Positions 1 to 64,000 of a stretch of 64,000 nt of DNA are shown in pieces (the first letter of the stretch is position 1; each line of letters starts with the position of its first letter). The notes beneath the pieces were generated by a model. It saw nothing but the letters and a program-made list of their open reading frames with translations. It did not search any database and was not told the origin of the DNA. This stretch comes from Pannonibacter phragmitetus DSM 14782 (lineage in GTDB: Bacteria > Pseudomonadota > Alphaproteobacteria > Rhizobiales > Stappiaceae), in the NCBI RefSeq assembly GCF_000382365.1, contig NZ_KB908220.1:124001-188000 (forward strand), written 5' to 3'. The position numbers and the translations under genes are program-made.

Positions 1-1383
1 AAGGCCAAGAACATCATCTTCCTGATTGCCGACGGCCTGTCTGTCGGTCATCGCACCGCTGCCCGCATCATGTCCAAGGGCATGACCGAGGGCAAGGCAG
101 ACGGCCGTCTTGCCATGGATGACATTCCGCTGGCCGCGTTCATCGGCACGTCCTCGACCCATTCCATCGCAACCGACAGCGCCAACACGATGTCGGCCTA
201 CATGACCGGCCACAAGGCCCGCGTGAACGCGCTCGGCGTCTATGCCGACCGCACCCCGGCCACGCTGGACGACCCCAAGGTCGAGACCATTGCCGAAGCC
301 CTGCGCCGCACCACGAAGAAATCGATCGGCATCGTTTCCACTGCTGAAGTGGAAGACGCGACGCCCGCCGCAGTGGTCGCCCATACCCGCAGCCGAGGTG
401 ACAAGGCTGCCATCGTTGGCATGCTCTATGGCGTTCAGCCTGAAGTCCTGCTGGGTGGCGGTTCTGCCTATTTCCTCAGCAAGGACGTTCCCGGCTCCAA
501 GCGGAAGGATGACAAGGACTACATCGCCATGTTCAAGGATGCCGGCTACACGCTGGCAACCGACAAGACGGAACTGACCGCTGCTTCCGGCAGCAACAGC
601 GGCAAGCTGCTCGGCCTGTTCCACACCGGCAACATGGACGTGACGCTGGACCGAGACTTCCTCAAGAAGGGCACGGTTGAAAAGTTCCCGAACCAGCCCG
701 GTCTCGTGGAGATGACGCAGGTTGCTCTCGACCAGCTGTCGAAGAACCCGGAAGGCTTCTTCCTGATGGTAGAATCCGGTTCGGTCGACAAGATGAGCCA
801 TCCGCTGGACTGGGATCGGGCCATCATCGAAACCATTGAGTTCGACAAGGCCGTCGCCGTTGCCCGTGAATTTGCAACAAAGAACCCGGACACGCTGATC
901 ATTGTCACCGGCGACCACACCCATGGCGTCGGCATCATCGGCACCGTGGATGACAACAAGCCGGGTGAGGAAATGCGCGAAAAGGTCGGCACCTATGACG
1001 ATGCCGGCTTCCCGAACTACGAAGACAAGAACGGTGACGGTTATCCGGACAGCGTTGACGTGTCGCGCCGCCTGTTCATGGCGGCAAACAACGGCCCGGA
1101 CCATTACGAAACCTTCCGTCCGAAGCTCGACGGCCCGTTCGTTCCCGCCATCAAGAACGAAAAGGGCGAATACGTCGCCAACGAAGCCTACAAGGACGTT
1201 CCGGGTGCGGTCTTCGTGCAGGGTAACATCCCGAAAGACGGCGACTCGGGCGTGCATGCCGTGGACGATGTGGTGCTGCAGGCCACTGGCCCCGGCTCCG
1301 AGGGCTTCCGTGGCTACATGGAGCAGAGCGACGTCTACAAGGTCCTGGCGGACACCTTCGCCCTGGGCGCTGCGGCCAAGTAA
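1..1383 (+). CDS. phoA: alkaline phosphatase, PhoA/ALP superfamily (5' end missing)
   Basis: Hydrolyses phosphomonoesters, normally in the periplasm, with a binuclear zinc plus magnesium centre. The reading frame is open from base 1, so the N-terminus and export signal lie outside the window. The first visible residues (NIIFLIADGLSVGH) are the metal-binding DG block. The nucleophile serine is in the TDSA motif (serine codon at 178-180). Later metal ligands are visible in VESGSVDKMSHPLDW and TGDHTHGVG. The gene ends in TAA and is followed by a hairpin. The three genes downstream look like a metal-handling ABC system, which suits a zinc enzyme. PhoA-type assignment is strong; the exact subfamily (phosphomonoesterase or phosphodiesterase-like) is not certain. 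Confidence 0.9.
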   Translation, partial: KAKNIIFLIADGLSVGHRTAARIMSKGMTEGKADGRLAMDDIPLAAFIGTSSTHSIATDSANTMSAYMTGHKARVNALGVYADRTPATLDDPKVETIAEALRRTTKKSIGIVSTAEVEDATPAAVVAHTRSRGDKAAIVGMLYGVQPEVLLGGGSAYFLSKDVPGSKRKDDKDYIAMFKDAGYTLATDKTELTAASGSNSGKLLGLFHTGNMDVTLDRDFLKKGTVEKFPNQPGLVEMTQVALDQLSKNPEGFFLMVESGSVDKMSHPLDWDRAIIETIEFDKAVAVAREFATKNPDTLIIVTGDHTHGVGIIGTVDDNKPGEEMREKVGTYDDAGFPNYEDKNGDGYPDSVDVSRRLFMAANNGPDHYETFRPKLDGPFVPAIKNEKGEYVANEAYKDVPGAVFVQGNIPKDGDSGVHAVDDVVLQATGPGSEGFRGYMEQSDVYKVLADTFALGAAAK

Positions 1384-1405
1384 TCCGGCCTGAAACTGGA
1401 AAACG

Positions 1406-1436
1406 GGACAGGCGGCGAAACGCTGCCTGTCCTCTT
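1406..1436 (+). terminator. hairpin after the alkaline phosphatase gene
   Basis: Perfect 8-bp inverted repeat GGACAGGC (1406-1413) / GCCTGTCC (1425-1432), whose internal GGC...GCT can extend the stem, followed only by a short CTCTTG tract. It could be a weak intrinsic terminator or an mRNA 3'-end stabiliser. It sits 23 bases after the stop codon and about 35 bases before the next start. Confidence 0.5.
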
Positions 1437-1467
1437 GCACTTGAGACAAGGACACAGGAGCCTGACC

Positions 1468-1932
1468 GTGACCTCAATACCCCGTGGCCTGATCACACGC
1501 CGTCAGATGCTCGGCAGCCTTGCAGCGTTGCCCTTTCTGGGAAGCGCGTTTCCCGCAAATGCCAGCGAGACTCTGACTTTCAACGAGCTTTACAAAAGCT
1601 TTGGGGTGTTGGGTTTGCAGTTTTCGGACAAGGTGATCCGGCTGAAAGGCAGCGCGGTCTCGATCAGCGGCTTCATGGCACCACCCCTCAAGGCGGAAGC
1701 CAACTTCTTCGTCCTGACAGAAATTCCCATGTCGCTCTGCCCCTTCTGCTCCTCCGATGCAGACTGGCCGGACAACATCATGGTCGTTTATCTGGCCCGC
1801 AAGCAAACCTTCGTGCAGTTCAACAAGCCGATCATGGCCACCGGTGAACTGGAAAACGGTTCCTGGACGGATCCGGACACCGGCTTCGTCAGCCAGCTGC
1901 GCCTGCGCAATGCCTCCTTCGAGACGGTCTGA
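1468..1932 (+). CDS. Tat-exported DUF3299-like protein of an ABC system
   Basis: A protein of about 154 residues. The GTG start at 1468 is preferred over upstream in-frame TTG codons because an ACAGGAG ribosome site precedes it. The N-terminus has a twin-arginine-like signal (TRRQMLG, hydrophobic stretch, cleavage near FPANA). The mature part contains SGFMAPP and a CPFC motif followed by WPDN and VVYL, the layout of DUF3299-type proteins; this match is from memory and is moderate. The gene ends four bases before the ABC ATPase, so the two are co-transcribed. A role as an extracytoplasmic metal-binding partner of the ABC pair is inferred. The CPFC motif could bind metal or be redox-active. Confidence 0.6.
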   Translation: MTSIPRGLITRRQMLGSLAALPFLGSAFPANASETLTFNELYKSFGVLGLQFSDKVIRLKGSAVSISGFMAPPLKAEANFFVLTEIPMSLCPFCSSDADWPDNIMVVYLARKQTFVQFNKPIMATGELENGSWTDPDTGFVSQLRLRNASFETV

Positions 1933-1936
1933 TCAG

Positions 1937-2653
1937 ATGCTTTCACTTGATATTTCTCAGCTGGAGATGCGGTTCGCGGGTCTCACCGAACCGGTTCTCG
2001 CCATTGCGCAACTGCATGTACCCGCCGGCGGGCGCATTGCCATTACGGGCGCGTCGGGCTCCGGCAAAAGCACGCTCGTCAACACCATCACCGGTCTGGA
2101 GCCTGTGACAGCTGGCAGGATCACCTGGGGCAAGAGCGAGCTGACATCCCTGTCCACAGGCCAGCGCGACGCTTTCCGCGCCCGCAACATCGGCCTGATC
2201 ATGCAGGACTTCCACCTCTTCCCCGGCCTCTGCGCTCTCGACAACGTTCTGCTGCCAGTGCGCCTGACCCGGAAGGTCAAACCTGAAGAGCGGGCCCGTG
2301 CGCTCGCGCTGCTGGACGCCACAGGCATCCGCCGCCCCCGGCAGAGGATTGAAACCCTGTCGCGCGGCGAGATGCAGCGGGTTGCCGTCGCGCGTGCCCT
2401 GCTCTCACGCCCCGGCGTGATCGTCGCCGACGAACCGACCGCCAGCCTTGATGCAAGCTCCGGCGCCGGTGTTGCGGAGCTGCTGCTTCACCTCTCCCGC
2501 GAAGAAGGCGTCACGCTCATCACCGTCACCCATGATCCCGCACTTGCAGAACAGATGGACCGTACGATCCGCCTGGAATCCGGCCGGATCGCCACGGACA
2601 CGGCCACCGCCACGGAAAAGCAACTGTCAGGCCTGCCGGGAGAAGCCTCATGA
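1937..2653 (+). CDS. ABC transporter ATP-binding protein (LolD/MacB type)
   Basis: A 238-residue nucleotide-binding subunit. Walker A is GASGSGKST near residue 37, the signature is LSRGEMQRVAVARAL, and Walker B is VIVADEPTASLD followed by the H-loop in TVTHD. The start is ATG 1937, four bases after the preceding stop; longer in-frame extensions run into the upstream gene. The stop overlaps the permease start (ATGA), so the two are translationally coupled. The family (LolD, MacB, FtsE) powers FtsX-like permeases, usually by mechanotransmission rather than classical import. The substrate is not defined by this subunit; the His-rich partner points to metal handling. Confidence 0.88.
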   Translation: MLSLDISQLEMRFAGLTEPVLAIAQLHVPAGGRIAITGASGSGKSTLVNTITGLEPVTAGRITWGKSELTSLSTGQRDAFRARNIGLIMQDFHLFPGLCALDNVLLPVRLTRKVKPEERARALALLDATGIRRPRQRIETLSRGEMQRVAVARALLSRPGVIVADEPTASLDASSGAGVAELLLHLSREEGVTLITVTHDPALAEQMDRTIRLESGRIATDTATATEKQLSGLPGEAS

Positions 2654-4089
2654 TTTCGTTCATTCTCGCCGACATCCGCCGCTTTGCGGGCGGAGCCATT
2701 GCCGTTGCGCTGCTTATCGCCCTGTCCGTTGGCCTTTGCGTCACCGTGACACTTCAGGAGCGGGCGCTCCGGCTCGGCTCGGCACGCGCAGCCGAAAAGT
2801 TCGACCTTGTTGTTGGCGCAGCAGGCAGTGAAACCCAGCTGACGCTTTCCACCGTCTTCCTGCAGGCCGCGCCGCTGCCGCTCATGCCGGGTGAGGTGCT
2901 GGCACGGCTTTCCGCCGACCCGCGTGTCAGCCTTGCAGCGCCCGTCGGCTTTGGTGACAGCTTTGAGGGCTATCCGATCGCAGGCACCACCACCGCCCTC
3001 ATTTCCTCCCTCTCCCCGGAGCTGGCGGAAGGAAAGATGTTTGCGCGCCTGGGCGAAGCAGTGATCGGCTCGGATGTGGACCTGACGCTGGGCAATGAGA
3101 TCAAGCCTCTTCACGGCACGCTGGAAAGTGGCGGGCACACTCACACCGAAGGCACCTACACCGTGACCGGGCGCATGGCTCCGACCGGCACCGCCTGGGA
3201 CCGCGCCATTCTGGTGCCCATCCGTGCTGTCTGGCAGATCCATGGCATGGAAGCCGGCGAAGGCCACGATCAGGACCATGAGGCCGGTCATGAAGCTGGT
3301 CATGAGGATCATGCTCACGGCACTGAGGAAGCAGCGGCCACGGAACATGGCCACGATCATGAGGCAGCCGCTGACGCACATGATCATGACCACGCCTCTC
3401 ACGGCGCGGCGCCCGCCACACTCCTGGCGCAGCCGGAAACTTCGGAGGAAGAAAAGCCGGAACCGGCTGCGACGGACATGGGCCATGATGACCATGACCA
3501 TCACGGCCATGTCGACCCGGACGCGCCGCTGGACGAGGTCTTTACGGCAGACACGCCCGGCCTTCCGGCAGTTCTCGTCAAACCGAAGAGCTTTGCCGAT
3601 GCCTACAAGCTGCGGCAGGAATACCGCAGAGGTGATACGCTTGCCGTCTTCCCGGGTGAAGTGCTCACACGGCTTTACGGCACGCTGGGGGATGCACGCA
3701 GCATTCTGCTGGCGCTGGCTATCGGCACACAGGCCATTGTCATTGCCGCCATCCTGATGGTCACCATCATGCACGTAGGGGCAAGACGGCGGCAGATTGG
3801 CGCGCTGCGGGCCTTGGGTATCCCCCGCAGGTCCGTGCTGCAGATCGTCTGGGGTGAGCTTTTCGGGCTGTTCATCGCCGGGGCCGCTCTGGGCACTGGC
3901 GTTGGTTACGGTGCCGCGCTGCTCCTGTCCGAAGGCCTTGCGGCAGCAACGGCGGTGCACATGCCGGTCGAGTTCGCCAGCGAGGACATCCCCCTTGTTC
4001 TCGGCTTCCTTGCGGTGGCAGCCATCGTCTCCATCGTTCCGGCCTGTGCGGCCCTGCGCATCAGCCCGGCACAGGCCCTGCGCGCCTGA
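2650..4089 (+). CDS. FtsX/MacB-type ABC permease with a large His-rich loop
   Basis: A 479-residue permease. It has one N-terminal membrane segment (residues about 10-32), a MacB-like periplasmic domain, then three C-terminal membrane segments (about 355-475) ending in the ISPAQALRA motif typical of FtsX-like permeases. Between residues about 195 and 300 there is a low-complexity insert rich in His, Asp, Glu and Ala (runs such as HDHEAAADAHDHDHASHG, and later DDHDHHGH), of the kind that binds zinc or other transition metals. Because the insert lies between TM1 and TM2, it should face the periplasm. Its DNA is locally repetitive. The gene shares an ATGA overlap with its ATPase. A zinc-related function is inferred; export and import cannot be told apart. 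Confidence 0.82.
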   Translation: MISFILADIRRFAGGAIAVALLIALSVGLCVTVTLQERALRLGSARAAEKFDLVVGAAGSETQLTLSTVFLQAAPLPLMPGEVLARLSADPRVSLAAPVGFGDSFEGYPIAGTTTALISSLSPELAEGKMFARLGEAVIGSDVDLTLGNEIKPLHGTLESGGHTHTEGTYTVTGRMAPTGTAWDRAILVPIRAVWQIHGMEAGEGHDQDHEAGHEAGHEDHAHGTEEAAATEHGHDHEAAADAHDHDHASHGAAPATLLAQPETSEEEKPEPAATDMGHDDHDHHGHVDPDAPLDEVFTADTPGLPAVLVKPKSFADAYKLRQEYRRGDTLAVFPGEVLTRLYGTLGDARSILLALAIGTQAIVIAAILMVTIMHVGARRRQIGALRALGIPRRSVLQIVWGELFGLFIAGAALGTGVGYGAALLLSEGLAAATAVHMPVEFASEDIPLVLGFLAVAAIVSIVPACAALRISPAQALRA

Positions 4090-4114
4090 GCAGGCGGCAA
4101 CCACAAAGACAGAC

Positions 4115-4141
4115 AGGGCGCGGAGCTCTCCCGCGCGCCCT
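4115..4141. terminator. hairpin between convergent genes
   Basis: GC-rich imperfect inverted repeat AGGGCGCGG / CCGCGCGCCCT in the gap between the permease stop (4089) and the convergent RES gene stop (4176). It lacks a clear T-run, so it is a possible bidirectional terminator only. Confidence 0.4.
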
Positions 4142-4175
4142 CTTCCGGCAAGCAGCCCGAAGACAGAAGAATGGA

Positions 4176-4952
4176 TCACCGCGCGCGGGGGCGGTTCCAG
4201 TTCATGTCTGCAAGGCGGGGGTCAGCCGTGAAGTCCGAGGCCGAAAACTCCAGACCAAGCCTCGGGAACTCACGAAGCGCCTGGGCCCCATTGGAGCCAA
4301 TGCGGATGCGCCAGGTCTGGCGCTCGGAAGGCTGCGATTGTGCAAAGGCTGCGCAAGTCAGCACCGCCAGATTTGCTCCTCCTGCTGGGTCCCTAACCGA
4401 GGCGTAACGGATGATCTCTGCGCCAATTGCCCGCCCCTCATCCGCCAGATCCTGACACGGGGCATAATTCATCGGATGCGTCCAGGCTGCATGGTCTGCG
4501 GCAAGCCCACCCTGCATCAGATCAATCGCCAAGGCTGTCCTAACCTTCACGGAAAAGGCGGTGTATTCAGCTGCATCATCGGGAAAGGGCGTGTCCGGGC
4601 TCTCCGCATAAAAGCAGAACCGGTAAAAGACGATTTCCGCTGCAGCTGTCTCCGGCGCTTCCGCGCCATACCAGACACCCTCTGTCAGGCCAGCCCGGCG
4701 GAAGCGTGAACCGTTTGGATAGGGACGGTAGCGGAACGGCGTTGTCAGAAGATAATCGAGGCCCCGGCAGCTTTGCGGCACCGGCGGCTTGCCGAGTTCC
4801 AGAAGCTCTTCAAGCGTGGCCTGTTCCGCCAAGCTATCGACGAGTTTCAGTGTCGAAACACGGTGCTGAGCTTCAACGAACCGCCAGGCAAGGCCCTCAT
4901 AAGGGCGCGCCTCAGAGCGGAGCGCGTCTCGCGTCCAGATAGGCAGTGACAT
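4176..4952 (-). CDS. RES-domain toxin (NAD+-degrading, ParT/MbcT type)
   Basis: A 258-residue RES-domain protein. Known family members are toxins that degrade NAD+ (phosphorylase or ADP-ribosyl-transfer activity). The conserved features are an Arg early in the domain (GLAWRFVEAQH), the GSRF block, GVWYGAE, and a conserved Glu in TAAAEIVFYRF, with further family residues such as YASVRDP. The ATG at 4952 is chosen; two TTG codons lie just upstream. The gene starts inside the end of the Xre antitoxin gene (about 41-bp overlap), the standard order of antitoxin then toxin. Expression is expected to be autoregulated by the antitoxin-toxin complex. Confidence 0.85.
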   Translation of the reverse strand: MSLPIWTRDALRSEARPYEGLAWRFVEAQHRVSTLKLVDSLAEQATLEELLELGKPPVPQSCRGLDYLLTTPFRYRPYPNGSRFRRAGLTEGVWYGAEAPETAAAEIVFYRFCFYAESPDTPFPDDAAEYTAFSVKVRTALAIDLMQGGLAADHAAWTHPMNYAPCQDLADEGRAIGAEIIRYASVRDPAGGANLAVLTCAAFAQSQPSERQTWRIRIGSNGAQALREFPRLGLEFSASDFTADPRLADMNWNRPRAR

Positions 4953-5292
4953 CAACAAGCCCCTGTATCTGCATCATGCGGTCAACCGGCTTTGCAGCCA
5001 GTGCCGTATTGTGGGCAGTCAGCCAGCGCCTTGCCACAGCCTCATCACCGCCGGTAATCGCATCCAGCGAACGGAAGGCACGAACAAGAAGAACGGCCAG
5101 CTCAAAGGGCTTCGTTCCCGGCTCCAGCAGGCTTTCGCCCCGCTTCCAGCGGGACACGGTTGCCTCGGACACGCCGACGATATCGGCCAGCTGACGGCCA
5201 AGCAGACCAAGCCTTTCAGCCGCCCGCAAGGCAGCCTTGGTCAGCACGGCACCTGCCTCTGGCTTTTGCAAGATCTGATGAGCAAGCGTCAT
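4912..5292 (-). CDS. Xre/MbcA/ParS-type antitoxin
   Basis: A 126-residue protein with an N-terminal helix-turn-helix (residues about 22-58, containing RLGLLGRQLADIVGVSEATVSRWKRG) and a C-terminal MbcA/ParS toxin-binding domain (DUF2384) with the sequence block ARRWLTAHNTAL and GLVDVTAYLDARR. It neutralises the RES toxin encoded directly downstream and should repress their shared promoter, which would lie in the 5293-5352 gap. The AT-rich stretch with TATACTTTCATGTGAAAG around 5330 is a plausible promoter/operator area. Both genes form a complete, apparently intact module. Confidence 0.88.
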   Translation of the reverse strand: MTLAHQILQKPEAGAVLTKAALRAAERLGLLGRQLADIVGVSEATVSRWKRGESLLEPGTKPFELAVLLVRAFRSLDAITGGDEAVARRWLTAHNTALAAKPVDRMMQIQGLVDVTAYLDARRAPL

Positions 5293-5352
5293 GACACCTC
5301 ACTTTCCGCAGAAAGAATAGCACCATATACTTTCATGTGAAAGGGACTAAAT

Positions 5353-6477
5353 TCACCTCACCCGCGAGGACACATCAATCTCCCGCTGCCATTCGCGCCA
5401 CATGGCGACCAGCAGGGCCATCAGCACCGGGCCGACGAAAAGGCCGACGATGCCCATGGTTTTCACCCCGCCGATGAGGCCGAAGAAGGTGGGTAGGAAC
5501 GGCAGTTTCACCGGGCCGCCGACGAGCAGCGGGCGGATGGTCTTGTCGACGATGAAAAGCTCCGTCGTGCCCCAGAGGAACAGGGCAACGCCGGCAACCG
5601 TGGACCCACTGGCCACCAGATAGGCCGACACCAGCGTGAAAGCCAGCGGCGCGCCGCCGGGAATGAGGGCCATGAAGCCGGTGATGACGCCAAGCGTCAC
5701 CGGTGACGGAACACCGGCAATGGCATAGGCGATACCGAGGATGATGCCCTCGCCGATGGCGATCAGCGTCATGCCGGTAACGGTGGAACTGATGGTGGCG
5801 GGTACGACGCGGGACAGCCGGTCCCAGCGCTCGGGCAGGATGCGCTGGCCCACGCGGTCGATCTGCGCGGCGATCTTCTCCCCGTCCCGGTAGAGGATGA
5901 AGAGGGCAATCAGCATGAAGACGAGCGTCAGCGCCAGATGGAAGACCAGTGTGCTTGCCGTGAGGATGCCGCGATAGATGGTGCCGATATTGGCGCCGCT
6001 GACGAGCTGGATGAGTTCACCGATCGCGCCCGGATGGCCGATATACTTGTCCCACTGGATGGTGAGCCAGGGCCCCACCTGCGGCAGGTTGGCAATCCAG
6101 CCGGGCACTTCCTCCCCCTGCTGGTTCACCGCGATGGCCCAGCTGATCCAGGACTGGGATTCGCCCACCGCATAGACCATGGCATAGGTGACCGGCGCGA
6201 CGATGAAGCCGATGATCATCAGCACCATCAGGCTTGCGGCCAGTATGCGCCCGCAAGCAAGGCGCCGCTCGATCAGCCGCAGCAGCGGCCAGCTGGCAAA
6301 GGCAATCACGGTTGCCGCCAGCACCGGCACGATGAAGCCGTGGAAGAACCAGATGGATGCCCCGAGCACGAACAGCAGCAGCCACCGTGCGGCGGCCATG
6401 TCTGTAATCAACGGGCGGCGCACACGGCCTGTCACATCCTGTGTGACTGGCACGTTTTCCTTCACTGAATGATCCAT
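5353..6477 (-). CDS. AI-2E family transporter (PerM/TqsA/YdiK-like)
   Basis: A 374-residue inner-membrane protein. Hydrophobic segments occur near residues 35-75 and 85-115 and several times after about residue 170, with the conserved amphipathic region in between. The C-terminal blocks (GVPSPVTLGVITGFMALIPGG, LFIVDKTIRPLLVGG) are characteristic. The ATG at 6477 (MDHSVKENVP) was chosen; the frame stays open upstream to 6639, but that extension is charged and low-quality. Family members are linked to autoinducer-2 export or Na+(Li+)/H+ exchange; the substrate here is unknown. It stands alone between the TA module and a repeat. Confidence 0.85.
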   Translation of the reverse strand: MDHSVKENVPVTQDVTGRVRRPLITDMAAARWLLLFVLGASIWFFHGFIVPVLAATVIAFASWPLLRLIERRLACGRILAASLMVLMIIGFIVAPVTYAMVYAVGESQSWISWAIAVNQQGEEVPGWIANLPQVGPWLTIQWDKYIGHPGAIGELIQLVSGANIGTIYRGILTASTLVFHLALTLVFMLIALFILYRDGEKIAAQIDRVGQRILPERWDRLSRVVPATISSTVTGMTLIAIGEGIILGIAYAIAGVPSPVTLGVITGFMALIPGGAPLAFTLVSAYLVASGSTVAGVALFLWGTTELFIVDKTIRPLLVGGPVKLPFLPTFFGLIGGVKTMGIVGLFVGPVLMALLVAMWREWQREIDVSSRVR

Positions 6478-6919
6478 GACGGAATCGGGTCCGATCTCTT
6501 CCTGCTCCGGCGTCCCGGCCGCCCATTGCGGGCCTCGCTGCGGGCCGTTTCTCCCGCCCGCGCAATCTGCCGCCGCCTCGTGCCGGAAAGATGGCAAATC
6601 GCGGTGCCGATTGCCACCGCCTTCACCCGATTGGGCCAAAAAATTCCATTGAGTGCAAATGATTGGTCAACTTGCCGCAGACCGGCCGCCGCATAGGCCG
6701 CTCCTGTCCGTCTTTTCGCTGGGCAGCCTGCCGCCTTTTTGCGCTGAACCAGCCTTTGAATGAGGCGCCGGGGGCTCGCCAGCTTCCGGCTTTCCGGTCT
6801 AAGGTGACACGAAAGGCCCGCCAGGGGCCTGCCTGTCTTCACACAGAGTTTTCAAACGGACTGGACAATCGCATGCTCACACAGGATCGAATGAAGAACC
6901 CCGAGTATTGCCGCAGCGT

Positions 6920-7071
6920 CCCTCTCCCCCCTTGAGGGGGAGATGTCTGCGCCAGCAGACAGAGGGGGGTGGCAGCGCTTCAGAGCAGAGCCACCTCTCT
7001 TATGACCGGACAGGCCGCATACCCCCCTCTGCCCCCTGCCGGGGGCATCTCCCCCTCAAGGGGGGAGAGGG
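6920..7071. repeat. MITE-like palindromic repeat, copy 1
   Basis: An element of about 150 bp whose two ends are imperfect inverted copies of each other over about 50 bp (outer end CCTCTCCCCCCTTGAGGGGG, then GAGATG and a small stem, then CAGAGGGGGGT). The middle contains ACCGGACAGGC...GCATACCCCCC. A second copy in reverse orientation lies at 61823-61975, and a diverged half-copy at 62030-62080. Similar short intergenic mosaic elements (for example the RIME class) are known in Rhizobiales; equivalence to a named family is not shown here. It occupies most of the 649-bp gap between the AI-2E gene and the ureide genes. Confidence 0.8.
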
Positions 7072-7126
7072 TTTTGCGCCCCACCGGTAACCCATAAAGA
7101 ACAGTGCTTCACCTTTGAGAGACATC

Positions 7127-7957
7127 ATGTCCGGTTATCATGTGCCTCAGGGCGGTCTTCCGTCCCAGACGACCCTTCACACGGGCCGCGCCCTTTTCAC
7201 GCCTGCCTATGCCGTCATTCCCAAAGGCGTGTTTTCCGACATCGTGACGTCGTGCCTTCCCGGCTGGACCGGCCTGCGCTGCTGGATCATCGCCCGGCCC
7301 ATGAGCGGCTTTTCCGAGACCTTCAGCCAGTATGTGATGGAACTGCAGCCGGGCGGCGGCTCTTCCGCGCCGGAACCGGACGCGCAGGCGCAAGGCGTGC
7401 TGTTCGTCACCGAAGGCACGCTCAGCCTCACCGTCGATGGCACCACCCACATCATGGAGCCGGGCGGCTTTGCCTATCTGCCGCCGGAAAGCGGCTGGAC
7501 GCTGACCAACCCCGGCAGCACGGCCGCCCATTTCCACTGGGTGCGCAAGGCCTATGAGGATGCCCCCGGCATCGCCCGGCCGAAGGCTTTCGTCACCAAT
7601 GAAAAGCAGATCGAGCCCGTGGCCATGCCCGGCACCAATGGCGCCTGGGCGACCACCCGCTTTGTCGATCCGTCAGACCTTTCCCACGACATGCATGTCA
7701 ATGTGGTCACCTTCCAGCCGGGCGGGCTGATCCCCTTTGAAGAGACCCATGTGATGGAACACGGGCTCTATGTGCTGGAGGGCAAGGCCGTCTACAAGCT
7801 CAATCAGGACTGGGTGGAAGTGGAAGCGGGCGACTTCATGTGGCTGCGCGCCTTCTGCCCGCAGGCCTGCTATGCGGGCGGACCCGGCCGTTTCCGCTAC
7901 CTGCTCTACAAGGACGTGAACCGCCACGCCAAGCTCTCCGGAGTGCTGGGCCGATGA
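7127..7957 (+). CDS. allE: (S)-ureidoglycine aminohydrolase, bicupin
   Basis: A 276-residue two-cupin protein that converts (S)-ureidoglycine, from allantoate, to (S)-ureidoglycolate and ammonia using Mn2+. The N-terminal cupin spans about residues 40-145, the C-terminal cupin about 170-270. The second cupin has the metal-site pattern PFEETHVMEHGLYVLEGKA and a later Gln/His region (WLRAFCPQACYAGG). The ATG at 7127 follows a GAGAG ribosome site; a TTG four codons upstream is less likely. The stop overlaps the start of ureidoglycolate lyase (ATGA), so the two consecutive steps are coupled. The upstream steps (allantoinase, allantoate amidohydrolase) are not in this window. Confidence 0.9.
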   Translation: MSGYHVPQGGLPSQTTLHTGRALFTPAYAVIPKGVFSDIVTSCLPGWTGLRCWIIARPMSGFSETFSQYVMELQPGGGSSAPEPDAQAQGVLFVTEGTLSLTVDGTTHIMEPGGFAYLPPESGWTLTNPGSTAAHFHWVRKAYEDAPGIARPKAFVTNEKQIEPVAMPGTNGAWATTRFVDPSDLSHDMHVNVVTFQPGGLIPFEETHVMEHGLYVLEGKAVYKLNQDWVEVEAGDFMWLRAFCPQACYAGGPGRFRYLLYKDVNRHAKLSGVLGR

Positions 7958-8478
7958 CACGGGCCGCGGAAACGGCATCCGGGGCCACCCTGCCCCGGAT
8001 CGTCACCGAGCCGTTGACGGCAGAAGCCTTCCGTCCCTTCGGCGATGTGCTGGAGGCGGAGGGCGCGCCGGACCGGTTGATCAATCAGGGCCTGTGCGGC
8101 CGCTTTCACGACCGGGCGCGGCTTGATTTCGGGCCGGACGGGCGGGCTGGGCTTTCCCTCTTCAAGGCCGAGCCGCGCACCCTGCCCTACCGGCTGGAGA
8201 TGCTGGAGCGCCACCCGGACGGCAGCCAGGCCTTTGTGCCGATGAGCCTCACGTCCTTTCTCGTCATCACCGCAGAGGACCAGAATGGCCGCCCCGGCAC
8301 GCCCCGCGCCTTCCTCACGCAGCCCGGCCAGGCCATCAACCTTTTGCGCGGCACTTGGCATGGGGTGCTGACGCCGCTGGAGGCCCCGGGCCTCTTTGCC
8401 GTCATCGACCGCATCGGCAGCAGCGCCAATCTGGAAGAGCACTGGCTCGACACGCCTTTCGAGGTCACCCGCGGCTGA
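7954..8478 (+). CDS. allA: ureidoglycolate lyase
   Basis: A 174-residue cupin-fold enzyme of the AllA family that splits ureidoglycolate to glyoxylate and urea. Family blocks visible are the N-terminal PLTAEAFRPFGDVLE, the central LERHPDGSQAFVPM with the conserved His, and the C-terminal GTWHGVLTPLEAPGLFAVIDR. Its length matches the family. It overlaps the allE stop by four bases. Together with AllE it completes the last steps of allantoin nitrogen recovery. Confidence 0.92.
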   Translation: MTRAAETASGATLPRIVTEPLTAEAFRPFGDVLEAEGAPDRLINQGLCGRFHDRARLDFGPDGRAGLSLFKAEPRTLPYRLEMLERHPDGSQAFVPMSLTSFLVITAEDQNGRPGTPRAFLTQPGQAINLLRGTWHGVLTPLEAPGLFAVIDRIGSSANLEEHWLDTPFEVTRG

Positions 8479-8896
8479 GCGGATATCCTCCGGCCGCCCA
8501 ATCTGCCCCAAGCGTTTTCCAGTCTTTTCATGTCTTTCCCCGCTGCCTTCTTCCACCGTGGTGAATAAAGCGTCACCACGGTCCGGAGAAGTGTAAGCAA
8601 CGGGAGCTGATTCCAAACTGCTTTCAGCCGAATCCTGCTTAAGCAGATGTGAATTTTACATCTGGTTAGAGTCTTGTTTGAATTGCATTAAGTTAAAGTT
8701 TTAACGGCCCTTTCAGTCCGCCCGGGCAGTATTTCCCTCAAGGACGCAGGCAATCTCCGCAAAGACGGAGCCGCTTCCAGACCAAGGCACACAGAAGCCT
8801 CAAAGAGCGCCGGGCCGAAGTCATCAACAGGGACGACAGAAAACACTGCAAAAGGCAGGAGCCCCGCAAACCGGGGTTTGGAGACAGGAGCGGCAA
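8479..8896. other. intergenic region with two inverted repeats
   Basis: This 418-bp gap contains no convincing gene. It holds a perfect inverted repeat ACCGTGGTGA / TCACCACGGT (8555-8564 and 8573-8582, 8-base loop) and a second, CAGATGT / ACATCTG (8644-8650 and 8658-8664, 7-base loop). The second lies at the start of an AT-rich stretch to about 8705 that may carry the promoter of the Sel1 gene. Neither repeat has a T-run, so they are not typical terminators. Confidence 0.55.
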
Positions 8897-9196
8897 ATGG
8901 CACGTTTTGAAATGCACGAGGCCGGGATGGCCATCATGGGCGGGGCTTCCATGGATGAAGCCCTGATGGAGGCAGGCGCAGCTTCCGCCGGCATTCTCTT
9001 CCAGATGGGCCTTGACTGTGCCGCCGGCCGCGCGGGCACCGCCGATCTCGTCAGCGCCCACAAGTGGTTCAATCTCGCTGCCATGAAGGGCAACACGGAA
9101 GCCGCGCGCTACCGTAAGGAAATCTCCGGCGAAATGACGGCCGCAGACATCGCCACGGCCCAGCGCCTCGCCCGCGAATGGCTGCGCCTGCAGTGA
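8897..9196 (+). CDS. small Sel1-repeat protein
   Basis: A 99-residue protein containing a single Sel1-type alpha-helical repeat (residues about 38-72, with GRAGTADLVSAHKWFNLAAMKGNTEAARYRKEIS). The ATG at 8897 is preceded by an ACAGGAG ribosome site. There is no signal peptide, so it is probably cytoplasmic. Such repeats mediate protein-protein contacts; the partner is unknown. Similar short single-repeat Sel1 proteins are common as monocistronic genes in alphaproteobacteria. Confidence 0.8.
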   Translation: MARFEMHEAGMAIMGGASMDEALMEAGAASAGILFQMGLDCAAGRAGTADLVSAHKWFNLAAMKGNTEAARYRKEISGEMTAADIATAQRLAREWLRLQ

Positions 9197-9479
9197 CGCC
9201 CCGGAACAAGCGTCACCATACCAAGCGTCATCAGAACGGGACTCACCAGCCCGGACAGCACCTCCCGGCAAGGCTTGCCGCAACACCGGCCAAGCATATT
9301 GCCCCGCATGCAAGATGACGGGCTGACCACCAGCCACAGGTCACCCCGTCGCTTTCCCTGCTTCTTTCCCTCTGCCGGCCCAGAGTTTTCCCCAAGCCGC
9401 TGAACCGCCTTCCAGAATCCACAGCCCGTTGCGCAAATCACTTGCATTCAGCGCAAGATCCTTTATCAGGGTCTCCACC

Positions 9480-9570
9480 GGAGAGGTGGCCGAGTGGTCG
9501 AAGGCGCTCCCCTGCTAAGGGAGTAGGCGTCAAAAGCGTCTCGTGGGTTCGAATCCCATCCTCTCCGCCA
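9480..9570 (+). tRNA. tRNA-Ser (anticodon GCT)
   Basis: Complete class II tRNA with encoded CCA. The acceptor stem GGAGAGG (9480-9486) pairs with CCTCTCC (9560-9566). The anticodon stem CTCCC/GGGAG encloses CTGCTAA with anticodon GCT at 9514-9516. A long variable arm follows (TAGGCGTCAAAAGCGTCTC region), and the T-arm contains GGGTTCGAATCCC. It reads serine AGC/AGU codons. The 3' end is a common integration site for mobile DNA; the next gene is an unusual nuclease fusion, but no second att copy was found. Confidence 0.98.
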
Positions 9571-9948
9571 CTCCCTTTTAAAAGCCCAAAACAGGTTCTT
9601 AACGAGCCTTTTCCTTAGTGTGGCGAGCGACGCGCGAGGTCACCCAAGTTTGGGAGAGATGCTTGCTGCGCAAAATCGGTAGCAGCGAGACTGATTCAAA
9701 GACCCCTTTCTTCAGAAGCAACTGACAAATTCATGGTGCGCACGGAGTTTGCGAGGCTGCCATCCTCGATACGGAGGGGCGCGCGGCACGGATAGCGTGC
9801 TTGTTCGCGAAGTTCGGAACACAGTCACGAAGTCTCTGATGACAAAAGCACTTTCCTGTCTTACCGTGCGACGCTCAAGCTTGGCACCCACTGTTTTGCC
9901 AATCCGCCCGCGTAGCCTGAAAAGTCTCAACTGATCCGGATTTTGACA
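9571..9948. other. intergenic region 3' of tRNA-Ser
   Basis: 378 bases without a supported gene. Directly after the tRNA is a short T-rich/A-rich tract (CCTTTTAAAAG) that may end tRNA transcription. The remainder has slightly lower GC than the neighbourhood. Short open frames here lack ribosome sites and family features. Confidence 0.4.
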
Positions 9949-11541
9949 ATGCGTTTCGCTGCCGAAGACCTTCTATCCGCTCTTCTGGAAGCGGCGCCTC
10001 GCCCGACAGTTCAGGCACCACGCGATTCACGGGGTCTTTATGGCCTCGTCGATCACAGGGGCGACCTCCGTTACATCGGTTCGACCAGCTCGACCGATCA
10101 AACCTTTTATGAGCGTATCCACCAGCGCCATCGGACCGGGTCTGAGGGTATGAGCCACTACTTCTCGCATATGTACAATACCGGCAGAATGTGGCGGGAT
10201 CGAAAGGATTCGCTTAACAAGGCCGATGGCGACATCGCAAAGGCATTGCGCAACGAATTTGTCTCCGATCACTGCCGCGCTGTCTGGATCCAAGTGCCGG
10301 ACACTGCGGATATCGTACGATTAGAGGCCGAGGTTCTTGCCCTTGCTCCCGACTATGCAATTGCGTGGAACCGGCGCCGGATGCAGCCCTATGACGAACC
10401 CGCAGACTTGGTCGAGGCCACGCTGAAACGCCTCGGTTGGGGCAACCAGGAGCGAGCCGCCGTCGACCGGCAACGCCTTCGTTTCATTACCTCAACGGCC
10501 AGCACCGCAGAGACACCGAAGGCGGCCACCGTCCCGCAGAGACCTGTCCCACCGTTTCCCAAAGGCCCATTCCGTTTCTTTGCACTGGACGTCGAGACGG
10601 CGAACAATGACCGCGGCAGCATATGCCAGATCGGTGTTGCCTGTGTCCGCCATGACAACTCCATCGAAACTTGGGTGACCTATGTCGACCCGCAGGTGGA
10701 TCAATGGGTTTTCACGTACCTGCACGGGATCAGCGCCCGTACAGTTCAAGGCGCTCCAACTTTTGCTGAAGTTCTGACCGTTCTTCGCAATGCCTTGGCG
10801 GGCACGGTCATCTACCAGCACTCAGGTTTTGATCGCAGTGCGGTTGCAGCCGCTTGTGGAAATAACGGCTTGGCAATCCCACACTGGGACTGGCGCGACA
10901 GCGTGCAGGTCGCACGCACTGCGTGGCCAGAATTGCGGGGTAACGGAGGTCACGGCTTGGCAAACCTCAAGCAGCATCTTGGGCTCGTGTTCGATCATCA
11001 CGATGCAGGCGAGGATGCGCGGGCGGCAGCTGAAGTTGTGCTCCACGCCGAGGAGATTCAATCCACTCGGACCCAACACCCGGCGAGGCCTGTCCCAGTT
11101 GCAAGAGCAAACGATAAGACTCGCGAAATCATCGTCGGCACTGGAAGTGTGGCGGCCGTGCCCAAGCCTGCGATTTCGGCGGTGCTGTCGGACACGATTT
11201 CGCATGGGCGGACCGAGCGTCACATTGGAACGACAGAAATCACCCAAGGCAACATCAACAACAACCACATTTATCTTCGTGCTTTCTTCGAAAAGTTCCC
11301 GGATGACGCAATCGGTGGTTCAAACCGCGAATCGGCTGCATCGCGTGAAATTGCCGTCGACTGGGGCGGAGAGGCGGTAGTGATGACAGATCTCGATGGT
11401 GCCAAGAAGTTCTTCCGTAAGCGCGGATGGATCCGCGAGTTTTTCGAGCAGCGCGGAGTTCGTGCTGGGGACATTGTTACAGTCGAAGAGATAGCACCGT
11501 ATAGCTATCGAATTTCTCATCAAAGGCGTTCCTGGAGATAG
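9949..11541 (+). CDS. GIY-YIG nuclease fused to DEDDh 3'-5' exonuclease
   Basis: A 530-residue multidomain protein. Residues about 26-140 form a GIY-YIG nuclease-like domain (GLY at 29-31, YIG at 42-44, Arg56 nearby). Residues about 205-365 are a DnaQ-like DEDDh exonuclease: D214-V-E216 in FALDVETAN, IGVAC after it, and the final H351-x-A-x-x-D356 motif. The C-terminal about 100 residues (HIYLRAFFEKFPDDAIGG..., later RKRGWIREFFEQRGVRAGD) resemble a B3-like DNA-binding domain as seen in some restriction enzymes; this is tentative. Known exonuclease/GIY-YIG fusions usually have the opposite domain order. The ATG at 9949 is used. Its location just after tRNA-Ser and its codon use suggest transfer. 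A role in DNA repair or defence is inferred. Confidence 0.72.
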   Translation: MRFAAEDLLSALLEAAPRPTVQAPRDSRGLYGLVDHRGDLRYIGSTSSTDQTFYERIHQRHRTGSEGMSHYFSHMYNTGRMWRDRKDSLNKADGDIAKALRNEFVSDHCRAVWIQVPDTADIVRLEAEVLALAPDYAIAWNRRRMQPYDEPADLVEATLKRLGWGNQERAAVDRQRLRFITSTASTAETPKAATVPQRPVPPFPKGPFRFFALDVETANNDRGSICQIGVACVRHDNSIETWVTYVDPQVDQWVFTYLHGISARTVQGAPTFAEVLTVLRNALAGTVIYQHSGFDRSAVAAACGNNGLAIPHWDWRDSVQVARTAWPELRGNGGHGLANLKQHLGLVFDHHDAGEDARAAAEVVLHAEEIQSTRTQHPARPVPVARANDKTREIIVGTGSVAAVPKPAISAVLSDTISHGRTERHIGTTEITQGNINNNHIYLRAFFEKFPDDAIGGSNRESAASREIAVDWGGEAVVMTDLDGAKKFFRKRGWIREFFEQRGVRAGDIVTVEEIAPYSYRISHQRRSWR

Positions 11542-12092
11542 ATCAACAAATGGAGGCTTGGCTACCGACTATTGAAGATCAACGCCAATTTTCTCTGCTT
11601 CAGACTGCCGAGGCCAGCCCACTGGAGACACATCTGTAAAAATCTGATCAGGGCCCTGGGTTAGAGCCTTGTATCATCTGCAACGCACACAGCTGAGGTC
11701 TCAGTAGCGACAGTATAAAAGCCGGCAAGACCGGCGGCCGTCGCCAAGATCTGGATTCTGGCGAATTTGCACGTCTTTATGCGCAGCGCTTTCTCCGCCG
11801 GCTGCTTCGAGACAGCTTGATACTCCCTCCCGCCGCAATGGACCGGAAGCCCTGCCCGATTGTACGGCGTTTTTTTTCGCGCGGTTAGGAGTTAGTACAG
11901 CCATCGTCTGCCACCGTCCGGGCAGGAAAGCCCTCCTTAAGAGAGTACAACAGCGCCAGTGGAAAGCACTTCCTTTGCTCAGGATCAATGCCATCACGCC
12001 TGAATGCGGCTACAGGGACAAGACTGGAACCGTACTGTCTCGCAAGAGATCGGATGATGCCATGCCGTCAATTACGAAACGGAGGGTCACTC
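11542..12092. other. 551-bp gene-free region before the PHA-synthase-like gene
   Basis: No convincing gene, RNA or repeat is seen. Open frames are short and lack recognisable domains. A GCGTTTTTTTTCGCGCG stretch near 11870 is notable only as a homopolymer run. The promoter of the next gene is presumably in its right half. Confidence 0.4.
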
Positions 12093-14000
12093 ATGCGCTT
12101 CCCAGATGGCCGACCGATGACCGAAAAGCCCGCAAACACTCCTCATGCACCTCGCAAATGGCTGCCAGCCTGCCCGGCATCTGACCCGGCTTTGCCCCAA
12201 CCTGCGGCTTCGGCCCCTGCTGCCTCGGCTGCCCCTGCCGTTGCCCGTGCCGCTGCCCCAGTCCTACGGCAGGGCGCCGGGACGCCAGAGCATCCGCATC
12301 AGAATCTCGACCGGGGCGTGCGGGCCGCATTTGCCCGGCTGAGCGCAGGCGTTTCGCTGCATGCCTTCATCGAGGCCGGCAGCGACTGGGCATTCCATAT
12401 GAGCGAGTCGCCGGGCCGGCAGCTGGAACTGGCCGAACGTGCCATGCAGAACGCCATGAAGCTCATGCCCCTTGCATCGGGGGCAGGTCTTGGCGGCCCG
12501 CCGCCCTTCGCCCCCAAGCCTTACGATCACCGCTTCAGGCATCCCGGATGGCAGGCTCCACCGTTCCTTCTCTGGCAGCAGGGCTTCCTTGCCATTCAGG
12601 ACTGGTGGGACCACGCAACGGATCATCTGCGCGGCCTCCGGCCCGAAAATGCCGACCGCACCCGGTTCATGGCCCGTCAGATACTGGACACAATGGCCCC
12701 GTCGAATTTTCCGGCCCTGAACCCGGAGATCATCGAGGCCTTTCTGGCCAGCGGAGGACGCAACCTGACCGATGGCGCCGGGCATTTCCTGCGGGACATG
12801 GTGAAGACCCTCACACAAACACATGATCCTGCACCGGAAGGCTTCCGGATCGGAGAGGATCTGGCCTGCACCCCGGGCAAGGTGGTGTTCCGCAATGATC
12901 TGTTCGAACTGATCCAGTATGACGCGCAGACTGCAGAAACAATGGCCGAGCCTATCCTGATCGTGCCGGCCTGGATCATGAAATATTACATCCTCGATCT
13001 GTCGCCCCACAATTCGATGGTCAACTATCTTGTCCGGCAGGGCTTTACCGTCTTCATCATCTCGTGGTGCAACCCGACCGCAGAACAGGCTAACCTTTCG
13101 CTTGAGGATTACCGGACGGCGGGGGTCATGGCGGCGCTGGATGCCGTGGGCCGGATCGTACCCGGCAGCAAGATCCATGCAGCCGGCTACTGCCTGGGCG
13201 GAACGATGCTGGCCATCGCCGCAGCAACGATGGCCCGCAATGGCGATGACCGGCTGGCAAGCATCACACTCATGGCCGCACAGGTCGACTTCGCCGAGGC
13301 AGGCGAGTTGCTGCTCTTCGCGGATGAAAGTCAGGTGGCTTTCCTTGAGGACATGATGTGGGATCAGGGCTATCTCGACCGGCCGCAGATGGCCCGGACC
13401 TTTTCCACCATCCGCTCCGAGGACCTGATCTGGTCGAGAGCCGTGCGGCGCTACTTCCTGGGTCAGGAGGAACTGCCCACCGACATGGGCGTCTGGGTGG
13501 CCGACACGACACGCATGCCTGCGAAGATGCACGGTCAGTATCTGCGTGGCCTGTTTCTGGAGAACCGGCTGACAGCCGGGCGCTTCGCCGTCGAGGGCCG
13601 GGTGATCGCCCTGAAGGACATTTCCACCCCGATGTTTGCCGTTGCAACAGAGACCGACCACATCGCGCCCTGGAGGTCCGTTTACAAGACGAAGCTGTTC
13701 ACCGATTGCGACCTTGTCTTCGTACTGGCCAGCGGCGGCCACAACAGCGGCATTGTCAACGAGCCCAGTGACCGCCGCAGCCACTACCGCCTGACCCACC
13801 GTCCGGCCGGAGGCCTCTACACCGGGCCTGATGACTGGATCGCCGGTGCCTCCCCGCAGGATGGCTCATGGTGGCCGGCATGGAAGGACTGGCTGCGGGA
13901 ACAGAGCAGCGGTTCACGGCAGGCGCCTGCCACCGGCGCGCCGGCAAATGGCCTGCCACCGCTTGAGCCGGCTCCTGGCCGGTATGTCTTGCAGATGTGA
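12093..14000 (+). CDS. phaC: class I-like poly(3-hydroxyalkanoate) synthase (PhaC family)
   Basis: A 635-residue alpha/beta-hydrolase of the PHA synthase family, which polymerises 3-hydroxyacyl-CoA on granules. The N-terminal linker is Pro/Ala-rich, followed by the PhaC N domain (residues about 70-240) and the hydrolase fold. The catalytic triad is visible: Cys367 in GYCLGG, Asp522 in ATETDHIAPW, and His550 in SGGHNSGIVN. The ATG at 12093 is preceded by GGAGGG six bases upstream. It is followed 32 bases later by a metallo-hydrolase in the same direction. It may be an accessory synthase, since this sub-branch sits outside the usual phaAB/phaR context. Confidence 0.88.
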   Translation: MRFPDGRPMTEKPANTPHAPRKWLPACPASDPALPQPAASAPAASAAPAVARAAAPVLRQGAGTPEHPHQNLDRGVRAAFARLSAGVSLHAFIEAGSDWAFHMSESPGRQLELAERAMQNAMKLMPLASGAGLGGPPPFAPKPYDHRFRHPGWQAPPFLLWQQGFLAIQDWWDHATDHLRGLRPENADRTRFMARQILDTMAPSNFPALNPEIIEAFLASGGRNLTDGAGHFLRDMVKTLTQTHDPAPEGFRIGEDLACTPGKVVFRNDLFELIQYDAQTAETMAEPILIVPAWIMKYYILDLSPHNSMVNYLVRQGFTVFIISWCNPTAEQANLSLEDYRTAGVMAALDAVGRIVPGSKIHAAGYCLGGTMLAIAAATMARNGDDRLASITLMAAQVDFAEAGELLLFADESQVAFLEDMMWDQGYLDRPQMARTFSTIRSEDLIWSRAVRRYFLGQEELPTDMGVWVADTTRMPAKMHGQYLRGLFLENRLTAGRFAVEGRVIALKDISTPMFAVATETDHIAPWRSVYKTKLFTDCDLVFVLASGGHNSGIVNEPSDRRSHYRLTHRPAGGLYTGPDDWIAGASPQDGSWWPAWKDWLREQSSGSRQAPATGAPANGLPPLEPAPGRYVLQM

Positions 14001-14032
14001 CTGTGCCCGCAGGAGCAGGAAAGGAACGTCCG

Positions 14033-15649
14033 ATGAACCCTCCCCGCCTGACCTTCCACGGTGCCGCCGGAGGTGTCACCGGATCGTGTTTCCGGCTTGA
14101 GACGGACCACGGCCAGATCCTGATCGACTGCGGCATGTTTCAGGGATCGAAAACGGAAAAGGAGCTGAACTACCGCCCCTTCCCCTTCGCTCCGGACCGC
14201 ATTGCAGCCGTGATCCTCAGCCATGCCCATATCGACCATTCGGGCCTGCTGCCGAAACTGGTGCGCCATGGCTTCACCGGCCCCATCCACGCAACACCTG
14301 CAACGGTCGGCCTCGCCGGTGTCATGCTGCCTGACAGTGCGCATATCCAGGAGATGGAGGTCGAACAATTCAATCGCAGGGCCGCACGCCGGAACCGGGG
14401 CCGGATCAAGCCGATTTACGACACCAGTGATGCCGAGGCATGCCTCCGCCTGTTTCAGCCGCATCGATTGAACGAATGGTTCCCGGTCATCTCCGGCCTT
14501 CGTGCGAGATTATGGAATGCGGGACATCTGCTCGGCTCGGCATCGGTGGAGATCGAGACCGGCGGAGACAATGGCAGTCCGCCGCTGAAGATCCTGATCT
14601 CGGGCGATATCGGACCGGATTGCAAGCTGATGCATGCCGACCCGGAGGGACCGGCAGGCGTCGATTACCTGATCTGCGAATCCACCTATGGCGATGAAGA
14701 CCGGCCCGAAGCCACCCCAGCGTCCCGGCGCCTCTTGCTGCGGGACGAGGTGCGTGCCGCAATGCATCCGGATGGGGCACTGCTGATCCCCTCCTTCGCC
14801 GTGGAGCGCACGCAGGAACTCATCAGCGACATCGGGCGCCTGATCGCCGAAGGCGAGCTTCCGGACATCCCGGTCTATGTGGACAGCCCTCTTGCAAGCA
14901 AGGCAACACGGATATTTGCCAATCATCACCGCGAACTCGAAGAGGGAGCGGACCTGATGCGCGGCCTGAGGGCCGCCAACCTGCATTTCACGGAAACCCG
15001 CGAAGAAAGCATGGCACTGGATGGTGTCCGGGGCTTTCACATCATCATCGCCGCCTCCGGCATGTGCGATGCCGGGCGCATCCGCCACCGGCTGAAGAAC
15101 TGGCTCTGGCGAAGCACGGCAACAGTCCTGTTTACCGGCTATCAGGCGGAAGGCACGCTGGGGCGCATTCTCCAGAGCGGAGCGCAGGTGGTCCGCATCC
15201 AGGGCGAGGAATTCAGTGTACATGCCCGCATCCGGTCGCTCGACCTCTACTCCGGGCACGCAGACCGCACGGAACTGGTGGACTGGATCAAGGCGCGGCT
15301 GCCGCTGACCCATGAGCTGTTTCTTGTCCATGGCGAACCGGATGCCCGCGAAAGCCTCGCAGCGGGCCTGAACGGGATTGTCAGCCCCGGCAGAATCCTG
15401 CGGCCCGAACTGGACGAAACCTTCGAGCTGACGGGCACAGGCGGACACCGGGCCGCAAGCCCCGGCCATCCGCGGCTGCCGGCCGGAAAGGTGGCAAGGC
15501 TGGACTGGCACAATGATGTCTCGCGCCTGATCCTTGATATCAACGATGCATTGGCCGCAAGCCCGAGCGAGAAGCAGAGAGCCGTCATGATCCGGCGGCT
15601 GCGCTCCGCACTCGAAGGCCCGGACGAAAAACCGCACACCGGAGCTTGA
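14033..15649 (+). CDS. MBL-fold beta-CASP metallo-hydrolase (RNA-processing exonuclease family)
   Basis: A 538-residue metallo-beta-lactamase protein with a beta-CASP insert and RMMBL domain. The Zn ligand motif HAHIDHSG lies near residue 64, with later motif blocks SGDIGPD, IIAASGMCDAGRIRHRL and LFTGYQAEGTLGR, plus HARIRSLDLYSGHADRTEL and FLVHGEPDA. Relatives are YSH1/CPSF-like nucleases acting on RNA. The ATG at 14033 follows AAGGAACG. Pairing with a PhaC-like gene is recurrent in alphaproteobacteria to my knowledge, but the functional reason is not established. Confidence 0.85.
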   Translation: MNPPRLTFHGAAGGVTGSCFRLETDHGQILIDCGMFQGSKTEKELNYRPFPFAPDRIAAVILSHAHIDHSGLLPKLVRHGFTGPIHATPATVGLAGVMLPDSAHIQEMEVEQFNRRAARRNRGRIKPIYDTSDAEACLRLFQPHRLNEWFPVISGLRARLWNAGHLLGSASVEIETGGDNGSPPLKILISGDIGPDCKLMHADPEGPAGVDYLICESTYGDEDRPEATPASRRLLLRDEVRAAMHPDGALLIPSFAVERTQELISDIGRLIAEGELPDIPVYVDSPLASKATRIFANHHRELEEGADLMRGLRAANLHFTETREESMALDGVRGFHIIIAASGMCDAGRIRHRLKNWLWRSTATVLFTGYQAEGTLGRILQSGAQVVRIQGEEFSVHARIRSLDLYSGHADRTELVDWIKARLPLTHELFLVHGEPDARESLAAGLNGIVSPGRILRPELDETFELTGTGGHRAASPGHPRLPAGKVARLDWHNDVSRLILDINDALAASPSEKQRAVMIRRLRSALEGPDEKPHTGA

Positions 15650-15702
15650 AAGGTTGAGGGACGAAGCATCTGGCACAACAGTGCTTCCCTTACGCCGCGG
15701 TG

Positions 15703-17082
15703 TCAGAAGCTGCCGAACACCGTGCCGATGGCCACCAGCACCACAAGGGCCAGCACGGGGATGGCGACCGCGACCATGAAAATGTCCCGGTAGGCTTCCC
15801 GGTGTGTCAGCCCGCAGATGGTCAGCAGGGAGATGACGGCGCCGTTGTGCGGCAGTGCGTCCAGTCCGCCTGTCGCCACCGCCGTCACCCGGTGCATGAG
15901 CTCGGGAGACACCCCCGCCGCCTGCCCCATGGCCAGATAGGTCTCACCCAGCGTCGACAGCGCAATCGACATGCCGCCCGAGGCCGACCCCGTTATCCCC
16001 GCCAGAAGGCTTGTGCCGGCCGCCAGCGAGATCAGCGGGTTGTCCCCGCCAAGCGTGACCACCCAGTCACGGATCAGCCCGAACGCCGGAAGGGAAGCGA
16101 TCACGGCACCAAAACCGACGAGGCTTGCCGTGTTGAAGATCGGCATGAGTGCATCCTTGGCGCCTTCATCCAGCGTCCCGGACAGGCCAACCACAAGACG
16201 GCGCCAGTTCATGGCCACCAGAGCCAGAGAAGCAAGGGTCAGCGCCGATATGATCGACCAGACCCCGCGCAGTGCGCCCACATCGGTTCCGCCAAACTCG
16301 GGCTGCGCCAGATAACCCGTGTCCATCGCCGGGATCACCAGGAAGGTGAAGCCGAGATTGAGCGCCAGCACGAGCACCAGCGGCGCGGCCGCCACCAGCA
16401 GTGCGGGCGACGCGCCCGCATCAGGCCCGCCCGCATCAGCGTCCGGCTCTCCGTAACCCGGGCCAAGGGCGCGCGTGCGGTATTCCAGCCAGGCCCAGCC
16501 CAGCCCCAGCATCAGCGCCCCGCAGATCAGCCCCAGTCCGGGCGCTGCAAAGGGCGTGGTGCCGAAATAGGGCATCGGGATCGCGTTCTGGATCGCAGGT
16601 GTGCCGGGCAGCGCACTCATGGTGAAGGTGAAGGCCCCGAGGGCGATGGTCGCCGGGATCAGCACCTTGGGCAGAGCGGCCTCCCGGAACAGCGCGGAAG
16701 CAATGGGCCAGACGGCAAAGGCCACGACAAACAGTGACACCCCGCCATAGGTCATCGCGGCGCAGGACAGGATCACCGCCAGAATGGCCCGGCTTGGCCC
16801 CAGCCCGCGAATGATGCCATCGGCCAGAACCCGCGCCGAGCCGGAGGCCTCCATCAGCTTGCCGAACACCGCCCCCAGCAGGAACAGGGGGAAATACTGG
16901 ATGATGAAGCGGCCGGTGGCCTGCATGAAGACCTGCGTGTAGCTGGCCAGGAGCGGGCCGCCCTCGGCAAAGAACACCGCCAGCACCGCCATGGCCGGGG
17001 CCAGCAGCAGCAGACTCACCCCGCGATAGGCCAGAAAGATCAGGGCGGCGAGGGTCAGCAGGATGACGAGGATACCCGTCAT
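15703..17082 (-). CDS. GntP family permease (possible 3-hydroxybutyrate/gluconate transporter)
   Basis: A 459-residue protein with about 12 hydrophobic segments and GntP family blocks (YGGVSLFVVAFAVWPIA, SALPGTPAIQNAIP, GITGSASGGMSIAL, LDALPHNGAVISLL). GntP proteins are proton symporters for gluconate, and some members carry D-3-hydroxybutyrate. The PhaC-like gene is convergent next door, so hydroxybutyrate is an attractive but unproven substrate. A cytoplasmic or periplasmic linker near residue 225 is Asp/Gly/Pro-rich. Confidence 0.82.
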   Translation of the reverse strand: MTGILVILLTLAALIFLAYRGVSLLLLAPAMAVLAVFFAEGGPLLASYTQVFMQATGRFIIQYFPLFLLGAVFGKLMEASGSARVLADGIIRGLGPSRAILAVILSCAAMTYGGVSLFVVAFAVWPIASALFREAALPKVLIPATIALGAFTFTMSALPGTPAIQNAIPMPYFGTTPFAAPGLGLICGALMLGLGWAWLEYRTRALGPGYGEPDADAGGPDAGASPALLVAAAPLVLVLALNLGFTFLVIPAMDTGYLAQPEFGGTDVGALRGVWSIISALTLASLALVAMNWRRLVVGLSGTLDEGAKDALMPIFNTASLVGFGAVIASLPAFGLIRDWVVTLGGDNPLISLAAGTSLLAGITGSASGGMSIALSTLGETYLAMGQAAGVSPELMHRVTAVATGGLDALPHNGAVISLLTICGLTHREAYRDIFMVAVAIPVLALVVLVAIGTVFGSF

Positions 17083-17389
17083 GGCCTAAAGCCCCCTGCC
17101 CTGAGGCGTCAGGTTCATCTTCTTGCTAGTCTTGGCGTTGCCCATGTCATCCTCATGCTGCATCGCAGCAACATATCCGGACGGGCCCGGCGGCAACACC
17201 CGGAGTTTTACCGATCCCGGCCTGTAACAGGCATGCCATACCAAGGCGCCGGGTTGCCGGGGCATCAGCCTTGAAAAGGCTCTGGCAGGGCACGGGCCTC
17301 AACACATTCCATCCGAAGACCGGAAAGGGCCGGAGTTTCCCCGGCCCTGCGTGTTCATTCATTTTGCCCGGTTTCTCAAGGCGGCGGCG
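17083..17389. other. intergenic region with hairpin downstream of the baeRF gene
   Basis: 307 bases without a supported gene. It includes the inverted repeat AGGGCCGG / CCGGCCCT (17326-17333 and 17341-17348, 7-base loop), placed about 40 bases past the stop of the minus-strand baeRF gene. It is a plausible weak terminator, though only two T residues follow on that strand. Confidence 0.45.
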
Positions 17390-18511
17390 TCAGATAGCAT
17401 AGCGCAGGATTGCGGCCAGTTCGCCCCCTTCCGGGATATCCTCCCTGCGGGCGGCCAGCACCCGGCCGCCATTGGCAAGCACGCGTCCGGCAATTTCGTC
17501 GATCACATCGTAGCTGGCGGCGCTGTCCGTCTTTTCGAGCGAGATGGCCCCGGTTGTCTCGTCGACAAGGCCCGGAACCACGCTGTCCATGTCCACAAGA
17601 AGGGTATCAACCGCGCCAAAAGTTGCAGCACGCGCGGCGCGGCCCACATCCGAAACAGCCCGGTTCTCCGCCCCTCTTTCATTGAAGAGCGCGCCGAACC
17701 CGGCGATGGCCGCCGCATTCAGTTCATCCATGATGGCACGCGCCTGACTTCCAAGCTCATGGGCCGGCAGGTTGACCGGGCTCGTCTCGATTGCCGGGCC
17801 GGCGAGATGGCCGTAGCTATTGACCGAACGGTACATCGAAAGCAGCGGCTGCGTTGCGGCCAGTATGAGCGGCTCGGACCGGCCGGACATGAAGCTTCTC
17901 AGGACAGCATCAATCTGGCGGCAATACTGGCGCAGATGATGCTTCTGGCCCTCACCTCCACCCAGACGGCCTGAATAGCTGCGGGAATTCACGTTGGCGG
18001 TACCGGCAACCGAAGCGGCATCCTTCGGGAGATTGGGAACACGGATCTCCTGCGCGGGCTGGTCACCCAGCAGCTCGATCACGCGCACCTCGTTCTCGGC
18101 CAGCGCCAGAATGAACGCATGCTGCGGCAGCGAGACGGCGCGCAGAAGGGGTTTCAGATGAAAGCGGTCAGCCACCTGAACGGTTTCGCTCAAGTGGTTG
18201 GGCAGCCGGTAGCTGCGCAACCAGTCCGGCGTCACAAACACCGCGAGGCTGTTGGCCTGAAGGCGCCAGAATTCGTCATCATCCATCAGATCATGCAGCT
18301 GTTCTTCGATGGGCCAGATTGTGCGCTTGGCAACGCCTGCCGCCTCAAGCTGCGCGACGGCCTCTGCGGCCATCTGCTTGAGACGTGTCCGCGCCGCGTC
18401 AATGTGCTGGGTCTCAGCTGTGGTTTTTACGTAGATACTGACCAGAGCCTCCCCGCGCTCGGCAACAAGTTTGGTGATCTCGGAGTGCGCTGGAATATCG
18501 ACATAGAGCAT
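17390..18511 (-). CDS. baeRF11-type archaeo-eukaryotic release factor family protein
   Basis: A 373-residue protein resembling the bacterial archaeo-eukaryotic-release-factor (baeRF) family 11. The N-terminal domain is like that of eRF1. The middle has LGDQPAQEIRVPNLP and the glycine-rich loop SYSGRLGGGEGQKHHLRQYCRQID, where eRF1 carries its GGQ loop. The C-terminal region resembles an L7Ae-like fold (ATFGAVDTLLVDMD, ASYDVIDEIAGRVLANGGRVLAAR). Such proteins are proposed to act on stalled ribosomes or stress; this is not proven. ATG 18511 has a modest AAGAGAAC ribosome site. Confidence 0.78.
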   Translation of the reverse strand: MLYVDIPAHSEITKLVAERGEALVSIYVKTTAETQHIDAARTRLKQMAAEAVAQLEAAGVAKRTIWPIEEQLHDLMDDDEFWRLQANSLAVFVTPDWLRSYRLPNHLSETVQVADRFHLKPLLRAVSLPQHAFILALAENEVRVIELLGDQPAQEIRVPNLPKDAASVAGTANVNSRSYSGRLGGGEGQKHHLRQYCRQIDAVLRSFMSGRSEPLILAATQPLLSMYRSVNSYGHLAGPAIETSPVNLPAHELGSQARAIMDELNAAAIAGFGALFNERGAENRAVSDVGRAARAATFGAVDTLLVDMDSVVPGLVDETTGAISLEKTDSAASYDVIDEIAGRVLANGGRVLAARREDIPEGGELAAILRYAI

Positions 18512-19276
18512 TTGGATGTTCTCTTTTGCAAGTTGCGGTGACTTTACGCTCGAGCCTCTGGCTCACGCGCCCGAAATACATTTCGCGCAACCGCCCCGCC
18601 GCATGGATGTCATACCGGAAGCAATCCCGCTCCTTTTGTATCTATGCACTGCGGCGGAAAATATAAGAGTTGAAGGGCGAAAAAGAGACCGCAGATGCAT
18701 TGCCGTTCATCGCCAGGCCTGCCTGCCAACCGGGGCAGCACGATGTGCCCCGCCGGAACGTCCGTATCATCACAGGCACTCTCCGGTTCCTTGGCCACGA
18801 TCTTGTCTTCGTGTCCATCAGACCGCACCCGGCCAGTGCGAAGTTCGCCTGGTCGGAGAGGCGGCGACTGACACACAATGGTTCGAGCTCCATGAACCTG
18901 GCCAAGAACTTGATCGACACAGAGAAGAACCTCGCGGTAGCCGTTACCACGAACTTCCCAAGGCCAAAAGCTGACATGGCAGCAACTTCAGCTCTTGAAA
19001 ATCTCTACAAAAAATATGCATAATAAGGGAGAAGCTTCTAAATTCACAAGAATCAAGATTTATAAATAAAGAACGCCAGTCAAAATACAATAAAATATAG
19101 CATTATACTTTTAAAATGCGGAAACACGGTACTGAAGCAGGGTAAAATATTGAGATCGAACCATCTGGCACACAAAGGCTCCCAGCTGGAGCGCGCCAGA
19201 GGACAGCTCATCTGTCCGGGTTTCGAAAGGAAGGATAGCCCAACACGGGGGTCCTGGTTTCTATGGAGGGAATATC
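18512..19276. other. 765-bp region with a possible gene remnant and an AT-rich leader
   Basis: No intact gene is supported. The segment 18880-19023 may encode a decayed hydrolase C-terminus (listed separately). Bases about 19020-19140 are markedly AT-rich (for example ATAAAATATAGCATTATACTT) and probably hold the promoter of the carbonic anhydrase gene. The rest shows only short frames that contradict each other on the two strands. Confidence 0.45.
18880..19023 (+). pseudogene. possible C-terminal remnant of a serine hydrolase
   Basis: The last about 43 codons of an open frame (SSSMNLAKNLIDTEKNLAV then AVTTNFPRPKADMAATSALE and a Lys/Tyr-rich end, stop TAA at 19021-19023) look like the C-terminal strand and helix of beta-lactamase-related serine hydrolases, which often read D-P/T-E-K-x-L-A-V-V-x-T-N. 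Nothing upstream in any frame supplies the catalytic SxxK or YxN parts. It is either a decayed fragment or a coincidence. Confidence 0.3.
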
Positions 19277-19996
19277 ATGTGTCAGGAGTGTTCAGGTTTT
19301 TCCATCGCTCGCCGCAACCTTCTAAAGGGCGGGTTGGCTCTCGGGCTTGCCGCGCCATTCATGTCTTCCGCCTATGCCAGCGACACTGCAGCTGCGGCAT
19401 CCCCCCGGCCGCAAACAGCCAGCGAGGCACTGCAGGCTCTTGCTGACGGCAACGCCCGTTATGTTGCCAACGCAGCCATCAACACGGACCATTCGGCGGG
19501 CCGCACAGCGCGGTCTGAAGGACAGCAGCCCTTTGCTGCAATCGTGACTTGCGCAGACTCCCGTGTCGTTCCCGAACTGATCTTCGACCAGGGCCCCGGA
19601 GATCTGTTCGTCGTCCGCGTTGCCGGAAACTTCATCAATGAGGACGGCCTGGCCAGTCTTGAATACGCTGCGGCGGTTCTCGGCATCAAGGCAATCCTCG
19701 TGCTGGGACACTCATCCTGTGGTGCGGTGAGCGCGACGATCAAATCGATCCACGACAATACCTTGCCGCCCGGCCACCTGCCGAGCCTTGTGAATGCCAT
19801 CCGGCCAGCGGTTTATGACGTCATGGCGGAAAATCCGGCAGACCTGCTTGCCGCTGCAACAGCTCAGAATGCGCGGCTCAACGCCCAGAAGGCAGAGACG
19901 ACCGGACCGATCTTGTCGGACTTCCACACGTCCGGCAAAATCAAATCCGTTGCTGGCGTCTACGAGATTGCAACCGGCAAGGTCGCCATTCTCTGA
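19277..19996 (+). CDS. beta-class carbonic anhydrase with Tat signal
   Basis: A 239-residue enzyme interconverting CO2 and bicarbonate with zinc. The N-terminus carries a twin-arginine-like signal (IARRNLLKGG, hydrophobic stretch, cleavage near SSAYA), so it should act in the periplasm. Zn ligands are in TCADSRV and GHSSCGAV. The ATG at 19277 follows a strong GGAGGG ribosome site, and a second Cys pair (MCQEC) precedes the signal. Tat export suggests the zinc is loaded in the cytoplasm. It is monocistronic, with an AT-rich upstream region. Confidence 0.9.
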   Translation: MCQECSGFSIARRNLLKGGLALGLAAPFMSSAYASDTAAAASPRPQTASEALQALADGNARYVANAAINTDHSAGRTARSEGQQPFAAIVTCADSRVVPELIFDQGPGDLFVVRVAGNFINEDGLASLEYAAAVLGIKAILVLGHSSCGAVSATIKSIHDNTLPPGHLPSLVNAIRPAVYDVMAENPADLLAAATAQNARLNAQKAETTGPILSDFHTSGKIKSVAGVYEIATGKVAIL

Positions 19997-20109
19997 CAAG
20001 CCGCACTGGCCGAGCACGGCAGCACGCAATGCCCCACGGCCCGGGGTGCCTGAGGATTGTTGTTTTCAGCAATCCCCGCGCACCCTGGGCTTCTCATGGC
20101 CGCACAGCT

Positions 20110-21048
20110 TCACTCCGGCAGACCATCCAGCAAATCATGGATCAGCTGCGCCGTGATCAGATCGAGGTGGGCGCCGCCGCCGTTCTTGTAGAGGGTGATC
20201 TCGGTGTCCGCCTCCCGCCCGGCACGCCCCGCCACGAGGTCGAAGAGGTCGCCCGCCACGTCACCGGCGGTGATGAGCCCGTTGCGGATCGGGATCAGCA
20301 GCTCGCCGATCTCGGCCACAGTGGTATCGCGGCAATCGACAAAGAGGCGTGAGCGCTGAAGCGCGGTATCATCCGCCTCCCGCATGTCCGGGCGGTAGGC
20401 GCCGACGAGGTCAAGGTGGCAGCCTTCAGGCAGCGCATCGCCCGGAATGAAGGGCGTCTGCGCCATCGTGGCGCTGCAGATCACATCGGCCTGCCCTATG
20501 GCTGCGCGCAGATCACTGCAGACCGTGACATCGGCAGGAATATCTCCAAGCCTGCCGGCCAGCGCTTCCGCCCCTTCCCGGCTGCGGTTCCATAAAAGAA
20601 CAGTGCTGTAAGGCCGCACCGACAGATGTGCCCGGATCAGGGGTTCGGCCATGGCACCTGCCCCGATCATCAGCAGAACCCTTGCATCCTGCCGGGCGAG
20701 AAGATCCGCACCCAGAGCCGAATCTGCGGCCGTCTTCCATGCGGTGATGGCCGCGCCGTCGATGACGGCCACTGGCGCACCACTGTCTCCGTCGAACAGG
20801 ATGAAGCTGCCCTGAACCGCCGGGCGCGGCGGCGTTGCGCGCGGATTGTCCGCAAACACCGTGACGGCCTTGACGCCAAGCATCCTGCCCGGGAACCAGG
20901 CGGAGCGGACGAGGAGGTTGCCGCTGCCGGACGCAAGATGCATGTCCCTGACCGCCGGTTCATCAAACCGGTGCGCCGCGCGCATGGCCTCAACAAGCGC
21001 AGGCCAGGTGAGCGCCTGGTTGACCTCTTCGGCCCCAATCAGCTTCAT
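20110..21048 (-). CDS. ornithine cyclodeaminase/mu-crystallin family protein
   Basis: A 312-residue NAD(P)-dependent family member. The Rossmann motif is visible as LMIGAGAMAEPLIRAHLSV near residue 130, with the preceding KTAADSALGADLLAR block and the C-terminal ITLYKNGGGAHLDL, where the usual family reading is K-S-x-G-x-A-x-x-D. Members include ornithine cyclodeaminase, pyrroline-2-carboxylate reductase and alanine dehydrogenase; the activity cannot be chosen from sequence. ATG 21048 has a GGGAGG site. A tetranucleotide repeat tract lies 43 bases upstream, and arsH is in the same direction before it. Confidence 0.85.
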   Translation of the reverse strand: MKLIGAEEVNQALTWPALVEAMRAAHRFDEPAVRDMHLASGSGNLLVRSAWFPGRMLGVKAVTVFADNPRATPPRPAVQGSFILFDGDSGAPVAVIDGAAITAWKTAADSALGADLLARQDARVLLMIGAGAMAEPLIRAHLSVRPYSTVLLWNRSREGAEALAGRLGDIPADVTVCSDLRAAIGQADVICSATMAQTPFIPGDALPEGCHLDLVGAYRPDMREADDTALQRSRLFVDCRDTTVAEIGELLIPIRNGLITAGDVAGDLFDLVAGRAGREADTEITLYKNGGGAHLDLITAQLIHDLLDGLPE

Positions 21049-21090
21049 GTGCGCCTCCCGGTTTTGGCTTGCCCCTGCAGGGCGCCCGGT

Positions 21091-21124
21091 GTCAGTCAGT
21101 CAGTCAGTCAGTCAGTCAGTCAGT
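21091..21124. repeat. tetranucleotide tract (GTCA)8
   Basis: Eight perfect copies of GTCA plus two bases (TGAC units on the minus strand) between the arsH stop and the start of the ornithine-cyclodeaminase-like gene. Such tracts change length by slipped-strand mispairing. In this place a change would alter the spacing of the leader of the downstream gene, not its reading frame. Confidence 0.95.
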
Positions 21125-21130
21125 TTCACC

Positions 21131-21865
21131 TCATGTCGCAGCAGACTGGTTGACCCGCTTCATCAACGCTTCGGCGCTTTCCTTGCGCTCGGAATAACGG
21201 TCCACCAGATAGTCCGACCGGCCGCGCGTCAAGAGCGTGAACTTCACCAGTTCCTCCATCACATCGACAATCCGGTCGAAGAGGGGTGACGGGCGCATCC
21301 GCCCCTCGTCGTCGAATTCCTGGAAGGCTTTCGGAATGGAAGACTGGTTGGGGATCGTCAGCATCCGCATCCAGCGGCCAAGGATGCGCATCTGGTTGAC
21401 CGCGTTGAAGCTCTGCGAGCCGCCCGAGACCTGCATCAGGGCGAGGGTCTTGCCCTGTGTCGGCCGCACGGCGCCCTCCGACAGCGGGATCCAGTCGATC
21501 TGCGTCTTCATCAGGCCGGTCATAGCACCATGGCGTTCCGGGCTCGACCAGACCATGCCCTCCGACCAGGCCACCAGATCGCGCAGCTCACGCACCTTCG
21601 GATGGCTGGCATCGACCCCATCATCCACCAGCGGCAGGCCAGAAGGGTTGAAGAACCGCACCTCGGCGCCAAACCGCGTCAGAATGCGCCCGGCCTCCTC
21701 CGCCGACAGGCGGCTGAAGGAGCGTGGCCTGAGCGACCCGTAGAGGATCAGGATCCGTGCCGGATGGGTGCTGACGGGCGCAGAGAACAGCCGGTCCTCG
21801 TCGATGGCTGCAAAGCACGTCTCATCGATCTGCGGAGTGGAATGGGAGGCAGCAGGATCAGACAC
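21131..21865 (-). CDS. arsH: ArsH, NADPH-dependent FMN reductase
   Basis: A 244-residue flavoprotein of the ArsH family, which oxidises organoarsenicals and reduces quinones or dyes using NADPH and FMN. Motifs include [17 protein letters not shown] (FMN phosphate loop), [21 protein letters not shown], and [22 protein letters not shown]. The GTG at 21865 is selected because AAGGAAAC precedes it; the open frame continues to 22096 but that stretch is not protein-like. No other ars genes are nearby, so a quinone-reductase or oxidative-stress role is as likely as arsenic resistance. Confidence 0.9.
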
Positions 21866-22098
21866 TCGAGTTTCCTTGTCGCTTCGTTGATTGGCCGGGG
21901 CCAATGCCGGAGGCTGATACGGCAGAGACGGCGGGCTGCAGCATGCCCCTGCCTGCTTCGCAGGCCCGGATGGCAGATCCCGCCAAGGCTTTCGATGCTG
22001 CCGCATCATACCTTGAAACTGCCCAAGCGCCGCATCGCTCTTTACCAACTTGCCCCTCAGGCAAGCGCTGCTGGAGCCGGAACAAGACACTGCCATAG

Positions 22099-22132
22099 AA
22101 AAAGCCGCCGGGCGCTTATTGGCCCGGCGGCT
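22099..22132 (-). terminator. intrinsic terminator of the nqr operon
   Basis: Perfect 11-bp stem AGCCGCCGGGC (22103-22113) / GCCCGGCGGCT (22122-22132) with an 8-base loop. On the minus strand it is followed by five T residues. It lies just after the nqrF stop at 22143. Confidence 0.9.
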
Positions 22133-22142
22133 CTTGTCAGGA

Positions 22143-23366
22143 TCAGCCGCCGAAATCGTCCAGCATGATGTCTTCGCGGTCGACGCCCAGGTCGAGCAGC
22201 ATCTTGATCACCGACTGGTTCATGATCGGGGGACCGCACATGTAATATTCGCAGTCCTCGGGCGCGGGATGGTTCTTGAGGTACTGCTCGTACAGCACAT
22301 TGTGGATGAAGCCGGTGTAGCCCTTCCAGTCGTCCTCAGGCAGCGCGTCGGACAGGGCCACATGCCATTCAAAGTTCGGGAATTCGGCGGCAAGACCGTC
22401 GAAATCCTCGACATAGAACATTTCGCGCTTGGAGCGGGCACCGTACCAGAAGCTGATCCTGCGGTCCCGGTTCTTCAGGCGCTTCAACTGGTCGAAGATG
22501 TGGCTGCGCATCGGCGCCATGCCCGCACCACCGCCAATGAAGATCATTTCCTTCTTGGTGTCGCGGGCGAAGAATTCGCCGAACGGACCCGAAATGGTGA
22601 CCTTGTCGCCCGGTTTCAGGTTGAAGATGAAGGACGACATCTTGCCCGGAGGCACGCCTTCAGAGCGCGGCGGGGGCGAGGCAATACGGACGTTGAGCAT
22701 GATGATGCCCTTCTCGTCCGGATAGTTGGCCATGGAATAGGCGCGCTCAAGCCCCTCGTCCACGCGTGATTCATAGCGCCAGAGATTGAACTTGTCCCAA
22801 TCCTCGCGGTACTCATCGGCCACATCAAAGCCGCTGTACTTGACCACATGCGCCGGAGCCTCGATCTGGATGTAGCCACCGGCGCGGAAGTTCACATCCT
22901 CGCCCTCGGGCAGTTCCAGAACGAGTTCCTTGATGAAGGTCGCAACGTTGTTGTTGGAACGGACGGTGCATTCCCACTTCTTGACGCCGAAGACCTCGTC
23001 GTGGACTTCGATCTTCATGTCCTGCTTGACCGCAACCTGACAGGACAGGCGGTCGCCGCAGGCCGCTTCGCGCTTGGTGATATGGGACGTTTCGGTTGGC
23101 AGGATCGAGCCGCCGCCTTCCAGCACACGCACGCGGCACTGCGCGCAGGTGCCGCCGCCGCCGCAGGCGGAGGGCACGAACAGCTTCTCAGCCGCAAGGG
23201 TCTGCAGAAGCTTTCCGCCTGCGGGAACCGAGATCGTCCGCTCCCCGTTGATGGTGATGTTGACATTGCCTGAAGACACCAGCCGCGCACGCGCAAGGAT
23301 GATGAGCGTGACCAGCGCCAGCACGATCAGGGTGAAGAGAAGAACGCCGAGGGTGAAAGTCTGCAT
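22143..23366 (-). CDS. nqrF: Na+-translocating NADH:quinone reductase subunit F
   Basis: A 407-residue subunit that takes electrons from NADH. It has one N-terminal membrane helix (residues about 5-27), a 2Fe-2S ferredoxin domain with [10 protein letters not shown] and a later Cys in CGDRLSC, then an FAD domain (RAYSMANYP) and an NADH domain ([17 protein letters not shown]-terminal YYMCGPPIM). It is the last gene of nqrABCDEF and is followed by a strong terminator. Confidence 0.97.
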
Positions 23367-23376
23367 CTGTCCAGCC

Positions 23377-23985
23377 TCAGAGGTTCACGCCCGAGAAGGA
23401 CATGAATGCCAGAGCCATCAGCCCGGCTGTGATGAACGTGATCCCCAGGCCCTGCAGGCCATCGGGAACGTCGGAATATTTCAGCTTTTCACGCACGCCC
23501 GCCATGGCGGCAATGGCCAGTGCCCAGCCGAAGCCGGAGGACACGCCATAGACCGCAGCCTCGGGAAAGCTGTAGTTGCGTTCGACCATGAACAGGGAGC
23601 CGCCGAGAATGGCGCAGTTCACCGTGATGAGGGGCAGGAAGATCCCCAGCGCGTTGTAGAGCGGCGGGAAATACTTATCGAGCGCCATCTCCAGGATCTG
23701 CACCATGGCGGCAATAACGCCGATATAGGCGATCAGGCCAAGGAAGCTGAGATCAACATCCGGGTACCCGGCCCATGCCAAAGCGCCGGGCGCCAAGATA
23801 TAGGTCAGCAGCAGGTTGTTGGCCGGGATCGTGATGGTCTGCACGACCATCACTGAAATGCCCAGACCAAGAGCCGTGGTGATCTTCTTGGACACAGCCA
23901 GGAAGGTACACATGCCCAGGAAGAACGACAGTGCCAGGTTCTCGACGAAGACCGCCTTCACCGCGAGGGACAAGAGTTGCTCCAT
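23377..23985 (-). CDS. nqrE: Na+-translocating NADH:quinone reductase subunit E
   Basis: A 202-residue membrane subunit with six predicted helices, paired with NqrD by pseudo-symmetry. Family blocks [18 protein letters not shown] and the second half [17 protein letters not shown] each carry the conserved Cys that binds the intramembrane iron centre shared with NqrD. Its start meets the nqrD stop. Confidence 0.96.
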
Positions 23986-24638
23986 CAGTGCTGCTCCACG
24001 ACCTGAATGCGGTATTCGCGTTTCTCGACCTGCTTCGGCTTCCAGCTGCGGAAGGCCCAGATGATCAGCCCGATGACGAAGAAGGCGGAAGGCGGCAGAA
24101 GCAGCAGGCCATTGGGCACATACCAGCCGCCGTTGTTAACGGTCTGCAAGATGGTCACGCCGAACAGCGTTCCGGACCCGAACAGTTCACGGATGAAGGC
24201 CACCATCATCAGGATCAGGCCATAGCCCATGCCGTTGCCGATACCGTCGATGAACGAGGCCACCGGCGGGTTCTTCATGGCAAAGGCCTCGGCCCGCCCC
24301 ATGACGATGCAGTTGGTGATGATCAGGCCCACGAAGACCGACAGCGTCTGCGAAATCTCGAAGGCATAGGCCTTGAGCACCTGATCCACCACGATCACCA
24401 TGCTGGCGATCACGACCATCTGCACGATGATGCGGATGGAGGTGGGGATGTGGTTGCGCAGCATGGAGATGAACATCGAGGAGAACGATGTCACGAAGGT
24501 CACTGCCAGCGCCATCACGAGCGAGAGCTGCAGAGAGGTTGTCACCGCGAGGGCCGAACAGATGCCAAGAACCTGCAGGGTGATCGGATTGTTGTCGACC
24601 AGCGGGTCGACCAGCATGGACTTGCGTGATTGCGCCAT
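23985..24638 (-). CDS. nqrD: Na+-translocating NADH:quinone reductase subunit D
   Basis: A 217-residue membrane subunit, homologous to NqrE. It has the [13 protein letters not shown] and [16 protein letters not shown] blocks with their conserved cysteines. It starts at the nqrC stop (one-base overlap) and ends at the nqrE start, showing tight translational coupling of this operon. Confidence 0.96.
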
Positions 24639-25462
24639 CAGATTTCTCCTGCGCGAACATGAGCGAGGAAGGGAGCATAGCCTCTCTCGCCCATCCAGAA
24701 GCGGACGAGGTTCTCAACGCCGCGGCCCGTCAGCGTAGCACCGGAAATCGCATCAATGTGGTGCTCCTGCCCCCGGGCAGGCGCCATGCGCGAAATCGTG
24801 ATCGCCACGTCTCCGGCGTCATTGTAGATCGACTTGCCGTTCCACTGGGCACGCCAGCGCGGATTGTCGACTTCGCCGCCAAGGCCCGGCGTTTCGGCGT
24901 GCTGATAGAACTGCAGACCATAGATCGTCTGGCCATCCGCCTCGATGGCGACATAGCCGTACAGCGTGGACCACAGGCCGTAGCCATGAATGGGCAGGAC
25001 CACCTTGTCCACGCCGCCATTGGCATCGCGCAGAATATAGACGGACACGAAGCGGGCCTGACGCACGATCGAAGCCGGGTCATCGGTCAGGGCAACGGAG
25101 AGTTCCGGGTCCTTCGCGGCGGCACGGTCATCAAAGGAGGCCGGGTCGAACCTGTCAGTCAGGCGCCCGGTTTCCAGTTCAAGTACCGCCGGCTCAAACG
25201 CGGCAAAGGCCTTGGCCACGTCCTGGCCGGGCTCGTAAAGGCCGGCGACCTGCAGAATGTTGATCTGCTGGTTGCGCAGGGCATTCTGCTGCTGCAGCGG
25301 CCTCAGGCTGACAGCCGCCAGAGACACCACCATCGAGGCGACGAGGCAGAGGACGACCGCCACAAAGATCGTCTTCGGCGTTGAATCGGCAGGCAGGGCG
25401 AAGAAGCGGCCGATCGGCCCCTTCTGCGTGTTTGCCGTGAGCGTTTCGCGTTGGTCAATCAT
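24638..25462 (-). CDS. nqrC: Na+-translocating NADH:quinone reductase subunit C
   Basis: A 274-residue subunit with one N-terminal membrane helix and a periplasmic FMN-binding domain. The covalent FMN site S-G-A-T is present at residues about 240-243 (Thr243, in [12 protein letters not shown]), the substrate of the flavin transferase ApbE encoded across the divergent gap. It overlaps the nqrB stop (ATGA). Confidence 0.96.
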
Positions 25463-26655
25463 AGACGCCGCGCCCTCCGCTTGATGTTGGCCTTGACGAC
25501 GAAATGATCGATCAAGGGCGCGAAAACATTTCCGAACAGGATCGCCAGCATCATGCCTTCGGGGAAGGCCGGATTGATCACGCGGATCATCACCACCATG
25601 ACGCCGATCAGCGCTCCATAGACATAGCGGCCGGTGTTCGTATGGGATCCCGAAACGGGCTCCGTCACCATGAAGGCCAGTCCAAAGGCAAAGCCGCCGG
25701 TCACGAGGTGCCAGTACCAGGGCATGGCAAAGGCCGGATTGCTGTCCGATCCGACGAAGTTGAGCAGGGCCGAGAAGCCGATCATCCCCACCATGCAGCC
25801 CAGCACCATCCGGTAATTGGCAATGCGGGTGAGCAGCAGGAAGGCGAGGCCGATCATGCAGGCGAGCGTCGATGTCTCACCCATGCTGCCCTGCATGGTG
25901 CCGATGAAGGCATCCATCCACGTGATGCCATAGGCGGCAAGCTGCTGATGGCCCTCGGAGGCAACGACGGCCAGCGCCGTAGCGCCGGAGAACCCGTCAA
26001 CGGGCGTCCAGACCGCGTCTCCCGACATCTGTGCAGGAAATGCGAAATAGAGGAACGCGCGGCCGACCAGCGCCGGATTGAGGAAGTTTTTGCCCGTACC
26101 GCCGAACACTTCCTTGCCGATCACCACGCCAAACGAGATGCCGAGCGCAACCTGCCACAGCGGCGTCGAAGCCGGCAGGATGAGAGTATAAAGCATCGAG
26201 GTAACGAGGAAGCCCTCGTTCACTTCATGACGCCGGACCGTGGCAAACAGGACTTCCCAGATGCCACCGACGGCGAGCGTGACGATGTAGACCGGCAGGA
26301 AGTACAGGAGGCCATGCAGCATGTTGGCCAGAGGGCTGGCGGCATCGAAGCCGATCCCCAGAGCCTCGATGATGGACGCGCGCCAGCCGCTCGCGCCATG
26401 GCTGGCAATGGCAAGATTGACCTGAAGCCCCGTGTTGTAAAGCGCCATCAGAACACAGGGGATGGTCGCGATCACCACGTAGGTCATGATCCGCTTCATG
26501 TCGATGTAGGACCGCGCATGCGGTGCCACAGTCGTCACTGTGCGGGGGGTGTAGAGGAAGCTTTCCACCATTTCATAAAGCGGGAAGAACCGCTCATAGC
26601 GGCCTCCCTTGGTGAACTGCGGCTCGATCCGGTCGAAGAAACTGCGCAAACCCAC
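25459..26655 (-). CDS. nqrB: Na+-translocating NADH:quinone reductase subunit B
   Basis: A 398-residue membrane subunit with about ten helices that forms much of the sodium path. The covalent FMN motif S-G-A-T is at residues about 223-226 (Thr226 in DGFSGATAL), with riboflavin and quinone regions expected elsewhere. It follows nqrA after four bases. Confidence 0.96.
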   Translation of the reverse strand: MGLRSFFDRIEPQFTKGGRYERFFPLYEMVESFLYTPRTVTTVAPHARSYIDMKRIMTYVVIATIPCVLMALYNTGLQVNLAIASHGASGWRASIIEALGIGFDAASPLANMLHGLLYFLPVYIVTLAVGGIWEVLFATVRRHEVNEGFLVTSMLYTLILPASTPLWQVALGISFGVVIGKEVFGGTGKNFLNPALVGRAFLYFAFPAQMSGDAVWTPVDGFSGATALAVVASEGHQQLAAYGITWMDAFIGTMQGSMGETSTLACMIGLAFLLLTRIANYRMVLGCMVGMIGFSALLNFVGSDSNPAFAMPWYWHLVTGGFAFGLAFMVTEPVSGSHTNTGRYVYGALIGVMVVMIRVINPAFPEGMMLAILFGNVFAPLIDHFVVKANIKRRARRL

Positions 26656-26659
26656 GCGA

Positions 26660-28003
26660 TCAGCCCTCTCTTTCGATCTTCGTCAGGCAATCGCGCAGGG
26701 CAATGCCGTATTCATATTTGGCAGGACAGGCAAACCCGGCCAGGCCGAGGTCCTCCTCGTCCAGCTCCAGCGCCCCGAGTGCCTGCGCCTCGTCGGTGTC
26801 CATCACCAGAAGCGCGCGCAAAAGCTGCGTCGGCAGATAGTCCTGCGGCATCAGCTGCTCGAAGGTTCCGATCGGGACCATGGCGCGCCGGCCGCCGTTC
26901 AGATTGGTGGTCAGTGCATAGAGCTTGTTCGTGAAGGCCGAGCCCAGCACCGGCTGCACGGCGAACTTGGAAGCCATCGGCCGGATCCAGCCGAGAGGGA
27001 TCTGCCTGTGATCTTCTTCGATCAGCGTGACCTGCCGAGCATAACGGCCGAGATAGGCTTCAACACCAGCACCAGCCCGGCCGCTCAGCACCGATCCGGA
27101 GATGAGGCGCACAGGCACGCCGGCCGGGTGCTCGCCGGCCGCAAGTTCGGTCATCGACGCGCCGGCAATGGTGCGCACCAGACGCGGATTGGACGCCAGC
27201 GGCCCGCAGATTGCCACAACGCGGGAGCCGTCCAGATAGCCGGTCAGCAGCAGCTGGCCGATGGCGATGACATCGGCATAGCCAATGCTCCAGACAGTGC
27301 GCGCTGCGCTCGGCGGCGCCAGAAAATGCATGTGGGTTCCGGCAAGGCCTGCAGGGTGCGGCCCGCTGAACTGCGCCACCTCGACACCGGGCACCGATGC
27401 GCCCGGCAGGCTCGCGCCGTCCTCATGACACAGGAAAGTCTTGCCCTCGGTCAGCATGGCGACCGCCTGCAATCCGCGCTCAAACGCTTCTGCACGTGCG
27501 GCAATCACGGGCACCGGATCTGCCGCTAGAGGCTCGGTGTCCATTGCCGTCACGAAAATCGCAGCAGGCCGGGATTCGGGCAAAGGCACCTTCGAATAGG
27601 GACGGGTGCGGAAAGATGTCCACAGGCCGCTGGCACAAAGCCGCTCCACCACGCCCTCTGCCGTGCTGATGTCTCCGGTCTGCCCGAAGTACACCGGCTC
27701 GGCGGCTGCCGGATCAACCGAAATCTCGACACTGATCAGCTTGCGCTGCGCGCCCCGGTTGATGGCCTTGATTCGCCCGCTCACAGGCGACGTGACCATC
27801 ACCTCGGGCGTGTCTTTATGCGTGAGGATGGGCGCCCCTGCCCCGACCGCATCACCTTCAGCAACCAGAAGCCGCGGTTTTAGACCAATGTAATCCGCGC
27901 CCAGGATGGCGACGGTGCTGACAGCCGGACCGTCCTGCTCACCCCCGCTAGGGGCACCAAGGATCGGAAGCTGGAGACCTTTGCGAAGCGAAAATTTCTG
28001 CAC
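26660..28003 (-). CDS. nqrA: Na+-translocating NADH:quinone reductase subunit A
   Basis: A 447-residue peripheral subunit that contacts quinone. It has no membrane segments. Typical blocks are the N-terminal LRKGLQLPILGAP, PVSGRIKAINRGAQRKLISVEI and DYLPTQLLRALLVMDTDEAQALGALELDEEDLGLAGFACPAKYEYG. The GTG at 28003 begins the six-gene operon; the promoter must lie in the 189-bp gap shared with apbE. Confidence 0.96.
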   Translation of the reverse strand: MQKFSLRKGLQLPILGAPSGGEQDGPAVSTVAILGADYIGLKPRLLVAEGDAVGAGAPILTHKDTPEVMVTSPVSGRIKAINRGAQRKLISVEISVDPAAAEPVYFGQTGDISTAEGVVERLCASGLWTSFRTRPYSKVPLPESRPAAIFVTAMDTEPLAADPVPVIAARAEAFERGLQAVAMLTEGKTFLCHEDGASLPGASVPGVEVAQFSGPHPAGLAGTHMHFLAPPSAARTVWSIGYADVIAIGQLLLTGYLDGSRVVAICGPLASNPRLVRTIAGASMTELAAGEHPAGVPVRLISGSVLSGRAGAGVEAYLGRYARQVTLIEEDHRQIPLGWIRPMASKFAVQPVLGSAFTNKLYALTTNLNGGRRAMVPIGTFEQLMPQDYLPTQLLRALLVMDTDEAQALGALELDEEDLGLAGFACPAKYEYGIALRDCLTKIEREG

Positions 28004-28055
28004 CTGAATCTCTACCCAGTGATTTTACCCCCTTATGCCTTCACTTCTCCGAAAA

Positions 28056-28090
28056 CGGAACCTTTTCCGGGACATGTCCGGTTTTTTTTT
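28056..28090 (+). promoter_or_regulatory. hairpin plus T9 tract in the nqrA-apbE gap
   Basis: CGGAA-CCTT-TTCCG (28056-28069) overlaps a near-palindrome CCGGGACATGTCCGG (28067-28081), followed by nine T residues (28082-28090) on the plus strand. The two stems share bases and are mutually exclusive. It sits about 100 bases upstream of apbE. It could be a leader attenuator, the terminator of a small RNA, or an operator; none can be proven. Confidence 0.45.
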
Positions 28091-28192
28091 GCCCAATTAC
28101 GGTTTCAGTTGCAGAGACTGGCATCAGGACGTATTCACGACCAAACTCGTGGCGCTTTGTGCCCCCTGCATTCATAAAATGGAGAAACTCCA

Positions 28193-29212
28193 GTGTCTGG
28201 TCTGACCTCGATTTCCCGGCGATCCTTCCTGATCATGACGGCCGCACTCGCTGCCTGCAAGCCGGGGTCTGAGCTGCTGAAGCTGACGGGACAGACCATG
28301 GGTACAACCTGGAATATCACGGCTGTGAGCCACGGACAGGACGTGGACGCGAAGGATCTGACCGCAAAGGTTCAGGCAGCGCTGGCGGATGTGACCCGCG
28401 CGATGTCGAACTGGGACAAGGCCTCCGATCTGTCGCGCATCAACGCCGCCGCTGCCGGTGAGCCGCTGAACCTGTCGCCGGGGATGAACACCGTACTCAG
28501 TGCCGCACAATCCGTGCATCTGGCCAGCGAAGGCCGGTTCGACATCACGTCCGGCCCGCTGATCGACCTCTGGGGATTTGGCGCGGCGCAGGTGCAGCAG
28601 CGCGCGCTGCAGGACGCGGAAATTGCTCCGGTTATGGACATCGTGGGCCAGTCCCGCATGCTGACGCTGGCCAATGGCTCGCTCGTCAAGTCGGCTTCCC
28701 GCACCAGCATCTACCTCTCGGCCATCGGCAAGGGATATGGTGCCGACCAGGTGGCAGAGGCACTGCGCACGGCAGGCCTGACTGATTTCATGATCGAGAT
28801 TGGCGGCGACCTTTACGCATCGGGCCGCAACGGCGCGGGCCTGCCCTGGCAGATCGGCATCGAGATTCCGCTCGCAGGCGAGGCCGGAGTGCATCGCAAG
28901 ATCGGCGTGTCCGGGCTTGGCATGGCCACGTCGGGCGACTACCGCAACTATTTCGAAGCTGACGGCAAGCGCTACTCGCATATCATCGACCCCACCACGG
29001 GCCGTCCGATCACCCACGCGACCGTGTCTGCGACCGTTCTGGCCGAAAACGCAATGCTGGCGGACGCATGGGCTACGGCCATGCTGGTGCTGGGCCGTGA
29101 GCGCGGGCTGGAAATCGCCGAGGCGCAGGGCCTTGCGGTCATGTTCATCGAGACCTCCGGCGCCAAGCTCATCACCAGCGAAAGCAGCCGTCTGGCATCC
29201 CTGACGGCCTGA
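28193..29212 (+). CDS. apbE: FAD:protein FMN transferase (ApbE lipoprotein)
   Basis: A 339-residue enzyme that attaches FMN from FAD to the Thr of the S-G-A-T motifs of NqrB and NqrC in the periplasm. The N-terminus has RR, a hydrophobic stretch and a lipobox ending in Cys (TAALAAC). The ApbE blocks are GTTWNITA, MSNWDKASDLSRIN, IGKGYGADQVAEAL and the Mg/FAD segments FMIEIGGDLYASG, YSHIIDPTTGRPI and ADAWATAMLVLG. It is divergent from nqrABCDEF rather than collinear, which is unusual relative to Vibrio. Confidence 0.95.
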   Translation: MSGLTSISRRSFLIMTAALAACKPGSELLKLTGQTMGTTWNITAVSHGQDVDAKDLTAKVQAALADVTRAMSNWDKASDLSRINAAAAGEPLNLSPGMNTVLSAAQSVHLASEGRFDITSGPLIDLWGFGAAQVQQRALQDAEIAPVMDIVGQSRMLTLANGSLVKSASRTSIYLSAIGKGYGADQVAEALRTAGLTDFMIEIGGDLYASGRNGAGLPWQIGIEIPLAGEAGVHRKIGVSGLGMATSGDYRNYFEADGKRYSHIIDPTTGRPITHATVSATVLAENAMLADAWATAMLVLGRERGLEIAEAQGLAVMFIETSGAKLITSESSRLASLTA

Positions 29213-29231
29213 ACAGGCAAGGACAGCACCC

Positions 29232-29468
29232 ATGGCAACCCTGGCGATCGCTTTTGTTCTGTTCCTGATTGTGGTGCTGGGCATGGCGGTCGGGGTGATC
29301 GTGTCGGGGCGCACCATCAAGGGAAGCTGCGGCGGACTGAACGCGATTTCCGGCGCCGATCATTGCCTTGTGTGCAAGCGCGAGATCGATCCGAACAGCC
29401 CGCTGCATGAGCGCATGGCCTGCCCGCGCAAGCGCCAGAAGATGGCGGAGGCCAATCAGGCCTCCTGA
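29232..29468 (+). CDS. nqrM: Na+-NQR maturation protein NqrM
   Basis: A 78-residue protein (former DUF539) needed to insert iron in the NqrD/E membrane site. It has one N-terminal membrane helix (residues about 4-25) and the Cys-rich tail GSCGGL, CLVCKRE and ACPRKR. It follows apbE by 19 bases and completes the maturation pair. Confidence 0.94.
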   Translation: MATLAIAFVLFLIVVLGMAVGVIVSGRTIKGSCGGLNAISGADHCLVCKREIDPNSPLHERMACPRKRQKMAEANQAS

Positions 29469-29525
29469 CCGCCCTGCTGCCTCACCAGACTTTGCCGGTG
29501 CCAAATACCTCAGTGCCCCGGCACC

Positions 29526-29711
29526 TCAGCGGCCTGGCACCAGAGGCACGAAAGCCAGAACCAGCAGCGTTGTTGCGGCCAGCAATCCGTAGAGCCAGAG
29601 CTGCCATCTGGGGCCTTCCGCCTTCCACACACGCCTGTAGCTGTAGCCTGCCAGACAGGCCACGATGAACAGAACCGTTGCAACAGCCGGCGTCAGATGG
29701 ATATCGGGCAA
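29526..29711 (-). CDS. small hypothetical two-helix membrane protein
   Basis: A 61-residue protein with two hydrophobic helices (residues about 10-24 and 37-57) joined by a charged loop (YRRVWKAEGPRWQ). The TTG start at 29711 is supported by a GAGGAG site about nine bases upstream. It resembles no family I know; the helix-loop-helix layout, ribosome site and low-complexity-free sequence argue that it is a real gene. Neighbours do not suggest a function. Confidence 0.5.
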   Translation of the reverse strand: MPDIHLTPAVATVLFIVACLAGYSYRRVWKAEGPRWQLWLYGLLAATTLLVLAFVPLVPGR

Positions 29712-29951
29712 GCTCGGGCACTCCTCGGGCGGCTGCAGGTTTCCGGAGGTGAAGCTCTAAGCGAGTTTGTGCCGCTTGGCCACAGCCTTTCTCCAGGCCG
29801 GGTGGGTCCGGCCCGAAAGTCCGGCCGGGAGTCCGGAAGCGCCTCTGACAGCACCGCCACCGCTCCAGTCCCATCCCCGGCACCCGCAGCAGCGGCTTCC
29901 AAAGCAGTATAACCTCTGCCTGCAAAGCTCTGGGATCTCAGATATACCGCC

Positions 29952-30605
29952 TCAGGCCAGGATCATTTCCGGCACGTGGTCCGGAATGATGAGCCTTGCG
30001 GCTGTGGCGGCAACAATCGCCTCGACACTGACGCCCGGCGCCCTTTCGCGCAGGAACAGGCCCTCATTCATCGGCTCGATCACCGCCAGATCCGTCACCA
30101 CCAGATCGACACGGCGCAGCGCCGTCAGCGGCAGGATGAGTTCCGGCACGATCTTCGATTCCCCGCGGGCAGCATGCTGCATGGCGACCACGACGCGCGC
30201 CGCGCCCGTCACCAGATCCATGGCGCCACCCATGCCCGGCACCATCTTGCCCGGCACCTTCCAGTTGGCCAGATGCCCGGCCTCGTCGACCTGCAGCCCG
30301 CCCAGAACCGTCATGTCCAGATGCCCGCCCCGGATCAGGCCGAAGCTCATGGCGCTGTCGATGCTGGCAGCCCCCGGCACAGCCGTGACAAAGCCGCCGC
30401 CCGCATCCGTCAGATGCCGGTCTTCCATGCCTTCCGGCGGACGGGCGCCAAGGCCGATCACGCCGTTTTCGGCTTGGAAGAACACACCGGCAGACGACGG
30501 CACGAAATTCGCCACCATCGACGGCAGGCCAATGCCGAGGTTCACCAGCGATCCCGGCCGGATTTCCCGCGCAACACGGCGGGCGATGAGTTCCTTGCTG
30601 TCCAT
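29952..30605 (-). CDS. scoB: 3-oxoacid CoA-transferase subunit B
   Basis: A 217-residue subunit of a CoA-transferase that exchanges CoA between acids such as succinate and acetoacetate. The catalytic Glu is in the QAENGVIGLG motif near residue 45. Later blocks are GGHLDMTVLGGLQVDEAGHLANWKVPGK and VVTDLAVIEP. The ATG at 30605 has a GGGAGG site and lies 11 bases after the scoA stop. The precise acid pair is unknown. Confidence 0.9.
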   Translation of the reverse strand: MDSKELIARRVAREIRPGSLVNLGIGLPSMVANFVPSSAGVFFQAENGVIGLGARPPEGMEDRHLTDAGGGFVTAVPGAASIDSAMSFGLIRGGHLDMTVLGGLQVDEAGHLANWKVPGKMVPGMGGAMDLVTGAARVVVAMQHAARGESKIVPELILPLTALRRVDLVVTDLAVIEPMNEGLFLRERAPGVSVEAIVAATAARLIIPDHVPEMILA

Positions 30606-30616
30606 GCTGGCCTCCC

Positions 30617-31270
30617 TCACGCTGCCCTGACCAGAAGATGGTCGACCAGTACACCCGGCGTCTTCACCCCATCCGGCGGGATCACGCCAACGGGCACAAT
30701 GCTCTCGGCCTCGGCGATGACCGTCTTTCCGGCCAGCGCCATCACCGGGTTGAAGTTCTGCGCCGTCAGCAGATAACTGAGATTGCCCACATAATCGGCC
30801 TGCCAGGCACCGATCAGGGAGAAATCCGCCTTCAGCGGGGTCTCCACCAGATAGCGCTTTCCTTCGACCTCGATCACCTGCTTGCCCTCTTCCACCTCGG
30901 TCGCAAGGCCCGTGGGCGTCAGCACGCCGCCAAGCCCCATGCCGCCGGCGCGGATGCGCTCCACCAGCGTGCCCTGCGGCACCAGCTCGCAGTCGATCTC
31001 GCCCGCGATCATCCGCGCCTGTGTTTCGGGGTTGAGGCCGATGTGGCTGACGATCAGGCGGGAGACCAGCCCGGCGGTAATCAGCTTGCCGATCCCCTTG
31101 CCCGGCATGGCGGTGTCATTGGCGATCACCGTCAGACCACCTGCCCCGCGCGCCACCATGGCGTCGATCAGGCGCTCAGGGCTGCCAACGGCCATGAAAC
31201 CGCCGATCATCACGCTCGCCCCTTCCGGGATCAGCGCCGCTGCTGCATCCGGGCTGAGTGCACCCTTCAT
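30617..31270 (-). CDS. scoA: 3-oxoacid CoA-transferase subunit A
   Basis: A 217-residue partner of ScoB. Visible blocks are GASVMIGGFMAVGSPERLI, LIVSHIGLNPETQ, and EGKRYLVETPLKADFSLIGAWQADYVGNL. The ATG at 31270 is preceded by GGAGGACAC. The two subunits form an alpha2beta2 enzyme used in ketone-body or beta-ketoadipate metabolism. Confidence 0.9.
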   Translation of the reverse strand: MKGALSPDAAAALIPEGASVMIGGFMAVGSPERLIDAMVARGAGGLTVIANDTAMPGKGIGKLITAGLVSRLIVSHIGLNPETQARMIAGEIDCELVPQGTLVERIRAGGMGLGGVLTPTGLATEVEEGKQVIEVEGKRYLVETPLKADFSLIGAWQADYVGNLSYLLTAQNFNPVMALAGKTVIAEAESIVPVGVIPPDGVKTPGVLVDHLLVRAA

Positions 31271-31360
31271 GCCGTGTCCTCCGATGGCCCGCCGCATTCT
31301 TCGGTCTGACAGGCGCCTTGTATCTCATCTCATACCAGTTCCCGCAGACGGGGTTCACGC

Positions 31361-33799
31361 CTAATGCGGCAGGTTGCCTGCGGCCTGTTCGCCCGCGCCT
31401 TCGCTGGAGATCACGGCCAGCGGATCTTCGGCCACGTCGCCGGTCACCGGCGCCAGCTGCAGCACCTGACGGAACCGCTGCAACAGGGCGAGGGTGCGCG
31501 GTGACATTTCCTCGATGGCACCAGGGATATATTGCACCACCTTGAGGGCCAGCTCGCGCTCTGCCGGGTCACGCAGCAACAGCGGCAGCGTCTCGATGGC
31601 CCGTTCGGTCTCGTAGGTGGCTATCAGGGTCTGCTGATGGATGATCATCGCCCGGTGTTCAGCCCCAAGCGAGCGGAAGGGCTCGTCCTTGGTCAGCACG
31701 TGGGCCGAACGCTCCAGCCGGTCGCGGCGGACCTCTCCCCGGTTCTCGGCCAGCAGCACCAGCATGCGGATCACCGCCTCGGGGAAACCGCCCTGCTCGA
31801 TCTGCATCAGCGCATTGGCGACTTCCGGCAGGCCGCGCAACTCGCCCAGGCTCTTCAGCGTGCGGCGGGTTTCATGCGTGCGGCCAAAGGCGCGGGCCCA
31901 GGGCGTGCCCCACATGGAATGGAACGTCAGTTCATAGGCCATGTCGCGGGTGTCACGCCAGAAGTCGATCGCCTGCTCGGTGGCCTGCACCCAGAGGGCT
32001 TCTGCGGCAAGGAACGGATTGCCGGGAGCTGCCTTGTTGCGCTCCGCCTGCACCTTTCCGGCAAGGGTTTCGACCGGCCGCATAAGGGGATTGCGGCTGG
32101 AGGCCAGCGCCCGGTTGAGACGCATGGGGTGGAGAGCCCGGCTCATTTCAGCAGCCGTGCCGGAAACCATCTGCCGGACCACCGGCCGCACTGCCATGTC
32201 ATAGGCCTGAGCCTGAATTTCGGCGGCGCGGGCAACGGCGGCGAAGGGGCGCTCGTCGGCCACGGTGTCATCCAGCGCCCGGATGTCATCGAAACTGCGC
32301 TCGGCGAAGCCGACGGTAAAGTGTTTCCGACCGTCCTTTTCCGTCACATCCTCGATGCGCATTTCATAAAGGCCCGGCGCCAGCGCCTCGATGGTCTTGA
32401 GCGTTGAGGCGACCTCGGAATGCTCCTTCCGCGCGATCTGCGAGGACACGAAAATGCCCAGGTGCCCGACCTGATCATGCACCATATAGACAATCCGCTG
32501 GCCACGGATGCGGATCTCGTTCACATCCGCATAGGTCTCGATAATCCAGTTGAGCGCCTGCTGCGGCGGCGTGATGTTGTCGCCGTGGCTGGCAAAGACG
32601 ATGATGGGTGCCCGGATCTGCTTCAGATCCACCGGGCGGCCCGGCTCGATACGGGCCTCGTTCTTGACGAGGCGGTTGCCGACGAAAAGCTGCTCGACGA
32701 TCCAGCGGATCTCGGGCTCGGTCATCAGGAAGAAGCCGCCCCACCATTTTTCGAACTCGAGGAAGGCCTTGTCGCCCTTGTCGATGTCGCGGAACAGGTC
32801 CGTGTACTTGCGGAACAGCGTGCGCCCCGGATTGAGCATTTCGAAATTCTGCACCAGATGCGCGCCGTCAAAGATGCCGCCGCCCAGATCCGACAGGAAC
32901 ATGGGCACCCAGGTGCCGCCCAGAACGCCTGCATTGTAGCGCATGGGGTTTTCCCCCACCTTGCCCGCCCAGGCGGCAACCGGCGCGCCATTGATGACGA
33001 CAGGCCCGGTCAGGTCCGGGTTGGTGGCGGCCAGCAGCAGCACCGCCCAGCCGCCCTGGCAGTTGCCCGTCACCACGGGCCGGGAAGCCTTCGGATGACG
33101 GCGCATCACTTCGCGCACGAACTCGGCCTCCGCCCGCACCACATAGGACAGGTACTGCCCCGGCTCCGGCATGTGGCGGAAGGCAACGAAATAGACCGGG
33201 TGCCCTGCGCGCAGAGCAACGCCCACCTGGCTGTCCGCCTTGAACCCGCCGATGCCCGGACCATGACCGGCACGCGGGTCGATGATGATATAGGGGCGGC
33301 GGTTCTCATTCACCGTCACGCCTTCCGGCGGCACGATGCGCAGCAGCATGTAGTTGGACGGATAAGGCAGATCCTTGCCGTCCATGACGACTTCATAGTC
33401 ATACATCAGCACGGGCGGGCAACCGGCCGCCTCATGCTCCAGAAAAATGTCGCCGCGCTTGCGCAGCGTATCGGCCGTCAGCACCAGGCGCTCCAGCGCA
33501 TCACGGGCATATTCGGCAAGGTCATGGGCAAGAGCGCCATCCCTCTGGCGCAGCAGCAGGCCGTCAACCAGCGCATGGGCTGCGGCCACCGTTTCCTTGC
33601 CGCGCTGCGAATGCACTTCGGAAATCCTGCGGGAGTGGATCGCCACGGCCGTGTTAAGGATGTCCACCGTAGCCGATGCGGCGCCGATCTCGGTTTCACT
33701 TGAGGCGAGCGCGCCCTGCAGCGCGGCCATTACATCGCCCTCCGCTCGCGGGACCTGCGGCTGGAGGAAAGGATCAAACAGATCAAACACATTGGCCAT
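31361..33799 (-). CDS. DUF3141 protein (PhaC-like alpha/beta hydrolase)
   Basis: An 812-residue cytoplasmic protein with a DUF3141 alpha/beta-hydrolase core. A nucleophile elbow [13 protein letters not shown] lies near residue 245 (Cys in place of Ser, as in PHA synthases), and later acid/His candidates are [11 protein letters not shown] and [12 protein letters not shown]. The C-terminal about 350 residues are helical and of unknown role. ATG 33799 follows GAGGAGA and is 12 bases after the fabI stop, so the two are an operon. In other alphaproteobacteria DUF3141 genes lie near phosphate acetyltransferase, acetate kinase and FabI genes (from memory). Its reaction is unknown. Confidence 0.85.
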
Positions 33800-33811
33800 G
33801 ACGGCGTCTCC

Positions 33812-34576
33812 TCAAGCGGTGATCGAAAAACCGCCGTCGATGTCATGGACACCACCGGTCAGGTTGCGGGCTGCGGGGGAAGCGAGGAAGGCGGCCATAG
33901 CCCCCACATCCTCAATGGTGGCAAGCTGATGTGTGGGCGCCCGCTCGGAGGCAAGGCTCAGAAGCTCGTCGAAGTGTCCGATGCCGCTGGCCGCGCGAGT
34001 CTTCAGCGGTCCGGGCGAAAGGGCGTGAACGCGGATGCCCTGCGGGCCGAGTTCGGCTGCGGCATAGCGCACTGCGCTTTCCAGCGCGGCCTTCACCGGA
34101 CCCATCATGTTGTAGTGGCGCACGACGCGGGACGAACCGAAGAAGCTGACGGACAGGCAGCAGCCCCCTTCCGGCATCAGCGGCTCGGCCAGCCGGATCA
34201 TCCGCAGGAAGGAGTGGACCGACACATCCATGGCCAGCGAGAACCCGCCGGACGAGCAGTCGATGACCCGGCCATGCAGATCCTCACGCGGGGCAAAGGC
34301 GATGGAATGGACAAGCGTGTCCAGCCGCCCCCAGCGCTCGGTTATGTCCTGAAAAAGCGCCTCAAGCTGGCCTGGCTGGGCGACATCGAGCGGCGCAACG
34401 ATTTCCGCCCCCAGTTCCTCTGCCAGCGGCCGCACATAGGGCTCCGCCTTGCTGTTCAGCCAGGTGACCGCCAGATCGGCGCCCTGGCTCCTCAGCGCGC
34501 GGGCGCATCCGTGGGCGATGGAGTTTTCATTCGCAATTCCAACGACAAGTGCCTTGTGACCTTGCAGCGAAAACAC
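33812..34576 (-). CDS. fabI: enoyl-ACP reductase FabI
   Basis: A 254-residue NADH-dependent enoyl-ACP reductase (SDR superfamily), the last step of fatty-acid elongation. The NAD motif is VVGIANENSIAHGCARAL, the active site Tyr/Lys pair is in YNMMGPVKAALES (Y-x6-K spacing), and TRAASGIGHF is the substrate loop. The GTG at 34576 is preceded by GGAGGTGA. It is probably a second copy, since the main fabI is usually elsewhere; the neighbouring RiPP genes point the other way. Confidence 0.88.
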   Translation of the reverse strand: MFSLQGHKALVVGIANENSIAHGCARALRSQGADLAVTWLNSKAEPYVRPLAEELGAEIVAPLDVAQPGQLEALFQDITERWGRLDTLVHSIAFAPREDLHGRVIDCSSGGFSLAMDVSVHSFLRMIRLAEPLMPEGGCCLSVSFFGSSRVVRHYNMMGPVKAALESAVRYAAAELGPQGIRVHALSPGPLKTRAASGIGHFDELLSLASERAPTHQLATIEDVGAMAAFLASPAARNLTGGVHDIDGGFSITA

Positions 34577-34929
34577 ATTTCACCTCCGCGTAGCCTGCGC
34601 ATGCATCCTGCACCCGGATTGTTGCGGTGGCTTGGCACTTCCATGACAGTTTGCCACGGGGTTGCCACCAGCCGGCGGGATGATGCGGCAAGGCAGAAAT
34701 CAGGGTTGGGATCAGGCCGCACACAAAGGCTTGCGCGGGCCTGCCCTCGGGCAAGTGGTCAGGGAAAGTCCGGCTCTGAGGCTCTTTCAGGCTGCACACT
34801 GCCGTGGGGAGGACGGCGCGGCGCGCAAACTCGCAGGGGCTCGCAGGCCCGGCGAAGTCAGCACGAAAGCCGCAAGGCGGTCAAACTGGTAGTATTCCGC
34901 ATGCCGCTTCCCTGCCCTTGCGGCAAAAA
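34577..34929. other. 353-bp gap upstream of fabI without a gene
   Basis: No gene or RNA is supported. It must hold the fabI-DUF3141 promoter. The frames present are short and lack ribosome sites. Confidence 0.35.
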
Positions 34930-35151
34930 TCAGCGCAAAAGCAGAGCCACAGCGCCCGCAACAGCGGCAAAGGCAACGGCAAGCATGACGCCTGCGCGCG
35001 GCAAAGCGGCAAGCCCGGCCGGACGGTCGAGATCTTCCGTCGCCGAAAGGCGGGCGAGCGCGGGAGCGCTGAACAGCCCTGCCCCCTTCGGTGCCATGGG
35101 GGCGGTCTTTTCCGGCGTTGGAGCTGCTGTCTTATCAGGCTTTTGCGTCAC
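34930..35151 (-). CDS. small tail-anchored membrane protein near the RiPP exporter
   Basis: A 73-residue protein of unknown function. It starts with GTG at 35151, supported by a GAGGAAA site about 8 bases upstream. The N-terminal half is Lys/Pro/Thr-rich (KPDKTAAPTPEKTAPM), followed by an Ala/Leu segment and one C-terminal membrane helix (LAVAFAAVAGAVALLLR). It is divergent from the C39 exporter gene at 35334. An immunity or accessory role in the RiPP cluster is possible but unsupported beyond position. Confidence 0.45.
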   Translation of the reverse strand: MTQKPDKTAAPTPEKTAPMAPKGAGLFSAPALARLSATEDLDRPAGLAALPRAGVMLAVAFAAVAGAVALLLR

Positions 35152-35333
35152 GCGCCGTTTCCTCACCGCCGATTGATGCTGCCGGGACAGATTGAGACAG
35201 ATTGCAGGCTGGCAGCCCCGGCGCAAGGCTTGCATGCGGCCGCCAAGTCCTCCATCACTCTCCAGGGACGAAGCAGGCGCAAACTCCTTGCCCGGACCTT
35301 GACCCGAAAGACCACCAGCCGCCGCGCTGCACC

Positions 35334-37385
35334 ATGTCCGGCTTCTTCATGCTGCCCCTTCTGCCCCGATTGCGAAACCGCCAGAAAGACCGTCAGAAAA
35401 ACCGCCAGAACCGGGTCTCCCGCACGCCGGATATCCGGCAGGGCGAAACCTCAGAATGCGGCATCGCGGCGCTGGCGATCATGCTCGCCCATCACGGCAG
35501 CACCGTGACGCTGGAGGATCTGCGCCAGCAGGCAGGCTCGACGCGGCTCGGTCTCACCGCCCGCCAGCTTATTACGCTCGCCAGACAGAACGGCTTTCAT
35601 GCGGCCGCCTTCCGCCGGACGCTGGAAGATCTGCGCCGCAAGCCGCTGCCGGTGATTGCCCACAGCCGATTCATCCATTTCGTCGTGATTGAGGCGGTGA
35701 CGGACAGCCATGTGCGCATCAACGACCCCGGCTGCGGCCCTCTGTTGCTGCCGCTTCACGAATTTGCCGAAGATTACACCGGCATCATTCTGACGGTGCA
35801 GCCGCTGCGCACCGCTGAGGCTGAAAGACCGCAACAGCATCCGCTTACTGCCGTGCTCCGCCCCATGCGGAAGGGCCTTGCTCTGGCAGCGCTCGCCGCC
35901 TTGACGCTGCAGGGAGCGGTGGCGCTGGCGGCCTTTCTGCTCGCAAGCAACGGCCCAGCCCTGACGCAAACCGCAACGCCGCTGCTGCTGCTCTCCGCTG
36001 CCGGGCTTGCCGGCGGAACGGCCGCTCTTGCCCGCCACCGGGCGGGACAGTCGGCAGGGCGCGCCCTGGCGCAGACGGTGGAGCGGCAGACGCGCGCCTT
36101 CATGGCCACGCAGGACCTGGACTGGTTTGCCCGCCGGACGTCCGGCCAGACGGCAAACCTGATGACATTTCCGGCCGCAGCCGAGGCGGCAGGCTGCCGG
36201 GTTTCGCGCACGGCCGATGCCCCCGGCCTTCTGCTTCTGGCCCTCGCCGCTGGCATGGGTTTCGGCCTTTCAGGGCTCGCGGTTGGCCTCTGCGGGCTTG
36301 GCGCAGCGCTGCTGACACTGACCATGACAAACCGCCGGGGCACGCTGCTGTCGCGGATGGAAGGCTCGCTGGAAGAGCTGGCTCAAACGCCGCCTGCCGT
36401 TCCATCTCCAGCGATGCTTGCCGGAATCGAAACATGGCTTTGCGGCGGGCGCAGTGATGAACTGGCGCTGCGCCTTGCGGGCTCCCATGCGGTCAGCCTT
36501 GATCAGGCGCAGCGGGCGGGCGGCAGAACGGCAAGGCTCAACGCCCTTCTTGCGCTGCTGTTTCTGGTCTCACTTGGGGCCGCCGCCGTCCACGGGCTTG
36601 CAGGCGCCCCGGCCGGCAGCGTTCTGGGGCTGTCGCTTCTCGCCGCCACTCTGCACCGGCAGGCCGGAAAGCTGAGCGGGCTTGCTCCGGCGTTGACGCA
36701 GCTGCTCGCCCTGGCTGCCACCTTGTGCGATCTGACGGACGGTACACGCCCGCAAACCGCCGAAGTCCTGCCGCGTCCGGCCTCCGCCGAACTGACACTG
36801 CGCCTTGACGGAGAAACGATAGTCCTGAGGCCCGGTGAAACGCTGGCCGTGACGGGGGCAGCAGGCAGCGGCAAGTCGCGTCTGCTGCGCGCCATCGCCG
36901 GGCTCGAGCATATGCCGGGCGCAGACATCTCGCTGAACGGCACGCCGATCAGCACGGCGGCGGAACAATGGCCCGGCCTCGTTCTGCATGAAGACAGGCC
37001 CCTGCCGCCTTTCGCAGGCACCGTGGCGGATAATCTGCGGCTCGGCCAAAGCGGCTTGGCTGATGAAACGCTGATGGCCGCGCTTGAAACGGTGGAGCTG
37101 TGGCCGGTGCTGGCCCCGCGCGGCGGCCTTGCGCTGATGCTCACGCCTGCACGCCCCGGCCTCAGCGGCGGGCAATTGCGCCGCCTGATGGTCGCCCGCT
37201 GTCTCCTGCGCCGCCCGCAGGTTCTGGTGCTGGACGAGACCCTTGATGCGCTGGAAACGGATCTGGAAGAGCGCCTGCGCCAGCGGCTGACAGCCTCCGG
37301 CATGGCCCTCGTCCTGTGCGGCGCAAGGGCGCTGACGGCGGACGCGGTCACACACACTCTTATGCTGGGAGGCCGCGATGCCTGA
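35334..37385 (+). CDS. C39-peptidase ABC exporter for a NHLP-type RiPP
   Basis: A 683-residue peptidase-containing ABC transporter. The C39 domain (residues about 32-165) has all catalytic residues: Gln36, Cys42 in SECGIAA, His115 in RFIHFVVIE and Asp131 in INDPGCG. It cuts after the double glycine of the leader while the peptide is exported. Membrane segments follow (residues about 182-430), then an ATPase with Walker A GAAGSGKS, signature LSGGQLRRL and Walker B VLVLDETLDAL. The ATG at 35334 lacks a clear ribosome site; ATG 35349 is an alternative. It overlaps the next gene by 8 bases. It most likely serves the precursor at 39220. Confidence 0.87.
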   Translation: MSGFFMLPLLPRLRNRQKDRQKNRQNRVSRTPDIRQGETSECGIAALAIMLAHHGSTVTLEDLRQQAGSTRLGLTARQLITLARQNGFHAAAFRRTLEDLRRKPLPVIAHSRFIHFVVIEAVTDSHVRINDPGCGPLLLPLHEFAEDYTGIILTVQPLRTAEAERPQQHPLTAVLRPMRKGLALAALAALTLQGAVALAAFLLASNGPALTQTATPLLLLSAAGLAGGTAALARHRAGQSAGRALAQTVERQTRAFMATQDLDWFARRTSGQTANLMTFPAAAEAAGCRVSRTADAPGLLLLALAAGMGFGLSGLAVGLCGLGAALLTLTMTNRRGTLLSRMEGSLEELAQTPPAVPSPAMLAGIETWLCGGRSDELALRLAGSHAVSLDQAQRAGGRTARLNALLALLFLVSLGAAAVHGLAGAPAGSVLGLSLLAATLHRQAGKLSGLAPALTQLLALAATLCDLTDGTRPQTAEVLPRPASAELTLRLDGETIVLRPGETLAVTGAAGSGKSRLLRAIAGLEHMPGADISLNGTPISTAAEQWPGLVLHEDRPLPPFAGTVADNLRLGQSGLADETLMAALETVELWPVLAPRGGLALMLTPARPGLSGGQLRRLMVARCLLRRPQVLVLDETLDALETDLEERLRQRLTASGMALVLCGARALTADAVTHTLMLGGRDA

Positions 37386-39213
37386 CACCGCACAGCGCCT
37401 TGCCCGCCTTGCCGCACAGGCGGACCATGCCAGCGAAGAGGACCTGCGCCGTGCCGCTCTGGATGAAGGACTGCTTCTGCGCCGCGTCCGGCTGATGCCC
37501 TCACCAGACGGCAGGCAGCAATGGCCCCTGCTGGATGCCGGGTTGATCATCGTCTTTGCGCAGGACAGTGGCCGAGCAAAGGTGATCGACACACGCAACG
37601 GCATGCCGGTTCTGGTGCAGGCCGATGGCCGCAGAAGCCGCGCGCCGGTCCCCGGCGATGTGATGCCACAAGCGCTCGCGCTTGTTGCGCCGCTGGGGCG
37701 CGCCGTTCCACTGTGGCAGGAGGCATGCGCCGCCCTGCTGGCGGGACTGGCTTTCAATGCCCCTGCTGCTGCCCTGATCCTCGCCGCCTCCCCGCTCTCC
37801 GCTGGCGCCGGGCTTGCCTTGATGGCGGCGGGCGGGGCACTTGCTGTGGGTCTGAGGCAGACTGCGGATCTGCGCCGCCTTGGGCTCGCGGATCTGGCCA
37901 GCGCCTCCGCCATCTGGCAAAGGCTGGCAAGGGCCACGCCTGCACAGCTGAACCAGTCCTCGGCGGCATCTGTTGCGGATCATCTTGCAAACAAGGTCGT
38001 AAAGGCGCGCAAAGCCAGCCTGCGCAAGGGCGGGCGGCTCTCCGGGCTGGGCCTTGCGCTTCCCGCGCTCGGCCTGCTGGGAGCCACCGGCCTTGCCCCC
38101 CTTGCCGCAGCTGCTGCCGTGATACTGCCCGGACTTGCCCTCCGGCACTGGCTGATGCGGCGGGAGCTGCGCCTTGAAGCGGTGATGAAACATCCCGCGG
38201 CAGAGCTGCAGCAAACCTCAAGCCTTGCCGCAGCCGCCCTGCCGCAGTTGCGGCTGATGGGCGAAGCGGACTGGCTGTTGCAGAAGACGGGAAAGCTCGA
38301 GGCAGAGGTCAGGCTCCTGCACCGGCGGCACCTGCGGGTCGGCGCGTACCGCTCTGCCCTCGAAGTCCTGCTGACGGGTGCAGCGGGATTTGCGGCATGG
38401 CTTGCCGCAGGCCCGGAAGCCTCCCTTGCCGTCGCAGGAGGAGCAATCGCCGCTGCCACACTGGCCGCGGCCGCCCTGCAGGCGAGCCCCCCGCTTCTGC
38501 CGCACAATCCGCAAGGGCTAGACTGGCTGGAGGACAGCACGGCCGGCGCTGCCTTGCCGGCAGCCATTGCACCCATTGAAGAAATCCGCTGCGAAGGCCT
38601 GAGTTTCCGCTATCACGGGGCACAGGAAAAGGTTCTGGAGAATGCCAGCCTGACATTGCGGCGCGGCGCGGTCACAGTCCTCACCGGGCCCTCCGGCTGC
38701 GGCAAGTCCACGTTGATCCAGCTGCTTCTGGGCTTCCAGAGCCCGGAACGCGGACGCATTCTGGTGAACGGCCAGCCGCAGGACCGGCTCGACCCGGCAA
38801 GCTACCGGCGCCGCATCGGTTGCGTCTTTCAGGACGAAAGCATCAGTCTCGACACGATCCGCGCCGCCATACTGGGCATGGCACCGCTCCGGGACGAGGC
38901 CATCGCCCGCGGCCTGCACGTCACCGGACTGGATGATGAAATTGCCACGCTGCCCATGGGCGTACAGACGCTGGTGGCTGAAGGAGTGGTTTCGCAAAAC
39001 CTTGTACAGCGGCTGCTGATTGCCCGGGCCGTGGCACGCGAACCTGACTTCCTGATCCTGGACGAGACCGTCACCGGCCTCGATCCGGACCAGATTTCAA
39101 GGCTGCTTGAAGCCCTGCGCAAAGACGGGACCGGGGTTCTGATCGTGACCCACAATCCCGCCATTCTGGCTCAGGCCGATGCCGTGGTGCGGCTCGGCAA
39201 GGGTGGCGGCTGA
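37378..39213 (+). CDS. second NHLM-type ABC exporter subunit, degenerate signature
   Basis: A 611-residue ABC protein without peptidase. The N-terminal about 110 residues resemble the extra N-terminal domain of NHLM ATPase-permeases; weak membrane segments follow (about 117-160, 220-260, 330-370). The ATPase has Walker A GPSGCGKST and Walker B FLILDETVTGLD. The signature position, usually LSGGQ, reads VVSQNLVQR, so one ATP site of the heterodimer should be degenerate. It overlaps the C39 gene and they probably form an asymmetric exporter. It ends six bases before the stop of the convergent precursor gene. Confidence 0.83.
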   Translation: MPDTAQRLARLAAQADHASEEDLRRAALDEGLLLRRVRLMPSPDGRQQWPLLDAGLIIVFAQDSGRAKVIDTRNGMPVLVQADGRRSRAPVPGDVMPQALALVAPLGRAVPLWQEACAALLAGLAFNAPAAALILAASPLSAGAGLALMAAGGALAVGLRQTADLRRLGLADLASASAIWQRLARATPAQLNQSSAASVADHLANKVVKARKASLRKGGRLSGLGLALPALGLLGATGLAPLAAAAAVILPGLALRHWLMRRELRLEAVMKHPAAELQQTSSLAAAALPQLRLMGEADWLLQKTGKLEAEVRLLHRRHLRVGAYRSALEVLLTGAAGFAAWLAAGPEASLAVAGGAIAAATLAAAALQASPPLLPHNPQGLDWLEDSTAGAALPAAIAPIEEIRCEGLSFRYHGAQEKVLENASLTLRRGAVTVLTGPSGCGKSTLIQLLLGFQSPERGRILVNGQPQDRLDPASYRRRIGCVFQDESISLDTIRAAILGMAPLRDEAIARGLHVTGLDDEIATLPMGVQTLVAEGVVSQNLVQRLLIARAVAREPDFLILDETVTGLDPDQISRLLEALRKDGTGVLIVTHNPAILAQADAVVRLGKGGG

Positions 39214-39219
39214 AGCTGC

Positions 39220-39525
39220 TTAGCCGAAACTGATCTTGCTACCCTTTCCAAAGTCTTTCATCGACGGCCTCGGAGGAATACCACCGGCCACGAGGTCCAG
39301 TTCACTGTCAGCCAGCGAGTCATCCGGAGCAAGCCCGGCCGTCCAGCCCTTGTCACCCTCGAAAACAACCATCGGCACCGGCAGATCAAGGCCATAATGG
39401 GCCTTCACAGCTGCATTCAGATCCGCCTTGGCCTCGGCCAGAAAGGCTGCATCCTCATTCAGGCGTGCGCGTACCTTCTCAACCGTGTCGACGCCGAAGA
39501 GGACGTTCAAGTCAATCTTTTCCAT
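39220..39525 (-). CDS. NHLP-type RiPP precursor peptide
   Basis: A 101-residue precursor. Residues 1-82 resemble a nitrile-hydratase-like leader peptide (VEKVRARLNEDAAFLAEAK, YGLDLPVPMVVFEGD, LADSELDLVAGG), ending in a Gly-Gly that a C39 peptidase would cut. The predicted core is 19 residues, IPPRPSMKDFGKGSKISFG: three Lys, three Ser, two Phe, no Cys, Thr or Trp. Lack of Cys rules out lanthipeptide thioethers and sactipeptides. The ATG at 39525 has an AGGAGA site. The GNAT gene is directly upstream on the same strand and the exporter genes converge on it. A Lys-acylated (selidamide-like) product is the favoured inference. Confidence 0.85.
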   Translation of the reverse strand: MEKIDLNVLFGVDTVEKVRARLNEDAAFLAEAKADLNAAVKAHYGLDLPVPMVVFEGDKGWTAGLAPDDSLADSELDLVAGGIPPRPSMKDFGKGSKISFG

Positions 39526-39604
39526 GCTTATTCTCCTGTTTGAAGGGCGCAGTGGTGCCCTGATACCAAGTTTTCGATGCTGACACATGACGCCTTGAAA
39601 CAGC

Positions 39605-40582
39605 TCAAGCTGTTTCGATGTTCTGGCATGCCAAGGTCTTGTTCATGCGCCAGTGCTCGTCGACCTGCAGCGCAATCGGCCCGAACCGGCGGCGCACCAT
39701 GGCCGCCATGCGGGGAATAGATGTGTGAAAGACGGCAATGGAGCCCGGACCATAGGTGTTGACCTGCGCCTCAAAGGCAGCCCTGTATGCACCCACCAGC
39801 AGCCCGGTATGCCAGAGCCTCTGGGTGAGATAGGCAGACCGGTAGCACACGCCTTTCCTCCCCCTGTAGGCATCCAGCGTGATCACGGGCAGCGACTCTG
39901 CCACCACCCAGCCCAGAAGCTGGCCACTCCGGCGCACAGCGACGGAGCAGGCTGGGTCGAAGGTCTCGGGGTCAGCCTGCGGCGCCATGCCGGGCACATA
40001 GCCCGGTTCGCGTGACAACGCCTCCACGGCCGCAAGATCCACGCCGTCCAGTTCGCGCCAAGGCTCGAGACTTGCGCTCTCCGGATTGCGCAGGCGCTTC
40101 ATGATGCTGGGCCACTGGTTCACGGCGTCAAGCATCGCCCCGGCCTCGCCCGTGGTGATCAGTTCGGCCAGTTCCGGCACAGAAAAGCCGGCCGCACCAA
40201 GACACCGCACCAGAGCATCCCGCTGGCCGATCCGCGACGAAAAGCCAATGTCCACGATCACCGCTCCCCGCGTCTGCGCCTCCGCTGCGAAGGCCTCAGC
40301 CAAACCGCGGCCATAGCCTTGGTCCCTCAAGGGCGCGGCAACCATCAGCGAGAGAAGGAGCGCGGTCTTATCCTGCACCACACCAAGAGCGAGCCCCGCC
40401 GGAATACCGGCGATCCTGAGCCCAACCGCAATCCATGGCGCATTGACGGGCGACAGACGCGATGCAAGCCGGGGGAACCCAAACACAGCAAAACCGCCCG
40501 CTTCACCTTCAAGCAACTCGACGGCCATGCCGGGAGATGCCGTCTCCATCAAGGTGCTGTTGCTGGGGACACGGGCGTTCAA
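39605..40582 (-). CDS. GNAT N-acyltransferase, candidate RiPP maturase
   Basis: A 325-residue protein with two GNAT-like halves. In the first half the acyl-CoA/ACP loop Q-G-Y-G-R-G is at residues 88-93 (in VAAPLRDQGYGRGLAEAF), preceded by the beta4 strand. The second half ends in TQRLWHTGLLVGAYRAAFEA and VFHTSIPRMAAMVRRRFG. TTG 40582 is chosen because AGGGAGAAG precedes it; the frame opens to 40663. It ends 79 bases before the precursor start and reads in the same direction. Known selidamide maturases are GNATs that put fatty acyl groups on Lys or Orn of NHLP-type peptides. Acetyl transfer cannot be excluded. Confidence 0.8.
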   Translation of the reverse strand: MNARVPSNSTLMETASPGMAVELLEGEAGGFAVFGFPRLASRLSPVNAPWIAVGLRIAGIPAGLALGVVQDKTALLLSLMVAAPLRDQGYGRGLAEAFAAEAQTRGAVIVDIGFSSRIGQRDALVRCLGAAGFSVPELAELITTGEAGAMLDAVNQWPSIMKRLRNPESASLEPWRELDGVDLAAVEALSREPGYVPGMAPQADPETFDPACSVAVRRSGQLLGWVVAESLPVITLDAYRGRKGVCYRSAYLTQRLWHTGLLVGAYRAAFEAQVNTYGPGSIAVFHTSIPRMAAMVRRRFGPIALQVDEHWRMNKTLACQNIETA

Positions 40583-40760
40583 GGCATCTTCTCCCTGTGC
40601 GGGGCAGATCCCCGCTTCACCAGTCCATCTAGAGCCGGACCAGCCCGCAGGGCAACGGCACATTTGGGGTGGATCTCATATGGGTCACCAATGAGCATGA
40701 AGCACCGGAAATCCGGCATCAGGAGCCATGCAGCCAGTACCGCAACCGGCCTGCCCAAGC

Positions 40761-40796
40761 AAAAATCCCGCCGGCAGCGCCAGTCTGCCGGCGGGA
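40761..40796 (-). terminator. strong intrinsic terminator after the TerC-family gene
   Basis: Perfect 12-bp stem TCCCGCCGGCAG (40766-40777) / CTGCCGGCGGGA (40785-40796) with a 7-base loop, followed on the minus strand by TTTTT. It separates the TerC-type gene from the GNAT/RiPP pair, which read in the same direction, so they are not one operon. Confidence 0.92.
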
Positions 40797-40817
40797 TATA
40801 TTTAGAAAATCCGGGCC

Positions 40818-41804
40818 TTAACGGCTCTCCGCTCTGCCCGTCTTCCAGAGTGAGAAGAAGGTCCCTGCGCCCAGGATCGCGAAGGTAATTCCAAGCGACC
40901 ATTCCGGCGGGAACTTCTGCCAGCCCATGAACTCGGCAATGAAGATCTTCGAGCCGATGAAGACCAGCAGCAGCGACAGCGCATATTTGAGATAGGCGAA
41001 GCGGTGCAGAATGGCAGCCAGCGCGAAATAGAGGGCGCGAAGGCCCAGGATGGCGAAGATGTTGGAGGTGTAGACCACGTAAGGGTCGGTGGTGATGGTG
41101 AAGACGGCCGGAACCGAATCCACTGCAAACACCACATCAGCGATCTCGATCACGATCAGCGCCAGCAGCAGCGGCGTGACGAAACGCTTCAGACGGCCCG
41201 TTGCCGGATCCTTCTGCTTCACGATGAAACTGTGGCCGTGGATCTCGTCCGTCACCGGCAGCCGCCGCTTCAGGAAGCGGATTAGCGCGTTCTCCTCGAT
41301 CTTGTGCTCCTCGTCGCCGGCAAACAGCATCTTGATGCCGGTGAAGATCAGGAAGGCGGCGAAGAGATACAGCACCCAGTGATATTGCTCGACGATGGTG
41401 GCGCCGAGGCCGATCATGATGCCGCGCAGCAGGATCACGCCCAGAATACCCCAGAACAGCACCCGGTGCTGATACTGGCGCGGAATGGCAAAGAAGCTGA
41501 AAATAAGCGCGATGACGAAGATGTTGTCCATCGCCAGCGTCTTTTCGACCACGAAGGCGGTCAGATACTGCGCGGCCGCTTCCCCGCCCATCTGCCAGAA
41601 AATGAAGCCGGAGAAAGACAGGCCGAGAATGATGTACATGGCCGAAAGCTTGAGACTTTCGGCAACCCCGATCTCGTGGTCATCCTTGTGCAGGACACCA
41701 AGGTCGAACACCAGAAGCGCAATGACCAGAGACAGGAAGACGAGCCACATCCAGAGCGGCTTGTCGAGAAACAGCAGAAACAGGATATCCAAGATTTGCC
41801 TCAC
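40818..41804 (-). CDS. TerC/Alx family integral membrane protein
   Basis: A 328-residue membrane protein with about nine helices. The TerC motifs are EKTLAMDNIFVIALIFSFFAIP and the second half IEIADVVFAVDSVPAVFTITTDPYVVYTSNIFAILGLRALYF, each with conserved acidic residues. Members (Alx, TerC, MeeY) export manganese, and some respond to pH through riboswitches. The GTG at 41804 is used. I saw no yybP-ykoY manganese riboswitch upstream. A cytosolic loop near residue 170-205 holds GDEEHKIEENAL. Confidence 0.88.
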   Translation of the reverse strand: MRQILDILFLLFLDKPLWMWLVFLSLVIALLVFDLGVLHKDDHEIGVAESLKLSAMYIILGLSFSGFIFWQMGGEAAAQYLTAFVVEKTLAMDNIFVIALIFSFFAIPRQYQHRVLFWGILGVILLRGIMIGLGATIVEQYHWVLYLFAAFLIFTGIKMLFAGDEEHKIEENALIRFLKRRLPVTDEIHGHSFIVKQKDPATGRLKRFVTPLLLALIVIEIADVVFAVDSVPAVFTITTDPYVVYTSNIFAILGLRALYFALAAILHRFAYLKYALSLLLVFIGSKIFIAEFMGWQKFPPEWSLGITFAILGAGTFFSLWKTGRAESR

Positions 41805-41863
41805 TCGCGTGGCGGCGCCGTGTCATGACACGTGATTGTCCGCGTGGCGGCAGTCCGGGCATG

Positions 41864-41883
41864 GCATCAAGCGCACTTGATGC
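41864..41883. other. intergenic hairpin between the cyclase and TerC-type genes
   Basis: Perfect 8-bp inverted repeat GCATCAAG / CTTGATGC around a 4-base CGCA loop, in the 201-bp gap. A 10-bp palindrome TGTCATGACA lies at 41821-41830 nearby, close to the TerC-type start. The hairpin may end the cyclase mRNA (no T-run), and the palindrome could be an operator. Confidence 0.4.
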
Positions 41884-42005
41884 GGTCCGACATCACGAGG
41901 CGCCTGCTCTTGGAGTTCAGTGCGCATCGCCAGAGGGGCCCGGCCCGCTGCGCGATAGATAACAGGGAATTGAAGAAATACAAGCCTCAGCCAAACTGGC
42001 GCCGC

Positions 42006-43943
42006 TTAGCCTGCGACGCTGCGAATGCCGGTTTCCGGCAGGTCCGGGTCTTCGCCGGCCAGAAGCAGGCGCGGCCCGCTTTCTTCCATGAAGAGCGCAG
42101 CGTCATCAAGGGTCAGCACTTCCGTCTCGACGGAGAGGCCGCGCAAGGTGCCTTTCCAGAGCGGCAGCAGCGCAGGGGCATTCAGGCCTTCCGCCACCGA
42201 GCCGCTGAAGGCAAGGCGCACGGCGGCTTCCTTGGCAATGGTCTCGATGCGGCTGGCGGTGTTGACGGTGGTGCCCATGACAGTGAAGGAACGGCGCGTC
42301 TCACCGCCGATATCGCCCACCAGTGCGGGGCCTGCGTTGATGGCGATGCGCAGATCCAGTCCGGGCTGACCGGTGCGGCGGCGCAGCTCCGGCAGCATGG
42401 CAACCACCGCAAGGGCGCAATCCACCGCGTGCTGCTCGGGCGCCTCCACGTCGTTCGGCGCGTTCCAGATCGCCATCACCGCATCGCCGATATATTTGTC
42501 GATATAACCTTCGAAGCGGGTGATCTCGCCGCCGATGGCTTCGAAACAGGTGTTCACCACCTTCACCACCTCACGGTCGGGCAGCTGTTCCGACATGCGG
42601 GTGAAGCCGACGATATCGATGAAGGCGACGACGACGCGGCGGGTTTCGCCGCCCAGATCCGACAGGCGCTCCTGCTCGGCCATGGTCTTGATCACCTGCG
42701 GCGACAAGTAATGGCCGAAGAGGCGCACCAGCTCACGCTCGCGGCGCTTGAGCACGGCCACCTGCGCCACACCGGCCACCATCAGCGCGATGAAGCCTGC
42801 AAAGGGTGCCGCCCCGGCGGGCAGGACACTGCCCCCCATCAATGCCGCAAAGGCGATGGCAACGCCGCCGCCGATGAGCCCGGCCGCCACGAAAGGCAGG
42901 CTCGGCAGCGGCAGGTTCAGCCCGGCCAGCGCACCGGCAAGCGCAAAGGCGATGATCAGCCCCGCTACAACAGCAAAGGGCGCATCCGTGGCAAAGCGGC
43001 CGGTCAGCGGCGCGCCGATCAGATCGGCCAGAATGAAGACGCCCGAGGTCGCGGTGCGCACCGGCGGGCGGCCCATGGCGCCCTCGATTGCGCCCGGAAC
43101 GCCTTCCCGCGGCAGATAGCGGTCGAGGTAAAGATGCTCGTCCTCATTCGGCAAGGTGCTGCCGAAGAGAATGGCGCGGCCATCGGCAAATTCATGCAGC
43201 TTCGCCCGGCCCTCTTCGCTGTCCATCATGTCCAGCACATCGACCAGCGACAGGTAAGGCACGGTCGAGGCCAGCCGGGCGCCGGGAAGCGGCATGTAAG
43301 GCTCGGTGATATTCGCGCCCATCAGCGAGAGCATGGCATCCACAAAGGCAGGCGAGTTCTCCAGCGGCACCGCCGGTCTGTGGCGGCGCACCACTCCGTC
43401 GTTGCTGGTGAAAATCTCGGTGGAGCGCACCCCCTCATTGCCCGCCGTGGCCGAAATGGACCGGTGCGGCACACCGGTTGATGTGCGCGCGACGACGACA
43501 CGGCCCCGGTTCTGATACAGGAACTGCAGGAACTGGCGGTCATAGCCGCGCAACCGCGCCTCACCTGTCTGCGGGTCGGCAAAGGAATCGGCGCTGAAGG
43601 CAAAAACAAAATCGAGGCCGATGGCCTTTGCCCCCGCCTCGAACAATCCGGACCCCGCTTCGGCAAACGCCTGGGACATGAACACGCGCGGGATCGCTTC
43701 AAGCCGTTTGGATGTCAGCGATGCCTGGTCAAGGCCGACGACAGCCACCGGAAACCGGTCCTGCGGCAGAGGTTCGGCAGCGGCGCGCAGTTGCATCAGC
43801 CGGTCGGTCATCCAGCCTTCCCAAATCGCATGGATCGAGGCAAAGCCGGACGCAAGACCAAGTGCGGCCGCGATGAGCACCATCGCGGCCTTCAGCCTGA
43901 TACGTTCTGTTGCGGCGGTCTGCGCCCGCCCGGGCCCGGTCAT
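42006..43943 (-). CDS. adenylate/guanylate cyclase with CHASE2 sensor
   Basis: A 645-residue membrane-bound nucleotide cyclase. There is an N-terminal helix (residues about 18-40), a periplasmic CHASE2 domain (about 50-300) and three membrane helices (about 315-400). The class III cyclase domain (about 430-610) has the first metal Asp in VVAFIDIVGFT, the second metal motif in EGYIDKYIGDAVMAIWNAP, and the transition-state region TVMGTTVNTASRIE. It makes cAMP or cGMP in response to an unknown periplasmic signal. The preceding gene encodes a secreted protein 24 bases away and likely belongs to the same system. Confidence 0.9.
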   Translation of the reverse strand: MTGPGRAQTAATERIRLKAAMVLIAAALGLASGFASIHAIWEGWMTDRLMQLRAAAEPLPQDRFPVAVVGLDQASLTSKRLEAIPRVFMSQAFAEAGSGLFEAGAKAIGLDFVFAFSADSFADPQTGEARLRGYDRQFLQFLYQNRGRVVVARTSTGVPHRSISATAGNEGVRSTEIFTSNDGVVRRHRPAVPLENSPAFVDAMLSLMGANITEPYMPLPGARLASTVPYLSLVDVLDMMDSEEGRAKLHEFADGRAILFGSTLPNEDEHLYLDRYLPREGVPGAIEGAMGRPPVRTATSGVFILADLIGAPLTGRFATDAPFAVVAGLIIAFALAGALAGLNLPLPSLPFVAAGLIGGGVAIAFAALMGGSVLPAGAAPFAGFIALMVAGVAQVAVLKRRERELVRLFGHYLSPQVIKTMAEQERLSDLGGETRRVVVAFIDIVGFTRMSEQLPDREVVKVVNTCFEAIGGEITRFEGYIDKYIGDAVMAIWNAPNDVEAPEQHAVDCALAVVAMLPELRRRTGQPGLDLRIAINAGPALVGDIGGETRRSFTVMGTTVNTASRIETIAKEAAVRLAFSGSVAEGLNAPALLPLWKGTLRGLSVETEVLTLDDAALFMEESGPRLLLAGEDPDLPETGIRSVAG

Positions 43944-43967
43944 TTAACGAGGATCATCCGGCTCAGT

Positions 43968-44699
43968 TCATTTCACCACGACAACAGCAGTATCGCGGCC
44001 AACGCCCGAGGGGTCGAGCGTAAACTGACGCACTTCAGCGTCCCCTGCGCCTTCCTTCGGCTTGAACATCAGCTCAACCGGCACGGAGTTGCGCACGGTG
44101 CCGCCAGCCATGGCCGCAGCCGCATCTTCCGGAGTCGTCAGCGGCATTTCCGGCAGTGCGGCATCGTCGAGCTTGTATTCCTTCGGCTCACCGCCATCGA
44201 CGGAGATCATGACGCTGTCATAGCGCTCCTTCAGATCATCGCCGAAGCGCAGCATCAGGGACGCAGCCACCTTGTTTTCCGGACGCACGCTGCGCAGGGT
44301 CGTGGCGAGACCCTTGCTGGCATCCGTGTCGGCATTGGTGGTCTGCTGCTGCAGGCAGTTGCCCGGACGCAGTTCCGTCTCCTGCCCTTCCACCACTTCA
44401 AGGCCTGAGCTGGCAGCAGTCACCGTTCCGCCCGTCACACGCACTTCGCGGCAGGAGGTGTAGTCAAGCAGATCGACATAGCCTTCGCTGCCCAGCGCGA
44501 CGGCGTCACCGGGGAAGAGTTCGGTAAAGGCAGATGCCTGAACGCCCTCAGAACGGTCCAGCACCATGGCGACCGGGTCTGCGGCGAGGGCAGAAACGCT
44601 GCCGAGAAGGGACAGCCCCAGACCCAGCGCCAACCCTCGCGCCGCGCTGTGCGGCGCAAGCGAGCGGCTGTTTGAGGGGGCCTTTGTCTTGAGTGCCAT
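43968..44699 (-). CDS. secreted FecR-like protein paired with the CHASE2 cyclase
   Basis: A 243-residue protein with a long signal peptide (hydrophobic LALGLGLSLLGSVSALA, cleavage after ALA). The mature part has a FecR-like block (GDAVALGSEGYVDLLDYTSCREVRVTGG), as in FecR/CHASE2-cyclase pairs. The ATG at 44699 follows AAAGGAG. Two Cys residues (SCREV and NCLQQQ) may form a disulphide. It reads into the cyclase and may supply its periplasmic ligand or partner. Assignment to FecR is moderate. Confidence 0.65.
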   Translation of the reverse strand: MALKTKAPSNSRSLAPHSAARGLALGLGLSLLGSVSALAADPVAMVLDRSEGVQASAFTELFPGDAVALGSEGYVDLLDYTSCREVRVTGGTVTAASSGLEVVEGQETELRPGNCLQQQTTNADTDASKGLATTLRSVRPENKVAASLMLRFGDDLKERYDSVMISVDGGEPKEYKLDDAALPEMPLTTPEDAAAAMAGGTVRNSVPVELMFKPKEGAGDAEVRQFTLDPSGVGRDTAVVVVK

Positions 44700-44999
44700 T
44701 CCAGTACTCCTTTGAAATCCCTTTTTCCGGCCCGATCGGACGAGCCGGATTCGGGGACGGCGAATCCTTGTTTGCAGATACAGCATTTAGAGAAGAATGC
44801 GTCCGGAACTGTGGCAGAAATCACAGGATCTGTGGTTTCTTTAAGGTGATTTGGAGCGGCTGCCGCCACAGCTGTTGCCAAGGCGCCCATGCGGGCGCCG
44901 GCTGGTTCGACAGGCTTGCAAAGAATCAAAAGACCCGCAGCGCAAATCCGCCGCGAGCCTTGCAGATTTCACTCGCTCAAAAGCATGCAGCACAGGCCC
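44700..44999. other. 300-bp intergenic region without a gene
   Basis: Between the SH3 protein and the FecR-like gene, both on the minus strand. No gene, repeat or hairpin is clear. It should contain the promoter of the FecR-cyclase operon. Confidence 0.4.
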
Positions 45000-45437
45000 T
45001 TACCAGGACCGCTCCCAATGGTAATCCCGCCTGCGCTCGTAATCCCTGTAACGGTCGCGGTGATGATGGGGCGGACGGTAGCCCGGCGGAGGACCCGGCC
45101 GGTAATAGGGAGGCGGGGCCGGACGGTAATAGGGAGGCGGCACCACGACCACGGGCGGCGGGGGCGGAGCGGGCTGATAGTAGCCGCCGCCACCCACGGG
45201 TGCCAGGTAGCGGGCACTCACGAAGCCGCGGTAACCGGCGAAAAACACCTGACACCAGCTGCTGCAGGCGCCCGCTTCGACCACTGCACCGCGCGGGATG
45301 ACCAGAAGGGGCGCATAGCCTGTGCCAGGCCCGGAGCGCATGTTGATGTCCGCCGTTGCCTGAGCCGTCCAGGCGTTGGCAACACCGGCACTCAACATTC
45401 CCACTGCAAGAGTGAGCGCAAAAGCAATCTTACGCAT
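45000..45437 (-). CDS. secreted SH3-domain protein with Pro/Tyr-rich tail
   Basis: A 145-residue protein. A signal peptide (about 22 residues, cleavage near GVANA) precedes a bacterial SH3 domain (residues about 25-80, with the core INMRSGPGTGYAPLLVIPRGAVVEA and CSSWCQVFFAGYRGFVSARYL). The tail after residue 85 is rich in Pro, Tyr and Arg. Such proteins bind cell wall peptidoglycan or partners in the periplasm. It is monocistronic. Confidence 0.85.
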   Translation of the reverse strand: MRKIAFALTLAVGMLSAGVANAWTAQATADINMRSGPGTGYAPLLVIPRGAVVEAGACSSWCQVFFAGYRGFVSARYLAPVGGGGYYQPAPPPPPVVVVPPPYYRPAPPPYYRPGPPPGYRPPHHHRDRYRDYERRRDYHWERSW

Positions 45438-45600
45438 CCCTGAAACCTCTCGAACCCCGAATGGCCCACATCAGATCCTACTACACAAGGCTTGAGCAGA
45501 ACATGCCAATCCCGGCGGCAAGATGGCAGCCACCGGCGGTATGAACAACGCTGATGCCTGCAGCATAGGAATGAATTGGAACCGGAGAAGGTTCCGTCCT

Positions 45601-46545
45601 ATGGAAGAGGCCCAACAAGACAAGGTCAGGCCCATGGCGATGGATACGCCCCCCGTTCCGCAGCAGACCGGCGACACCCCCAAGGGTTTTGCCTATGCCC
45701 TCACCGCTTACGGCCTGTGGGGCCTGCTGCCGATCTATCTGAAGGCACTGGGGCATATCTCGCCTTTCGAGGTGCTGGCCCACCGGGTGGTCTGGTCCGT
45801 GCCCTGCGCAGCGCTGATCCTGCTGGCGACACGCCGCATCGGAGATCTGAAAGCTGCCGTGCGCTCACCCCGCACCATGGGCATGGCCGCACTCACCGCC
45901 AGCCTCATCACCATCAACTGGTGCACCTATGTCTATGCAGTCGGCTCAGGCCAGGCGATCGAGGGTGCCCTCGGCTATTTCATCAATCCGCTTTTCAGCA
46001 TCCTGCTGGGCGCCATCGTGCTCAAGGAAAAGCTGACACGCACGCAGATCGCAGCGATCGTGCTTGTCGCCGTGGCCGTCGGCATCCTGACGTGGGATGC
46101 AGGACGGCTGCCGTGGATTTCGCTGACGCTGACCGTCAGCTGGGGCTTCTATGCCTTCCTGCGCAAGACGCTGCCGGTGGGGCCCAATCAGGGCTTCTTC
46201 CTGGAGGTCGCGCTGCTGAGCATTCCCGCAGTGCCCTTCATTCTGTGGCTGGAAAGCTCAGGCACCGGCCACTTCACCCATGGCACCCGGCTGGACACAT
46301 GGCTTCTCGCCTCGGCCGGGGTTGCCACCGCCATTCCGCTGATGATCTATGCCAATGCGGCCAAGATGCTGCGGCTTTCGACCATTGCCGTGATGCAGTA
46401 CATCACGCCGACAATCATCTTCCTGATCGCCGTCTTCGTGTTCCGCGAGCCGATGAATCCGGTGAAGCTCTCCGCCTTCGTGCTGATCTGGTCGGCGCTG
46501 GCGCTTTACAGCTATTCGATGCTGCGTGCCTACCGGGCGCGCTGA
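45601..46545 (+). CDS. rarD: RarD-type EamA family permease
   Basis: A 314-residue membrane protein with about ten helices. RarD blocks include AYGLWGLLPIYLKALGHISPFEVLAHRVVWS, NWCTYVYAVGSGQAIEGALGYFINPL and the C-terminal QYITPTIIFLIAVFVFREPM. It belongs to the drug/metabolite exporters; its substrate is unknown. ATG 45601 is preceded by GGAGAAGG; earlier in-frame starts at 45523 are possible. Confidence 0.88.
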   Translation: MEEAQQDKVRPMAMDTPPVPQQTGDTPKGFAYALTAYGLWGLLPIYLKALGHISPFEVLAHRVVWSVPCAALILLATRRIGDLKAAVRSPRTMGMAALTASLITINWCTYVYAVGSGQAIEGALGYFINPLFSILLGAIVLKEKLTRTQIAAIVLVAVAVGILTWDAGRLPWISLTLTVSWGFYAFLRKTLPVGPNQGFFLEVALLSIPAVPFILWLESSGTGHFTHGTRLDTWLLASAGVATAIPLMIYANAAKMLRLSTIAVMQYITPTIIFLIAVFVFREPMNPVKLSAFVLIWSALALYSYSMLRAYRAR

Positions 46546-46572
46546 CACGTCCAAGATAACAAGGGCAGTACC

Positions 46573-46902
46573 ATGCAGATGAACGGCATTCCCTTCGGCA
46601 CCACGGACTGGGACACCGTGGAGCGGACGGAACACAAGGGCGAGACCGGCGCCGCCTTCTGGCGCACGCGTCACTTCGGCGGCATCCGGGTGCGCATGGT
46701 GGAATACACACCCGGCTATCTCGCCGACCACTGGTGCACCAAGGGCCATATCCTCCTGTGCCTCGAAGGTCAGCTTCTGACCGAGCTGGAGGATGGCCGC
46801 ACCTTTCTGCTCAAGCCGGGCATGAGCTATCAGGTGGCCGATGGCGCCGAGCCGCACCGCTCCTCCACCACCACCGGAGCAAAGCTCTTCATCGTCGACT
46901 GA
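46573..46902 (+). CDS. DHCW-motif cupin protein
   Basis: A 109-residue single-cupin protein with the Asp-His-Trp-Cys motif (DHWCTKGHILLCLEGQLLTELEDG), normally metal-binding. It follows rarD by 27 bases in the same direction, suggesting co-transcription. Its substrate is unknown. Length matches the family. Confidence 0.8.
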   Translation: MQMNGIPFGTTDWDTVERTEHKGETGAAFWRTRHFGGIRVRMVEYTPGYLADHWCTKGHILLCLEGQLLTELEDGRTFLLKPGMSYQVADGAEPHRSSTTTGAKLFIVD

Positions 46903-48726
46903 TCAAGCTACCTGCACCAGATGCCCTTTCGAGACCTCGCGGTACTCCCGCACCGGCGGCTGATAGCCATTGGCGCGCACGGGGCTTCGCAGTTCATCGG
47001 CAGCAATGCCGCGGCGAATGCCCCGGCGGGCCGGATCGGGCACCGGCACGGCCGCCATCAGCTTCTTCGTGTAGGGATGCTGCGGGTTCTCAAAGACGGC
47101 AGCGCGCGGACCGATCTCGACGATCTCGCCGAGATACATCACTGCCACGCGGTGGCTGACACGCTCCACGACGGCCATGTCATGGCTGATGAAGAGGAAG
47201 GCCAGATCCAGGCTTTCCTGCAGGTCCATCAGCAGGTTGCAGACCTGCGCCTTGATCGACACATCGAGAGCCGACACGCTTTCGTCCGCAACGATCACTT
47301 TCGGGTCCAGCGACAGCGCCCGTGCAATGGCGATACGCTGGCGCTGGCCGCCAGAGAACTCATGCGGGTAGCGGTTCTTCATGGATGCCGATAGCCCCAC
47401 CCGCTCCAGCAGATAATCCGTCTTTTCAGCCGCTTCCCGAACGCCGCCAAGCTTATGCTTCAGGAAGGGTTCCGCAACGGCCTGACCTACCGTCATGCGC
47501 GGATTGAGGCTGGAGAACGGGTCCTGAAAGATCATCTGCACGCTCTTGCGCATCCGCTGCAGCTCCACGGCGTCCAGTTTCCGGACGTCGAAGCCATCAA
47601 GCTGGATATCCCCGGACGAGGGTTCGATCAGCCGCATGACAGACCTGCCCGTGGTGGACTTGCCGCAGCCTGATTCCCCCACAAGGGCAAGCGTTTCCCC
47701 CTGGCGCAGATCGAAGGAAATATTCTCCACCGCATGCACGGCGCCGGTCTGCCGGTTGAAGAGGCCCGAGCGCACCGGGAAGCGGGTGACGAGGTTTCTC
47801 ACCTGCAGCACGGGCTGGCTGTGCCCGGGAAGCGCAGCCGGAGCAGGCGGAGCGGTGATGACGCCGGTGGCCGTGTCCACAACCGGGAACCGCAAGGGTG
47901 CCGCCTCGCCTTCCATGGAACCAAGCCTCGGCACGGCAGACAGAAGCGCACGGGTATAGGGATGCTGGCCGCGATAGAAAATATCCCCGGTCAGACCGGT
48001 CTCCACCGCATCGCCCCGGAACATCACCACGGTGCGGTCGGCAATCTCGGCCACCACGCCCATGTCATGGGTGATGAAGAGAACGGCCATGCCTTCCTCG
48101 TCCTGCAGCTCCTTGATCAGATCGAGGATCTGCCCCTGGATCGTCACGTCGAGCGCGGTCGTCGGCTCATCGGCAATCAGCAGCTTCGGGCGGGAGGCCA
48201 GCGCCATGGCGATCATCACACGCTGGCGCATGCCGCCGGAAAACTGGTGCGGATACTCGTCGAAACGGGCAGCGGCATTGGGAATGCGCACCCGTTCCAG
48301 CATACGGACCGTCTCAGAACGGGCTGCGGACTTCGTCATGCCCTTGTGACGCGTCAGCACCTCGGAGATCTGCCGCCCGATGGTGAAGATCGGATTGAGC
48401 GAGGTCATCGGCTCCTGAAAGATCATCGAGACCTCGTTGCCGCGCAAACCCCGCATCGCCTTTTCGGACAGGTCAAGAAGGTTGCGGCCATTCAGCACCA
48501 CCTCCCCTTCGATCCGGCTGGACTTCGGCGCCAGCAGCCGCATGACCGACAGGGATGTGACGCTCTTGCCCGATCCACTCTCCCCCACGATGGCCAGCGT
48601 CTCTCCGGCTGAGACATCGAAGGACACATTGCGCACCACCGGCCTCCAGCCACCATCGGCCCGGAAGGCGGTGGTCAGGTTGCGGACGGAGAGAACGGGC
48701 TGGCTGGTCAGGTCAGGATTGGTCAT
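46903..48726 (-). CDS. dipeptide/glutathione ABC transporter, fused dual ATPase
   Basis: A 607-residue protein with two complete ABC ATPases joined head to tail (about 15-285 and 305-570), like GsiA. Each has Walker A (GESGSGKSV and GESGCGKST), LSGG/FSGG signatures (FSGGMRQRV and FSGGQRQRI) and Walker B ([12 protein letters not shown] and [12 protein letters not shown]). The ATG at 48726 overlaps the DUF1028 stop (ATGA). It powers the DppB/DppC permeases upstream in the operon for peptide uptake. Confidence 0.93.
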
Positions 48727-49481
48727 GACGGCGTCCACGGCGTCGCGAAGGAGGAAGAAGCACGTCCGGCCGCCTGCCGTTCGGCTTCGAGGCTTGCGAT
48801 TTTCCGGTCGATTTCGGTCCGGTCGATGAGGCCATGCGGGTTTTCCCGTGTCGGCATGGTCTCGGCCACATGCAGGTAACGCTCCTGCGCCACCCGGTAG
48901 AGCCGCCAGAGTTCCGGCAGCGGCTCAGCGTGGTCATCGGCGCGGATGCTGAGCCAGGCGTAATCCTGATCCCGGTAGATCACGAGCGCGGCAGACTGCT
49001 TGCCGCGCTTGTCGCCGCCCGCCGCTTCCCCTGCCTCCATTGCACCAAGCAGCCGCTCGGCAAAGGGAGCGGCTGACAGGTCCCTGTAGGCGGCAAGGGT
49101 CCGCTCCAGCACCTGCGGACCGGCAAGCATGTTGCCAGCCACGGATACGTTGTCCCCGATGAGATGCCCGGCCCAGTCGACGCATTTCTTGCCGGTGAAG
49201 ACTGCATTGCGGCCCTGAGCGTCGATCAGATGCATCTGGCGCTGTTCGGCGCCGTCATCGCGTTCCGTCAGAACCTCGATGATCTCCTGCGGGCTCTTGC
49301 CTTCGCCCAGCATCGCCAGGCCATCTGTCCCGTAAAGCGGACTGACGAAGGCTTGCGTGGCAACAGCGCCCACGCCGCCGCGCATGTAGGGGACGGCGGA
49401 ACCAACCGCAAAGAAGCGGCTGGCAACGGCAATGCCGAGGTGGCCGGTTTCAGGATCACGGGCAACGATGGACCAGGTCAT
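48723..49481 (-). CDS. DUF1028 Ntn-hydrolase-like protein
   Basis: A 252-residue protein of the DUF1028 family (Ntn-hydrolase fold), starting MTWSIVARDPETGHLGIAVASRFFAVGS. Ntn hydrolases use an N-terminal nucleophile; here the Ser after the initial Thr-Trp is the likely position. Its C-terminal segment has no known domain. It lies three bases after the gamma-glutamyltransferase and before the ATPase, so it probably helps process the imported peptide. Enzyme activity is unproven. Confidence 0.85.
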   Translation of the reverse strand: MTWSIVARDPETGHLGIAVASRFFAVGSAVPYMRGGVGAVATQAFVSPLYGTDGLAMLGEGKSPQEIIEVLTERDDGAEQRQMHLIDAQGRNAVFTGKKCVDWAGHLIGDNVSVAGNMLAGPQVLERTLAAYRDLSAAPFAERLLGAMEAGEAAGGDKRGKQSAALVIYRDQDYAWLSIRADDHAEPLPELWRLYRVAQERYLHVAETMPTRENPHGLIDRTEIDRKIASLEAERQAAGRASSSFATPWTPS

Positions 49482-49484
49482 GGC

Positions 49485-51269
49485 TCAGCGCCCCACCGCA
49501 TAGGCCTGCATCAGGCGAGGCGTTGCCGCCGCCCGCAGCAGGCCATCGGCATCGCGGCGTGCAGCCGTCAGGCGCCCGACGCTCCAGCTGCCGGCAACGG
49601 TCACCTGATGCCCGCGCCGGCGCAGCTCTGCAATTGCCGCCTCGCCGAAGCTCTCCTCCACCATGATGTGGCCCGGCTCGGACGTGCGCGGATAGAAGGA
49701 GCCGGGGAAATGGGTGGAGTGGAACAGCGGCGCATCAATGGCCGCCTGCAGGTTCTTCGTGTGATGGGCATAGCGCAGGAAGAATGGCAGCTGCCACTGA
49801 TCCTGCTGGTCGCCGCCGGGCGTTCCGAAGGCCAGGGTCGGCCGTCCCTGATAGAGTGCAATGGATGGCGTCAGGGTCGTGCGCGGACGCTTTCCAGGCG
49901 CAAGGGAGGTGGGCAGCCCTTCCTTCAGCCAGAACATCTGCGCGCGGGAATTGAGCGCAAAGCCAAGCCCCGGAACCACCGGCGAGGACTGCAGCCAGCC
50001 GCCGGAGGGGGTCACCGCCACCATGTTGCCCCAGCGGTCGATCACATCGATGTGGACCGTATCGCCCTTTTTCTCGGTCAGATGCGCCATGGTCGGCTCA
50101 TAGACCGCGCCCCGGCCGGAGAACTCGGCCAGCATGGCCATGGTCGCATCGCGCTGCTGCTCGTAGCCGGGCACGGTTCCGGGGCGCAGGTCGAACGAGG
50201 CCTCAGGCCCGATCAGCTTGCGCCGCTCGCTGTTGTAGCCCTCCGACAGCAGGAACTCCGCCGGGATTTCCCCGAATTTCGGATCGCCGTAATAGACCTC
50301 ACGGTCCGCATAAGCGAGCTTCATCGCCTCGACCACGTGGTGGACGAAATCGGGACCGGCCGGGTCCATCGCGGCAATGTCAAAGCCCTTGAGCAGCGCC
50401 AGCGACTGCAGCAGCACCGGCCCCTGCCCCCAGGCCTGCGTCTTGGCCACGGTCCAATCGTGGTAATCAAAAGTCTGCGGAGCCTCGATGGTGGCGCTCC
50501 AGTTCGCCATGTCATCGGCCGTCAGCACGCCCTTGTGCTTATGACCGCTCGCATCCATCACCTCGGCCGTCTTCAGGTAGTTGCCGATGGCCTCGGCAAC
50601 GAAGCCCCGGTAGAAGGCATCACGTGCGGCCTCCACCTGCTCCTCGCGGCCGGTCTTTGCTTCCGCCTCCGCAATGATGCGCTTCCAGGTTTCCGCCAGA
50701 ACCGGATTGCGGAAGTTGGCATGGGGCTCGGGTGCCGCGCCGCCGGGCAGCCAGGTCTCGTAGGAGGTCGGCCATTCCTTCTCGAAGAAATCACCCAGCC
50801 CCTTGATCGTTGCCGACACACGCGGCAGCATCGGATGGCCGTGCTCGGCATAGTAGATGGCAGGCTCCAGCACCTCGCGCAGAGACAGGGTGCCATAGTC
50901 GCGCAGCATCAGCATCCAGCCGTCAAAGGCGCCCGGAATGACGGTAGACAGCAGCCCGTCACCGGGGATCAGCTTCAGCCCTTCGCTGGTGTAGTGCTCA
51001 ATGGTGGCACCTGCCGGGGCTGGCCCTTGCGCGCAGATCACCTCCACCTTGTCCGTCTTCTTGGAATAGATGACCGCCGGCATGTCGCCGCCGGGCCCGC
51101 ACAGATGCGGCTCGACGATCTGCAGGACAAAGCCTGCTGCAACCGCCGCATCAAAGGCGTTGCCGCCCTTTTCCAGAATGCTCATGCCGACCGCAGAGGC
51201 GATCCAGTGGGTCGAGGTGACAACACCGAAGGTGCCGAGGATTTCCGGCCGTGTGGTGAACTCAGTCAA
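49485..51269 (-). CDS. ggt: gamma-glutamyltransferase family protein
   Basis: About 594 residues, an Ntn hydrolase that cleaves and transfers gamma-glutamyl groups from glutathione and related peptides. The autocleavage/nucleophile Thr is in KKGDTVHIDVID. Other blocks are GGNAFDAAVAAGFVLQIVEPHLCGPGGD, MVAVTPSGGW and TPGGDQQDQWQL. The TTG at 51269 is chosen from an upstream AAGG; the true start is uncertain because the frame runs back into the permease gene. No signal peptide is evident, so activity would be cytoplasmic unless a leader is missed. Confidence 0.88.
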   Translation of the reverse strand: MTEFTTRPEILGTFGVVTSTHWIASAVGMSILEKGGNAFDAAVAAGFVLQIVEPHLCGPGGDMPAVIYSKKTDKVEVICAQGPAPAGATIEHYTSEGLKLIPGDGLLSTVIPGAFDGWMLMLRDYGTLSLREVLEPAIYYAEHGHPMLPRVSATIKGLGDFFEKEWPTSYETWLPGGAAPEPHANFRNPVLAETWKRIIAEAEAKTGREEQVEAARDAFYRGFVAEAIGNYLKTAEVMDASGHKHKGVLTADDMANWSATIEAPQTFDYHDWTVAKTQAWGQGPVLLQSLALLKGFDIAAMDPAGPDFVHHVVEAMKLAYADREVYYGDPKFGEIPAEFLLSEGYNSERRKLIGPEASFDLRPGTVPGYEQQRDATMAMLAEFSGRGAVYEPTMAHLTEKKGDTVHIDVIDRWGNMVAVTPSGGWLQSSPVVPGLGFALNSRAQMFWLKEGLPTSLAPGKRPRTTLTPSIALYQGRPTLAFGTPGGDQQDQWQLPFFLRYAHHTKNLQAAIDAPLFHSTHFPGSFYPRTSEPGHIMVEESFGEAAIAELRRRGHQVTVAGSWSVGRLTAARRDADGLLRAAATPRLMQAYAVGR

Positions 51270-51291
51270 TGTCTCTGCCTTCTTCTGCAAA

Positions 51292-52161
51292 TCAGTGTTC
51301 GCGCGGGTCCAGCGCATCGCGCAGACCATCGCCCAGGAGGTTGAATCCGATCACCACAAGGAAGATCGCGGCGCCCGGCCACATGGCCATCCAGGGTGCC
51401 TGTGAGAGGAAATTCTTCGCCACATTCAGCATGGAGCCCCAGCTGGCCGCCGGTGGCTGCTGCCCGAGGCCGAGGAACGAAAGGCTCGCTTCGGCAATGA
51501 TGGCGGTGGCAACGGTCAGCGTCGCCTGAACGATGATCGGCGCGGTGACATTGGGCAGGATGTAGCGGAGCATGATGTCCATGTGGCCAAGGCCGACAGA
51601 GCGGGCCCCTTCCACATAATCTTCCTGCTTCACCGCCAGCACCTGGCCCCGTGTCAACCGGACGAAAATGGGCATGGCCGACAGACCAATCGCAATCATC
51701 GCATTGGTGAGGCTCGGGCTGAGGAAGGCGGCAAGGGCGATGGCCATGATCAGGAAAGGCAGCGCCAGCAGCGCTTCGGTGACACGCGAGATGACGAGAT
51801 CCACCCAGCCGCCGAAATAGCCGGCCAAAATGCCGAGAGGTACCCCGATGCCGGCGGCAATCAGCACCGAAAAGACACCGGCCATCAGCGAGGCTCTTGC
51901 CCCCCAGATCATGCGCGACAGGATGTCCCGGCCCAGATCATCCGTGCCGAGCCAGTGAGCCGCCGAAGGGGCCTTGCGGATCGCCGACCAGCTGGTAGCC
52001 ACCGGATCGGCGATGGGCAGCAGCGGCGCAAGGATGGCAAGCCCTGAAAAGAAGGCGATGATGATGAGCCCGGCCAGCGCGCTGCGGCTGGAGCGCAGCT
52101 TCTTCCAGGACCGGCTGCCCTCGGGGCGGGCCGCCACGGATGGCTGTTCGATCGCAGTCAT
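51292..52161 (-). CDS. dppC: peptide ABC transporter permease DppC
   Basis: A 289-residue permease with an N-terminal helix, the HWLGTDDLGRDILSRMIWGARASL block and five further helices. The EAA loop is in EDYVEGARSVGLGHMDIMLRYILPN. The ATG at 52161 overlaps the DppB stop (ATGA). It forms the import channel with DppB and is powered by the dual ATPase at the end of the operon. Confidence 0.92.
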   Translation of the reverse strand: MTAIEQPSVAARPEGSRSWKKLRSSRSALAGLIIIAFFSGLAILAPLLPIADPVATSWSAIRKAPSAAHWLGTDDLGRDILSRMIWGARASLMAGVFSVLIAAGIGVPLGILAGYFGGWVDLVISRVTEALLALPFLIMAIALAAFLSPSLTNAMIAIGLSAMPIFVRLTRGQVLAVKQEDYVEGARSVGLGHMDIMLRYILPNVTAPIIVQATLTVATAIIAEASLSFLGLGQQPPAASWGSMLNVAKNFLSQAPWMAMWPGAAIFLVVIGFNLLGDGLRDALDPREH

Positions 52162-53105
52162 AGGCTTGCCCTCAGCCGTGGATTGAGAAGGACGTAGAGA
52201 ATGTCGGCAACAAGGTTCATCGCGATGAAACCCACCGCCGTGCACATGACGACGCCCTGCACCACGGCGTAATCACGGTTGAAGACCGCATCGACGATCA
52301 GCTTGCCGAAGCCCGGAATGGTGAAGATCTGCTCGGTCAGCACGGCCCCGGCCAGCAGCTCGCCGAACAGCAGCGCACTCAGCGTGACGACGGGCAGCAG
52401 CGCATTGCGGAAGGAATGCGACAGCACCACCTCGCGCGGCGAAAGCCCCTTGGCCCGCGCCGTGCGGATGTAATCCTGCGACAGGACGCCGAGCATGGCC
52501 GAGCGCGTGTGCCGCATCAGCGTTGCCGCCAGCGCGGTGCCCAGCACGAAGGAGGGCATGATCATCGTCTGCAGCGAGCGGACGGGATCCACGAAGATCG
52601 ATTCAAAGCCAGACGCCGGCAGCCAGCCGAGGTTCACCGACACCAGCAGGATCAGCATGATGCCGAGCCAGAAATTGGGCACCGACAGGCCCGACAGCGC
52701 AATGATGCTGGCAATATAGTCGATGGCCGTGTTCTTCTTCACCGCCGCCAGGATGCCCATCGGCACGCCGATCAGGAAGGCAAAGATCATCGACATGACA
52801 GCGAGCTGAATGGTGACCGGCAGCTTCTGGGCGATGAGTTCGGTTACCGGCTGGTTGGTGCGCAGGGAGACGCCGAGATCGCCGGTCATGACGCCGCCGA
52901 GCCAGGTGAGATACTGCACCGGCAGCGGATCATTGAGGCGGTATTTCTCCCGCAGCATTTCCAGAACCGCCGGATCACGCTCTTCTCCCGCCATCACAAG
53001 GATGGGGTCGCCGGGCAGAAGCTTCTGCAGCGAGAAGACGAAGATGGAAATGATCAGCAGGGTCGGGATGGCGACCAGCAGACGTTTCGCAATGTAGACA
53101 GGCAT
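52158..53105 (-). CDS. dppB: peptide ABC transporter permease DppB
   Basis: A 315-residue permease with six helices. Typical N-terminal sequence IAKRLLVAIPTLLIISIFVF and EAA loop QDYIRTARAKGLSPREVVLSHSFRNALLPVVT. The ATG at 53105 is preceded by AAGGATGG; an ATG three codons upstream is possible. It follows the substrate-binding protein by about 100 bases. Confidence 0.92.
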   Translation of the reverse strand: MPVYIAKRLLVAIPTLLIISIFVFSLQKLLPGDPILVMAGEERDPAVLEMLREKYRLNDPLPVQYLTWLGGVMTGDLGVSLRTNQPVTELIAQKLPVTIQLAVMSMIFAFLIGVPMGILAAVKKNTAIDYIASIIALSGLSVPNFWLGIMLILLVSVNLGWLPASGFESIFVDPVRSLQTMIMPSFVLGTALAATLMRHTRSAMLGVLSQDYIRTARAKGLSPREVVLSHSFRNALLPVVTLSALLFGELLAGAVLTEQIFTIPGFGKLIVDAVFNRDYAVVQGVVMCTAVGFIAMNLVADILYVLLNPRLRASL

Positions 53106-53206
53106 GGATGCCATCCTTCACGGCACGGTGGGATGGGGAGCGCTGCGGAGGATGCTCCGCAGCGCCGTGGACGCACGGAAACCAGCCCCGCAAGGGGGCG
53201 GTTCCG

Positions 53207-54718
53207 TCAGTCTTCCTTTTTCAGGCCGGTCAGGCGGATCATGCCGTCCGGCGAGGCAACGAAGCCGGTGACATTCTTCTGCATCGCCCAGATCCAGGAC
53301 TGGTGCCCGAGATAGATGATCGGCATATCGTCGTTGAGGATCACGCTCGCCGCATCATACTTTTCCTTGCGCACGGCATCATCCGTCGAGGCACGCGCCT
53401 CGTTCAGAAGCCGGTCGACTTCCGGATTGCAGTACTTGGTGTCGTTGATGCCGCCATTGCAGCTGATGAACTGGTGGATGTTGCCATCCGGATCGACACG
53501 GCCCGACCAGTCCGAACGCGACAGCTGATAGTTTCCGCGCGTCTGCTCGTCGAGCAGCGTGGCAAACTCGGTCGACTTCAGGCTGACGTCAAAGCCCGCT
53601 TCCGCCACCATAGACTGCACCACCTGCATCATCTGCTGGGCAACCGGATTGTTGGCGACCTGAAGCTCGATGGGCACGCGGTCGTATCCGGCCTCCTGCA
53701 TCAGTTCCTTGGCCTTTTCAACATCACGGGCAGGCACGGGAAGCGCGGCATTGAACCACGGGCTGTTCGGCGGGAACGGCTGGTTGCCGCCAACGGCCGT
53801 GCCTTCATAGACGATCTGGTTCAGGGCATCGCGGTCGATGGACAGCGAGAACGCCTGACGCAGGCGCTTGTCCTTGCCGAAAGGATTGTCGGCCCGCGGA
53901 CCATTGGCGATGTTCACATAAAGCGCCATGTAGCCGATGTTGACCACATCCGCATAGGTGAGCTTCGCATTCGCCTTCACCGCCGCAGCATCGGTGGGGG
54001 CAAGACGCTCGATCATGTCGAGATCACCCGACTGCAGGTTGGCCAGCCGGACGGTGGAATCGGGGATCGGCAGATAGGTAACCTTGTCGATGAAGACATT
54101 GTCCTTGTTCCAGTAGTCCTGGAACTTCTCCAGCACGATCCGGTCCTGCTGGATGCGCTCGACAAACTTGAACGGCCCTGCGCAAACCGGGCTGGAGCCG
54201 AAGTTGGCCCCAAGCTTTTCAGCCGCTGCCGGGGAGACGATCATGCCGGCCCGGTCCGACAACTGGGCCAGCAGCGTCACGTCGGGCTTCTTCAGCGTGA
54301 ACACGACCTCGAGCGGCCCCGTTGCCTCGATCTTCTCGACCGAGGACAGCTCGCTCTTGCGGCGGGACTCGGGCAGCGTCATGTTGCGCTCGATGGTGGC
54401 CACCACGGCCGCAGCGTCCATGTCCGTGCCGTCATGGAACTTCACGCCCTCGCGCAGCTTCATCGTCAGGGCCATGCCGTCCTCCGACCAGGCCCATTCC
54501 GTTGCCAGCTGCGGGATGATCTTCAGATCCGGCGACACATCAACCAGCTTGTCGCACATGGCGGTGTAGACGATGCGCCCGACAAAAGTGCGCGACTGCG
54601 CCGGGTCCAGCACATCGGCATCATCCTGCAGGCCGATCTTCAGCTCGGCGGCGGCAACGGGCAGCGCCGAAAGCGCCCCAAAGGCGAGCGCTGTCGTCAG
54701 GCGCAAAAGTCGGGTCAT
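53207..54718 (-). CDS. peptide ABC transporter substrate-binding protein (family 5)
   Basis: A 503-residue periplasmic solute-binding protein (SBP_bac_5). It has a signal peptide (MTRLLRLTTALAFGALSALPVAAA), the start of the lobe PAQSRTFVGRIVYTAMCDKLVDVSPDLKIIPQLATEWAWSE and a C-terminal lobe with FSLSIDRDALNQIVYEG. ATG 54718 follows GAGGAG. It delivers oligopeptides or glutathione-like compounds to DppBC. The specific ligand is not identifiable by sequence alone. Confidence 0.93.
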   Translation of the reverse strand: MTRLLRLTTALAFGALSALPVAAAELKIGLQDDADVLDPAQSRTFVGRIVYTAMCDKLVDVSPDLKIIPQLATEWAWSEDGMALTMKLREGVKFHDGTDMDAAAVVATIERNMTLPESRRKSELSSVEKIEATGPLEVVFTLKKPDVTLLAQLSDRAGMIVSPAAAEKLGANFGSSPVCAGPFKFVERIQQDRIVLEKFQDYWNKDNVFIDKVTYLPIPDSTVRLANLQSGDLDMIERLAPTDAAAVKANAKLTYADVVNIGYMALYVNIANGPRADNPFGKDKRLRQAFSLSIDRDALNQIVYEGTAVGGNQPFPPNSPWFNAALPVPARDVEKAKELMQEAGYDRVPIELQVANNPVAQQMMQVVQSMVAEAGFDVSLKSTEFATLLDEQTRGNYQLSRSDWSGRVDPDGNIHQFISCNGGINDTKYCNPEVDRLLNEARASTDDAVRKEKYDAASVILNDDMPIIYLGHQSWIWAMQKNVTGFVASPDGMIRLTGLKKED

Positions 54719-54792
54719 GCCATTCTCCTCTGTTCCATTGGTTCTGTTGGCTCACAAGGGACCGGCTTGTCTGTGCCGGCTTGTCCCGTCAT

Positions 54793-54875
54793 CCGGGCGG
54801 CTTTCCGCCCGGTGATTTCCGCTTCGGGCGGCTTTCCGCCCGGTGAAGCTCTGTTTCCGGGCGGGAACCGCCCGG
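54793..54875. repeat. three tandem palindromic hairpins upstream of the binding-protein gene
   Basis: CCGGGCGG-CTTT-CCGCCCGG (54793-54812), CGGGCGG-CTTT-CCGCCCG (54825-54842) and CCGGGCGG-GAA-CCGCCCGG (54857-54875), separated by about 12-14 bases and each followed by GTGA(A/T). They lie between the GntR stop and the binding-protein start (both minus strand). They may stabilise the binding-protein mRNA, attenuate read-through, or act as REP-like sequences. Confidence 0.9.
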
Positions 54876-54882
54876 TGAAGTC

Positions 54883-55638
54883 TCAGGAGGCGATTGCCTC
54901 GTCAGCCGCGTCTGGCGCAGGCGTCTCATGATCGAGCGATGTCGCGCGGATGAGGCGCTCCTGCAGCATCAGGAGGTGCTGGCGCATCGCCTCCCCCGCC
55001 CGCGCCGGGTCACGCGCGGCGATCGCGGCAATAATGTCCTCGTGCTGTGCATAGGCCATGCTGATGCCCGTGCCGGTGCGGGCCCGCTCGCGGATGTTCT
55101 GCCAGGCCTCATCCTGCCGGACCTGGTTGATCACATCGAAAATGGTGAGGAACAGCCCGTTGCGCGCGCTCTGGGCGATCTGCCGGTGCAGGGCGCCATC
55201 CCACAATTCACGGGCATCGGCGTCATCACTCTCCTTGATGCGCCGGGCAAGATCACGCATGCGCGCCAGCTCCGCAGGCTTGGCCCGCAGTGCCGCCAGC
55301 TGCGCCAGTTGCGGCTCGATTCGCAGGCGCACCTCCATGATTTCCATGAAGTCGGTGCCTGCAACAATCGCATCAACCCCTTGCGCAAGGCCGCCCGGCC
55401 GCTGCCCGGCAAAAGTGCCCGCCCCCTGCCGGCGCCAGATCTCGCCTTCGGCTTCCAGCACCTCCAGCGCGCGGCGGATGGCGCGACGCCCGAGGCCGAG
55501 CTTGGCCGAAAGCGCCCGTTCGGTCGGCAGCTTTCCATCCACGCCGAAGTCACCTTCGCGCAGCATGTCGCGCAGCTTCTCCAGCGCGTAATTGGCATTG
55601 TCAGGATGCGGCACAGTCTGGACCATTGAGTGAACCAT
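54883..55638 (-). CDS. FadR-subfamily GntR transcriptional regulator
   Basis: About 251 residues. The winged helix (residues about 15-75, LREGDFGVDGKLPTERALSAKLGLGRRAIRRALEVLEAEGEIWRRQGAGTF region) is followed by an FCD effector domain (about 95-235) with the conserved metal/ligand blocks LWDGALHRQIAQSARN and AQHEDIIAAIAARD. Start is uncertain: ATG 55638, ATG 55626 or TTG 55644 are possible; an AGGA lies before the TTG. A perfect operator-like repeat overlaps the start region, implying autoregulation. It likely controls the peptide operon that follows. Confidence 0.85.
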   Translation of the reverse strand: MVHSMVQTVPHPDNANYALEKLRDMLREGDFGVDGKLPTERALSAKLGLGRRAIRRALEVLEAEGEIWRRQGAGTFAGQRPGGLAQGVDAIVAGTDFMEIMEVRLRIEPQLAQLAALRAKPAELARMRDLARRIKESDDADARELWDGALHRQIAQSARNGLFLTIFDVINQVRQDEAWQNIRERARTGTGISMAYAQHEDIIAAIAARDPARAGEAMRQHLLMLQERLIRATSLDHETPAPDAADEAIAS

Positions 55639-55654
55639 TTTCAAGATTGGTTCA
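55631..55654. promoter_or_regulatory. operator-like inverted repeat 1 at the GntR start
   Basis: TGAACCA (55631-55637), 10-base spacer, TGGTTCA (55648-55654). It overlaps the start codon region of the GntR gene. An identical pair of half-sites with identical spacing is found at 55840-55863. Such symmetry suits a dimeric GntR protein. Confidence 0.75.
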
Positions 55655-55839
55655 TCCTGTTAGACGACGCGGCAGTCTGTCAAGCGGCAAAGCTAAGCAA
55701 ATGGCACGCCCAAAGACTGTGCAAATGCCCATCATTTTCGCGGGTAATCTGGAGATGGTTTGACGCCGCGCCCCGGGGCGCGCGCCTCACCCCACAACGG
55801 CGAACGGTAACGGCAGACTCCGGAGACAGGAGAAAGATG

Positions 55840-55863
55840 TGAACCAATGCAGGATCTGGTTCA
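55840..55863. promoter_or_regulatory. operator-like inverted repeat 2 upstream of GntR
   Basis: TGAACCA (55840-55846), 10-base spacer, TGGTTCA (55857-55863), the same half-sites as repeat 1, 209 bases away. It sits directly after the racemase stop (55869) and upstream of the GntR gene. Two copies flank the likely promoter region, as in DNA-looping repression. Confidence 0.75.
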
Positions 55864-55868
55864 GTACC

Positions 55869-56567
55869 TCAAATCTGCCCGCAGGCCGCCTGATGCAGCC
55901 AGCGGCCGAGGGTGAGGATGTCGAAGACCGGCAGGCCGAAGCGCAGCCGTAAGGCAGACGAGAACGGCGGCAGGTTGGTGCATTCCAGCAAGAGTGCGCC
56001 GGTGGAGGGATGCTCCGCGATCAGCCGCTCTGCCACCCCCTCCAGCTCCGCCTGAAGTGCAGGTGCATCATAGGCCGCCCCGCCCTCGATCAGGCTGCGG
56101 AAAGCCCCGCCCTGCGGCAGGCCCGCAACCGGCGTTGCCGGATCAGCGCCCACACCCTCAAAGTGCGCAGGGCCAAGGGAGCCAGCATCATAGGTGATCA
56201 CCCCGACCGTGCGCCCCTTGGGCAGGAGGCTGGCAATCACCGGGATCTGCAACAGGCTGGAGGTGGCCAGCGGCAGGGACAGACGGGTGGCAAGTGCCGG
56301 CTGGCGCGCCGCCAGAAAGCCGCAGGAGGTGATGAGCGCCACGGCGCCCTGCTCCCGCAACGCCTCTCCGGCGGCGGCGAAGGCATCCAGCAGATCCGCA
56401 TCATCCCCACCCACCACCTTGCGCGCCGTTGCACCGCTGACAGTCCGGTACAGCACCGGAAACGGCCAGCTGGCCGCATTGCCCACATCGCCTGGCGGGC
56501 GCTCAAAAGCGGTGTCCAGCATGATGATGCCCAGCGGCGGCACCGGTGCGGCAGCGGCATGATCCAT
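55869..56567 (-). CDS. aspartate/glutamate/hydantoin racemase family protein
   Basis: A 232-residue protein with the GIIMLDTAFERPPGDVGN N-terminus. The two catalytic Cys regions are ITSCGFLAARQ and LLLECTNLPPFS. The ATG at 56567 is preferred, since residues upstream (from the open GTG at 56612) are not family-like. It may convert L- and D-amino acids or hydantoins released from the imported peptides. It is immediately upstream of operator 2 and the GntR-led operon. Confidence 0.78.
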   Translation of the reverse strand: MDHAAAAPVPPLGIIMLDTAFERPPGDVGNAASWPFPVLYRTVSGATARKVVGGDDADLLDAFAAAGEALREQGAVALITSCGFLAARQPALATRLSLPLATSSLLQIPVIASLLPKGRTVGVITYDAGSLGPAHFEGVGADPATPVAGLPQGGAFRSLIEGGAAYDAPALQAELEGVAERLIAEHPSTGALLLECTNLPPFSSALRLRFGLPVFDILTLGRWLHQAACGQI

Positions 56568-56685
56568 GATCTGCAACGGTTTTCCCCGTGTTGAAAAATT
56601 CTGCCCTGCCACATTAAAACACTGGCAGGCCGGACCTGATCAGGATTAGCTCTAGCGCAGCAAAGGCATCAGGGACACCGGCACG

Positions 56686-57297
56686 ATGAGCATCATCACC
56701 AGCATTGACGATCTGGAAAAACTCTATGGCACTGCGGGCCCTGCTTCCACCGTCAAGGAAAGCCCGCGCATCACGCCGGAATACCGCCGCCTGATCGAAG
56801 CCGCACCCTTCTGCGCGCTGGCCACCAGCGGTCCGGAGGGGCTGGACTGTTCGCCGCGCGGCGACAAGGGCTCCTGCGTCATCATCGAGAATGACACCAC
56901 CCTGCTGATGCCCGACCGGCGCGGCAACAACCGGATCGATTCCTTGCGCAATGTGGTGCGCGATCCGCGCGTGGCGCTGATGTTCCTCATTCCCGGCCAT
57001 GGCAACGCCCTGCGCGTCAATGGCCGCGCCGTTGTCAGCATCGATGAGGCGCTGCTGACCCGGCTGGAAATGGAAGGAAAGCGGCCTCGCTCCGTTCTCG
57101 TCATTTCCATCGAAACCATCTACTTCCAGTGCGCCCGCGCCATCATGCGCGCCGGACTGTGGGACACCGCCGCCCATGTGGACTCCAGCACCCTGCCGAC
57201 GCCGGGCCAGATCCTCGCCAGCCTGTCCGATGGCAGCGTCGGCGGCGAGGCCTATGACAAGGAATGGCCAGAGCGCGCCCGCACGAGCATGTGGTGA
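56686..57297 (+). CDS. pyridoxamine 5'-phosphate oxidase-family FMN protein
   Basis: A 203-residue protein of the PPOX split-barrel superfamily (MSMEG_1061-like FMN-dependent). Visible blocks are SPRGDKGSCVIIENDTTLLMPDRRGNNRIDSLRN and VSIETIYFQCARAIMRAGLW. Such proteins bind FMN or F420 and have diverse or unknown reductase roles. It is followed by a DUF2306 gene nine bases on, in the same direction. Confidence 0.84.
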   Translation: MSIITSIDDLEKLYGTAGPASTVKESPRITPEYRRLIEAAPFCALATSGPEGLDCSPRGDKGSCVIIENDTTLLMPDRRGNNRIDSLRNVVRDPRVALMFLIPGHGNALRVNGRAVVSIDEALLTRLEMEGKRPRSVLVISIETIYFQCARAIMRAGLWDTAAHVDSSTLPTPGQILASLSDGSVGGEAYDKEWPERARTSMW

Positions 57298-57306
57298 GGT
57301 GGCGCC

Positions 57307-57732
57307 ATGACACTTGAGCCGCTTCTGGCAGCAGGCCCCATCATTGCGACGCATGCCCTTGCCGCCATCGCCGCTGCCGTTCTGGGCGCGATGCAGCTGG
57401 CCGCACCGAAGGGAACCCTTCCCCACCGCAGCCTTGGCTATCTCTGGGCAGGGCTGATGCTCTGGGTCGCCGGGTCCAGCCTCTTCATTCACGAGCTGCG
57501 GATGACCGGCCCCTTCAGCCCCATCCACATTCTCTCGCTCATCACCCTCATCGGCGTTCCCGCTGCCGTTTACGCGGCCCGGCGCGGCAGGCTGGCCACG
57601 CATCGCAAGGCCATGCAGCACATCATGTTCTGGGCGTTGCTGGTGGCCGGGCTCTTCACGTTCATGCCGGGCCGCATCATGCATCAGGTTCTCTTCGGCC
57701 CGCCCGCCACCTCCTCCGCAGTCAGCAACTGA
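57307..57732 (+). CDS. DUF2306 membrane protein
   Basis: A 141-residue protein with four predicted helices and the typical PHRSLGYLWAGLMLWVAGSSLFIHEL and HRKAMQHIMFWALLVAGLFTFMPGR blocks. The ATG at 57307 has a GAGGTGG ribosome site. The function of the family is unknown. Confidence 0.85.
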   Translation: MTLEPLLAAGPIIATHALAAIAAAVLGAMQLAAPKGTLPHRSLGYLWAGLMLWVAGSSLFIHELRMTGPFSPIHILSLITLIGVPAAVYAARRGRLATHRKAMQHIMFWALLVAGLFTFMPGRIMHQVLFGPPATSSAVSN

Positions 57733-57801
57733 CGTTTGGCATCTGGAAACTCTTGCCCCATATGAAGGCAGAACGCCTGCCGCCAACCATTGGAAAATCT
57801 C

Positions 57802-59847
57802 ATGTCCGGAAACCCTCTCCTCACTGTCTGGTCCACGCCCTTTGGCCTGCCGCCCTTCGCTGACATCACCCCGGCGCATTTCCGCGAGGCCTTTGAAACG
57901 GCCATGCAGAGCGCACGCAAGGAAATCAACGCCATCGCAGATCAGGCAGAGGCACCAAGCTTTTCCAATACGATCATTGCCCTTGAAACGGCTGGCGAGG
58001 ACCTGTCCCGCGTTGCCCGCACCTTCTTCAACCTGACTGGCGCGCACACCAGCGCCGAACTTCAGGACATCGAGCGCGACATGGCGCCGAAGCTCGCCAA
58101 GCACGGCTCCGACACCATGCTGAACCCGAAGCTGGCCGCCCGCGTGTTTGACCTTTGGGAGCGGCGCGAGAGCCTCGGCCTGACTGGCGAGGAACTGCGG
58201 GTGCTGGAGCGCTACAAGCTGGGCTTCACCCGCTCGGGCGCAGGGCTGGACGAGACCGGCAAGGCCCGCATGGCAGAAATCGGCCAGGAGCTGGCGACCC
58301 TCGGCACCCGCTTTGCCCAGAACGTGCTGAAGGATGAATCCAGCTATCAGCTCGTGCTGGAAACGGAGGAAGACCGCGCCGGCCTGCCCGACTTCCTGCT
58401 TGCAGCAGCCGCTGCCGCCGCCCGCGACCGGGGGCTGGAGGGCAAGCACGTGATCACCCTCTCGCGCTCCTCCATCGAGCCCTTCCTGCAATTCTCCACC
58501 AACCGGGAAAAGCGCGAGGAGGCCTTCAAGGCCTGGGCTGCACGCGGCGAGACCGGCGGGGAGACCGACAACCGCGAAACCGTGGCCCGCACGCTGGCCC
58601 TGCGCGCCGAAAAGGCGCAGCTGCTCGGCTATCCGCATTATGCCGCCTACAAGCTGGACGACTGCATGGCCAAGACGCCGGAGGCCGTGCGCGCCCTCCT
58701 GACCCGCGTGTGGACGCCTGCCGTGGCGCAGGCCCGCACCGAGCGCGGCAAGCTGGCGGAAGCCGCCCGTGCGGAGGGCAACAACGCCCCCATCGCCCCA
58801 TGGGACTGGCGCTATTATTCCGAGAAGGTGCGCAAGCGCGACCATGACCTCGATGAGGCGGAGCTGAAGCCCTACCTTCAGCTCGGCAAGATGATCGAAG
58901 CCGCCTTCGACACCGCCACACGCCTGTTCGGCCTCACTTTCGAGGAGAAGAAGGGTCTGCCGGTCTATCACCCGGATGTGCGCGTCTTCGAGGTGCTAGG
59001 CCGCGACGGCAAGCATGTGGGCCTCTTCCTCGGCGATTATTTCGCCCGCCCCTCCAAGCGCTCCGGCGCCTGGATGAGCGCCTTCCGCTCGCAGCACCGG
59101 GCGAAGGGTGAGGTCACCCCTATCATTGTCAATGTCATGAACTTCTCGAAGGGCGCCGATGGCGAGGCCGCCCTGCTGACCTTTGACGATGCCCGCACCC
59201 TCTTCCACGAATTCGGCCACGGGCTGCATGGCCTGTTGTCCAATGTCACCTACCCGTCCATTTCCGGAACGTCCGTGGCGCGGGACTTCGTGGAACTGCC
59301 CTCGCAGCTTTATGAGCACTGGCTGAGCCAGCCGGAGGTGCTGTCCCGCTTTGCCGTGCATTACAAGACCGGCGAGCCCATGCCCAAGGCGCTGCTCGAC
59401 AAGGTGCTGGGCGCACGCAATTTCAATCAGGGCTTTGCCACGGTGGAATACACCGCCTGCGCCCTCCTCGACCTCAATCTCCACGAGATCGCGGACCCGG
59501 CGGGCATTGATGTCACGGCCTATGAAAAGACGGCGCTGGCGGAAATCGGCATGCCGGACGAAATCATCATGCGCCACCGCATCCCGCATTTCTCCCACGC
59601 CTTTTCGGGCGAAGGCTATTCCTCCGGCTACTACAGCTACATGTGGTCAGAGGTGATGGACGCGGACGCCTTCGGCGCCTTCGAGGAAACCGGCAACATC
59701 TTCGACCCCGCCACCGCCACCCGCCTCCACGACTTCATCTACTCCGCCGGCGGCCGCCAGGACCCCGAAGAAGCCTACAAATCCTTCCGCGGCCGCGGCC
59801 CGGACATTGATGCGCTGCTGGAAAAGCGCGGACTGAAGGCGGCTTGA
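57802..59847 (+). CDS. dcp: M3 family oligopeptidase / peptidyl-dipeptidase
   Basis: A 681-residue cytoplasmic zinc peptidase of family M3 (Dcp/oligopeptidase A). Zinc ligands are in FHEFGHGLHGL, H469-E470-x-x-H473, with the third ligand Glu about 25 residues on (FVELPSQLYEHW). Later blocks are FSHAFSGEGYSSGYYSYMWSEVMDADAF. The ATG at 57802 is used. It hydrolyses short peptides, matching the nearby peptide import operon, but is not in its operon. Confidence 0.93.
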   Translation: MSGNPLLTVWSTPFGLPPFADITPAHFREAFETAMQSARKEINAIADQAEAPSFSNTIIALETAGEDLSRVARTFFNLTGAHTSAELQDIERDMAPKLAKHGSDTMLNPKLAARVFDLWERRESLGLTGEELRVLERYKLGFTRSGAGLDETGKARMAEIGQELATLGTRFAQNVLKDESSYQLVLETEEDRAGLPDFLLAAAAAAARDRGLEGKHVITLSRSSIEPFLQFSTNREKREEAFKAWAARGETGGETDNRETVARTLALRAEKAQLLGYPHYAAYKLDDCMAKTPEAVRALLTRVWTPAVAQARTERGKLAEAARAEGNNAPIAPWDWRYYSEKVRKRDHDLDEAELKPYLQLGKMIEAAFDTATRLFGLTFEEKKGLPVYHPDVRVFEVLGRDGKHVGLFLGDYFARPSKRSGAWMSAFRSQHRAKGEVTPIIVNVMNFSKGADGEAALLTFDDARTLFHEFGHGLHGLLSNVTYPSISGTSVARDFVELPSQLYEHWLSQPEVLSRFAVHYKTGEPMPKALLDKVLGARNFNQGFATVEYTACALLDLNLHEIADPAGIDVTAYEKTALAEIGMPDEIIMRHRIPHFSHAFSGEGYSSGYYSYMWSEVMDADAFGAFEETGNIFDPATATRLHDFIYSAGGRQDPEEAYKSFRGRGPDIDALLEKRGLKAA

Positions 59848-59902
59848 GAATTAAACATAATTCAAGAGCTAATCTAAAAATTAAGAAATAAGAAGAAAAC
59901 AA

Positions 59903-61267
59903 ATGGCAGAAAACTTCAACTATATCTCATTTGGAAGCTGGGAATATTTAGAAAATACAGATAGCGAGATCTCGATGAATCGCGGTCGTATGTTTGAGTA
60001 CACGCCGACTGAAATCGAGAAACGCTTGGAAGATTTCGGAGAAACATCGATATCTTTCCTGGAAAAGCTGCCCACATTCCTCTGTAGCGAGATCTATCGC
60101 TCCAAGCCTAATTACTCCATGCTAATACGTTACGGACAGATCAGCAGGACGCATGTAAGCGAAAGAGAAATTACGACTCACTTTGAAAATATAATCGATT
60201 TTGGCAAAGTAGAATTCACAAATTTCGAACAGGCACGAGAAGTCTTCAATGCCGATGGATTTCAGCTTTACCGAACACATTGGGCAGTCCGCAATGGCGA
60301 TGCTCGAGAAATATTAAAGAAACTAGAGGAATTCTGCCCAACTCAAAAACTGATGATCAATCAAGTTCTCGCGCAAAAGGGCAATGCGGCAGAGCCCCCA
60401 CCGCGCCAGAAGAATATCATCGGAAGCGCAAGTAGTGTCGAAGAGTTCCTAGCATATCTATATGCAATTCCCGCCACTGACTCGACTGAGAACTTTTTTA
60501 GAGGACACGAGGATCAAAACTTTGAGCTGACACCATCTCTACTGAGGAAAAGGCTCGATGGCGCGTGGCAATATATGCCACATGAGGACCGATTATGCAA
60601 AGAATTACTCATAGGGCATTACGATGACTTCGAAGGAGATCAATATTGCTTCGATCGTCTTGTGCGCATGCAGCACTATGGATTGCCAACACGTCTCCTC
60701 GACATAACCAGCAATCCGCTCGTTGCGCTCTTCTTTGCCTGCTATGAAAACGACGAGACAATCAAAACCGACGGCGAAGTGATAATATTCCAAATAAGAT
60801 CAGAGAGGATAAAATATTACGATTCCGACACAGTAAGTTGCATTTCCAACTTATCAAATCTTACCTACGATCAGAAAGGGGAAATAGATTTAAGTTTAAG
60901 CATGGAAGATTTTAATAATCTAGCCGTCGCCCAGAAGCTTCTTCATCATATTCGATCAGAGAAGAGTTACTTCGAAGGGCGGATTATGCCCGACGATCTG
61001 GGCTCAATCATTTGCGTAAAGGCCAAGCAGACGAATACTCGCATTAAATCACAATCAGGCGCATTTCTGATCTACGGACACGAGGAAACGCTTCCCGAAG
61101 GAGGCAATGAAGGTATTGAGATTTCACGTATTACGGTCAAAGAAAAACAAAAAATCTTGCAACAACTCGACAGTATCAATATCAACGCAACAACAGTTTA
61201 CCCAAGCATAGAACAGACAACAATCCATCTTCGAAATAGAATAAAAAACCTATCCTTCAATAAGTAA
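59903..61267 (+). CDS. FRG-domain protein, AT-rich (probably acquired)
   Basis: A 454-residue protein with an FRG domain in its second half (residues about 180-340): ENFFRGHEDQNFELTPSLLRKRL then QHYGLPTRLLDITSNPLVALFFAC, the domain's FRGQ-like and RLLD motifs. The first half is unrecognised. The base composition is strongly AT-rich compared with neighbouring genes, indicating recent transfer. FRG domains occur in mobile and defence-associated loci; a phage-defence role is plausible but no partner gene is seen. Upstream is a short AT-rich leader. Confidence 0.82.
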   Translation: MAENFNYISFGSWEYLENTDSEISMNRGRMFEYTPTEIEKRLEDFGETSISFLEKLPTFLCSEIYRSKPNYSMLIRYGQISRTHVSEREITTHFENIIDFGKVEFTNFEQAREVFNADGFQLYRTHWAVRNGDAREILKKLEEFCPTQKLMINQVLAQKGNAAEPPPRQKNIIGSASSVEEFLAYLYAIPATDSTENFFRGHEDQNFELTPSLLRKRLDGAWQYMPHEDRLCKELLIGHYDDFEGDQYCFDRLVRMQHYGLPTRLLDITSNPLVALFFACYENDETIKTDGEVIIFQIRSERIKYYDSDTVSCISNLSNLTYDQKGEIDLSLSMEDFNNLAVAQKLLHHIRSEKSYFEGRIMPDDLGSIICVKAKQTNTRIKSQSGAFLIYGHEETLPEGGNEGIEISRITVKEKQKILQQLDSININATTVYPSIEQTTIHLRNRIKNLSFNK

Positions 61268-61437
61268 ATTTCAATTTTCTTCCGATCACAATTTCCTTCA
61301 TTTGAAACTACATTAACCTGAATTACACAACAGAAAAAATTCCCCCACGATCGAGATAAAAATAGTATTGTCGAGGCAATTTTACTAAGATAGTTATTCC
61401 AAACATTTAACATGATACCAAGATAGAGATGATGCTA

Positions 61438-61689
61438 ATGGCGACCATGACTGTATCCTTGCCAGATCCCGTAAAGGAATGGATGGAGGAGCAGGCCCGC
61501 ACCGGCCACTATGCGAATGCGAGCGACTATGTGCTTGATCTGATCCGCAAGGATCAGGAGCGCAGCAACAAGATTGCGGCCATGCAGCGCCATGTGGATG
61601 AAGGTCTGCAGAGCGGCTTGGGCAGCCGCTTGAAAGAAGAGCTGTTCGCGGCAGCGCTGACACGGACAGCAGCACCGCGCGGCGGCTAG
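61438..61689 (+). CDS. ParD-type antitoxin (orphan)
   Basis: An 83-residue protein with an N-terminal ribbon-helix-helix of the ParD/CC2985 family (TVSLPDPVKEWMEEQARTGHYANASDYVLDLIRKDQ) and a C-terminal tail that would wrap ParE. ATG 61438 is used; 61447 and 61429 are alternatives. No intact parE follows; only a short parE-like fragment precedes a repeat element. It could still act as a regulator or neutralise other ParE toxins. Confidence 0.8.
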   Translation: MATMTVSLPDPVKEWMEEQARTGHYANASDYVLDLIRKDQERSNKIAAMQRHVDEGLQSGLGSRLKEELFAAALTRTAAPRGG

Positions 61690-61702
61690 TTGTGGCGTCT
61701 GG

Positions 61703-61823
61703 ATGACAGATGCTTACCTCTACCTTGAAGCGCAAGAGAGTGTTCTTTGGCACCTCTTACAAGCCGCAGCCCCCTCCCTCAGGAACCATTGTCTAAAACG
61801 GACAGCCAGTCAGGGTCCAGTTC
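61703..61823 (+). pseudogene. possible truncated parE remnant
   Basis: An open stretch of about 40 codons beginning MTDAYLYLEAQESVLWHLLQ resembles the first helices of a ParE toxin and follows parD closely, with an upstream shifted frame reading LWRLD as in ParE starts. It runs into the repeat element and stops at once. A repeat insertion may have truncated parE. Evidence is weak because the fragment is short. Confidence 0.4.
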
Positions 61824-61975
61824 CTCTCCCCCCTTGAGGGGGAGATGCCCCCGGCAGGGGGCAGAGGGGGGTATGCAGCCTGTCCGGTTGCAAGAGAGGG
61901 CCTGCCGTATTGAGGCGCTGCTACCCCCCCTCTGTCAGCTTGTGCTGACATCTCCCCCTCAAGGGGGGAGAGGGG
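61823..61975. repeat. MITE-like palindromic repeat, copy 2 (inverted)
   Basis: Reverse complement of the element at 6920-7071, with about the same length, the same terminal CCTCTCCCCCCTTGAGGGGG ends and the same internal ACCGGACAGGC block in reverse. The two copies differ at scattered positions, so they are not a recent duplication. Confidence 0.85.
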
Positions 61976-62029
61976 CGCTGCGGCAAGACGAAGGCCCGAT
62001 CCTTCTCCGTGCACTCAATGTAAACACTG

Positions 62030-62080
62030 CCCTCCTTGAGCGGGGGAGATGCCCCCAGCCCGAAAAACCGCGCTGGGGCG
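62030..62080. repeat. partial diverged copy of the MITE-like end
   Basis: CCCTCCTTGAGCGGGGGAGATG then CCCCCAGC and GCTGGGGCG resembles one terminal arm of the element at 61823-61975, but the rest is missing. It may be the remains of an older insertion. Confidence 0.55.
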
Positions 62081-62103
62081 CCAGGTCTCTAGGCCGCATC
62101 CTA

Positions 62104-62319
62104 TCACTCTTTGCCGGTGACAATCGGCAGTGTTTCAAGATGCTTGCCGATGGTCTCGACAACATCGTGATGCATCGGAAGATTGATCTTTTCGGTCTCC
62201 CATCGCTCCATGAAGAGCGCGACGGTTTCCTCGGCGGTATCGAGGACGAGCTTGCGCGGCAGTTTGGCTTCTCTGGCCTTGCGTAAGCGATCCGCGATCT
62301 CTTGGATTTCGTATCTCAT
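62104..62319 (-). CDS. small hypothetical protein
   Basis: A 71-residue protein with an N-terminal helical segment (EIQEIADRLRKAREAK) and a second helix (EETVALFMERWETEK). No family is recognised. ATG 62319 lacks a good ribosome site, and the 3' end lies next to a partial repeat, so it may be a fragment. The charged, helix-rich sequence argues for a real or recently lost gene. Confidence 0.4.
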   Translation of the reverse strand: MRYEIQEIADRLRKAREAKLPRKLVLDTAEETVALFMERWETEKINLPMHHDVVETIGKHLETLPIVTGKE

Positions 62320-62525
62320 CGATGTTTATTTCTGCATCAAAAACCAAATATGATGCAGAATAACACATCGTAACGCCGGAAAATTGCCGTCGCGCTCCCC
62401 TCCCCTGCGTCCCTTTGCCATTCCCCCGCACATCGACACCGCCCCCTGCCGCCGGTAGATTTGCCCGGACAGATACTCCCCCGAGGGCGCCGTGTGGTGC
62501 CGGGTTTGGCTGATGGCGGTTCAGG

Positions 62526-62942
62526 ATGCAGGTTTCTTCTCAAGGCTCTTCCTCTGACAATGCGGCGTCACAGGCCACGCATCCGCTGTTCCGGGCGGGG
62601 ATGGTGGCGGCCGGGCTGTGCGGGGCGGCCGGCGTCGCGCTGGCGGCGCTTGGCACGCATATGGATGCAACCGGGATGATGAGTGTTGCCTCCAACATGC
62701 TGCTGTTCCACGCCCCGGCGTTTCTGGGCCTCGGCGCGCTGGCACAACTGCGGCGGGTGCCGCTGCTGCCCGTGGCCTTCGTGCTGCTGCTGGCGGGCGT
62801 TGCGCTGTTCAGCGGCGATCTGGTCAGCCGGGCGCTCACGGCTGAACGGCTGTTTGCCATGTCCGCGCCCACGGGTGGCTCACTGATGATCTGCGGCTGG
62901 CTCGCCGTGCTGCTCAGCGCGGCCTTCGTGCGGCCGCGCTGA
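62526..62942 (+). CDS. DUF423 small membrane protein
   Basis: A 138-residue protein with four hydrophobic segments, typical of DUF423 (YgdD-like): GLCGAAGVALAALGTHM near the N-terminus, FHAPAFLGLGAL, and LLLAGVALFSGDL. It has no known function. ATG 62526 is assumed; the first about 20 residues are polar. Confidence 0.82.
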   Translation: MQVSSQGSSSDNAASQATHPLFRAGMVAAGLCGAAGVALAALGTHMDATGMMSVASNMLLFHAPAFLGLGALAQLRRVPLLPVAFVLLLAGVALFSGDLVSRALTAERLFAMSAPTGGSLMICGWLAVLLSAAFVRPR

Positions 62943-62982
62943 AGATCAACCTCCCGGTGCACTGACACACCGGGAGCTTCCC

Positions 62983-63738
62983 TCAGGTCTTGGAGATGGA
63001 ATTGCCGCCATCGGCGGTCAGTGCCGTGCCGGTGACGAAGGAGGCATAGTCACTGAGGAGGAAGGCGGCAGCTGCCGCGATCTCTTCCGGCCGGGCAAGG
63101 CGCTTCAGGGCATGCAAGCCGGCCACCCAGTCCAGCGAGGCCTGATCCTGCGGCGCCATGTCCGTGCGGGTGCCGCCCGGCAACAGGGCGTTGACCCGGA
63201 GCCCTGCCGCGCCATGTTCGGCGGCCAGAACCTGCGTCAGGCCAATGAGCCCCGCCTTTGCCGCCGCATAGGCTGCCATACCCGGCAGGCCCGCCGCATG
63301 GCCGACGAAGGTGGAGGTGAAGACGATGGCGCCCTGCCCGCCATCCGCCAGCATGGCCGGGATCTGCGCCCGTGCCAGATGGAAGGCGCTGGTGAGGTTG
63401 ACCTCCAGCACCCGGTGCCAGTTGGCCGGGCTCATCTGCGGCAGCGGCACCATGTCCCCCACCATGCCGGCATTGTTGAAGGCCCCGTCGAGACGGCCGA
63501 ACTGGCCGAGCGCGGCATCCACCAGCGCCTGCGCATGTTCCGCCTCAGCCACATCACCAGAGACAGGGACAGCTGCGCCGCCGCCCGCGCTGATCTCAGC
63601 TGCCAGCGCCTCCAGCCTGTCCTTGCGTCTGGCGCCAATGACGAGCCTTGCCCCGCGTGCCGCAAACATCCGCGCTGCCGCTTCGCCGATGCCGCTGCTG
63701 GCGCCGGTGATGATGATGACCTTGTCTTTCAGTTGCAT
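62983..63738 (-). CDS. short-chain dehydrogenase/reductase (SDR)
   Basis: A 251-residue classical SDR. The Rossmann motif is TGASSGIGEAAARMFA (residues about 10-25), the NNAG motif AFNNAG near residue 88, the active site Ser in FTSTFVG, and the Tyr-Lys pair YAAAKAGL. It ends in the cofactor block LTADGGNSISK. Substrate is not known. ATG 63738 follows GGAGAGC. Confidence 0.93.
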   Translation of the reverse strand: MQLKDKVIIITGASSGIGEAAARMFAARGARLVIGARRKDRLEALAAEISAGGGAAVPVSGDVAEAEHAQALVDAALGQFGRLDGAFNNAGMVGDMVPLPQMSPANWHRVLEVNLTSAFHLARAQIPAMLADGGQGAIVFTSTFVGHAAGLPGMAAYAAAKAGLIGLTQVLAAEHGAAGLRVNALLPGGTRTDMAPQDQASLDWVAGLHALKRLARPEEIAAAAAFLLSDYASFVTGTALTADGGNSISKT

Positions 63739-63954
63739 GGATCTGCTCTCCGGTTGAAAACACCGGCAAGCTAGGCGGCAGGAGAAGCCGGGACGACCCG
63801 AAACCAGACTGGCAAGCCCTTGTCCGGACAGGAATATTTTTGCATTCCGCTCGCTTTCCGGGTTGCGGCGGATGAGGAAGCGGGAGGCCCCAACGGCAAA
63901 GGGCGGAGCCGTTCCCGGCCCCGCCCCTTGCTCATTGCGAAAACGCGTATTGCG
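63739..63954. other. 216-bp intergenic region
   Basis: No supported gene. It lies between the start of the SDR gene and the stop of the partial right-edge gene, both on the minus strand. It contains the terminator-like hairpin at 63898-63926 and should contain the SDR promoter. Confidence 0.4.
63898..63926 (-). terminator. terminator-like hairpin after the right-edge gene
   Basis: GGGCGGAGCC (63901-63910) / GGCCCCGCCC (63917-63926) with one mismatch and a 6-base loop, followed on the minus strand by TTT. It lies about 30 bases past the stop of the partial gene at 63955. Confidence 0.55.
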
Positions 63955-64000
63955 TCACTTCAGCCGTGCGGCATGCCATTCCACATGATCGCGGCCGAAG
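63955..64000 (-). CDS. C-terminal end of an unidentified gene
   Basis: Reading the minus strand from the right edge gives FGRDHVEWHAARLK and then a TGA stop (63955-63957). The frame is open to the window edge and a hairpin follows. The fragment is too short to assign a family. Confidence 0.4.
   Translation of the reverse strand, partial: FGRDHVEWHAARLK

Follow-up and report, generated by a model that had tools for sequence, protein, structure and literature searches.

Peptide lipidation is described as very rare among RiPPs in a 2022 review (PMC9505594), which treats the selidamides as a class defined by side-chain acylation and not by rings. As presented there, the phaeornamide locus (pha) of Pseudophaeobacter arcticus combines an NHLP-family precursor with a GNAT maturase in an alphaproteobacterial host and has a peptidase-containing exporter, with cleavage after a Gly-Gly motif, features also found or predicted in the locus reported here. 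The pha core is acted upon by an arginase, a hydroxylase and LanM as well, and three transporter genes, PhaT1-3, are given (PMC9505594), whereas in our locus the GNAT is the only recognised modifier, the core is free of Cys and a stub replaces the adaptor. In the nostolysamide locus (npu) of Nostoc punctiforme a Lys side chain is reportedly acylated, as we predict for the present locus, although npu encodes a class II lanthipeptide whose acceptor Lys is core position 1 (PMC13060382). The NHLM three-gene exporter (TIGR03794/03796/03797), as outlined in PMC2887384, shares with our locus a pair made up of a C39-ABC and an ABC protein and an HlyD N-terminal motif; the ABC genes studied here, in contrast, fall below the curated cut-offs, the second has a degenerate signature and the HlyD has no periplasmic part.

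The locus lies in a stretch of 64,000 nucleotides (the window) on contig NZ_KB908220.1 of the alphaproteobacterium Pannonibacter phragmitetus DSM 14782. Canonical arrays with NHLP leaders and two tandem-type GNATs occur on another contig of this genome (C8) and in genomes G001-G004; that of the window's own genome, unlike the locus itself, comes with a full HlyD and a TIGR03796 exporter above cut-off. The LanM-type ring formation that accompanies acylation in the three named selidamides has no counterpart at this locus: the core is Cys-free, and no LanM was seen among the 88 ORFs at 30-46 kb, 8 of them Pfam-scanned. Among the literature matches listed for Pannonibacter or Azospirillum RiPPs, with most subscription papers outside the coverage, nothing concerned this locus; NHLM matches dealt with graspetides or otherwise unrelated topics, and those for proteusin acyltransferases in alphaproteobacteria amounted to a sponge survey.

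Gene content and the precursor peptide

The locus and its parts are as follows.

34930-35151, minus strand: stub HlyD, 73 aa, GTG start, with the motif LFSAPALARLSATEDLD; the ORF extends to 35235
35349-37385, plus strand: ABC1, C39 peptidase-permease-ATPase, Walker A/B and LSGGQ intact; alternative starts at 35202 and 35334
37378-39213, plus strand: ABC2, partner permease-ATPase with the degenerate ABC signature VVSQNLVQRLLIAR, as judged by comparing the signatures of compact exporters
39220-39525, minus strand: precursor peptide gene, 101 aa, ATG at 39525, diverged NHLP-type leader and core
39280-39525, minus strand: leader, 82 aa, ...DLNAAVKAHYG...ELDLVAGG, 38 invariant columns in four leaders
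39223-39279, minus strand: core IPPRPSMKDFGKGSKISFG, 19 aa, three Lys and no Cys, predicted acceptor core K8 (residue 90)
39605-40582, minus strand: tandem-type GNAT, start uncertain (ATG 40663, TTG 40582 or ATG 40549 among the candidates)
39100-40812, no strand assigned: probably exchanged module of precursor and GNAT, edges approximate

Several of these elements had been described in the original prediction and are borne out: the 101-aa precursor has a leader ending in Gly-Gly and the Lys-containing, Cys-free core listed above; the GNAT lies upstream on the same strand, its ORF ending at 39605 and the precursor ATG standing at 39525, hence the gap of 79 bases (39526-39604); and ABC1 and ABC2 point towards the precursor, 6 bases separating the ABC2 and precursor stop codons. 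Conservation of precursor, GNAT and C39 exporter across relatives, which that prediction called for, was found as well, in P. indicus and in six Azospirillaceae genomes. The degenerate ABC2, the module exchange, an orphan second GNAT-precursor pair and the stub HlyD go beyond that prediction; the stub was absent from it, even though the stub's end (34930) coincides with the left edge of the region that had been noted.

The same genes, in the same order and on the same strands, are kept in P. indicus, which has one extra precursor. The set of stub HlyD, GNAT, precursor, ABC1 and ABC2 was present in two of five Pannonibacter genomes, and the full five-gene set in all six Azospirillaceae genomes with a strong GNAT match (6 of the 82 searched). 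Since P. indicus keeps gene order and strand and the six Azospirillaceae genomes keep the set, the arrangement is more than chance, and because the set recurs in these genomes the assignment of the locus to the RiPPs, made from sequence comparison, is well supported.

Membership of the leader in the NHLP family, the other expectation, held only by way of relatives and profile comparison. The window precursor had no match at E<=1 in NCBIfam and Pfam, and TIGR03793 matched neither it nor the second P. indicus copy; in other relatives this model gave 12.6, 26.4, 26.5 and 18.7 bits, all under its curated cut-off of 50.9, with E-values of 4.5e-6 for the orphan copy and 4.2e-6 for the A. oryzae-type copy, both likewise below the cut-off. 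The window leader is, however, 80, 65 and 52% identical to the leaders of three relatives, it matched Pannonibacter NHLP leaders at 5.6e-4 in phmmer, and the leader profile aligned with NHLP leaders by hhalign at 96.9% over 70 columns (a single comparison). Judged by these comparisons it is a diverged NHLP leader, with homology over the leader length.

Each of the 11 distinct cores contains Lys (the chances multiply to 6e-6, the cores not being fully independent), and Cys accounts for 1 of their 214 residues. The window core resembles that of a Shinella Nif11-type precursor, with a score reached by 2 of 5000 shuffles, and this is the only pair with similarity beyond shuffles, so that a single motif for all cores was rejected. 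Compared with one another, the window, P. indicus and orphan-copy cores show no similarity above shuffles, and a common acceptor site could therefore be aligned in only 7 of the 11; in the window core K90 is the likely acyl acceptor.

The GNAT and its putative reaction

In the window GNAT the Pfam family Acetyltransf_1 is found at E=7e-4, under the gathering score, and it matches 16 of 17 members of the GNAT family. The N-half has both motif and Pfam support, including the P-loop RDQGYG, which the alignment places in this half only, and the C-half is assigned from the alignment alone; in NpuN a clear P-loop is likewise reported for the N-terminal domain only (PMC13060382). A GGGAGA lies upstream of the start candidate at 40582. 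The AlphaFold model, built on a two-row alignment, had a pLDDT of 36.

In a tree of 24 GNATs, all taken from similarity searches and comprising neither outside acetyltransferases nor PhaN and NpuN, the window GNAT was placed among the tandem GNATs of other precursor/C39 loci, in keeping with the prediction. The sequences from the window, P. indicus, the orphan copy and Azospirillum form a clade (98/97), which is joined by Shinella's Nif11-side GNAT (99/98), and the GNATs of the canonical Pannonibacter arrays fall in a separate clade. GNAT and leader-bearing precursor adjoin in the window, in P. indicus, at the orphan locus on contig C2 and in the six Azospirillaceae genomes. A pattern scan of genome contigs recovered only P. 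indicus, the Azospirillum cassettes being missed as their sequence differs at the pattern.

Taken together, we consider that the locus is probably a selidamide-like RiPP system, with putative Lys acylation of a short peptide and its export via a reduced transporter; in selidamides the side chain of a Lys or (hydroxy)Orn bears a fatty acyl group. PhaN and NpuN, the GNATs of comparable loci, are reported to transfer long acyl groups (PMC9505594, PMC13060382), which argues against the alternative that the enzyme acetylates (C2) instead of fatty-acylating, or acylates the N-terminus, in which case the product would be no lipopeptide but a small peptide with an acetyl group. This alternative appears unlikely to us, though acyl length is not readable from the GNAT sequence and in the PDB the family profile has small acetyltransferases as its best sequence relatives, the S18-modifying one included. 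Nor was a dedicated acyl-carrier gene recognised in the locus; the FabI-like neighbour is also present in three locus-free Pannonibacter genomes, and because its orthologues there (72-74% identity) adjoin DUF3141 it was set aside as the acyl supplier.

That the peptide might serve in signalling or in the envelope, with the GNAT as a leader-guided modifier of no bioactive product, seems to us quite improbable, as a GG leader adjoining a C39 exporter points to export and diverse cores are usual for RiPP products. It would nevertheless fit two observations: the ORFs from 34.6 to 40.8 kb include no recognised immunity gene or regulator, and neither an orphan precursor nor the orphan GNAT-precursor pair has an exporter nearby in the stretches examined.

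A compact exporter with a stub adaptor

ABC1 contains Pfam Peptidase_C39 (E=1.6e-32) with the Cys, His and Asp motifs (QGETSECG..., HFVVIE...NDP), for which the precursor supplies LVAGG. It reached 224.5 bits against TIGR03796 (equivalog cut-off 853.3) and ABC2 156.5 bits against TIGR03797 (cut-off 709.4). With a full ATPase signature in ABC1 and a degenerate one in ABC2, the two are, by their motifs, an asymmetric pair.

The stub HlyD consists of the cytosolic N-terminal motif of NHLM HlyD and one C-terminal TM helix, without the periplasmic part, no piece of which was found within 17 kb around it. Its similarity to the Azospirillum stub and to a full Pannonibacter HlyD was in each case reached by 0 of 2000 shuffles, and an HMM made from full-HlyD N-termini retrieved it at E 0.013 among 7218 ORFs; TIGR03794 matched none of the 8 stubs scanned. 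Of the 11 compact-exporter loci, 9 have a clear stub and 2 a weak one; the variant is also present in distantly related Azospirillum-type bacteria. No published report of a truncated NHLM HlyD was found, in a coverage without most subscription papers.

A less likely reading is that the stub is left over from an adaptor that was lost and is itself decaying, with the exporter wholly dependent on the full-length HlyD encoded at the canonical NHLM locus. A full NHLM-type HlyD is indeed present in every checkable stub-bearing genome (the window's, P. indicus, A. oryzae, G582, G465 and G478), and constraint on the stub is weak in the comparison of the window with P. indicus, where dN/dS is 0.56-0.70 and a neutral simulation gives P=0.047 over the full length and about 0.25 for either half. 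Decay is made doubtful, however, by the shared end point, which in all seven measured stubs of Pannonibacter, Azospirillum and G582 falls 0-4 residues past the TM helix (2 in the window), by the residues TED[LFY]D[RQ]P common to Pannonibacter and Azospirillum stubs, and by constraint between the more diverged Azospirillum stubs (dN/dS 0.29-0.57, neutral P<0.05 in 12 of 15 pairs, neutrality not being rejected in the three closest). The two weak stubs (G465 and G478) end 16 residues past the helix. A conserved stub may also be compatible with a compact exporter that relies on a full HlyD in trans.

For the selidamide-like system we propose that the leader would recruit the GNAT and that a lysine of the core, probably K90, would receive from this enzyme an acyl group, most likely medium- or long-chain. 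Cleavage after Gly82 by the C39 domain of ABC1 would follow, and the ABC1/ABC2 heterodimer would take the resulting 19 residues through the inner membrane, where the stub most likely aids assembly or substrate handling and does not form an outer-membrane bridge; the product would either stay in the periplasm or use the full HlyD that the canonical NHLM locus supplies from another place in the genome.

Probable module exchange and significance

The precursor and GNAT module has 67-80% nucleotide identity to P. indicus, compared with 83-97% on either side, and synonymous-site divergence of its two genes is 5-10 times that of exporter and flanks; the module has therefore probably been exchanged as a unit. 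No simple empty site was seen with FabI and TerC on its two sides; in G001, G003 and G004 the 14 kb covered contained no TerC match.

Tentatively, we put forward as a possibility that these loci represent a separate RiPP-exporter lineage, in which all that is left of the adaptor is a single TM helix bearing a cytosolic docking segment, working with an ABC heterodimer with a degenerate second half, in which acylated peptides would be delivered only to the periplasm or inner membrane, or would share a full adaptor, and in which the GNAT-precursor module would be swapped between strains like a cartridge. Ribosomal lipopeptides are few, and the locus would be a minimal system of this kind, in which a single recognisable enzyme modifies a short core devoid of Cys. 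The cytosolic N-terminus of such adaptors is, according to a 2021 review (PMC8277102), hardly known in structure, although neither the recognition of substrates nor the assembly of the complex works without it, and the stub makes it testable what this part of a type I secretion adaptor does alone. That GNAT and precursor are probably exchanged while the exporter stays fixed points to a way in which nature may pair acyltransferases with new cores.

The locus and its precursor

Each of the features named in the original prediction was found where it had been placed, and the assignment of the window locus as a RiPP locus with the GNAT as its sole recognised modifier is well supported; it is a candidate member of the selidamides.

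Features of the locus (window positions, strand)
34930-35151 (-): stub HlyD ORF, sequence ...GLFSAPALARLSATEDLDRPAGLAALPRAGVMLAVAFAAVAGAVALLLR
35349-37385 (+): ABC1, a C39 peptidase-permease-ATPase, start possibly 35202 or 35334
37378-39213 (+): ABC2, the partner permease-ATPase
39220-39525 (-): precursor, 101 aa, core IPPRPSMKDFGKGSKISFG
39605-40582 (-): GNAT, start possibly 40663 or 40549

The GNAT gene lies upstream of the precursor, ending 79 bases from it, and the ABC1 and ABC2 genes are oriented toward the precursor from the opposite side. Elsewhere in the window, an Rfam terC RNA (RF03067, 54.7 bits) is located at 41878-41951 (-) upstream of the TerC gene, and an FRG-domain protein gene (PF08867, 7e-19) at 59903-61267 (+), in a 2-kb bin with 47% GC as compared with 57–69% in other bins, looks acquired.

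The predicted NHLP-like leader was upheld by phmmer, in which the window leader found Pannonibacter NHLP leaders at 5.6e-4, and by profile comparison of 10 window-type leaders with 7 canonical NHLP leaders (96.9%, 70 columns), but the window precursor itself had no NCBIfam or Pfam match at E<=1. Matches to the NHLP leader model TIGR03793, all under the curated cut-off, were obtained for a paralogue on contig C2 of the same genome (4.5e-6), an A. oryzae-type copy (4.2e-6), the copy of genome G512 (1.1e-3) and one of the P. indicus copies (0.093), the other having no match. Judged from sequence, the window-type leader is a diverged branch of NHLP leaders with the signature DLNAAV.

Lysine is present in all 11 distinct cores (against a background of 2.1%; the chances multiply to 6e-6, for cores that are not fully independent), and cysteine accounts for 1 of their 214 residues. 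The window core resembles the Shinella Nif11-type core IVSPPRMKDSVKGARFS (2/5000 shuffles); no other pair of cores showed similarity beyond shuffles, the next best being window and C2 (298/5000). Aligned with MAFFT, 7 cores chosen from the 11, a set with neither the two P. indicus cores nor the C2 and A. oryzae orphan cores, have one Lys column in common, corresponding to window K90.

The GNAT and its distribution

Pfam recognises one GNAT domain in the window protein, in its N-half (E 7e-4, slightly under the gathering score), and finds the domain in 16 of 17 family members. The P-loop R-x-x-G-x-G is likewise restricted to the N-half, as it is in NpuN according to the published account (PMC13060382). 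A tree was built from 24 full-length relatives, all obtained by similarity searches, so that it gives placement within the GNAT family and not distance from unrelated acetyltransferases. In it the window GNAT clusters with those of P. indicus, the orphan C2 pair and Azospirillum (98/97), joined next by a Shinella GNAT whose neighbour is a Nif11-type precursor (99/98). A separate clade (99/98) unites the GNATs of canonical Pannonibacter NHLP arrays with the second Shinella GNAT. Both clades are found within one locus of Shinella sp. H4-D48 plasmid p1 (L091, 11890-16099), where one GNAT adjoins a Nif11-type and the other an NHLP precursor, together with a radical SAM gene. Around the G292 GNAT, 17 kb of sequence held no C39 or ABC match.

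Canonical NHLP arrays with two tandem-type GNATs occur in all five Pannonibacter genomes (loci L060-L064), with 2 precursors in the stretch examined on contig C8 of the window genome, 8 in G001, 1 in G002 (P. indicus DSM 23407), 7 in G003 and 8 in G004, and several of their cores are nearly identical between species. This other GNAT type is present in 5/5 and the window-type locus in 2/5. A GNAT match at 1e-3 was found in 16 of 87 family genomes, strong in just the same two Pannonibacter genomes; at 1e-7 in 3 of 385 genomes sampled from the larger set for the class, the window's own included; at 1e-10 in 4 of 43 genomes from the order of G465; and at 1e-15 in 12 of 82 Azospirillaceae-type genomes (a label based on GlmU, in which G137 matches A. 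oryzae at 88%), 6 of these 12 at E<1e-130.

Neighbours were examined at 12 of the 22 GNAT places in Azospirillaceae-type genomes, A. oryzae KACC 14407 (L090) being counted once as its ABC proteins are identical to those of G533. Stub HlyD, GNAT, precursor, ABC1 and ABC2 occur together at all 6 strong places, so that the co-conservation of precursor, GNAT and C39 protein proposed as a check is seen here and in the two Pannonibacter genomes. Among the remaining 6, a compact exporter (ABC1 and ABC2) with a stub is present at G582 only, the other 5 having a GNAT with no matching exporter within 16-17 kb; at L137 the stub-HMM match (0.024) is at chance level.

The compact exporter and stub HlyD

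The Walker A, signature, Walker B and C39 motifs of ABC1 are all intact. The ABC2 signature differs from LSGGQ at all 11 loci inspected, reading SQNLVQ in Pannonibacter, FPAG[LM][MV]Q in Azospirillum and GAGEVQ in G582, with a milder departure, STGQKQ, in G465 and G478. In G465 (L092, 9329-13777) the compact C39-ABC1 and ABC2 are apparently fused into one 1482-aa frame, with a GNAT, several Nif11-like ORFs and a canonical exporter as neighbours.

The motif of the stub is similar to the N-terminal part of NHLM HlyD: the window stub's score was reached by 0/2000 shuffles against both an Azospirillum stub and a Pannonibacter full HlyD, 1/2000 against Shinella HlyD and 2/2000 against G465 HlyD. 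An HMM built solely from 7 full HlyD N-termini and run on 7218 ORFs placed the stubs among and just below 10 full HlyDs, with E-values of 8e-10 to 1.6e-4 for Azospirillum and G582, 0.013 for the window and 0.28 for P. indicus. G465 and G478 each have a small ORF flanked by exporter and GNAT; these scored 0.2 and 1.1, and unrelated ORFs appear from 0.45, making the two ORFs and, by HMM alone, the P. indicus stub weak. The window and P. indicus stubs have 82% identity. None of 8 stubs scanned matched NCBIfam HlyD models, and in the window, P. indicus, A. oryzae and the six Azospirillum loci no periplasmic HlyD sequence was found in the vicinity of the stub. Stubs end 0-4 residues past the TM helix in 7/7 measured (Pannonibacter, Azospirillum, G582) and 16 past it in G465 and G478.

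Neutrality was rejected at 0.05 in 12 of 15 Azospirillum stub pairs (dN/dS 0.29-0.57) and not in the three closest (0.67-1.92); for window and P. indicus, dN/dS was 0.56-0.70 (P=0.047 whole, about 0.25 each half), with differences at 22 of 81 bases in the TM half. A full NHLM-type HlyD is also present in all six stub genomes checked (window genome, P. indicus, A. oryzae, G582, G465, G478), the view of the other five Azospirillum genomes spanning 15 kb. The window exporter is NHLM-related, yet below NHLM cut-offs and without the adaptor body.

Probable exchange of GNAT and precursor

The second GNAT-precursor pair of the window genome, an orphan on contig C2, adjoins tRNA-Ser (core GAQQCAISLVGSKLRT), with no exporter in the stretch read, and an A. 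oryzae orphan precursor of the same leader type lies just upstream of glmU on plasmid 6 (L094, about 6004-6336), with no adjoining GNAT recognised. At the locus itself, P. indicus has two precursors and the window one.

In comparison with P. indicus, dS reaches 1.13 in the window GNAT and 1.7-2.1 in the leaders, as against 0.15-0.31 in FabI, stub, ABC1, ABC2, TerC and the cyclase gene; nucleotide identity between the two is 67–80% over about 39.06-40.8 kb and 83–97% elsewhere, the 83% bin being the TM region of the stub. Separate divergence of the two genes is the less likely reading of this pattern, and we infer that GNAT and precursor have been exchanged as a unit.
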